Shown: positions 1 to 33,823 of the stretch, piece by piece
How the letters are laid out: each line of letters opens with the position of its first letter
How positions within the stretch are numbered: the stretch's first letter is position 1
From: Lentisphaeria bacterium
Lineage (GTDB): Bacteria; Verrucomicrobiota; Lentisphaeria; Victivallales; Victivallaceae
DNA: 33,823 nucleotides
Direction of reading: 5' to 3'
Assembly: GCA_017508015.1 (NCBI GenBank)
Contig: JAFVZS010000009.1
Location: 1 to 33,823 of the forward strand
The notes under the pieces: model-generated
The model's input: the letters and a program-made list of their open reading frames with translations, nothing else
Told to the model about the DNA's origin: nothing
Databases searched by the model: none
Program-made: the position numbers and the translations under genes

Positions 1-342
1 AAAATGCTCGCAACTCTCGCTCTGATTCTGGTTGGTTCAGCCGCTTTTGCCGGTGCCCAGGGTGGTCCGCAAAGCACTATTGAAAGAGTAAAAGCCAACT
101 CCACCGACCGTTATGAAATCGTTTTCGTCGGCGGTCAGCAGGCTGAAGTTATCATTGACGGTGACAATGATACCGACCTCGATCTCTACATCTATGATGA
201 GAATGGCAATCTGATCGAAAAAGATGATGACAATCTTGATCTGTGCATTTGCAAATGGACTCCGAAATGGACCGGCAAATTCATCATCAAAGTCGTCAAC
301 CGCGGCAACGTTTACAACGAATACAAAATCCGCACCAACTGA
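1..342 (+). CDS. small secreted acidic protein, PPC-like beta-sandwich, 5' end probably outside window
   Basis: About 112 residues are visible from an ATG at base 4. The frame is open back to base 1 (a Lys codon precedes the ATG), so the true start may be upstream. The first ~17 residues are a hydrophobic signal sequence ending in an AFA-G type cleavage site, so the protein is exported. The mature part is rich in Asp/Asn ('DGDNDTDLDLYIYDENGN') followed by a C-x-C pair and a Trp-rich strand ('CICKWTPKW'), ending in an aromatic strand. This layout resembles pre-peptidase C-terminal (PPC) type domains that sit at the end of secreted proteases, but here it stands alone. Function is not known; calcium binding by the Asp run is an inference. 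The gene is followed by a strong intrinsic terminator. Confidence 0.7.
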   Translation, partial: KMLATLALILVGSAAFAGAQGGPQSTIERVKANSTDRYEIVFVGGQQAEVIIDGDNDTDLDLYIYDENGNLIEKDDDNLDLCICKWTPKWTGKFIIKVVNRGNVYNEYKIRTN

Positions 343-360
343 CAGATCCCGGATATTCCC

Positions 361-400
361 GGCTGCCGCAACTGAAAACAGCATGCGGCAGCCGTTTTTT
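361..400 (+). terminator. rho-independent terminator after the small secreted protein
   Basis: A perfect 10-bp stem (GGCTGCCGCA at 361-370 with TGCGGCAGCC at 384-393), a 13-base loop, then G and six T (394-400). It lies 19 bases after the stop codon and separates this gene from the next operon. Confidence 0.92.
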
Positions 401-484
401 ATGCTCCGTGGGGCCGGAATCACAGAATTATTCAGATTTACCCGGGATAATCGGGGGATTTTTTCAAAATCCTGCATTTGATCC

Positions 485-513
485 TTGATGAAAAGGCAAA
501 ACGGGTGTAAATT
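485..513 (+). promoter_or_regulatory. sigma70-like promoter for the DUF3857 protein operon
   Basis: TTGATG (485-490), 17 bases, TAAATT (508-513), preceded by GGGTG. It is followed at 547 by the start codon with a strong AAGGAAGGA ribosome site. This is the only promoter-like pair I see between the terminator at 400 and the gene. Confidence 0.6.
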
Positions 514-546
514 ATTCCATGAACTGTTTTTAAGGAAGGATGATTT

Positions 547-3500
547 ATGAAACGGCTCTGGCTGGGCATATTTTGGTTTTTCATACTGCTTTGCGGTGCG
601 GCAGAACCGTCGGCATCACTGGTACTGCTTTATGACCGGGAAGAGGTGACCGTCAATCCTGACGGAACATCCCGCACCACCGATGAGTGCATCTACCGGA
701 TCGTCAATTATGACGGATTGACCGGCATGCGTTCACTGCAGCTGCACTACAACTCTGATTACGGCACATTGCAGGTGACCCATCTGGCAATAGTCAAACC
801 AGACGGCCGCAAGACGGTGCTCGATCCGGCGCAGTTGTCTTCAGTTTCGGTGGAAGACAGTCAGATGGCCTCATCCATCTATGATCCGGCCAACAAGATA
901 CTCACCCTCCGGGTGCCGGGGTTGGAGATCGGGGATAAACTGGAAGTGACCACATTGGAAGTGACCACCAAATCCCGGCTGCCCGGTCACTGGAGCGATA
1001 TAACGGTACTTCAGGCCGCATTTCCCATTGAATATTACGAATATATCGTGCATACCCCGGCCGACAAACCATTGCGCGGCATCTGTATAAAAGATGAAGT
1101 TCCCGGTACGATAACTTATACCAATACCGAAAAAGACGGCATCATCACTTATCGCTGGATCGCCCGCAACGTGCCGCAGGTGGTTCCGGAAAAAGCCATG
1201 CCGCCGCTTTACACCTGTATTCAGAGAGTTCTGGTTTCCACGGTCGGCTCATGGGAGGAAATTTCCCGCTGGTACGATGCGCTCTGTGCGCCGAAACTGG
1301 CTGCGGTAAGCGGTGAAATGCGAAACAAGGCTGCTGAATTGATCGCCGGAAAAGCGACAGATATGGAAAAGATCACCGCCCTTTTTCAATTCGTTTCCCA
1401 ACAGATCCGTTATACCGGCATCACTGATGAAAAAAGCGCACCGGGCTATGAACCGCACGATGTATCCCAAACCTTTGAACGCCGCCACGGGGTCTGCCGG
1501 GATAAGGCGGCTTTGCTGGTGGCGATGCTCCGGTTGGCCGGATTCAATGCCAGTCCGGTGCTTTTCATGTCCGGCTCCCCCAAAGATCCGGAAGTGGCCA
1601 ATATCTACTTCAACCATGCCATTGCCGGAGTTGAACTTGCCGATGGTCAATTTCTGCTGATGGATCCGACCTTTGAAACCACCACCGAACTTTTCCCCGG
1701 TTATCTGGCCGGATTCCCCTATCTGGCGGCCAAACCGGATGGTGCAACGCTGAGTATTGCACCGCAGGTCGATGCGCTGGATCATCATCTGGATATTCAA
1801 AGCTGCGGTACGATGGAGGAAAAAAAATCTGATTTTGTTACCACGGTCAAATTTTCCGGGGTATACGATCAGATGTACCGGGCGGCATTTTCGGAATGGA
1901 CCGGAGAAGATATTGAGAACTTCTTTTCCAGCCGTTTACGCCTGATCTCTCCGGGGGCCCGGCTGACTGAAATCAGTATCCACCCGGAAAACATCCGCGA
2001 TATGAGCAAAGAATTGCATGTCACCCTGCATTACACGATCCCCCACGCTCCTGTGCCGGAGGATTCTGAAAAACTCTTATCCATACCCCGCTGCAGTTTG
2101 ATTCTCGGCATGCTCAATGCAATTTCCTCCCACATTGCGCCGGGGTCCCGCCGTTTTCCGCTGATGCTGCTGCCCCGCTCGGTAAGCGAAAAAATCACCT
2201 TGAAACTGCCGGAAGAATTTGAATTGACCCTGCCGGAAAATCTGCATGTTACAGAAAACGGACTTTTCCGGGTGAGCGGCGATCACCGGTTCCAAAATGG
2301 TACATTAAGCGAAGAATTTTTCTTTGCCGTTGACACGATGCGGCTATCTCCGGCGGATTATTACAAATTCAAAAGTGCCGTTTCCCAAGCCGGATTCATG
2401 TGGCAGAGCCAACCGGTGATCTGCCGCAAAACCGGTTATGATGCGGCGGGGGCCAATATTGAGATTCTGGAACACAGCCGTCATTATCAGCTGCGAAGTT
2501 CTGATTCCCGGCGGGTGGAAACCCGTTATATCCGCAAAATCCTCAACTATGCCGGAGTAAAGGAAGCGGCAAATCTGACTGTACCTTTTATCGAAGGCAG
2601 TGAAACACTGGAAATTTCCGCCACCGTAACCGATTCACAAGGCCGCAGTTTCACGCTCTCTGATAAAGAGATCAACTATATGGATGATCCCGCAACCGCT
2701 TCTGCGCCGCGCTATTTGAAACGCAAACTGGCGGTCATCAGCTTTCCCGGTGTCGATGCCGGAAGTATCATCGACTGCCGCATTGTCCGCCACGTTGCCG
2801 ATCAGCCGTTTTTCTACACGGAAATGCTCACCCGCAGTGATACTCCGGCCCGGCTGTGCCGGGTCATTATTGAGCATCCGGCTCAAATGCGCCTGACAGC
2901 CGCTATTCCGGAAAATATCCGGCACAGCAGTACCATGGGCGGCAAAAACATCATCCGGCGTTACGAAATCAGTGACACTCCCAGACTGCCTTACGAACCG
3001 GGACAGCCGCCGTACAGTTTCTTTATCCCCGCCCTGCGGATATCCGGATTCACCATTCAGGAACTTTACGGACAAATCACCGCCGCCGCATTGGAAAAAG
3101 TCAGCCGTGCCGATGAGTCGGTTGCCGCACTTGCCCGGCAGCTCGCCGCAGATGCTCCGGAATGTGATATTGCCGGCAAAGATCAACTGCAGCAAATCCA
3201 CAGCCCGGAAAATCTGCGCCGCATTTACATTGCTTACGCTCTGGAAAAATATCTTTATCAGCATATCCGGGAAATCGATCTGCCGCTTAATAAGATGCTT
3301 TTCAGTGAATATTCCCTGCCGCAAACCACCTTGCGCGACGGTTATGCCAACAGCGTAGACCGGGCGATAGTGCTGGCGGCCATGCTCAAGGCAACCGGTA
3401 TTGAATTTGAATTCGTTCCGGTCACCTCCACCCCGGCACTGCCGGTCAGGATGCGGCAGGTGATTTCTCCGGCGGAAAACATCTGTACCGCTCTGCTGCT

Positions 3501-4269
3501 CTATCTGCCGCAGTTGAATATCTTCCTCAACGACTCCGGCATTTACGGTACACCGGGAATCCTGCGCCACAGCGGCAATATCATATTCCGCAGTATTGAC
3601 CGCAGTGCCGTTACCGCCGGAGCCCTGAGTGCTTGCAACAATCGCAACGGCACAGTTGTTGACTGTGCGATCGACCTCAAAGCAGACGGATCAGCCACAG
3701 TAAGTGTTGACTACACTTTCTGCGGCAATATTCTGGAAATTGAAAGGGAACGCTTTGCCAGATCGACTCCGGCTTTACAGCGGCAGTATATCGAAACCGG
3801 AGTTGCAGATTTTGATGCCGGTGCAAAATTACTGGAATACAGCTTTGATCCGGATAAACAGCCGCAGCTGACCGTCAAATGGCACATTGACCGTTTCGCC
3901 GGAAAGACCGGGAAATTTGTCTTTTTCCGCTTGCCGGAATACCGGAAGTTTGAAAATCTTTTTCATTTCAGTTCGCCATCCCGCCGGACTCCGTATCTTT
4001 TTTCCGGCAACCGTTTCTGCCGCATAAACTACCGGATCAATGTCCCGGATAATTACACACTCATCCGCAACACTCATCCGGAAAAAACCGTTCTTTCCGG
4101 AGTATTCTGGCGCAAAGATTACCGCCGGGAACAATCGGTACATTTTCTGGATTTCCTTCTGGAAATCCAAGCTGACATGAGCGATCCGGCGATCTTTCAC
4201 CGTCTGCTGGATTTAAGCGGAGCTGTCAACCATAATGATTCAAAAAAAGTTCTTTTTGTTACGGAGTAA
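547..4269 (+). CDS. secreted tandem DUF3857/transglutaminase-like protein; second unit lacks catalytic residues
   Basis: 1240 residues. An N-terminal signal sequence (about residues 1-20, 'LWLGIFWFFILLCGAA') sends it out of the cytoplasm. Residues ~25-200 match the DUF3857 type beta domain; ~270-375 are a transglutaminase-like fold with a visible Cys317-His357-Asp373 triad (motifs 'HGVCRDKAALLVAML', 'FNHAIAG', 'LMDPTF'). From ~610 the architecture repeats: a second DUF3857-like stretch ('YIRKILNYAG', 'DSQGRSFTLS') and a second transglutaminase core ('GYANSVDRAIVLAAML'). There the aligned catalytic Cys is Ser936 and the His is Cys, while the Asp is kept, so this unit is probably binding or structural. 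DUF3857-transglutaminase proteins are periplasmic and mostly uncharacterised; peptide or peptidoglycan substrates are guesses. Its stop overlaps the ATG at 4269 by one base; a better start for the next gene is 4275. Confidence 0.88.
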   Translation: MKRLWLGIFWFFILLCGAAEPSASLVLLYDREEVTVNPDGTSRTTDECIYRIVNYDGLTGMRSLQLHYNSDYGTLQVTHLAIVKPDGRKTVLDPAQLSSVSVEDSQMASSIYDPANKILTLRVPGLEIGDKLEVTTLEVTTKSRLPGHWSDITVLQAAFPIEYYEYIVHTPADKPLRGICIKDEVPGTITYTNTEKDGIITYRWIARNVPQVVPEKAMPPLYTCIQRVLVSTVGSWEEISRWYDALCAPKLAAVSGEMRNKAAELIAGKATDMEKITALFQFVSQQIRYTGITDEKSAPGYEPHDVSQTFERRHGVCRDKAALLVAMLRLAGFNASPVLFMSGSPKDPEVANIYFNHAIAGVELADGQFLLMDPTFETTTELFPGYLAGFPYLAAKPDGATLSIAPQVDALDHHLDIQSCGTMEEKKSDFVTTVKFSGVYDQMYRAAFSEWTGEDIENFFSSRLRLISPGARLTEISIHPENIRDMSKELHVTLHYTIPHAPVPEDSEKLLSIPRCSLILGMLNAISSHIAPGSRRFPLMLLPRSVSEKITLKLPEEFELTLPENLHVTENGLFRVSGDHRFQNGTLSEEFFFAVDTMRLSPADYYKFKSAVSQAGFMWQSQPVICRKTGYDAAGANIEILEHSRHYQLRSSDSRRVETRYIRKILNYAGVKEAANLTVPFIEGSETLEISATVTDSQGRSFTLSDKEINYMDDPATASAPRYLKRKLAVISFPGVDAGSIIDCRIVRHVADQPFFYTEMLTRSDTPARLCRVIIEHPAQMRLTAAIPENIRHSSTMGGKNIIRRYEISDTPRLPYEPGQPPYSFFIPALRISGFTIQELYGQITAAALEKVSRADESVAALARQLAADAPECDIAGKDQLQQIHSPENLRRIYIAYALEKYLYQHIREIDLPLNKMLFSEYSLPQTTLRDGYANSVDRAIVLAAMLKATGIEFEFVPVTSTPALPVRMRQVISPAENICTALLLYLPQLNIFLNDSGIYGTPGILRHSGNIIFRSIDRSAVTAGALSACNNRNGTVVDCAIDLKADGSATVSVDYTFCGNILEIERERFARSTPALQRQYIETGVADFDAGAKLLEYSFDPDKQPQLTVKWHIDRFAGKTGKFVFFRLPEYRKFENLFHFSSPSRRTPYLFSGNRFCRINYRINVPDNYTLIRNTHPEKTVLSGVFWRKDYRREQSVHFLDFLLEIQADMSDPAIFHRLLDLSGAVNHNDSKKVLFVTE

Positions 4270-4274
4270 TGCCC

Positions 4275-4886
4275 ATGAAACTGATTTCCCTGCCGCTCGG
4301 TCCTTTCGCCACCAACTGTTTTCTGGTATTCATACCGGAAAGCAGCGAATTGTTTATCATCGATCCCGGGGCCGATGCAGAAACGATCATCGCCGAAGCG
4401 GAGAAATTCCCCTTCAAGAGTGCGAGAATTCTGTTGACACACGCCCATGTTGATCACATTTCCGCCGCCGGAAAAGTGGCGGAAAAGCTGCATATACCCA
4501 AAGTGGAACTTGCTCCGGAAGATCACGAAATGTATCTGAGCAAAGCCAACGCTCTGCCGCCGTACTTTGATGCGGCCGATGATCTGCCGGATGTTTCCGG
4601 TTTCGATCCCATACCCCGGTGTACCGTGATCCCGCTGCCGGGGCACACCCGGGGCGGCAGCGGTTTCCTCTTTGATGACGGCCGGGAAAAGTTCCTCATT
4701 TCCGGAGATACGATCTTTTGCGGCTCGATCGGCAGAACTGATCTTTACGGCGGGGATTATGCCGAATTGATCAACTCCATTACCGGAAAGCTGCTGACAC
4801 TGCCCGATGATCTGACCGTTTACCCCGGTCACGGCGGCGAAACAACCATCGGCTTTGAAAAGAAACACAATCCATACTTAAATTAA
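4275..4886 (+). CDS. metallo-beta-lactamase-fold hydrolase (glyoxalase II-like)
   Basis: 203 residues from ATG 4275, chosen because GGAG (4263-4266) is 8 bases upstream; an in-frame ATG at 4269 is too close to that site. The metal-binding set of the family is complete: THAHVDH (His56, His58, Asp60, His61), GHTRGG (His124), SGDT (Asp145) and YPGHGG (His186). The length and motifs match the short YcbL-type hydroxyacylglutathione hydrolase-like group, which binds two metal ions and cleaves thioesters or related esters in the cytoplasm. The true substrate cannot be read from sequence. It sits between the transglutaminase protein and pyrK, in what looks like one transcript. Confidence 0.9.
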   Translation: MKLISLPLGPFATNCFLVFIPESSELFIIDPGADAETIIAEAEKFPFKSARILLTHAHVDHISAAGKVAEKLHIPKVELAPEDHEMYLSKANALPPYFDAADDLPDVSGFDPIPRCTVIPLPGHTRGGSGFLFDDGREKFLISGDTIFCGSIGRTDLYGGDYAELINSITGKLLTLPDDLTVYPGHGGETTIGFEKKHNPYLN

Positions 4887-4897
4887 AAGGAATATAT

Positions 4898-5677
4898 ATG
4901 CCGAACTGTACTCTTATAAGTAATGAGCGTATGCACGGGCAATACTTCCGGGCGGTATTTGATGCCCCGGAAATCGCCACGGACGCCACCCCCGGACAAT
5001 TCGTCCACATCCGTATCGACAACCGACTCGACCAGATGCTGCGGCGGCCATTCAGCATCCACAACGCCCTTGACGGCAAATTGACCATTGTTTACAAGGT
5101 CGTCGGCAAAGGAACGCAAACTTTTTCCGAATTGCCCGCCGGGAGTGTCTGCGATATTCTCGGACCTTGCGGCAAAGGATTTTCCGCCCCGGCCGGTGAT
5201 GTGATCCCGGTGGCGGTATGCGGCGGTTACGGAGCAGCGGCGACCTTCATGCTCACCCGTCAGAGCAAAAACGGCGGAGTACTGCTGCTCGGCGCACGCA
5301 ATGAGAAAGATATCCTGCTGACTCAGGAGTACGCCCGGGCCGGATTTCAGGTCAAAGTGGCAACCGATGACGGTTCGATGGGGATCAAGGGCCGGGTAAC
5401 GGATCTTTTTCCGGAACTGCTCAAAGAGTATCAGGGCAAAAAACTCTTTTTCTACGGTTGCGGACCTCATCCGATGCTGATGGCTCTGGCCAAACTGCTC
5501 CGGGAAAAATCTCTGGATGGCGAATTGAGTGTCGATCATATCATGTGCTGCGGAGTGGGAGCGTGCTTCGGCTGTGTGGTAAAAGTCAACGATCATGCTC
5601 ATCCGGGAGAGTGGATGTACGCCCGCAGTTGTGCAGACGGCCCGGTATTCAAGCTGGCAGATATTTATACGGAGTAA
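4898..5677 (+). CDS. pyrK: dihydroorotate dehydrogenase B, electron transfer subunit
   Basis: 259 residues; start ATG with AAAGGAA nearby. PyrK carries FAD and a [2Fe-2S] cluster and passes electrons from the PyrD FMN site to NAD+ in pyrimidine synthesis. Visible features: the FAD-binding RRPFS motif (residues 49-53), a ferredoxin-reductase-like NAD domain with a Gly-rich 'VCGGYGAAATF' segment, and the C-terminal cluster site with Cys218, Cys223, Cys226 and Cys245 (C-x4-C-x2-C-x18-C). All ligands are present and length is normal. It is 6 bases upstream of pyrD, its obligate partner, so the two are co-translated from one message. Confidence 0.95.
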   Translation: MPNCTLISNERMHGQYFRAVFDAPEIATDATPGQFVHIRIDNRLDQMLRRPFSIHNALDGKLTIVYKVVGKGTQTFSELPAGSVCDILGPCGKGFSAPAGDVIPVAVCGGYGAAATFMLTRQSKNGGVLLLGARNEKDILLTQEYARAGFQVKVATDDGSMGIKGRVTDLFPELLKEYQGKKLFFYGCGPHPMLMALAKLLREKSLDGELSVDHIMCCGVGACFGCVVKVNDHAHPGEWMYARSCADGPVFKLADIYTE

Positions 5678-5683
5678 GAAGTT

Positions 5684-6607
5684 ATGGCAGACTTAAAAGT
5701 TGATTTCGGCAAATTCCAGTTGAAAAATCCGGTAATGACCGCTTCCGGCACTTTCGGTTACGGGTTGGAATATTCTCAATTTTATGACATTTCCAAACTC
5801 GGAGCCATCATGGTCAAAGGCATCCGCAGTGTTCCGTCAGACGGCAATCCGACCCCCCGGGTGGCAGAAGTTACCGGCGGCATGCTCAATGCGATCGGTC
5901 TGCAAGGCCCCGGAGTGGAAAAATTTCTTCATGATGAACACTATCTGCCGGGAGTAAAAAAGACCGGAGCAACGGTCATTGTCAATATCTGGGGCAAAAC
6001 CGCCGAGGAATATGCGGAAGTGGCCGCCAGACTTGAAGCCGAAGCAAAGAACGATATCACCGCTTTGGAAATCAATATTTCCTGTCCCAATGTCAAAGCC
6101 GGAGGTGCGGCATTCGGCACCGATCCCAAGCTTGCCGAACAGGTCATTTCCGCCGTCCGCAATGCAACGGCGTTGCCGTTGATCACCAAATTGAGTCCCA
6201 ACGTAACCAGCATTGCAGAATTTGCCCGCATTGCCGAAGCTTGCGGCAGTGATTCAGTATCTTTGATCAATACGCTGTCGGCAATGGCCATTGATATTGA
6301 AACCAGGCGCACCAAACTTGCCAACCGGACCGGCGGATTATCCGGACCGGCAGTCAAGCCGGTGGCGATCCGCATGGTAAATGAAGTTTACAAGGCAGTA
6401 AAGATCCCCATAATCGGCAAGGGCGGCATCTGCAACGGAGCTGACGCTGTGGAATTCATGATTGCCGGAGCAACGGCAGTGGCTGTGGGCACGGCGAATT
6501 TTGTCGATCCATACGTTCCCTTGCAGGTTATCGACTTCATCAATGATTACTGCGACCGTCACGGCATGAAAAGTGTAAGCGAATTGACCGGTTCACTGCT
6601 CAACTGA
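5684..6607 (+). CDS. pyrD: dihydroorotate dehydrogenase, class 1B catalytic subunit
   Basis: 307 residues, the usual size for class 1B PyrD. It oxidises dihydroorotate to orotate using FMN, the fourth step of UMP synthesis, as a cytoplasmic complex with PyrK. The start of the TIM barrel ('LKNPVMTASGTFGYG'), the NISCPNVK loop with the class 1 catalytic Cys134, the 'KLSPNV' strand, and the phosphate-binding 'GKGGICNGADAVEFMIAGA' end are all intact. Adjacent pyrK confirms class 1B rather than 1A. No terminator is visible after it; 78 bases separate it from the next gene. Confidence 0.96.
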   Translation: MADLKVDFGKFQLKNPVMTASGTFGYGLEYSQFYDISKLGAIMVKGIRSVPSDGNPTPRVAEVTGGMLNAIGLQGPGVEKFLHDEHYLPGVKKTGATVIVNIWGKTAEEYAEVAARLEAEAKNDITALEINISCPNVKAGGAAFGTDPKLAEQVISAVRNATALPLITKLSPNVTSIAEFARIAEACGSDSVSLINTLSAMAIDIETRRTKLANRTGGLSGPAVKPVAIRMVNEVYKAVKIPIIGKGGICNGADAVEFMIAGATAVAVGTANFVDPYVPLQVIDFINDYCDRHGMKSVSELTGSLLN

Positions 6608-6685
6608 GATGCCGGATCTCTCAATTTTTGCGGCAAACATGATCTGCGGTGGCGCATCAGAAAAATTTCATGGGATATCTGTAAA

Positions 6686-8113
6686 ATGATGCAGAAAATT
6701 TTGAAATTTATGAAAAGTTCATACCGGAAACTGACCGGATATCCGCATCTGATCAACGGAGTGATTTTTCTGTTCACAGCCGGAGTATTCTTTGTGCTCT
6801 CATACTTTACACCGTATGTCTACGACGATATCGTCTACCATTACCGTTATATTGCCGACCGTTCTTTTTTCGATATCCGGCCGGGAGAAACTCCGCTGAT
6901 AGCTTCCTGGGCAGATATTTTTGCCTCGGTAAATTCAGCCTGGTTTTCATGGGGCGGCCGGGCGATTGCCATGTTTACCATCTATGCGGTATTGTGGGGC
7001 GGAAAAATGCTCTTCAATCTGCTCAACAGCATTATGGCCGCATTGGTGATCAGTATGATCTGCCGCCATATTTGCGGCAGAGAACCAATCAAACCGGCGT
7101 TGCTGCTGACAGTTGCCGGAGTATTTTTTCTCTGTGCGCCATCCCCCGGTTTAACCTTATTCTGGGCCAACGGAGCGGTAATTTATCTGTGGACGTCGCT
7201 CTTTTACCTGATCTTGCTCTATCCGTACCGCCTGTTCATGGAATACGGGGATGACAGGATATCCGGCTTGAGAAGGTGGTATTTGATCCCGTCAGGGATC
7301 ATTGGCTGTTCAGCCAATGAAAATGTCGCAGTTGCAGTAATAATTGTCATTGCCGCAGTGATTATTTATGCGAAATTGCGGCAAAATCGCATACCGTCAT
7401 GGATGCTTTGCGGTCTTTGCGGAGCGGTGATCGGCGGCGCCGTGCTGCTCTTTGCGCCGGGAGTTTCAGCCCGGATCGCTTATGAAGGGTATCAGGGGAT
7501 TGCGTTTTTTCAAAATATTTTCACGCAAACTGCCCACGTTTTTCATACTGTGCCGGCTCTTTTTACAGCAACAGTCATGATGCTCATCTTTGGCCGCCGC
7601 CGGATCCCGGCTTCCCAATGGCCGTTGACGGTATTTTACTTATTGCTGATTTCCGGAATATCCGGCAGTATGATATTTTCGCCGTATACTCCCGGCAGGG
7701 CACTATTCGGAGCATTTATTTTCATGCTCTGCTGTGCCGGAAAAACTTTTCAGCAGTTGGAAATCCGGGAGTTCGCCCAAAGGATCGTTGCCGGAATAAC
7801 AGTGATCATGTTTCTGACCAATGCCGCCTTTGCTCTGCGGGACATCACCTTTACCGGCACTATTTGCCGCAACCGGTTTGCCGCGATGCAAAATGCCCAG
7901 CAAAATCAGCAAAGCACAGAGTGGATTTTCCGTCCGGCATGCGGATTAAGCCGTTACAATGCGCTGTACAAAACCGATATCATGCGGGAAGATCCGAACC
8001 ACTTTTTGAATCGTCACTATGCATTGAAATATGGTCAGAAATCCGTCAGGATCACCCCGGTTCCGGCAATACAAGGCATGGAAAACCGGATCTTTCCGGG
8101 AGGTGAATGGTGA
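6686..8113 (+). CDS. polytopic membrane protein, DUF6056-like (glycan-modification type)
   Basis: 475 residues with about ten hydrophobic segments. The N-terminal pattern (a membrane helix, then 'TPYVYDDIVYHYRY', later 'WFSWGGRAIAMF' and 'LLNSIMAALV') resembles the DUF6056 / GtrC-like proteins found with lipid-linked sugar transferases. No soluble domain is seen apart from a ~70-residue C-terminal tail. The gene overlaps the next one (GT2) at its stop codon, so translation is coupled. By analogy with Gtr systems, the GT2 would charge a polyprenyl phosphate with a sugar and this protein would transfer it outside the membrane; that is an inference. The start is uncertain: ATG at 6686 has no clear ribosome site, and ATG 6710 is an alternative. 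Confidence 0.75.
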   Translation: MMQKILKFMKSSYRKLTGYPHLINGVIFLFTAGVFFVLSYFTPYVYDDIVYHYRYIADRSFFDIRPGETPLIASWADIFASVNSAWFSWGGRAIAMFTIYAVLWGGKMLFNLLNSIMAALVISMICRHICGREPIKPALLLTVAGVFFLCAPSPGLTLFWANGAVIYLWTSLFYLILLYPYRLFMEYGDDRISGLRRWYLIPSGIIGCSANENVAVAVIIVIAAVIIYAKLRQNRIPSWMLCGLCGAVIGGAVLLFAPGVSARIAYEGYQGIAFFQNIFTQTAHVFHTVPALFTATVMMLIFGRRRIPASQWPLTVFYLLLISGISGSMIFSPYTPGRALFGAFIFMLCCAGKTFQQLEIREFAQRIVAGITVIMFLTNAAFALRDITFTGTICRNRFAAMQNAQQNQQSTEWIFRPACGLSRYNALYKTDIMREDPNHFLNRHYALKYGQKSVRITPVPAIQGMENRIFPGGEW

Positions 8114-8820
8114 AAGCACTCATTATTATTCCATGCTACAATGAAGCTGAAAGGCTGAATATACCGGAATTTACCGGATTTCTGGCCGGACATCCGGAAA
8201 TTTCCCTGCTCTTTGTCGATGACGGCAGTACAGATGGCACTGCCGGGGTTTTAAAATCGCTTGCCGCAGAATTTGCCAATGCCGATTGCCTGATCCTCTC
8301 TTGCAACAGCGGCAAAGCAGAAGCTGTACGGCAGGGCATGTTGTTTGCCGCCGGGAAAGATGTTCCGTTTGCCGGATTTCTGGATGCCGATCTGGCCACC
8401 CCGCTTCCGGAAATCATCCCGATGCTTGCCGAAGCGGAAAAGGGCAAATTTTACGTTTCCGGCTGCCGTCTGGCCCGGTTGGGCAGCAATATCCGGCGGC
8501 ATTTGCACCGGCATCTGATGGGGCGGATTTTCGCCACAGTGGTTTCAATGCACCTTGATCTGGTGGTATATGACACTCAATGCGGGGCAAAAATTTTCGC
8601 TTCGGAAATGATCCCGTTTTTATTTGACAGGCCATTTGTCACCAAATGGTTCTTTGATGTGGAAATATTGCGGCGCATGATCTCCCGGTACGGCAAAGAA
8701 CAACTGCTGGCCAAAAGCCTTGAATACCCGCTATCCGGCTGGATCGACCAAAAAGGCAGCAAAATCAACTATTTCTCCGCCTTGAAAGATTTTATCCGGC
8801 TGCTGCTGTCAAAAAATTGA
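8110..8820 (+). CDS. GT2 glycosyltransferase, polyprenyl/dolichyl-phosphate sugar synthase-like
   Basis: 236 residues from GTG 8110, which is 6 bases after GGGAGG (8098-8103); ATG 8107 in the same frame is only 3 bases away and less likely. The GT-A fold is clear: 'IIIPCYNEAERL' at the start, VDDGSTDGT for nucleotide binding, 'NSGKAEAVRQGM', and the metal site in 'FLDADLATP'. The pattern is closest to dolichyl-phosphate beta-glucosyltransferases (ALG5/GtrB type), but there is no C-terminal membrane anchor. It likely moves a sugar from a nucleotide donor to a lipid phosphate at the inner face of the membrane. It is translationally coupled to the membrane protein upstream. Confidence 0.87.
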   Translation: MKALIIIPCYNEAERLNIPEFTGFLAGHPEISLLFVDDGSTDGTAGVLKSLAAEFANADCLILSCNSGKAEAVRQGMLFAAGKDVPFAGFLDADLATPLPEIIPMLAEAEKGKFYVSGCRLARLGSNIRRHLHRHLMGRIFATVVSMHLDLVVYDTQCGAKIFASEMIPFLFDRPFVTKWFFDVEILRRMISRYGKEQLLAKSLEYPLSGWIDQKGSKINYFSALKDFIRLLLSKN

Positions 8821-8826
8821 ATTTTC

Positions 8827-9990
8827 TTACAGCACCGTATCAAGCACGGTATTTTCGTGAATGGCGAAAGCTTCATCCGGGCCGAAAAATTCCACGATCC
8901 TCAACTCATCATCGCCGATGGCACACTTCACTGAAATTACCGCCATATACCGCTGGATTCCCCGTGATGTGGTCACTTGAGCCGTGATTTTGACCGCTTT
9001 ACGGCCATCCCATGAGAGCGGGAAACATTTGATATTGGTGTAATCATCGTAGACTGCCAGAGCGCGGCAGATCACTTTTTCCCAAAATTCAAGCTGACTG
9101 TCATCGGGGATACCGGTCTGCCAGGTGCGGAAAATACAATCATCGCTGGTGGTGGCGGTAAAAGCTTTGCCCTGTCTTGCGCCGGTGGTAACTGCGACGA
9201 ATTTTTCCGGCAGAGCAAGACCGAAAAGCGGTTCATTTTCCGAACCGGCCAAATCGGTTGCGGAAAGCTGATGGAGAAAACTGAATCGCTCGATTGCCAT
9301 CGGTGTACCGCCGGGAATCGCGCCGTGTTCCTCAATGACTGCCACGCTGAATGTAACGAATGCCACCCGGTTTTTATTATTCTGCAACTGGGCATCGATT
9401 CTTTCGATTTCGGTAGTGACCCGGTTGAGTTCCCGCTCAATACTGAGAGTTTCATTGACATTTTTGGCTTGAGCAAGCAACTCGGTCAACCGGGTACGCA
9501 ACCGGCGCAAATTATCCAATCTCACTTCGATATCGGTGATGGTATCGGTCAAATCTTCCGCCGAGATCCGGAAATCGCTCTTTTTGCCGATATCCCCGGC
9601 TTTATTGAGAAATTCATCGGCTTTGGCCACGGGGATTTTGATCTGCATATTGCCTCTGGCACTGCTGACCAGATAACCGCCAAGTGATTCAGCCAGCATT
9701 TTGACCTCATTGAGAGCCTTATCCAACTCTTTGACAGTCAAAGTGAATCCGGCAGTGTAAGCCATCATGCGGCTGCCGGAATTAAAATAGCTTGCTCCGG
9801 CATCGGCCGCACTGCCGCTTATTCCCCGCCGTCTGCCGGCAAGTGCCGGAGAATTTACGGCCACGGAATCTTCTGCCAAAGTTTCAGGCGGGGCTGCCAT
9901 TGATTTACGGGGGGCATCGTGATCATAAGCGACATTATTACACCCGCAAAAGATTGCGGCACAAGCGATAACGGTAAAAAATCTATTCAT
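8827..9990 (-). CDS. DUF4349-type lipoprotein with coiled coil and extra C-terminal domain
   Basis: 387 residues from ATG 9990 (AAGGAG six bases upstream); an in-frame start at 10071 would add 27 residues lacking any signal. The N-terminus is a lipoprotein signal ending in F-C-G-C with Cys17 as the likely lipidated residue. Residues ~75-240 match DUF4349: two beta strands ('TAGFTLTV', 'GGYLVSSARG'), then a charged helix pair ('VRLDNLRRLRTRLTELL', 'ELNRVTTEIERIDAQL') predicted to form a coiled coil. The last ~130 residues do not belong to that domain and are not recognised. DUF4349 proteins are membrane-attached and uncharacterised. It has its own promoter just after hrpA and ends 6 bases from the convergent GT2. 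Confidence 0.82.
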   Translation of the reverse strand: MNRFFTVIACAAIFCGCNNVAYDHDAPRKSMAAPPETLAEDSVAVNSPALAGRRRGISGSAADAGASYFNSGSRMMAYTAGFTLTVKELDKALNEVKMLAESLGGYLVSSARGNMQIKIPVAKADEFLNKAGDIGKKSDFRISAEDLTDTITDIEVRLDNLRRLRTRLTELLAQAKNVNETLSIERELNRVTTEIERIDAQLQNNKNRVAFVTFSVAVIEEHGAIPGGTPMAIERFSFLHQLSATDLAGSENEPLFGLALPEKFVAVTTGARQGKAFTATTSDDCIFRTWQTGIPDDSQLEFWEKVICRALAVYDDYTNIKCFPLSWDGRKAVKITAQVTTSRGIQRYMAVISVKCAIGDDELRIVEFFGPDEAFAIHENTVLDTVL

Positions 9991-10023
9991 GGCAAACTCC
10001 TTTTTTGGATTCGATACAAAGAC

Positions 10024-10052
10024 AATATAACCTCTCAGGAGGAGTTTGTCAA
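10024..10052 (-). promoter_or_regulatory. strong sigma70-like promoter for the DUF4349 lipoprotein
   Basis: On the minus strand, TTGACA (10047-10052), exactly 17 bases, TATATT (10024-10029). The -35 is consensus and the -10 matches 5 of 6. It starts 2 bases after the hrpA stop codon and lies about 35 bases before the lipoprotein ATG. Confidence 0.75.
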
Positions 10053-10054
10053 AT

Positions 10055-13000
10055 TCAAATTTGCAAATCATCCCATGCGGCCGGCAGTTTCGCCAGAGGT
10101 GATTTGATTGAAGTTTTCACTTCCGGAGCATAAACTGCGATACGGGCCTCTTCCAGCAGCTCCCAGAATGCCGTCAATCCCTCTGAGTCAGCCAAAAATT
10201 TCTGTGTCTGCAATGCGGCCTCAAATTTTTCGATCCACGGGATAAGCACTTCACCTTTCAGCAAATCTTTTCCCGGAGCATCGGCGGCCCGCTGGGCGCG
10301 TAATTTCAATGCCCTCAAATAACGGCGATAGTCATCGAAAACATTTCTGCGCCGCAGGAAACCGGGAGCAAAGAGTAAATGCAAATGCGTTCTGATCTCC
10401 TCTCCAGCCTCTCCGGCCCGCCGGGAAAGCTGATTGATAACGGTATATTCTGCGGTGAATTTTTCCAATTCCTCAAGCTGCCGATCCAGCGTATTGCTCC
10501 AATTGAGCTGCAATTCACCGGCAAGTTTCTCAAAGTCAGAAGCTGAACGGACCAGGGCGAAATCGGTATCTGCGGCATTATTCAAAGCCGATATCATAAG
10601 ATCATCTTCAAATTCCGCCATCGCCACGGTGACAAGCAAAGAGAGTTTCAGCTCATTGGAAACTTTTATACCCCTTTTGAGCATTCTGGCCAATTGGGCA
10701 TTTTCCCGGATGAAAAGTCTGGCGACAGCCAGCCGGTGCGAGTGCCGGGCCGCCCCCTGCCGGGTGAAAAGTTCCCTGCTCACTGAACCGGATTGCGGAT
10801 CGTAAGATAAGGCCGGATAGAAAAGTTTTCCGGAACCCGGCGGCACTTCCACTTTTTCCGGGATCACGCTCTGCCAGTTTTGCCAATCTTTTTCCCGGTA
10901 GTGTTCCACGCCGGGCAGACTGGCTGAAACTTTTGCTGAATATTTAAAGTTATCCGGCAGCTCATACACCACGCTTTTCAACCGGCCGGATTCATTGAGA
11001 ATGCCGAGTTTCAGTTTCAGATATTCCGGCAGCACCACCTGATCAAAGAGCTTCGGCGACACCTCAATATCTGCCGCTGCCGCGAGAAATTCTGCCATGG
11101 CTGCTGCCGGAGCAATTTCCGGCATCCGCCGGTCACGTTTGAATTCTTCAGCAAAAAGTGCGGCACACTGAGCTATTCCGCCCAGATTGCGCCGGACATC
11201 TTTAGGCAATGTCCGCAGATAAATTTCAGCAAAATCTGCGGCATAACCGGGTATCGGATAATCCAGAATAAAGTGCGGCAGCAGATTCAACGCATTTTCC
11301 GGCACATAAAGCGTGGCACCGTCGCCCTTTTCGCCCGGTTCAAACTGATAACGCACTTTGAAGCGTTTACCGGCAAAAATCATCTCCCCCGGATAATCGC
11401 CGGGAGAAAACTCCGTATCCTCACACATCAACTCCCGGCGGTCTAATTTCCACGTTCCCGGATGCTTTTGCAAATACTCTTTCAACGCTCTGACCGATGC
11501 CACATCACCCGGAGTATTTTTCTGAAAGAAGCGTTCTGCCGCCGATTCATCATACAAACCGCCGATCCGGCGCATACGCAATTCGTATTCCAACAGCTCT
11601 GCACGAACGGCGTTGAATTTATCCACCTCGCTGATTCCGGAAACCGCTCCGGCAAGCAGACCTTCGCGGATGAATATCTCTCTGGCATACGCCGGATTGT
11701 GCGGTGCAAAATCCACCCGGCGGCCGGCAAAAAGCAAAAGTGAACCAAGCATCACCTTTTCTCTTGCCCGGACAAAGCCGCTGCTTTTTTCAAAGTGTTC
11801 CGAATCATAACTTCTGGAACAGATATGCGGCACACACTTTTCCACCCATTGCGGCTCGATAACTGCCGCATTTCTTCCGAAAAGCCGACTGGTTTCCACC
11901 AGAGAAAAGCAGACGATCCACTCCGGCATTTTTTTCAATCTGGCCAGCGAACTGCCGGGAAAGACCACGAATTTTTTACCGTCAGTACCCCGGTAATTTT
12001 TATTTTCATCATCAAACCGGGCAATATTACGGGGAATGCCGCAGAGCAAAGATTCGTGGACAAATTGATAATTATTCAACTCTATTTCCTGAAAATCAAA
12101 CTTTTCATGCAGATTTTCCGCCAGATCAGTCACCAGATCGCGCCACTCGCGGGCTCTGGTGAAATTGAGATAGAATTTTTTGCAGAATCTGCGCAAATTG
12201 CCGTTGCTCTCAAATGCCCCGGCAGAAACCAGAGAATTCCAGCATTTGAGCATGGCAAAATAATCCGATCTTTCATCTTTCCACAATGCGTGAGCCTGAT
12301 CGGCCAATTGCGGTTTATCAGCAGGGCGTTCTTTGATATCGGCGATGGATAAACCGGCGGTCAACACCAGCAATTCAGCGGTGACTTTACGTTTTTGTGC
12401 TTCCAGAAGCATTTTTCCCAAATGGGGATCCAGCGGCAAACGGGCCAGTATCCGCCCCTCATGGGTGATACGTCCGGCATCATTGACCGCCTTGATATCG
12501 AGCAAAGTACGCAGACCTTCCCGGATCAACTGTCCCGGCGGAGGATCGATAAATGCGAAATTGCGGATATCCGGCAGATTCAAAAGAGCCATTTGCAAAA
12601 TCACTCCGGCCAGAGATGTCCGTTTGATTTCCGGATCAGTGTAGCCATCGGCCCGCTGCAAATCTTCTTCAGAGTAAAGGTGAATACAAATACCATCGGC
12701 AGTACGCCCGCACCTTCCGCGCCGCTGACGGGCGGAAGCTTGGGAAATCATCTCGATCTGCAGTTCCTGGATCCGGCGGCGGGGATTGTAGCGGCTGATC
12801 CGCGCCAGACCGGAATCGATACAGAATTTTATTCCGGGAATAGTCAGTGAAGTTTCTGCCACATTGGTACTTAAAATGATCCGCCGCAACTTGCCTGGAT
12901 GGAAAACCTTCTGCTGTTCAGCGGCACTCAACCGTGAATAGAGCATCAGTACTTCTGTATTGGCACAGTTGCGGCCGTTGAGCATTTCGGCGCACTCCCG

Positions 13001-13738
13001 GATCTCTCTTTCACCGGGCAGAAATACCAGAATATCTCCCTGCCGGTCAAATCCGGAAAGCTCTTCCACCGCCCGGGCCACATGCGGAGCCAATTCCTCA
13101 TCCTCAAACGGCGGCAAAAAGATATCTTCCACCGGAAATGTGCGGCCGGGGATCTCATGAACCGGTATATTTCCAAAAAAATCCCGGAATTTATCCGTAT
13201 CCAGCGTGGCACTGGATACTGCAACTTTCAATTCCGGCCGCCGGGGCAGAATATTACGCAGAACCCCGAGCAGAAAATCAATATTCAACGATCTTTCATG
13301 AGCCTCATCCACGATCAGACAGTCATACTCTTTGAGCAAAGGATCATGGCGCAGTTGAGCGAGCAGCAGACCATCGGTCATAAACTTCAGCACCGTTTCC
13401 GGAGCACTGCGGTCGTCAAAACGTACCGCACTGGCAACTTCTCTGCCGCTGCACCCCAATTCGGCACTCAGCCGGCGTGCCATCGCCTGTGCAGCGATCC
13501 GCCGGGGCTGGGTACATCCGATACGTCCGGATCTGCCGCAACCGATTTTCAGGGCGATTTTCGGCAGTTGAGTGGTCTTTCCGGAGCCGGTTTCGCCGCT
13601 GACGATGATGATCTGATTGTTGCGCCACGATTTTTCGATCTCTGAAACATGGGCACTCAAAGGCAGTTCCGCAGGAAATCCGATACGGAATTTTTCAACA
13701 GCGGCACTTCGCAACTCCTGCGGTGTCATCTTTTTCAC
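10055..13738 (-). CDS. hrpA: ATP-dependent RNA helicase HrpA (DEAH box)
   Basis: 1227 residues, near the normal HrpA length. It is an ATP-driven 3'-5' RNA helicase of the cytoplasm, linked in Enterobacteria to mRNA processing and stalled-ribosome rescue. Motifs in order: I GETGSGKT (48-55), Ia TQPRRIAA, II DEAH (144-147), III SAT (176-178), V 'NVAETSLTIPG', VI 'QRRGRCGR'. After the helicase core come the helicase-associated and OB parts and a ~600-residue C-terminal DUF3418-type region typical of bacterial HrpA. The GTG start overlaps the ymdB stop in a GTGA, so the two are coupled; ATG 13729 is an alternative. It is the last gene of the recJ-ymdB-hrpA group. Confidence 0.94.
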   Translation of the reverse strand: MKKMTPQELRSAAVEKFRIGFPAELPLSAHVSEIEKSWRNNQIIIVSGETGSGKTTQLPKIALKIGCGRSGRIGCTQPRRIAAQAMARRLSAELGCSGREVASAVRFDDRSAPETVLKFMTDGLLLAQLRHDPLLKEYDCLIVDEAHERSLNIDFLLGVLRNILPRRPELKVAVSSATLDTDKFRDFFGNIPVHEIPGRTFPVEDIFLPPFEDEELAPHVARAVEELSGFDRQGDILVFLPGEREIRECAEMLNGRNCANTEVLMLYSRLSAAEQQKVFHPGKLRRIILSTNVAETSLTIPGIKFCIDSGLARISRYNPRRRIQELQIEMISQASARQRRGRCGRTADGICIHLYSEEDLQRADGYTDPEIKRTSLAGVILQMALLNLPDIRNFAFIDPPPGQLIREGLRTLLDIKAVNDAGRITHEGRILARLPLDPHLGKMLLEAQKRKVTAELLVLTAGLSIADIKERPADKPQLADQAHALWKDERSDYFAMLKCWNSLVSAGAFESNGNLRRFCKKFYLNFTRAREWRDLVTDLAENLHEKFDFQEIELNNYQFVHESLLCGIPRNIARFDDENKNYRGTDGKKFVVFPGSSLARLKKMPEWIVCFSLVETSRLFGRNAAVIEPQWVEKCVPHICSRSYDSEHFEKSSGFVRAREKVMLGSLLLFAGRRVDFAPHNPAYAREIFIREGLLAGAVSGISEVDKFNAVRAELLEYELRMRRIGGLYDESAAERFFQKNTPGDVASVRALKEYLQKHPGTWKLDRRELMCEDTEFSPGDYPGEMIFAGKRFKVRYQFEPGEKGDGATLYVPENALNLLPHFILDYPIPGYAADFAEIYLRTLPKDVRRNLGGIAQCAALFAEEFKRDRRMPEIAPAAAMAEFLAAAADIEVSPKLFDQVVLPEYLKLKLGILNESGRLKSVVYELPDNFKYSAKVSASLPGVEHYREKDWQNWQSVIPEKVEVPPGSGKLFYPALSYDPQSGSVSRELFTRQGAARHSHRLAVARLFIRENAQLARMLKRGIKVSNELKLSLLVTVAMAEFEDDLMISALNNAADTDFALVRSASDFEKLAGELQLNWSNTLDRQLEELEKFTAEYTVINQLSRRAGEAGEEIRTHLHLLFAPGFLRRRNVFDDYRRYLRALKLRAQRAADAPGKDLLKGEVLIPWIEKFEAALQTQKFLADSEGLTAFWELLEEARIAVYAPEVKTSIKSPLAKLPAAWDDLQI

Positions 13739-14523
13739 AACCTGATATGACGGGAAAACGGCGTTATTTTCAAAGCTTTTCCGGTAAGGTGATCAAAAGA
13801 GACCGCCGCACCATCGACCCGGATATCGCCGGTTTCCACCACCGGCAGACGAACCGGCATGCCTCCGGTAAATTTTTTCAATACCGAAGCGACCTCCCGG
13901 CCCAGCACACTGTAATCAGCTCCGCACATTCCGGTATCGGAAAGAGCCGCCGTACCTCCGGCAAGGATCCGGGCATCGGCAGTTTGAATATGCGTATGAG
14001 TTCCCAGAACCGCCGTCACCCGGCCGTCAAGATGATAGGCCATGGCCAGTTTCTCACTGCTGGCCTCACTGTGAAAATCCACGATCACGGTTTTGACCGT
14101 TGATGGCAGTTGGGCGAGGATCCGGTCAGCCGTTTCAAATGGACAATATGCGGAATCTTTCATGAAAACTTTTCCCTGCAAAGCGATCACGGCGATTTCT
14201 CCACCGGCCGGATTGCGGAATATCCCCCAGGCTCTGCCGGGTTGACCGGCATGGTAATTTGCCGGACGGATCACCCGGTCAAAGTGCTGGATCTCACTTT
14301 CAAATCCCTTTTGATCCCAGGCATGATCACCCAGCGTGACCACATCTGCCACTTCCAGAAGTTCTCTGGCACAACTGCCGGTAATACCGCTGCCGGCGGC
14401 AGAATTTTCGCCGTTGACCACCGCAAATTGCGCATTGAATTCCCGGCGCAGTTCCGGCAGCAGAGCTTTGACGGCATTTCTGCCGCCTTTACCCACAACA
14501 TCCCCGAGAAAGATAAAAGTCAT
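13735..14523 (-). CDS. ymdB: YmdB/TIGR00282-type metallophosphoesterase
   Basis: 262 residues, family-typical length. YmdB of Bacillus is a cyclic-nucleotide/2',3'-cNMP phosphodiesterase affecting biofilm and RNA turnover; the true substrate here is unknown. Metal ligands visible by family alignment: Asp8 ('FLGDVVGK'), Glu39-Asn40 ('NGENSAAG'), His151 ('DFHSEASSEK'), His176 and His178 ('GTHTHIQTAD'). The usual GNH motif reads GDH (Asp66-His67), a substitution at a metal ligand; the following Trp-Asp is kept. The ATG overlaps the recJ stop by one base (TGATG) and the stop overlaps hrpA, so this gene sits inside a nuclease/helicase operon, fitting a role in nucleic-acid turnover. Confidence 0.92.
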   Translation of the reverse strand: MTFIFLGDVVGKGGRNAVKALLPELRREFNAQFAVVNGENSAAGSGITGSCARELLEVADVVTLGDHAWDQKGFESEIQHFDRVIRPANYHAGQPGRAWGIFRNPAGGEIAVIALQGKVFMKDSAYCPFETADRILAQLPSTVKTVIVDFHSEASSEKLAMAYHLDGRVTAVLGTHTHIQTADARILAGGTAALSDTGMCGADYSVLGREVASVLKKFTGGMPVRLPVVETGDIRVDGAAVSFDHLTGKALKITPFSRHIRL

Positions 14524-16244
14524 CAGTAAACATCCCGATAATCAATAATATTCAATTGCGGCGGACACTCCGGTTGACGTTTATTCAACTGCGGAGTGGC
14601 CAGAATATCCAGCATCCGGTTGCTGAAGTCGGAAACCGGCCGGTTGAATGCGATAAATTCGATCTGACCGGTACGATTCTGCAACACTCCTCGGGTATGC
14701 TGCCCCTGACCGACCGGATTGCAACGGATCACCCGCACATCATTGAAGCGGTACACCGGCTTCTGGTTGCTGTGACCGAATGGTGAAAGCTTATCCAGAT
14801 AACTGAAAAATTCCGGAGTCATTTCCCCGAGCTGCGCTTCGCCGTCATAACTGATGAAACTTTCCAGTTCAGACGGGTCGATCTGTGCTTTGATCTCCCG
14901 ATCCATCTCCTCATAAAATGCGGCGATATTCTCCGTTTTCAACCCGATACCGACCGCCATCGGATGGCCGCCGTAACGCTCCAGCAGCGGAGCACTTTTG
15001 GTGAGCACTTCCACCAGATTCAAATTGGCGATGCTCCGGCCGGAACCGTAAGCGTGATCATCCTGGATCGTCAGCACGATCGTCGGACGGTTGTAATCTC
15101 TGGCAAGACGTGAAGCCACGATGCCGATCACACCCTGATGCCAGTTTCTTCCGGCGACCAGCAGTGAATATGGACTCTGCCACGCCAGACCGCGCTCGAT
15201 CTGACCGCAGGCATCCTGATAAATTTTCTGCTCCTGCTCCTGACGGTCGCGGTTGAATTCTTCCAAAGCTCCGGCACAGCGGTGTGCGCCGACGATATTG
15301 TCGCTTTCCAGAAGTTCCAGAGCGATATTGGCATCACCGACTCTGCCGGCAGCATTGATCCGGGGAGCAAGACGGAAAGTGATATCCGACGGTGACAAAT
15401 CGGAATGCAAATGGGAACTTTCGATCAACGCCCGCACTCCCGGACGGAGCTGTTTGCGCAAAGCCTCGATCCCGTATTTGACCATAATGCGGTTTTCGCC
15501 GAGCAGCGGCACGATATCCGCCACCGTACCGAGAGCGACATAATCCAGCACTTCTTCCAGACGGGTCATAAAACCGCCCAGATTCATTTCCCGCCCGTAC
15601 TTGATAAAGGCGTGACTGAGCTTGAATGCCGCACCGGCACCGGAAAGCAGCTGCAGATCTTCCAATTCCGGATAGACTTTGGGATTGATCACTGCCACTG
15701 CCTCGGGCAATTCATCGCCGGCCTCATGGTGGTCGGTAATGATCACATCGATGCCCTTTTCCCGGGCGACTTTCACGGCATCACAGCTGGTGATACCGCA
15801 GTCGACAGTTACCAGCACGCCGCATTCGCCGAACATTTCCAGAGCTTTTTCCAGAGATTCCGGAGTGAATCCGTAACCGTCATCGAAACGGTGCGGGATG
15901 AATGAATTGACGATCGCCCCGTTCTGCCGCAGAACCAGTGCCAGCAGTGCGCTGGCCGTAATGCCGTCAGTATCATAGTCGCCATGGATGAGGATCGGCT
16001 CTTTCCGGGCGATCGCCTGCCACAGACGGTCACAGGCTTCCCGGATGCCGGGAAAGCGGTAGGGATCGCTCAAATTGGCCAGACGCGGCTCCAGGAATCC
16101 GGGCACTTCCGACTCGCTGATGCCTCTGGCGGCGAAGTAGACCGCTATCGGATGGGGTAAATTATATTTCCGTTGAATCAGATCGACATCCTGATTCAGG
16201 ATGTTACTCAAAGGTTTCCAGTTTTTAGCACTCATTTTCTCCAA
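14523..16244 (-). CDS. recJ: single-stranded-DNA-specific exonuclease RecJ
   Basis: About 573 residues. RecJ degrades single-stranded DNA 5'-3' in RecF-pathway recombination, base-excision and mismatch repair. The DHH phosphoesterase motifs are intact: HGDYDTDGI (residues 87-95), 'VTVDCGITS', and DHH (171-173); the DHHA1 part is seen at 'GRNWHQGVIGIVASRLA' and 'GSGRSIANLNLVE', with the GGHPMAVG motif near residue 415, followed by an OB-like C-terminal domain. The start is uncertain: TTG 16244 has AAGGA five bases upstream, while ATG 16235 has GGAG only three bases away. First gene of the recJ-ymdB-hrpA unit, divergent from gatB. Confidence 0.95.
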   Translation of the reverse strand: MEKMSAKNWKPLSNILNQDVDLIQRKYNLPHPIAVYFAARGISESEVPGFLEPRLANLSDPYRFPGIREACDRLWQAIARKEPILIHGDYDTDGITASALLALVLRQNGAIVNSFIPHRFDDGYGFTPESLEKALEMFGECGVLVTVDCGITSCDAVKVAREKGIDVIITDHHEAGDELPEAVAVINPKVYPELEDLQLLSGAGAAFKLSHAFIKYGREMNLGGFMTRLEEVLDYVALGTVADIVPLLGENRIMVKYGIEALRKQLRPGVRALIESSHLHSDLSPSDITFRLAPRINAAGRVGDANIALELLESDNIVGAHRCAGALEEFNRDRQEQEQKIYQDACGQIERGLAWQSPYSLLVAGRNWHQGVIGIVASRLARDYNRPTIVLTIQDDHAYGSGRSIANLNLVEVLTKSAPLLERYGGHPMAVGIGLKTENIAAFYEEMDREIKAQIDPSELESFISYDGEAQLGEMTPEFFSYLDKLSPFGHSNQKPVYRFNDVRVIRCNPVGQGQHTRGVLQNRTGQIEFIAFNRPVSDFSNRMLDILATPQLNKRQPECPPQLNIIDYRDVY

Positions 16245-16270
16245 ATCTTTCCTTATTTTATCATCCTATT

Positions 16271-16299
16271 AAGATACACCCCGAAAGCCGCTTTGTAAA
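16271..16299 (-). promoter_or_regulatory. promoter for the recJ-ymdB-hrpA operon
   Basis: Minus strand TTTACA (16294-16299), 17 bases, TATCTT (16271-16276), with GGGGTG immediately before the -10, as at other promoters in the window. It is about 30 bases upstream of recJ. Confidence 0.55.
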
Positions 16300-16413
16300 G
16301 TTCAATTATTCATTTTTCCGGCTTTTTTGACAAATATCTTGCCTTTTGATACCGCCTCTGCACATTTTTGCCGGATAACATTTGTGAAAAATCAAACAAG
16401 GGTACTTTTGGAG

Positions 16414-16442
16414 TTGATAAAATCGCACCCGGGTGTTATATT
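16414..16442 (+). promoter_or_regulatory. promoter for the gatB operon (extended -10)
   Basis: TTGATA (16414-16419), 17 bases, TATATT (16437-16442), with TG one base before the -10 (extended -10). The 233-base recJ-gatB gap holds this promoter, the recJ promoter and an AT-rich stretch of about 115 bases between them in which I recognise nothing else. Confidence 0.75.
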
Positions 16443-16489
16443 ATAGTGCTGAAGTAAATCAATAAAGGCCTGAAAGGATGCTCCTGCAA

Positions 16490-17920
16490 ATGAAATATGA
16501 AGCTGTTATCGGTCTGGAAGTGCACACTCAGGTGCGCAGTGCCAGTAAAATGTTCTGCTCCTGTGCCAACGAATTCGGTGCGGAACCCAACACCAATGTC
16601 TGTCCGGTCTGCATGGGATATCCCGGTGTACTGCCGGTTCCCAATGAAAAAGCGATCCGGGCAACCGTAAAAGCCGGTCTGCTTACCGGATGCACCATTG
16701 CCAAATTCAGTAAATTCGACCGCAAAAACTACTTCTACCCGGATATGCCGAAAAATTATCAGATATCCCAGTACGATCTGCCCTTTTGCTCCAATGGCAA
16801 AATCCACCTTTCCGGAACCGGTTTTTCCGGAGAGCCCCTGCCCGATAAAGATATCGGCATCACCCGCATCCATCTGGAAGAAGACGTGGCCAAACTCACC
16901 CACTTTCACCACGATTCCGGTGTGGATTACAACCGTGCCGGAGTGCCGCTCATGGAGATCGTCAGCGAACCGGATCTGCGCAGTGCCGATGAGGCTTACG
17001 CTTATTTGAACAGTCTCAAAGAGATCATGCGTTTCGGTGAGATCAGCGACTGCGACATGGAAAAAGGTCAGATGCGCTGTGATGTGAATATTTCCCTGCG
17101 TCCGGCCGGGCAGAAAGAATTCGGAACCAAGATCGAATTGAAAAACCTCAACAGTTTCCGGGCCGTTCACCGGGCGATCGATTTTGAGATCGAACGGCAG
17201 GCGGACTTGCTCGATCAGGGTGTCACTCTGCGTCAGGAAACCCGCGGCTGGAATGACGACCGGGGCGAAAGTTATCTCATGCGCACCAAGGAATCCGCCC
17301 ACGACTACCGTTATTTTCCGGAACCCGATCTGATGCCGGTAACTTTCACCGATGCGGATATCGAGGAGATCCGGGCCTCTCTGCCGGAATTGCCGGAAGC
17401 CAAACGTCAGCGTTTCATCGACTCCTACGGTCTTACCGCTTACGATGCCGGAGTACTGACCGCCGACAAAAAACTTGCGGCCTACTTCGATGCGGCGGCC
17501 AAACTGGTCAAAACACCTAAACAGGCGGCAAACTGGATAACCTCATCTCTGCTGGCCATGACCGGTGATGTGGCTGACTGCCCGGTAACTCCGGAAAAAC
17601 TGGCCGGTCTGGTCAACGCCATTGATTCCGGAAAAATCAACGGCAAGATCGCCAAAGATGTCTTTGCGGAAATGTTTGAATCCGGCAAGGATGCCGACAC
17701 CATCATCAACGAAAAAGGTCTGGCGCAGGTCAGCGACACATCCGCCATCAGCGGAGCCGTCAGCGAAGTATTGGCCCAATTTACCAAACAGCTCGATGAA
17801 TACCGCAGCGGCAATGCCAAGATCCTGCAATTTTTCGTCGGTCAGGTAATGAAACTTACCAAAGGCAAAGCCAACCCGGGTCTGGTCGTTGCCGAATTGA
17901 AAAAGCAGCTTGGAGAATAA
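16490..17920 (+). CDS. gatB: Asp/Glu-tRNA(Asn/Gln) amidotransferase subunit B
   Basis: 476 residues from ATG 16490. GatB binds mischarged Glu-tRNA(Gln) or Asp-tRNA(Asn) and, with GatA and GatC, converts the amino acid to its amide. The family N-terminus is plain ('YEAVIGLEVHTQ', 'MFCSCANEFG', 'NTNVCPVCMGYPG' with the zinc-type cysteines), then 'RKNYFYPDMPKNYQISQYD', 'RIHLEEDVAK', 'NRAGVPLMEIVSEPDLR' and a C-terminal tail domain of the YqeY type. ATG 16478 is in frame but overlaps the AAAGGA ribosome site (16473-16478), so 16490 is preferred. gatA and gatC are not next to it. It heads a seven-gene operon. Confidence 0.96.
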   Translation: MKYEAVIGLEVHTQVRSASKMFCSCANEFGAEPNTNVCPVCMGYPGVLPVPNEKAIRATVKAGLLTGCTIAKFSKFDRKNYFYPDMPKNYQISQYDLPFCSNGKIHLSGTGFSGEPLPDKDIGITRIHLEEDVAKLTHFHHDSGVDYNRAGVPLMEIVSEPDLRSADEAYAYLNSLKEIMRFGEISDCDMEKGQMRCDVNISLRPAGQKEFGTKIELKNLNSFRAVHRAIDFEIERQADLLDQGVTLRQETRGWNDDRGESYLMRTKESAHDYRYFPEPDLMPVTFTDADIEEIRASLPELPEAKRQRFIDSYGLTAYDAGVLTADKKLAAYFDAAAKLVKTPKQAANWITSSLLAMTGDVADCPVTPEKLAGLVNAIDSGKINGKIAKDVFAEMFESGKDADTIINEKGLAQVSDTSAISGAVSEVLAQFTKQLDEYRSGNAKILQFFVGQVMKLTKGKANPGLVVAELKKQLGE

Positions 17921-17925
17921 GTCCG

Positions 17926-18543
17926 GTGATAATTTCCGCCCCATTCATCATTCTCGAAAAAAAACCGTACCGTGAAGCCGGTCTGCTGCTGCGCGGCCTC
18001 AGTCCGGATTACGGTAAAATATCCCTGATACTGCACGGCGGTCAGTCTTTGAGCAATTCCGCTCCGCAGGCAGATATTTTCCGCGAAGTGGAAGTGGAAT
18101 TTGAGGATGATGGCAAAGGCCGGGATATTTTCACCGCCCGCCGTCTGGAAACCATACAGGACTTTTCGGCAGTGGCGGAAAATTCCAGAAATTACCGCAT
18201 GGCCGCCAGAATCGCCGCCTTTCTGCTGGATAACACCCCGCCCGGCGATATCCAGCTGCACACCTACGAAGCACTGAAGGCGGTGCTGAGCAACTTATCC
18301 GGCAGTTGTGAGGAACATCCTCCCTGGTCGCTTTTACAATGTTCCGTCGTTTTAAAAAGCACATTCCTCTGCGAAAACGGCATGCTGCCGGAAGGCGTTT
18401 CCCAGCAGCAGAATGAATTTATGGAGATCCTCGTGGCTTCCGGCATGGATAATGCCGCTTTGCCGGAGTGTCAGGAAGAGTACTGGAAAAAACTCAATGA
18501 GTGGCTCAACGAGCTGATCGCATTGAATCAGTTAAAAAAGTAA
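17926..18543 (+). CDS. recO: probable DNA repair protein RecO (divergent)
   Basis: 205 residues from GTG 17926, five bases after gatB, with GGAG ten bases upstream. RecO loads RecA onto SSB-coated single-stranded DNA with RecR. The N-terminal ~80 residues fit the RecO OB-fold: 'FIILEKKPYREAGLLLRGL' then 'SPDYGKISLILHGGQ' matches the usual pattern of a tyrosine-rich strand, two hydrophobic strands and a 'GK...A.G' turn. The rest is helical as in the family. It is shorter than typical RecO (~240) and lacks a clear Cys-x2-Cys zinc site. The call rests on the N-terminus, length and company with recJ and xseA; confidence is moderate. Confidence 0.65.
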   Translation: MIISAPFIILEKKPYREAGLLLRGLSPDYGKISLILHGGQSLSNSAPQADIFREVEVEFEDDGKGRDIFTARRLETIQDFSAVAENSRNYRMAARIAAFLLDNTPPGDIQLHTYEALKAVLSNLSGSCEEHPPWSLLQCSVVLKSTFLCENGMLPEGVSQQQNEFMEILVASGMDNAALPECQEEYWKKLNEWLNELIALNQLKK

Positions 18544-18554
18544 GGAGAAGTACC

Positions 18555-18971
18555 GTGAAACTTTTCATCTTATCCGCCATTATGTGTTTCTGTGCCGTAT
18601 TCTGCTGCTCATGCACCACTTATGCCATCGGCGAAGACGGCAATGAATATGAAGCTTTGAGCAAAAGAGAAATCGCTCACCTCGTGGAAATCAGCCGCGC
18701 GGCTTTGCAGGAAAGACTCAACAAGGGCATCATCACCCGGCAGGAATATTACGATGCGATGCACAATGAGCCGATGGTCAGGATCGATTACCGCGGCGAC
18801 CGTTTCGGTACAGCCACGATCACCTGGCGCACCAGAGGCCGGAAACTGGAATTCTGGTATGATGAAAATATTACATCGGAAACGATCCCGATGTGTTCTT
18901 TTTCAGTAGGCATTATTCCGCCGCAGGAGCGGAGAGTCCAGCCGGATAAATCGATCCGCACCGGCCGGTAA
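18555..18971 (+). CDS. small lipoprotein of unknown function
   Basis: 138 residues from GTG 18555, five bases after a strong AAGGAG site; the frame is open further upstream but without a signal sequence. Residues 1-20 are a lipoprotein signal with a run of cysteines ending C-C-S-C-T-T, the last Cys being the likely lipidation site. The mature part has a charged helical stretch ('LSKREIAHLVEISRAALQERL', shown here only in part as a helix of about 20 residues) and a beta-rich second half with 'RIDYRGDRFGTATITWR'. I recognise no family. It lies between recO and lysA in a housekeeping operon; an envelope role is the only inference from the signal. Confidence 0.8.
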   Translation: MKLFILSAIMCFCAVFCCSCTTYAIGEDGNEYEALSKREIAHLVEISRAALQERLNKGIITRQEYYDAMHNEPMVRIDYRGDRFGTATITWRTRGRKLEFWYDENITSETIPMCSFSVGIIPPQERRVQPDKSIRTGR

Positions 18972-18995
18972 GCAGAGATTTTCAGGAGCAAAACC

Positions 18996-20204
18996 ATGAT
19001 TTCAAAAGATAAATATATTGAATTGGCACGCACTTACGGTACTCCGCTTTTCGTTTATGACGGCGATTTGATGCTGGAGCGTTATCACGATCTTTTCCGC
19101 TTCATTCCCCACCGTAATCTGCATATTCACTATGCACTCAAAGCCAACTACAACCCGGCACTGCTGACCCTTTTGCGGGATGCCGGAGCGGGGATCGATG
19201 CGGTCAGCCCCGGAGAAGTGGTTCTGGCTCTGGCTCTCGGCTTCAGCCCGGAAAAGATCATTTACACTGCCAACAACATGACCGATGCCGAGTTTGACCG
19301 GGTCATTAAAACCGGGGTGACGATCAATATCGGTTCATTATCCCGGTTGAAAAAATGTGCGGCAAACTATCCCGGTGCCCGGATATGTCTGCGTTTCAAC
19401 CCGGATGTTTGCGACGGGGATAACGAAAAAACCATGACCGGCGGGGATCTGACCAAATTCGGAATTCTGCTGGATGATGCCGATCAGGCGGCGGAGACCG
19501 CCGCTTCCGGCAACTTGCACATCATCGGTCTGCATGAGCATACCGGCAGCGGTCTGCAACATGCTGAAAGTGTCCTCAAAAGCATGGATAATCTGATGGC
19601 CGTCGCCACTGCGGAACGTTTCGGGGAGTTGGAATTTCTGGATTTCGGCGGCGGATTCAAAGTCCCCTACAAAGATGATGAAACGCCCATCGACTATGTC
19701 GATATGGGCCGGAAGATCGCTGAAAAATTTGACCGTTTCTGTGCCGCTTACGGCAGGGAACTGCTGATGCGTTTTGAACCCGGCAAATTCCTGAGTGCCC
19801 AGTGCGGCACGCTGATCATGGAAGTAAACACCATCAAACACAACCGCACCCGTACCATCGCCGGATGCAACTCCGGATTTCCCCAGTTGATCCGTCCGGT
19901 TCTTTACGGAGCGTATCACAAGATCGTCAACCTCACCAATCCGGATGGTCCATTGGCCGTCTATGATGTCTGCGGCAACATCTGTGAAACCGGTGACCGT
20001 TTCGCCGAACAGCGCGCCCTGCCGGAAATCAGAGAATATGATCTGCTGGCCATTGAAAATGCCGGAGCGTACTGCTATTCGATGGGGTCGGTATACAACC
20101 TGCGCCCCATGCCGGCGGAAGCAGTCGTCAGAAACGGCGAAGTCATACACTTGCGCAAAGCCCTGACCGATGAAGAATTAGTAAATCAGATCATAAAAGG
20201 ATAA
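18996..20204 (+). CDS. lysA: diaminopimelate decarboxylase (PLP-dependent)
   Basis: 402 residues. It removes CO2 from meso-diaminopimelate to give L-lysine, using pyridoxal phosphate in the cytoplasm. The alanine-racemase-type barrel is clear: the PLP lysine is Lys49 ('HYALKANYNP'), followed by 'GIDAVSPGEVVLAL', a His-rich 'GLHEHTGSGL', and the phosphate-binding 'LDFGGGFKVPYK'. The C-terminal beta domain has 'RFEPGKFL', 'LIRPVLYGAYHKI', the Cys-containing 'CGNICETGDRFAE', and 'IENAGAYCYSMGSVYN'. The pattern is closer to the Bacteroidetes-type LysA than to the E. coli type. A related ornithine/carboxynorspermidine decarboxylase is less likely given these motifs. Good AGGAG ribosome site. Confidence 0.88.
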   Translation: MISKDKYIELARTYGTPLFVYDGDLMLERYHDLFRFIPHRNLHIHYALKANYNPALLTLLRDAGAGIDAVSPGEVVLALALGFSPEKIIYTANNMTDAEFDRVIKTGVTINIGSLSRLKKCAANYPGARICLRFNPDVCDGDNEKTMTGGDLTKFGILLDDADQAAETAASGNLHIIGLHEHTGSGLQHAESVLKSMDNLMAVATAERFGELEFLDFGGGFKVPYKDDETPIDYVDMGRKIAEKFDRFCAAYGRELLMRFEPGKFLSAQCGTLIMEVNTIKHNRTRTIAGCNSGFPQLIRPVLYGAYHKIVNLTNPDGPLAVYDVCGNICETGDRFAEQRALPEIREYDLLAIENAGAYCYSMGSVYNLRPMPAEAVVRNGEVIHLRKALTDEELVNQIIKG

Positions 20205-20211
20205 TGCCATC

Positions 20212-20853
20212 ATGCTCCACGGAGTTCTCGATCCCCAGCCCGGCCGCCTGGCCTTTGCGCTCTTTGACGGCGGCAGTATGCTTTTCAAAGCTTATGAAGA
20301 AATGCATCCCCGGGATGCCTCTCAGGTGCCGCAATTTGTGGCCTCCAGACTGGCACAGCACCAACTGAAACTTCAGGATGTAACACGCTGGACATTCGGT
20401 GCCGGTCCGGGAAGTTTCACATTTCTGCGTGTGGTTGCCGCCCTGGGAGCCGGTTGGGCCGTCGGCAACCGGGATATCCGTTTCCGTTGTATTCCCGGAG
20501 CGTTGGCTCTGGCCGCCGTGCTTGCTCCCGCCGAAGGAGAAAAGCTCGGAGTTCTCTACGATGGCCGCAATAAAGAACTGCTCTGTTTCGGAGTGGAAAA
20601 GATCAATGGCATTTTGCGCCCGACCGGAGAAGAACTGATCCTCAATACCCCGGCGGCACGGGAGTTCTTCAGTGCCGACCGGCGCCGTTTATGTGCCTTT
20701 GCCGCCGATGAAGCGGTATTGAGCAGAGTGCTGGATAACTCAGCGGTATTTCAAACCGTTGAACCGGATCTGGCGGCACTGGCCATGCTGCCGGATGAAT
20801 TTGACAACAATGCCGATAAAATGTGCTACATCCGTCCGGCGGTAACAGCATGA
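20212..20853 (+). CDS. tsaB: tRNA threonylcarbamoyladenosine biosynthesis protein TsaB (divergent)
   Basis: 213 residues. TsaB is the non-catalytic ASKHA-fold partner of TsaD in forming t6A37 of ANN-reading tRNAs. The N-terminal strand is altered ('GVLDPQPGRLAFALFDGG' instead of a plain DTS-type strand), but the family hallmark is present as 'GAGPGSFTFLRV' (usually GPGSFTGLR, here Gly to Phe), and the later 'YDGRNKELLCFGV' and final 'YIRP' fit the family. It is 7 bases after lysA and overlaps xseA by 4 bases (ATGA). tsaD, tsaC and tsaE are not in view. The divergence at the first strand lowers confidence a little. Confidence 0.75.
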   Translation: MLHGVLDPQPGRLAFALFDGGSMLFKAYEEMHPRDASQVPQFVASRLAQHQLKLQDVTRWTFGAGPGSFTFLRVVAALGAGWAVGNRDIRFRCIPGALALAAVLAPAEGEKLGVLYDGRNKELLCFGVEKINGILRPTGEELILNTPAAREFFSADRRRLCAFAADEAVLSRVLDNSAVFQTVEPDLAALAMLPDEFDNNADKMCYIRPAVTA

Positions 20854-22040
20854 TTCAGAATGAACCGGTCTGGAGCGTAAGCGCAGTCAACAAGGCGGTC
20901 AAAGACACCCTTGAAAATGCTTTTATGCCCTTCTGGATGGGCGGCGAAGTCGGTTCGCTGCTTCTGCACCGCTCCGGACACGCCTATTTTCAGATGAAAG
21001 ATGAAAATAGCCAGATCAAAGTGTGCTGGTTCGGCGGGGCCGCTGAGTGCCGGAAACTCGGCGTGGATAACGGTTCGATGGTCGAAGTGCGCGGCAATCT
21101 GTCGGTTTACTCGGTCAGAGGTGAATATCAATTCAACATCAAAGAGCTGCGCATTGCCGGCATGGGCGTACTGCAGCAGCAGTTTGAATTGATCAAGCGC
21201 AAATTGCAAGCAGAAGGATTATTCGATCCCGCCCGGAAAAAAGCGTTGCCGGTGCGTCCGCAGACGATCGGAGTAGTGAGCAGTCCGAGTGGAGCGGCGG
21301 TGAAAGATTTTCTGCAGATACTCTACCGCCGTTTTCACAACATTCAGGTAAAGATCTTCCCGGCGCAGGTACAGGGAACCGGTGCAGCCAAAGAGTTGTG
21401 CAGCGGCATAGAATTTTTCAACCGCACCGGTCAGGTCGATGTGATCGTCATCACCAGGGGCGGCGGCAGTATGGAAGACTTGTGGTGTTTCAATGATGAA
21501 ACCCTTGCCCGCACCGTTGCGGCCAGTAAAATCCCGGTCATCAGTGCGGTCGGGCACGAAATCGACTTTACGATTTGTGATTTTGCCGCAGACTTGCGGG
21601 TTCCCACTCCATCGGCGGCGGCGGAATTGGTGGTCGGCAGTCAGGAAGAGCTGCAAAACCGGGTGGAAAGAGCCTCCCGGGAAATCAGATTCTTTACTGA
21701 AAAATTTTTCATGACTCTGGAGAGCCGCTTGACCAGATTGAGCAGTCAGGTCGACTATTACGAACCGGCCAAAGTCGCCGAAAGATTCGCTCAGCATATC
21801 GATGAATTGGAACTGCGTGCCCAAAACGCCTGGCAGCGCATCCATACCGGGGCCCTCCGGAAGCTGGATAATCTTGATGCCGGACTTTATGCATTGAGTC
21901 CGGAACGCCAATTGGAACGCGGCTATGCCATCGTATATTCCGGTGACGGCACGCAGGTGATCACCAGCAGTCAGCAGACCTCCGGCACAGAATTGCAAAT
22001 CCGCTTTGCCGATGGCAAATTACAGGTGGTCAGCCGATGA
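20850..22040 (+). CDS. xseA: exodeoxyribonuclease VII large subunit
   Basis: 396 residues from ATG 20850, which overlaps the tsaB stop (ATGA). XseA is the catalytic subunit of ExoVII, which cuts single-stranded DNA into oligonucleotides. N-terminal OB domain: 'WMGGEVGSLLLHRSGHAYF', 'EVRGNLSVYSVRGEYQ'; catalytic part: 'IGVVSSPSGAAVKDFLQIL', 'VIVITRGGGSMEDLWCFND', 'ISAVGHEIDFTICDFAAD', 'PTPSAAAELVV'; then a helical coiled-coil region and the closing 'SPERQLERGYAIV'. The coiled coil is shorter than in the usual ~450-residue proteins. The small subunit gene xseB is not next to it. Confidence 0.95.
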   Translation: MIQNEPVWSVSAVNKAVKDTLENAFMPFWMGGEVGSLLLHRSGHAYFQMKDENSQIKVCWFGGAAECRKLGVDNGSMVEVRGNLSVYSVRGEYQFNIKELRIAGMGVLQQQFELIKRKLQAEGLFDPARKKALPVRPQTIGVVSSPSGAAVKDFLQILYRRFHNIQVKIFPAQVQGTGAAKELCSGIEFFNRTGQVDVIVITRGGGSMEDLWCFNDETLARTVAASKIPVISAVGHEIDFTICDFAADLRVPTPSAAAELVVGSQEELQNRVERASREIRFFTEKFFMTLESRLTRLSSQVDYYEPAKVAERFAQHIDELELRAQNAWQRIHTGALRKLDNLDAGLYALSPERQLERGYAIVYSGDGTQVITSSQQTSGTELQIRFADGKLQVVSR

Positions 22041-23071
22041 AAATCTCATTATGGACCAGATATTCCGCTCTCGGAGCATCCAGCAGACTGCGATTTCTGC
22101 AATTCATTCCGTTTCTGGAAAAGGCCGGTTTCAAAGTAACAGTTTCATCCTTTTTCAATGACCGCTATCTGCAGGAACTTTATGCTGGCAAGAAACGTTC
22201 CGTGACCGCAGTCCTGAATTTTTACCGGCAGAGGAAAAAAGCGATGCGCCGGACGCCCGACGGCATTCCCGCTCTGATCGAATATGAATTGCTTCCGCAT
22301 CTGCCGTGGTACTGGGAAAAGGGCTTTCTTTCCCGCCATCCCTACATTCTCAATTTTGACGATGCCGTGGATATCCATTACGAAAAAATCCCGTTCCTCA
22401 AAAATAAATATCCGCAACTGCTCCGCCACGCAGCCGGGATCATCGCCGCCAATGACTCACTTTTGAACCGCTTCGGCAGATACAATGAGCACATCATCAA
22501 ACTGCCGACCATTCCTCCGGAACTCATCGTCCCCGGAAAAAACAAACCGGCAAGATTGACTCTGGTCTGGACCGGTACTCCGGTCACCGGCAAATTTCTC
22601 TATGAAAGAAGCAGAGCTTTGCAGCTGGCGGCCAAAACTGTGGATTTTGAATTGCTCATCGTCGGTTCAGCGGATATGCCGCTCATTCCCGGCGTGAATT
22701 GCCGCTGTATCGACTGGTCGGAAACTGCGGAGGCCCACGCCTTATCCATTGCCCATGCCGGAATCATGCCGCTGCCGGATACTGCGTTTGCCAGAGGTAA
22801 ATCCGCCTATAAGCTCATTTGTTACCTGCGCGCTGGCATACCGGGCATCGCTTCGCCGGTCGGCGAAAACTGCCGGGTGATCGAACACGGCCGCAACGGT
22901 CTGCTCGCCGACAGTGACAGCGACTGGGTCGAAGCATTGAAAACGCTTTCCGATCCGGAACGGCGCAAAACTCTTGCCGCCGGAGCAGCGATCAGCGGAG
23001 AAAAATTCGCTCTGGCACCGGCGGCAGAAAAGCTGGCGGAATTTATCCGGCAGAGTTTTTCCGGTAAATAA
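22037..23071 (+). CDS. GT4-like glycosyltransferase
   Basis: 344 residues; the ATG overlaps the xseA stop (ATGA), so translation is coupled. The two-domain GT-B layout is visible: an N-terminal half with 'ISLWTRYSALGASSRLRF' and 'ILNFDDAVDIHYEK', and a C-terminal half with 'RLTLVWTGTPVTGKFL', 'ELLIVGSADM', then the donor-binding region 'GIMPLPDTAFARGKSAYKL' with its later Gly-rich 'AGIPGIASPVGEN' and 'HGRNGLLA'. These fit GT4-type enzymes that build surface polysaccharides. The sugar and acceptor cannot be read from sequence. No membrane segment is seen. It closes the gatB operon. Confidence 0.85.
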   Translation: MKISLWTRYSALGASSRLRFLQFIPFLEKAGFKVTVSSFFNDRYLQELYAGKKRSVTAVLNFYRQRKKAMRRTPDGIPALIEYELLPHLPWYWEKGFLSRHPYILNFDDAVDIHYEKIPFLKNKYPQLLRHAAGIIAANDSLLNRFGRYNEHIIKLPTIPPELIVPGKNKPARLTLVWTGTPVTGKFLYERSRALQLAAKTVDFELLIVGSADMPLIPGVNCRCIDWSETAEAHALSIAHAGIMPLPDTAFARGKSAYKLICYLRAGIPGIASPVGENCRVIEHGRNGLLADSDSDWVEALKTLSDPERRKTLAAGAAISGEKFALAPAAEKLAEFIRQSFSGK

Positions 23072-23127
23072 ACATTTCCTTCCGGCGGCCGTATCATCTT
23101 TTTGAGATCGCCGCCCGGCTCCGGGAC

Positions 23128-23156
23128 TTGAAAAAAACAGATTCCGGTGCTATATT
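23128..23156 (+). promoter_or_regulatory. promoter for the membrane GT2 and rlmH
   Basis: TTGAAA (23128-23133), 17 bases, TATATT (23151-23156), with TG one base before the -10. The GGTGCTATATTATA block is nearly the same as at the gatB promoter. Confidence 0.75.
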
Positions 23157-23204
23157 ATACTTTTACAAACATAACATTTTCAATTGATTTACGGATTATG
23201 CAAA

Positions 23205-24587
23205 ATGCAGAAATTTGACTTGAAAAAATCTCTCGGGCTGATTGCCTTTCTGTCGTTTTTCGGCGGTATTTCGTGGTATCTCTGCTACCGGATCGCAGAA
23301 ATGAAAATCTTTGATGAAGCCAACACTGCCGGAGCGGCATTCGTCTTTTACTTCGGCCTGACCGTTGCTTGTGCGACTGCGCTTTTCATGCTTTTTCAAG
23401 CTGTACTGGTGACCTTTTACAAACCGGTGACCACTTGGAGATCCGACCGGGAAATGCCCGGATGCACCGTGATCGTGCCGGCCTACAATGAGGGCAGTGC
23501 CGTTGCCGATACGCTCCGCAGTCTGCTCAAAAGTGATTTTCCCCGGGAAAAATTTGAGATCATCGCCATCAATGACGGCTCCCGGGATGACACGTGGAAC
23601 TGGATCAAACTGGTTGCCGATGAATCAGAGGGTGTCATCCGGCCGGTGAATCTGAAAAAAAACGGCGGTAAAAAAGCGGCTCTGCATCTCGGTTTCCATG
23701 AAGCCAAACATGAGATCGTCGTTACCATTGACAGTGACTCGATCGTTGATAAAAATACGGTTGCCAATCTGGTTCTGCCCTTTGCTGATGAGAAAGTTGG
23801 CGGAGCCGCCGGTACAGTGCGGGTGGCCAATATGAATGCCGGTTTCATTCCCCGGATGCTGGATATATTTTTCGTATTCAGTTGCGATTTCATGCGTTGC
23901 GGCCAAAGCACGATCGGCTCGGTGCTCTGTTCCCCCGGAGCGATCAGCGGTTTCCGTAAAGCGGCTCTGCTGCCTCATCTGGATGGCTGGCTGAATCAGA
24001 CTTTCTGCGGAATTCCTTCACACATCGGCGAAGACCGGGCATTGACCAGCATTCTGCTGCGCAACGGTTATCATGTGGTACTCCAGCGGGAAGCAAAGAT
24101 CACGACCAATGTGCCGACCGATTATCCGCAGCTCTGCCGCACGCTGATCCGCTGGACCCGGGGAGATGTGCGTGAAGGGTTGCTGATGTTCCGTCATTTT
24201 TTCCGGGCATTTCCCAAAGATTTGCGAACTGCGGCGATACAATTCAATTTATTTTTCCAGCTGATGGGTCTGATCCTGCCGCTGATATCGGTACCGGTGG
24301 TGATATGGCTGATCATTTTCCAGCAGCACAAACTGCCGATGTTTGCGGCGTACACGGTGATCGTCAGTTGGCTCTGGGCGACAGTACCGGCGATACTTTA
24401 CGCTGAAAAAGAGAGTCCATTCAAGGCGATTCTGGCTTTTTTCGTAGGCATTTTCAATCTGGTGGCCCTGAGTTGGATCTGTGCATACAGCTGGATCACC
24501 ATGCGAAATTCCAAATGGATGACCCGGGAGATCAAAACCGGAACCCAAAACGAATCACTGGTACATTCCGAACCGCGGATGTCATAA
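23205..24587 (+). CDS. processive membrane GT2 (poly-GlcNAc/hyaluronan synthase-like)
   Basis: 460 residues from ATG 23205 (an in-frame TTG lies at 23184). Two N-terminal membrane segments, a cytoplasmic GT-A domain and three or four C-terminal segments form the typical topology of PgaC/NodC/HAS-type synthases, which polymerise and export a beta-linked polysaccharide. Motifs: 'VIVPAYNEGSAVADTLRSLL', 'AINDGSRDDTW', 'NGGKKAALHLG', DSD ('TIDSDSIVD'), 'GAISGFRKAAL', GED with the catalytic Asp ('IGEDRALTS'). The QxxRW product-channel motif reads T-L-I-R-W: Arg-Trp is kept but the Gln is Thr. Product is unknown. It has its own promoter and is followed 15 bases later by rlmH. Confidence 0.87.
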   Translation: MQKFDLKKSLGLIAFLSFFGGISWYLCYRIAEMKIFDEANTAGAAFVFYFGLTVACATALFMLFQAVLVTFYKPVTTWRSDREMPGCTVIVPAYNEGSAVADTLRSLLKSDFPREKFEIIAINDGSRDDTWNWIKLVADESEGVIRPVNLKKNGGKKAALHLGFHEAKHEIVVTIDSDSIVDKNTVANLVLPFADEKVGGAAGTVRVANMNAGFIPRMLDIFFVFSCDFMRCGQSTIGSVLCSPGAISGFRKAALLPHLDGWLNQTFCGIPSHIGEDRALTSILLRNGYHVVLQREAKITTNVPTDYPQLCRTLIRWTRGDVREGLLMFRHFFRAFPKDLRTAAIQFNLFFQLMGLILPLISVPVVIWLIIFQQHKLPMFAAYTVIVSWLWATVPAILYAEKESPFKAILAFFVGIFNLVALSWICAYSWITMRNSKWMTREIKTGTQNESLVHSEPRMS

Positions 24588-24602
24588 CTTTTCCGGTCAG
24601 CT

Positions 24603-25052
24603 ATGGCAAAATATGACCGTCTGGTAAAGCTGATTGCCATCGGCAAAATGCGCGACCGTTTATTTGACAGCCGCTGTCAGGAATTTCTCACCCGGCTCAA
24701 CGCCTACGGCCGCTGTGAAGTGGCGATTCTGCCTGATTCCGATGTCAGCGGTGAAAGCAAAGCGATTTGCCGGGAATTGGATAAGGACAAGGGGGCTATG
24801 GTGATCGCCCTGACAGAAGAGGGCCGGGAGTATACGACAAAAGAATTTTCCGGTTTTCTGGAAACGATCGACCGCAAAATCATTTTCATTATCGGCGGTC
24901 CATTCGGTCTTTCTCCGGAAGTCAAGCAGCGTGCCGACAGGCTGATGGCTCTTTCCAGGATGACCTTCACTCACGAAATGGCACGGATGATCTTCCTCGA
25001 ACAGCTCTACCGGGCATTAAATCTGCTCAACGGCGGCTCTTATCATCACTGA
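24603..25052 (+). CDS. rlmH: 23S rRNA pseudouridine-1915 N3-methyltransferase
   Basis: 149 residues, close to the usual ~155. RlmH is a knotted SPOUT methyltransferase that adds a methyl group to pseudouridine 1915 in helix 69 of 23S rRNA on 70S ribosomes. The AdoMet-binding knot is plain: 'ALTEEGREYTTKEFS', 'IIFIIGGPFGLSPEV', 'MTFTHEMARMIFLEQLYRA', ending 'GGSYHH' (the family normally has PYHH or PYHK). No strong ribosome site is seen. The last 26 bases overlap the convergent AraC gene, and the stop codon lies inside a 9-base tandem repeat. Confidence 0.95.
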   Translation: MAKYDRLVKLIAIGKMRDRLFDSRCQEFLTRLNAYGRCEVAILPDSDVSGESKAICRELDKDKGAMVIALTEEGREYTTKEFSGFLETIDRKIIFIIGGPFGLSPEVKQRADRLMALSRMTFTHEMARMIFLEQLYRALNLLNGGSYHH

Positions 25053-25956
25053 CTTCACTGACTTCACTGACTTCACCGGCTTCCCTGCCGGCGGTTCTTT
25101 CAACGGCAAAAATTTTCCGGTACTGATCCGGAGATATGCCGAAGAACATTTTGAATCTTCTGCTGAAGTGATAACGGTCGACATATCCGTAACGCATGGC
25201 AGTTTCGGTCACGCTGGCTGAAGTGGAGATCAGAAATCCGGCCGCCTGACGCAATTTGAATTGTTCCAGATAGTTTTTCGGGAGCAAACCGGTATGCTGT
25301 AAAAACTCCCGGCGCAAACGATCACTGGAAATCCCCCGCAATTCGGCAAGTTCAGAAACACTCCACCAATGATCGGAAGGTGCGGCATGGATCGTTTCCA
25401 AAAGCGATTCAATTGGGGATTGTTCATCTTTATTCTCGCAGATATCCATCAGCAGTTCCTGCAATTCGATAGCGGCTTTGAGCCACGCATGCGGAGCCAT
25501 GGAACGGGATTTTTCGATCAGCGGAACCAGTTTGCGGACATGCCCCAAATGCACTTTTCCGGAAGTTATCAAACCATTTTTGCGCATAAAATCCGGCAGT
25601 TTTCCGCAAAACCGGATCGAATCTTCATAATATGCCTCTCCGCCGGTTCCACCGTAAAGATGCCAATCTCCGGGACAAATCAATACCGCATCGCCGGGTT
25701 TCATATCCCAGATGCGTGAACCGATCCGCAGAACTCCCCGGCCTTTGAACATATGACTCAATGAGTAAAATTCAAAACACCGTTCTTCATCCCGCTCCGG
25801 ATCGACCTGCTGGACTGAACACCACTGCGTACTGCCGTTGATGATCCATAATCCATACTCCCTTGCCGCCTCCGGCATCCGGGCTATCAGACGGTGCAAA
25901 TGAAAAGTTTGACTGAATTCTATCTTTTTGTCATCCATTATACAATTTTTATCCAT
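25027..25956 (-). CDS. AraC-family transcriptional regulator
   Basis: 309 residues. A cupin-like sensing half (~20-160, 'GVLRIGSRIWDMKPGDAVLI', 'CPGDWHLYGG') is followed by the two AraC helix-turn-helix motifs near the C-terminus ('VSELAELRGISSDRLRREF' and 'VTETAMRYGYVDRYHFSRRF', closing with 'GISPDQYRK'). It should bind a small, probably sugar, ligand and act on the divergent Gfo/Idh gene. The last ~22 residues run beyond the domain, with three E-V-S units from a 9-base tandem repeat, and overlap rlmH. ATG 25956 is used; ATG 25938 is also in frame; neither has a strong ribosome site. Confidence 0.9.
   Translation of the reverse strand: MDKNCIMDDKKIEFSQTFHLHRLIARMPEAAREYGLWIINGSTQWCSVQQVDPERDEERCFEFYSLSHMFKGRGVLRIGSRIWDMKPGDAVLICPGDWHLYGGTGGEAYYEDSIRFCGKLPDFMRKNGLITSGKVHLGHVRKLVPLIEKSRSMAPHAWLKAAIELQELLMDICENKDEQSPIESLLETIHAAPSDHWWSVSELAELRGISSDRLRREFLQHTGLLPKNYLEQFKLRQAAGFLISTSASVTETAMRYGYVDRYHFSRRFKMFFGISPDQYRKIFAVERTAGREAGEVSEVSEVSDDKSRR
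25048..25074. repeat. 9-base direct repeat, three perfect copies
   Basis: ACTGACTTC at 25048-25056, 25057-25065 and 25066-25074. It covers the rlmH stop codon (25050-25052) on the plus strand and encodes E-V-S three times on the minus strand at the end of the AraC protein. Copy-number changes would keep the AraC frame. Confidence 0.95.
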
Positions 25957-25977
25957 CCGTTTTTTTCATTTATGGTG

Positions 25978-25983
25978 TATAAT
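25978..25983 (+). promoter_or_regulatory. consensus -10 box for the Gfo/Idh gene, no good -35
   Basis: TATAAT preceded by GGTG, about 40 bases before the Gfo/Idh ATG. At the 17-base distance the -35 position reads ATCCGT, a poor match. A perfect -10 with a weak -35 is what one expects of an activator-dependent promoter; that is an inference. It shares three bases with the araC -10. Confidence 0.5.
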
Positions 25984-26009
25984 ATAGTTGTAACCAAAAC
26001 TTTTTTCAA
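25981..26009 (-). promoter_or_regulatory. promoter for the AraC regulator gene
   Basis: Minus strand TTGAAA (26004-26009), 17 bases, TATATT (25981-25986), about 25 bases before the araC ATG. It overlaps both the Gfo/Idh -10 and reaches to just before that gene's AAGGAGG ribosome site. Confidence 0.7.
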
Positions 26010-26023
26010 GGAGGAAAAAAATC

Positions 26024-27160
26024 ATGAATGAGAAAAAGATCAAAGTTGCAGTAATCGCCAACGGCAACCGGGCCCGTTGTGTCGTGCGCCATCTGCTGGC
26101 TGATGCCCAGGGTAATGTTTCGGTGGCGGCGGTATTCGACCCGGATAAAGCGGCGATGGAAAGATTCTGCACTGACCTCAAAATCGAAGGTGCCAAACTC
26201 TGTGAATCCAGCATCGAAGCGATCAATACTCCGGGTGTGGAATGGGTCATGGTGTTTTCTCCCAACGTCTACCACAAACAGCATGTGCTGGAAGCCTTTG
26301 AAGCCGGCAAACACGTTTTCAGTGAAAAACCGCTGGCCACCACCATTGATGACTGTCAGGCCATCTTTGATGCCCATCAGAAAAGCGGCAAGCTTTTTGC
26401 CACCGGATTTGTACTGCGTTACGCGCCGATCTACCGCCGGGCCAAAGAGATCCTTGACAGCGGCAAACTCGGCCGCATCATGACCATTGAAGCCAATGAA
26501 AATATCACTCCCGCACACGGCGGTTATATCGTCTGCAACTGGCGGCGGCACTGTGCGATTTCCGGTCCGCATATTCTGGAAAAATGCTGTCATGACCTGG
26601 ATTTGATCAACTGGTTCTGCGGTTCACTGCCCAGCCGGGTCGCTTCATTCGGCAAACGGGACTTTTTCATTCCCGAAAATCAGCCGATCGAAGACAAATA
26701 CGGCATCGATGAATTTTTCGCCTGGCCCGATCATCACCGTTGCGGCACCCCATTCGACGGTGATACGGATATGAAGGACAACCAGATTTGTATTGCCCAG
26801 TACCGCAACAACATTCTGGTCTCTTTCTGCGCGACGATGAGCAACGCCATTCCGGAACGGCGCATGGTATTCCACTGTACCGAAGGTTCTTTGGAACTGG
26901 AACTTTACAACCGGCTGCTCCGTTACAAAAATATCGCCAGCGATACTGAACAGCGCATCAGTTTCAATGGTGACGGCCACGGCGGCGGCGATGATCATAT
27001 CATGAAAGAACTCTATGCCACCATGTGCACCGGCGAATTGCCCAAATGCAGCGGCAACGAAGGCTTGGTCAGTGCCGTGTTTGCTCTGGCTCTCGATCAG
27101 GCCGCTGAAACCGGCAGTGTCGTTGATATCGAACCGGTTTGGAAAAAGATGAACCGCTGA
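26024..27160 (+). CDS. Gfo/Idh/MocA-family NAD(P)-dependent oxidoreductase
   Basis: 378 residues; AAGGAGG nine bases before the ATG. Such enzymes oxidise or reduce sugars, inositols or their derivatives. N-terminal Rossmann fold: 'KVAVIANGNRARCVVRHLL' (altered from the usual GxGxxG, here ANGNRA), 'SPNVYHKQHVLEAFEAGKH', and the active-site Lys of the EKP motif ('VFSEKPLA'). The C-terminal half carries 'GFVLRYAPIYRRAKEIL' and the His-containing 'GPHILEKCCHDLDL', both typical. Substrate is unknown; divergent transcription from an AraC regulator suggests sugar-induced expression. It is followed by a strong terminator, so it is a single-gene unit. Confidence 0.92.
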   Translation: MNEKKIKVAVIANGNRARCVVRHLLADAQGNVSVAAVFDPDKAAMERFCTDLKIEGAKLCESSIEAINTPGVEWVMVFSPNVYHKQHVLEAFEAGKHVFSEKPLATTIDDCQAIFDAHQKSGKLFATGFVLRYAPIYRRAKEILDSGKLGRIMTIEANENITPAHGGYIVCNWRRHCAISGPHILEKCCHDLDLINWFCGSLPSRVASFGKRDFFIPENQPIEDKYGIDEFFAWPDHHRCGTPFDGDTDMKDNQICIAQYRNNILVSFCATMSNAIPERRMVFHCTEGSLELELYNRLLRYKNIASDTEQRISFNGDGHGGGDDHIMKELYATMCTGELPKCSGNEGLVSAVFALALDQAAETGSVVDIEPVWKKMNR

Positions 27161-27183
27161 TCACATTTTCCCGCGGAGGTCAT

Positions 27184-27221
27184 CCCCGGCAGATTTTACC
27201 GTCTGCCGGGGTTTTATTTTT
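27184..27221 (+). terminator. rho-independent terminator after the Gfo/Idh gene
   Basis: Perfect 10-bp stem (CCCCGGCAGA 27184-27193 with TCTGCCGGGG 27202-27211), 8-base loop, then TTTTATTTTT (27212-27221). It closes the AraC/Gfo unit and insulates the carbohydrate locus downstream. Confidence 0.96.
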
Positions 27222-27298
27222 GTAAACAGATGGTCACCCCCGCTCCATCCGGAGGCCGGCAACGCTTCGCAAAAAACAAAATTTTTTTGAATTGCCAC

Positions 27299-27327
27299 TT
27301 GACAACACAACAGAGGCGATGTATTTT
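27299..27327 (+). promoter_or_regulatory. promoter for the GntR-LacI regulator and carbohydrate locus
   Basis: TTGACA (27299-27304), 17 bases, TATTTT (27322-27327). The -35 is consensus. The predicted start of transcription, near 27334, falls in the inverted repeat at 27333-27343. Confidence 0.78.
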
Positions 27328-27332
27328 CTTTT

Positions 27333-27343
27333 ATGTTAAACAT
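27333..27343. promoter_or_regulatory. candidate operator: perfect inverted repeat at the transcription start
   Basis: ATGTT-A-AACAT, five-base arms around one central base. Its place on top of the expected +1, just before a GntR-type regulator gene, suggests autorepression. The site is short, so chance occurrence is possible. Confidence 0.45.
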
Positions 27344-27383
27344 CAACAGGTTATAAATCAACTTAGCTGGCTATGTCGGGGAT

Positions 27384-28430
27384 ATGAAAGCTCAGGAACT
27401 GTTTTTGGAATTAAAAGATAAGATCCGGCGGGGTGAACTTACCGGAAAGCTCCCTTCCATTGCCGAATTTGTCCGCAAATATCATATCAGCCACAATACG
27501 GTCAAAAAGGTGTTGGATATGCTCAAGATGCAGCAGCTGGTCTACGGCCAGCAGGGGCGCGGGGTTTACGTCCGCAACTACATCAAGCAGAAAAAGAGCA
27601 ACAACCGGATATTGATCTATTGTGATTTGCGTACACTGCACAACACCTTTTATCTGCGTCTGCTGAATATGCTGCGGCAGAAAGCGGCCCAGGGAGATTT
27701 CACCATTGACCTGATAACGGATATCAAACTGGCCAAAAATATGGAATATCTGCTCTGCTTTATAGTCAAGGGCGACGATGTTGCAACTATGCGTACTCTG
27801 ACTGCCGGTCTTGACCGCAGCAAACTGCGCGGGATCAATCTGGAATACCGGCTGAATGGCGAAGACTTTATTCCCGGCTGCCACAACGACAACTTTTCCG
27901 GAGGTTACATGGCAGTGGAGCATCTTTATAAGCACGGCCACCGGAATATCGGGGTGATCGCCTGTGCCCAGGAACTGCCGGAAAACATCTTTCACTACCG
28001 GTTGCGCGGGGCGGAAAATTTTGCTTCACTTCACCCGGATTGCCATCTGGTATCAGTCAATGTTTCCGGAGAAAACAGCAGTACCGGAATATTTGATGTT
28101 GAAAAAGCCATTGACAATTTACGCACCCGTCAACCGGAATTGACGGCGATTTTTGCATTTACCGATTTTCTGGCGATGCAAAGCATGCATTTTCTTCAGC
28201 AATCCGGGGTGAATATTCCGGATGATATCAGCATTATCGGCTATGACAACAAAGATTTTTCCGGACTTCTTTTTCCGGCCCTGACCACAGTAGAGGAGAA
28301 TGCGGAAAGTTTTGCCGATGCGGTCTGCCGGGTGATCAATGAAGCGATCGCCGGCAGGAAATGCCCGGATGTGCCGCCGACACCGCCGGACTTGATCGAA
28401 AGAGCAAGTGTTTCAACACGTTTAACTTGA
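27384..28430 (+). CDS. GntR-HTH / LacI-type sugar-sensing transcriptional regulator
   Basis: 348 residues. N-terminal ~70 residues are a GntR winged helix ('[20 protein letters not shown]', '[17 protein letters not shown]'). From ~75 on comes a periplasmic-binding-protein-like effector domain of the LacI/GalR type: '[20 protein letters not shown]', '[16 protein letters not shown]', '[18 protein letters not shown]', '[14 protein letters not shown]'. This AraR-like combination binds a sugar, and binding changes DNA affinity. It is the first gene of a run with a pseudopilin, a secreted protein and a rhamnosidase, so rhamnose or a rhamnoside is a plausible effector (inference). The ribosome site before the ATG is weak (GGGGAT). 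Confidence 0.9.
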
Positions 28431-28464
28431 AAACCCCAACCAACCAATGAAAGGAACCACAGTT

Positions 28465-29223
28465 ATGCGTAAAAATGATTATTCATACTCCGGGCGGAGT
28501 ATGAAGCCCATGGGCTTCACCTTGATCGAATTGCTGGTGGTTATCGCCATCATCGCCATTCTGGCGGCGATTCTGCTCCCGGCCCTCAACAGTGCCCGTG
28601 AGCGCGGCCGCGCTGCCAGTTGTATCAATAACCTCAAACAGATCGGCAATGCCGCAACTATGTATCAGGGAGATAATGATGATTGGATGGTGCCGGATAC
28701 TCCCAGTTCGATTGTATTTGAGGGAACGGTGCTTTCCGGAAGCAGTGGATATCCCAGTTGGTTGCATTTGCTTACCCCTTATGCTCCGCTGATTGATACC
28801 GGTCATGCAACACATCCGAAATCAGCTTGCGGGTTTGTTGCAATGTGTCCCTCTGATGTCAACTTCAATTATAACCTGCTTCAAACTACCACCCCTACCA
28901 ACTGCAGGGATAATCCGTCATACGGTTATAATTACAGGGTGGCGAGAGCAGACGGATTCGGCAGCAATACCTTCAGAAAACTGAATGAGATCAAAGCTCC
29001 GGGACTTAAGATTATGTTTGTTGATGCCAAACATGATGTCGAAGACAGTGCATTGAAAGCATCCGACAAGATCTATGGTACCGGAGATATTGCCCGCCGT
29101 CATAACAACGGCAGTAACATCCTTTTTGTCGGTGGACACGTTTCTTCTTTGAGTGCCAGTGATGTTGCCGGATTGCCCACCAGCTGGGATCACGTCTACA
29201 TCAATCCGCTTAAAGAGAATTGA
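28465..29223 (+). CDS. prepilin-like (pseudopilin) protein with N-terminal methylation motif and H-X9-DG-like tail
   Basis: 252 residues from ATG 28465 (AAAGGA nine bases upstream; ATG 28447 overlaps that site). A type IV prepilin leader ends at Gly17, followed by F-T-L-I-E with Glu5 of the mature part at residue 22 and a ~20-residue hydrophobic helix ('[19 protein letters not shown]'). Then '[18 protein letters not shown]' and a beta-rich globular part with several Cys. Near the end '[18 protein letters not shown]' is the H-X9-DG motif with Asp changed to Gly. Such proteins are abundant in Lentisphaerota and Planctomycetes; their role is unknown. A prepilin peptidase should process it. It sits 34 bases after the regulator. 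Confidence 0.93.
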
Positions 29224-29246
29224 TTTACAGGAGAATCGTGACTGTT

Positions 29247-31877
29247 ATGAAAAAGTTATTGAGAGTTTTTTGTGCCTTTTTTGCGCTGTTTTCCGCATTG
29301 AATCTGTCGGCGATCGACCTGCCGGCATTGAGTAACGTGCTGGGCATCAAGTTTTTCTTCCTGCCCAAAGAACTCAATAAAGAAGTGCTTTTCACTTTTG
29401 AGAAAAAGGATAACAACGGTCGTGCCGGCAGTGATGCCCTGGCACTTTCGGTAATGTCCCCCGGCGGAGAAACGGTCTTTGAATACACCATTCCCGATGA
29501 CGGCAACGCCGAAAACGGCTGGCGTTTCGGCCCCCGTCAGCCGGTGGAAGTGCGCTTTACCCCCACCGAAAAAGGAGTGTACACTCTCGAATTCAAAATG
29601 GAGTGTGATGCGTATTTGTACTTCGATAATACCCGAATCGAAAACCTGCATGTCGGCTTTACCAACGGCAATTTCCGCACCGCCACGGAAACTCCGGCAC
29701 ACCTGTTCTTCTATCTGCCGATCGCCAAAGCCGGTGAAGCGGGGATCACCCATATTTCCAGCAACTATATGCATTACAGCCAGATCAGTGATATGACCAT
29801 CACCGACGGCAAGACGCTCTTTTATGATAAATTCACCGCTGCCCCTGCACCGGATAAACGGCAGATTTTCACTCACAACTTCCTCATCCGCCGCAGTGAC
29901 CCGGAAGCACTTTACGAATTGACCGCCAGTAAATTTGATGTGATCAGTTTCGCTCCGCGCCTCTATCCGGTGCTGACATTCTATCTGACGAAAGAGGCCG
30001 CAGAGGCATTCAAACCTTACTTTTTCAAAAACAGCATTCACCCCAATTCCTTTACACTTTCCGCCGAAACTGCCGCCAAACCTTTTGCCATGGGTGCCGG
30101 TGAAAGTTACATGGTTACTTTTAATCCGGCAGAAAACGGCAAGTATGAGTTTTCCGTGGAATTGCTCGGCAAAAGTTACACATTCAAGCCCGGAGCAGCC
30201 GGATTCATCGTGGATGTCCCGGCCAATGCGGCTTTCCCGGAAATGAAGATCAACGGTACTGCCAACGGTTCATTCACCTTCTCCCGGATGGTCGCCGACC
30301 GGCCGGATATCGAATTGCCGCTCAACGGCGCAGTGGTCACGCCGGTAAACGGCAAGATCGTCTGCAAAGCTCTGAGTGTCAAAAATGTGGATTCCTACAC
30401 ATTCAGCTTCAGCCATGAAAGCGGCACAACATTCAGTGTAAAAAGCCGTGAAGCACAAACCGCAGTACCTGCCAACCGTCTGCGCGCCGGAGTCTGGCTG
30501 GTTTCCTGTACCCCCGATGGCGGCAATGCCGGTGCGGCAAGCTGCTTTGCCATCAAACAGCCCCGCCCGACCACCCCGGTCTACATCTACGGTTACAAAC
30601 CGGTGATCGACAGTAAAGTTACGGATTTTGACCAGATTTCCGTACAGGTTCTGCGGCCGGCAGCGGAGATCGATCTTGGCAAAACCGCGTTCACGGTCAA
30701 CGGCAAAAAGTATGCAGTGGAAGTACTGCCGGGCAACCGGATCGGTATTCCCGCAAGCAAACTCCAACTGGCCGACGGCAAAATCGACATCGCCGCCGAC
30801 ATCTACGACCATTACGGCAACTATTCGCACTATAAATGGTGCTTCATGCTCAATGCCGATATCCACAAAACCATCAGTTTCAATGAAGACGGCATTATGA
30901 TCTTCAACGGCCGCAAATTCCTGCCGCTGATCTGCTATCCGCCTTTGAGCCGGGGTGATTACGGATTCAACACCACCTTGCCCAATGCGCTGACCACGCT
31001 GGCGCAGCTGGATATTTACTTGAAAAATAATATGAAAAGTCTGGATGGCGGCTGTGTCTACCGCGGATTTTACACCGAGGCTGGTTCCACACCGCTTCAG
31101 GATGTGCAGAACTTCATGAGCGGCCGCGGCGGAGCCCACCCCGCCCGGATCGGTGCGTGGATGGATGAATCCGATGCCCATGTGCCCGATGCTTTTGCCA
31201 AAACGATCGTCGATGCCTTTTCAGTGGAAAATTGCGGCGTGGCCGGTATCTGTACCACCGGCCGTCAGCGGTATGCCGATATGGCGAAACTCGGCGATTA
31301 CCTGATGATCGATATCTATCCGCGGGCGAAGGTGCTGTCGGTGGATTATTACTTCGCCAAAGCGATGCGTGATGCCGCCGGTAAACCGGTCTGGCAGCTC
31401 AATCAGGGCTTCGACTACGACTGGGGCAACCGGGATGAAAATCTGATGATCCCCAATAAACCGATGCTCAAATATGCTCACTGGGCGGCATTCCGTCACG
31501 GGTTACAGGGGTTGGGGCTTTACATGTGCGGCTCGACCAAATACTGGAACTTCCCCGGTCTCTGGGAGTATGTCATCAAAATCTACCGGCACGCTAATAC
31601 CTTGAGTTTCGTGCTGGTCGAGCCGACGGTAAAAGAAACGATCCTCACGGCTCCATCGCCCTTGACCAGCCGGGTATTGCGGTTCAATGACCGCTACTAT
31701 CTGATCGTGCAGAATTCCTCACTGCAGGCGTTTCCGGCGGCACTTCAAATCACCGGCAGTTTTGTTCCGCAAGTAAGAGTTCTCTTTGAAGATCGTACCG
31801 TCAAATTGGAAAACGGGAAATTCAATGATGTGTTTCAGGCTTTGGAAAGCCGGATTTATGAGTTGACGGTCAAATGA
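29247..31877 (+). CDS. large secreted protein, beta domains plus probable TIM-barrel hydrolase
   Basis: 876 residues from ATG 29247; GTG 29238 is nearer the AGGAG site and possible. A signal peptide covers ~residues 1-20 ('LLRVFCAFFALFSALNLSA'). Residues ~25-530 look like several beta-sandwich modules ('PVEVRFTPTEKGVYTLEFKM', with similar strands later). From ~555 to 800 the pattern resembles a glycoside hydrolase barrel: 'GIMIFNGRKFLPLICYPP', 'GAWMDESDAH' (Asp640, Glu641), 'YLMIDIYPRA' (Asp689), 'HWAAFRHGLQGLGLYM', then a C-terminal beta part. Glu641 or Asp689 could be catalytic; this is a guess. I recognise no family by name. It is translated in tandem with the rhamnosidase (ATGA overlap), so a role in cutting a rhamnose-containing glycan outside the cell is plausible. 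Confidence 0.75.
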   Translation: MKKLLRVFCAFFALFSALNLSAIDLPALSNVLGIKFFFLPKELNKEVLFTFEKKDNNGRAGSDALALSVMSPGGETVFEYTIPDDGNAENGWRFGPRQPVEVRFTPTEKGVYTLEFKMECDAYLYFDNTRIENLHVGFTNGNFRTATETPAHLFFYLPIAKAGEAGITHISSNYMHYSQISDMTITDGKTLFYDKFTAAPAPDKRQIFTHNFLIRRSDPEALYELTASKFDVISFAPRLYPVLTFYLTKEAAEAFKPYFFKNSIHPNSFTLSAETAAKPFAMGAGESYMVTFNPAENGKYEFSVELLGKSYTFKPGAAGFIVDVPANAAFPEMKINGTANGSFTFSRMVADRPDIELPLNGAVVTPVNGKIVCKALSVKNVDSYTFSFSHESGTTFSVKSREAQTAVPANRLRAGVWLVSCTPDGGNAGAASCFAIKQPRPTTPVYIYGYKPVIDSKVTDFDQISVQVLRPAAEIDLGKTAFTVNGKKYAVEVLPGNRIGIPASKLQLADGKIDIAADIYDHYGNYSHYKWCFMLNADIHKTISFNEDGIMIFNGRKFLPLICYPPLSRGDYGFNTTLPNALTTLAQLDIYLKNNMKSLDGGCVYRGFYTEAGSTPLQDVQNFMSGRGGAHPARIGAWMDESDAHVPDAFAKTIVDAFSVENCGVAGICTTGRQRYADMAKLGDYLMIDIYPRAKVLSVDYYFAKAMRDAAGKPVWQLNQGFDYDWGNRDENLMIPNKPMLKYAHWAAFRHGLQGLGLYMCGSTKYWNFPGLWEYVIKIYRHANTLSFVLVEPTVKETILTAPSPLTSRVLRFNDRYYLIVQNSSLQAFPAALQITGSFVPQVRVLFEDRTVKLENGKFNDVFQALESRIYELTVK

Positions 31878-33823
31878 TGTTGAAATGCTTCTTTCTCCCC
31901 GGCAACTGGTTTGTGCGCAATACCGTTGTTGCCGGAACCAATGGGGATCTGACGGTTAAAATTTCCGCCGATCCCCACGATTACCAGAAAACCTTCTGCA
32001 TGAAACTGCGTTTCGGCGGTTATGATGGAGATTGGCTGCTGGGCAACAGTTATGTCAAATTCCGGGTCTGGTTCGATGGCAAATTCATCGGCTGCGGCCC
32101 ATTCCGCACGCTGGTCAACGGCAACCGCATGGAACATACTTTCACCATCAGAAATGTCACCCCCGGCAAACACACGCTGGCAATCGCTTCACGGTGCGAC
32201 CATCAGGGATTGCATGTGGATATCGGCGGTGCAGAGTCCGGAGAATGGAAATGTTTTGAAAGCAACAACTTCTACGCTCCGATATGCTGGGAATTTCCGG
32301 CGGTTTACGGTTACTTCAAAGGTGATATCGGTCCCGGGGAATATTTTGAACACTTGCGCGGTGATCTCTATCCGGATAAGTGGCAGTTCCCCGGTTTCGA
32401 TGATTCAGCGTGGCAGACTCCGGAAGTGCGGGAAGTCGATTGCGGCGTGGAAACTGCGCCCTTTGATTTTGAGCATGAAACGGTGCATCCGGTGAGCATC
32501 CGCCGTTGCGCCGACGGCAGATATATTGCCGATTTCGGTGCGGAACGCATCGCTTCACTCGCCCTGACCGGCCCGGAATCCGGCGGCAGTGTCGAAATCC
32601 GCCTCGGCGAAGAACTGAAAGACAGCGAAAGAGTCCTTTATCAGATGCGCAGTCATGTCTGCTATCAGGAAATATGGAAATTCCGCCCCGGCGGGCAGCT
32701 TTTGAGTCACTTCGGTCTGCGGGCATTCCGCTATGCTGAAATCGTCAATTACGGCGGGGAATTGCGGGCGGAAAATATTGCCATGCAAGTTGTCCGCGCC
32801 CCGTACAAAGCGGCGGCAGAACTGAAATGTGACAACGCAAACGTGTTGAAAGTGTGGCAGTTGTGCGAAAACACCATCCGCAATATCACCTGCGATACAC
32901 TGGTGGATTGTTTCACCAGAGAAAGGGTCGCTTATGAGGCTGATGCCCTGCTGACAATGGGTTCATTTTTCACCTTCAACCAAAACAGTTCCGTCATCCG
33001 GCGGCATTTGCCTTATCAACTCAACCACCCGACCTGGCCCTGCGAATGGTCACAGATCATACCGCTGCTCTTTTATGAGTACTACTGGGAAACCGGGGAT
33101 AAAACTGTCGTCGCGGAAAATTTCGATAAGCTGCTCGCTTACAGCAGTTACCGTGACCGGATCAAAGATGGCATGATCGAAAAATTCGATTTGGAAGTGC
33201 TGATCGACTGGCCGCGGAAGTACCGTGACCGTTACGATACCGGAGACAAGCGGTTCATGAGCGTGCCGAATATGCTGGCTTGCAAAGTGCTGGGAATCCT
33301 CGCATATCTGGCAGCTGAAATCGGCCAAGCGGAGTTGGCGGCAAAGTTGCGCATGGAGCATGAGGAAATGAAAAGGGCGATCAACACCAGCTGTTTCGAT
33401 GAGAAAAGCGGTTTGTACGTTGACCGGCCCGGTTCGCAAAACCACTCACTCTATGCTAATATGTGGGCGTTGTATGCGGACATCGCACCGGAAGAAAGAG
33501 AGAAAAAGGTGGCAGATTTCGTCGCTCAATGCGGCATGAAATGCAGTTTGTATTCCGGATTCTACTATCTGGATGTGCTTTTCCGTTACGGTTACGGCAA
33601 AGAGGCGTTTGAATATATCGCCAAAAACGGTTCCAAATGGCAGGAGATGCTTGACAGCGGTTGTACGGTCACCACCGAATATTGGGTCGGCGATGTGCCG
33701 ATGATGAGTCTGGCGCATCCGTGGGGCAGTTATCCGGCGCATTTCATTGCCAAATATGTTTTCGGCATCCGTGCCACTGAACCGGGATGGCGCAAATATG
33801 AAGTCACCCCGGATGAGTCGATC
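31874..33823 (+). CDS. alpha-L-rhamnosidase-like glycoside hydrolase (GH78 type), 3' end outside window
   Basis: 650 codons are visible from ATG 31874, which overlaps the upstream stop (ATGA); the frame is still open at the window end. There is no signal peptide, so the enzyme should act in the cytoplasm. An N-terminal beta-sandwich half carries 'KFRVWFDGKFIGCGPFRTL' and 'VTPGKHTLAIASRCDHQG'; the alpha/alpha-barrel half has 'DTLVDCFTRERVAYEADALL' in place of the usual DCPxRERxxWxGDA motif (Trp to Tyr, Gly to Ala), then 'CEWSQIIPLLFYEYYWETGD' and near the end 'TTEYWVGDVPMMSLAHPWGS', leading to the last 'FGIRATEPGWRKYEVTP'. These are GH78-like marks. It would release L-rhamnose from oligosaccharides or glycosides; the changed motif leaves another substrate possible. 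Confidence 0.85.
   Translation, partial: MMLKCFFLPGNWFVRNTVVAGTNGDLTVKISADPHDYQKTFCMKLRFGGYDGDWLLGNSYVKFRVWFDGKFIGCGPFRTLVNGNRMEHTFTIRNVTPGKHTLAIASRCDHQGLHVDIGGAESGEWKCFESNNFYAPICWEFPAVYGYFKGDIGPGEYFEHLRGDLYPDKWQFPGFDDSAWQTPEVREVDCGVETAPFDFEHETVHPVSIRRCADGRYIADFGAERIASLALTGPESGGSVEIRLGEELKDSERVLYQMRSHVCYQEIWKFRPGGQLLSHFGLRAFRYAEIVNYGGELRAENIAMQVVRAPYKAAAELKCDNANVLKVWQLCENTIRNITCDTLVDCFTRERVAYEADALLTMGSFFTFNQNSSVIRRHLPYQLNHPTWPCEWSQIIPLLFYEYYWETGDKTVVAENFDKLLAYSSYRDRIKDGMIEKFDLEVLIDWPRKYRDRYDTGDKRFMSVPNMLACKVLGILAYLAAEIGQAELAAKLRMEHEEMKRAINTSCFDEKSGLYVDRPGSQNHSLYANMWALYADIAPEEREKKVADFVAQCGMKCSLYSGFYYLDVLFRYGYGKEAFEYIAKNGSKWQEMLDSGCTVTTEYWVGDVPMMSLAHPWGSYPAHFIAKYVFGIRATEPGWRKYEVTPDESI

Follow-up and report, generated by a model that had tools for sequence, protein, structure and literature searches.

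Among the closest described systems to the protein studied here are the single-unit DUF3857-transglutaminase proteins, in which a DUF3857 domain is likewise followed by a transglutaminase core with a Cys motif. Transglutaminase domains without activity are also on record. EPB42 is a member of the eukaryotic transglutaminase family that lacks activity, according to the accessible part of PMC10318531, and the accessible text of PMC3482391 proposes that inactive transglutaminase domains of secreted proteins and toxins serve as anchors. RloB from Pseudomonas aeruginosa and certain polymorphic-toxin domains are inactive transglutaminases that lie outside the cytoplasm and are presumed to act without catalysis, as we suggest here for the second unit of our protein; RloB differs in its fusion to seven transmembrane helices and the toxin domains in preceding RHS repeats, and the accessible excerpts describe no fused active twin for either. 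EPB42, for its part, is encoded by a separate gene with a different domain make-up, and we know of no fused active twin of it.

The only convincing solved relative that we found for either unit of our protein is BDI_1141 from Parabacteroides distasonis (PDB 3KD4; DUF3857 plus DUF3858), which matches unit 2 with an E-value of 8.3e-32 and unit 1 with 4.8e-11. Like unit 2 it has no Cys at the nucleophile position, where Pro is found instead. In open-licence PMC papers, DUF3857 turns up once, as the name of a gene adjoining lolA, and 3KD4 twice, with one biological paper among the two, which names it as an HHpred match. Among open-licence PMC papers we found no mention of DUF3858 and no description of an active/inactive DUF3857-transglutaminase pair. 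Here we describe such a pair, fused in one chain. It is encoded in a window of 33,823 nucleotides (the whole stretch of DNA that was analysed) from a Lentisphaeria bacterium, and an earlier note had singled it out.

Results and Discussion

The features of the gene are as follows.

547..4269, + strand: gene of the two-unit DUF3857-transglutaminase protein, one ORF of 1240 aa
547..609, + strand: hydrophobic N-terminal export-type stretch, about residues 1-21, read from the translation
658..1179, + strand: DUF3857 domain of unit 1 (Pfam, 81.5 bits, over cut-off)
1327..1668, + strand: transglutaminase core of unit 1, residues 261-374 (PF01841, 63.8 bits against a cut-off of 23)
1495..1497, + strand: Cys317, nucleophile position of unit 1 (Cys in 94/94)
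1615..1617, + strand: His357 of unit 1 (His in 94/94)
1663..1665, + strand: Asp373 of unit 1 (Asp in 94/94)
2422..4266, + strand: unit 2, residues 626-1240, without Cys and His (profile match to unit 1 and to 3kd4, the latter with E 8.3e-32)
2506..2970, + strand: DUF3857 domain of unit 2 (Pfam, 64.4 bits, over cut-off)
3229..3408, + strand: what is left of the transglutaminase core in unit 2, residues 895-954 (14.6 bits with the Pfam model, below the cut-off of 23)
3352..3354, + strand: Ser936, Cys position of unit 2 (alignment columns, hhalign and merged alignment)
3490..3492, + strand: Ala982, His position of unit 2, with Cys980 two residues upstream (hhalign and merged alignment)
3529..3534, + strand: Asn995-Asp996, Asp position of unit 2 (Asp996 by hhalign, Asn995 by merged alignment)

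Each unit consists of a DUF3857 domain, a transglutaminase core and a C-terminal part. Both DUF3857 domains lie over the Pfam cut-off within the one ORF, which bears out the earlier description of positions 547 to 4269 as duplicated DUF3857 units. The nearest named relative of the 1240-aa protein comes from a Lentisphaerae MAG (73% identity); the name Lentisphaerae is taken from locus L003, and GTDB places this group within Verrucomicrobiota. Unit 1 has the full outfit of a DUF3857-transglutaminase, with DUF3857 and Transglut_core over cut-off and the Cys, His and Asp in place. A hydrophobic 12-mer precedes the unit-1 domain in 92 of the 95 ORFs that contain this domain, and the three others (L012, L032, L046) have starts that are cut or shifted. 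The two-unit protein is hence probably exported to the periplasm or the cell surface.

The profiles of unit 1 and unit 2 match over almost their full extent (574 columns in hhalign at a probability of 100, E 3.5e-51), so that the claim of a duplication stands as far as homology over the whole length is concerned. The copies are not recent, since the first halves and the second halves form separate groups in trees across the phylum; a recent in-gene duplication was set aside for this reason. The AU test did not reject a topology in which both fused halves form one group without the Parabacteroides genes discussed below (p 0.54), which leaves room for an early duplication, at the root of the phylum.

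For the analysis of the active sites we used 94 two-unit proteins, extracted by score thresholds from the loci of relatives in the genus, the order, the class and the phylum. The thresholds were checked with an HMM of the DUF3857 part, run against all ORFs of at least 250 aa in the fetched loci (L004 upward); it found two units in 94 ORFs, all of them already inside the set. Compared with an earlier set of 50 rows, which had also taken in the one-unit L054, the 94-row set newly contains L051. The assignment of Cys317, His357 and Asp373 as the triad of unit 1 is confirmed in that each of the three residues is present in all 94 fetched two-unit proteins. At position 936, which had been noted as the Cys position of unit 2, we find Ser in 57 proteins, Asn in 12, Thr in 6, Ala in 5, Arg in 4 and other residues in the remainder. 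Cys occurs in 0 of the 94, so the loss that had been noted in one protein is conserved in the homologues with both halves; in four rows a Cys stands at 933 or 939 instead. These motif counts mean that no fetched two-unit protein has two intact sites.

The His position has to be corrected. The earlier note had placed a Cys there, while His357 falls opposite Ala982, and Phe355 opposite residue 980, in the hhalign result as well as in the two 94-row alignments once merged. Position 982 is His in 5/94; position 980 is Phe in 68/94 and Cys in just 4/94. The identical spacing of 16 residues to the Asp was arithmetically right (980 to 996), yet it was counted from a residue that pairs with Phe355. 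For the Asp itself the methods differ: hhalign agrees with the earlier pairing of Asp373 with Asp996 (Asp in 69/94), whereas the merged alignment gives Asn995 (Asn in 72/94, Asp in 3/94). From these alignments, unit 2 has evidently lost the Cys and the His, and given the differing register many members may still have the Asp.

One alternative is that unit 2 is catalytic through another set of residues, which we regard as very improbable. Purifying selection on unit 2 (see below) would fit such a role, as would its own motifs YGNSADRA and LND, the Asp that in 69/94 stands at the former Asp position or beside it, and Ser740 and Lys727, which are Ser in 79/94 and Lys in 77/94, respectively. Against this stand the columns themselves, because the best Cys column of unit 2 reaches just 14/94 and the best His column 31/94, and Ser936 is a Ser in just 57/94. 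A serine nucleophile at 936 was set aside on this last count, and Cys980 as a moved nucleophile because Cys is found there in 4/94. With its homology over the catalytic domain, its conserved Cys and His loss and its maintenance by selection, unit 2 has the sequence properties expected of a pseudoenzyme.

The one-unit ORFs look different. The motif GxC[KR]D is present in 32 of 36 (a count that leaves His and Asp aside), and the four others are a fragment, L032, and three ORFs of the second-unit type, namely L055, P0003 and the second Persicobacter ORF. L054 and the active Parabacteroides gene apart, the nucleophile motif reads GDCKD in all singles that bear a motif (30/30), and the one-unit ORF of L058 is among those with GDCKD. 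The fused first units have GVC instead (94/94), and so do L054 and the active Parabacteroides gene.

Selection on unit 2 was estimated against the relative L003. With the Nei-Gojobori method, unit 1 gives dN 0.164 and dS 0.887 (ratio ~0.18) and unit 2 dN 0.190 and dS 0.823 (ratio ~0.23). For the cores the values are dN 0.105 and dS 0.824 in the live core of unit 1 (dN/dS 0.13) and dN 0.112 and dS 0.553 in the dead core of unit 2 (dN/dS ~0.2); all of these are rough ratios from one pair with a fairly high dS, yet they lie well under 1, which places unit 2 under purifying selection. Among the columns that are near-invariant in unit 1, unit 2 retains many structural ones while the Cys and His columns drift, and scaffold residues common to both units are kept almost throughout (P734 94/94, E817 91/94, D938 91/94, G1060 93/94, R1146 92/94). 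With a mean column identity of 37% against 54% for unit 1, unit 2 evolves faster.

We then compared the occurrence of the two units in 276 genomes of the phylum. The unit-1 profile matched 116 genomes at E <= 1e-60 and gave no match in 160, with 22 family codes among the results. The unit-2 profile matched 136/276 genomes at E <= 1e-10, a limit that also admits first units and single proteins. Unit 2 is present in the same 116 genomes as unit 1, as judged from lists that were compared by eye and in which many genomes are drafts. The unit-2 match is 2.5e-76 or better in 110 of the 116; in four genomes (G204, G214, G231, G277) unit 2 lies in pieces just behind unit 1, and in G066 and G149 we found unit-2 fragments together with unit-1 stretches that contain stops. 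A unit-2 match without unit 1 was seen in G296, at a contig edge. Both units share one open frame in 113 of the 116 genomes, as the frame lengths agree, and four of these genomes consist of one contig (G036, G126, G128, G186). The exceptions are G039, with separate genes, and the broken frames of G066 and G149.

The pair of units is, by its spread over the phylum, old, and the fact that the pairing is kept in nearly all relatives examined suggests that the dead copy persists as a required partner rather than as a relic. The lower conservation of unit 2 and the broken frames in G066 and G149 could be taken as signs of a neutral relic kept by chance, or of a fusion that is an assembly artefact. 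This explanation is hardly credible and largely refuted by the counts, given the single open frame in 113/116 genomes, including those in one contig, and the low dN/dS of the dead core (~0.2) next to that of the live one (0.13). The earlier proposal of a fused active and inactive pair is well supported at the sequence level by a degenerate second site in 94/94 proteins, by the presence of unit 2 in all 116 genomes with unit 1 and by purifying selection.

The two units also occur unfused. Parabacteroides distasonis has a DUF3857-transglutaminase gene of 652 aa in which the Cys, His and Asp motifs are all present, and 13 bp behind it lies a gene of 527 aa that lacks the Cys and has Pro at this position. 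The 527-aa product matches 3KD4 over 505 residues with 1127 bits and is therefore the 3KD4 protein or nearly so. Thus, while unit 2 is fused to unit 1, BDI_1141 is unfused and encoded 13 bp behind an active-type gene. DUF3858 scores 143 bits in the inactive Parabacteroides gene; it has no match in our 1240-aa protein and a match in 1/33 second units. The unit-1 model gives the active Parabacteroides gene 268 bits and the inactive one 48, whereas the unit-2 model gives them 80 and 110 bits, respectively; the four active-type ORFs in the same comparison score higher with unit 1. In the tree, whose bootstrap had not settled, the active gene joins the first halves at 100/97. The inactive gene sits on a long branch among the singles, outside unit 2, in the free tree. 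Holding it with unit 2 raises the likelihood by 2.8 (p-AU 0.54), and the AU test neither rejects nor shows this grouping. Kinship of the inactive gene to unit 2 is favoured by the scores and allowed, though not shown, by the tree. The two-gene and the fused arrangements may go back to one old partnership, or they might be parallel, given that the AU test did not reject the fused halves as one group.

Two further cases of separate units were seen. In G039, a genome of the same order, unit 1 and unit 2 are separate genes that sit on two contigs, and both begin with a hydrophobic N-terminus. Unit 1 is flanked by a CBM9-domain gene in front and a histidine kinase gene behind, while unit 2 follows an RNase Y gene. 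This split comes from a draft assembly, and admixture is possible. The Persicobacter locus L128, from another lineage, holds a second, possible active/inactive pair with practically abutting ORFs, the first of which has GDCKD. The kinship of this pair is less certain than that of the Parabacteroides genes. The third Bacteroidota record, an Aureibacter plasmid, has no adjacent pair; three plasmid records are too few for a rate. A scan of viral contigs with A1, P0003 and P0002 gave no match, and neither did a tblastn search of unit 2 against plasmids.

Proteins that are encoded side by side in one lineage and fused in another are a classical sign of partners that touch each other, a sign that would be weaker if the two arrangements are parallel. 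The pairing, the fusion and the constraint also fit a unit 2 that acts as an inhibitor or allosteric switch and blocks unit 1 up to the point where a ligand or export sets it free. An inhibitor in trans would suit the separate genes of Parabacteroides and G039. A unit that must come off is, however, difficult to reconcile with one chain in 113/116 genomes, an objection that leaves the allosteric version unaffected, and we consider this alternative unlikely though worth keeping in view.

The gene neighbourhood was compared in 41 loci, 40 of which contained the anchor (it was missed in L144); in the window and two other loci the greedy picking of ORFs had taken an antisense ORF over the metallo-hydrolase gene. 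Downstream we find clusters of metallo-hydrolase (13 loci), PyrK-like (16) and PyrD-like (15) genes, all within the genus only, and the other clusters comprise at most 8 loci. Among the 40 anchored loci no neighbour gene is conserved beyond the genus, so that the context gives no pathway. AlphaFold2 models of residues 22-400 and 626-1020 were calculated from two-row alignments (window and L003) and reached a mean pLDDT of 48.4 and 45.3. Foldseek gave 3kd4_A as the top match for both, with TM-scores near 0.3. With these values the models were rejected as evidence of geometry, and the fold argument rests on the profile comparison.

Taken together, we lean, by a little more than an even chance, towards a live enzyme accompanied by an obligate pseudoenzyme, with a helper role for unit 2. 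The protein, probably exported, would work as a built-in heterodimer. Unit 1 would be a Cys-His-Asp transglutaminase-like enzyme that acts on amide bonds in a substrate, by cleavage or transfer. Unit 2 retains this scaffold but not the catalytic Cys and His; as a dedicated pseudoenzyme it would pack against unit 1 and assist in holding the substrate or the active shape. Catalysis by unit 1 is what its residues predict, and the contact between the units and the help given by unit 2 are suggested by their pairing. A role of unit 2 as a substrate-binding or regulatory domain, as put forward earlier, may be part of this picture. For the partner reading we count the triad and loss counts, the retained scaffold, the co-occurrence, the low dN/dS, the split pairs of Parabacteroides and G039 and the motif-bearing singles. 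Against it we count the poor AlphaFold2 models, the neighbours that are not conserved beyond the genus, the unproved kinship of the Parabacteroides genes to the two units and the faster evolution of unit 2 compared to unit 1.

An export-type N-terminus together with the published precedent for inactive transglutaminase domains in secreted proteins (PMC3482391, accessible part) would also agree with a unit 2 that serves purely as a structural module or a surface anchor and has no influence on the chemistry of unit 1. We find this improbable, since one particular active unit accompanies the inactive one throughout the genomes compared and since the two units can be separate genes.

Conclusion

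In summary, we describe a protein in which a transglutaminase-like unit with a conserved Cys-His-Asp triad is fused to a unit of the same family that has, by sequence, lost the Cys and the His. Going one step further than the partner reading, one may speculate that this is a phylum-spanning obligate enzyme/pseudoenzyme pair, present as one chain in Verrucomicrobiota/Lentisphaerae and as a heterodimer of two gene products in Bacteroidota, with the dead twin controlling or completing the active site of the live one; we offer this wider proposal tentatively, as somewhat short of an even prospect. A family whose function is as yet unassigned thereby gains a testable architecture, an active unit with a putatively dead partner that occurs fused, adjacent or apart, and a dead-type member already has a crystal structure (3KD4). 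The label "putative protease" in the PDB title of 3KD4 is called into question. If our reading is true, the only solved structure that we found for the family would be of the dead type and yet labelled a protease. The counts also show that an active/inactive pair of this kind can be retained as a pair across widely different genomes.

The two-unit gene of the window is flanked by the following features:

37-477, (-) strand: divergent ORF of 146 aa, 5' of the two-unit gene
4269-6607: three genes immediately 3' of the two-unit gene, for a hydrolase of the metallo-beta-lactamase fold, a PyrK-like and a PyrD-like protein

When the neighbourhoods of related loci were compared, the hydrolase cluster was found in 13 loci, the PyrK-like cluster in 16 and the PyrD-like cluster in 15, and every locus that contains them belongs to the genus. 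A divergent upstream ORF of 158-190 aa (cluster c4) is present in 8 related loci; the 146-aa ORF of the window fell outside this cluster and gave no Pfam match at E 0.001.

The unit-1 stretches of two phylum genomes, G066 and G149, are interrupted by in-frame stops, which may reflect gene decay there or else assembly errors. Two loci, L100 and L113, have open frames of about 2040 aa, with the DUF3857-transglutaminase units close to the frame start and the frame running on beyond them. The separate unit-1 gene of G039 (L054) has a lipoprotein-like signal at its start, with LNGC fitting the lipobox pattern, while the window protein lacks such a start.

Directly N-terminal of the nucleophile, at residue 316, all fused first units (94/94) carry Val, as do L054 and the active-type single-unit gene of Parabacteroides. 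The other motif-bearing single units all have Asp here (GDCKD, 30/30). Although the Persicobacter pair of practically abutting active-type and inactive-type ORFs has GDCKD, Val at this position may be a mark of enzymes that have a dead partner.
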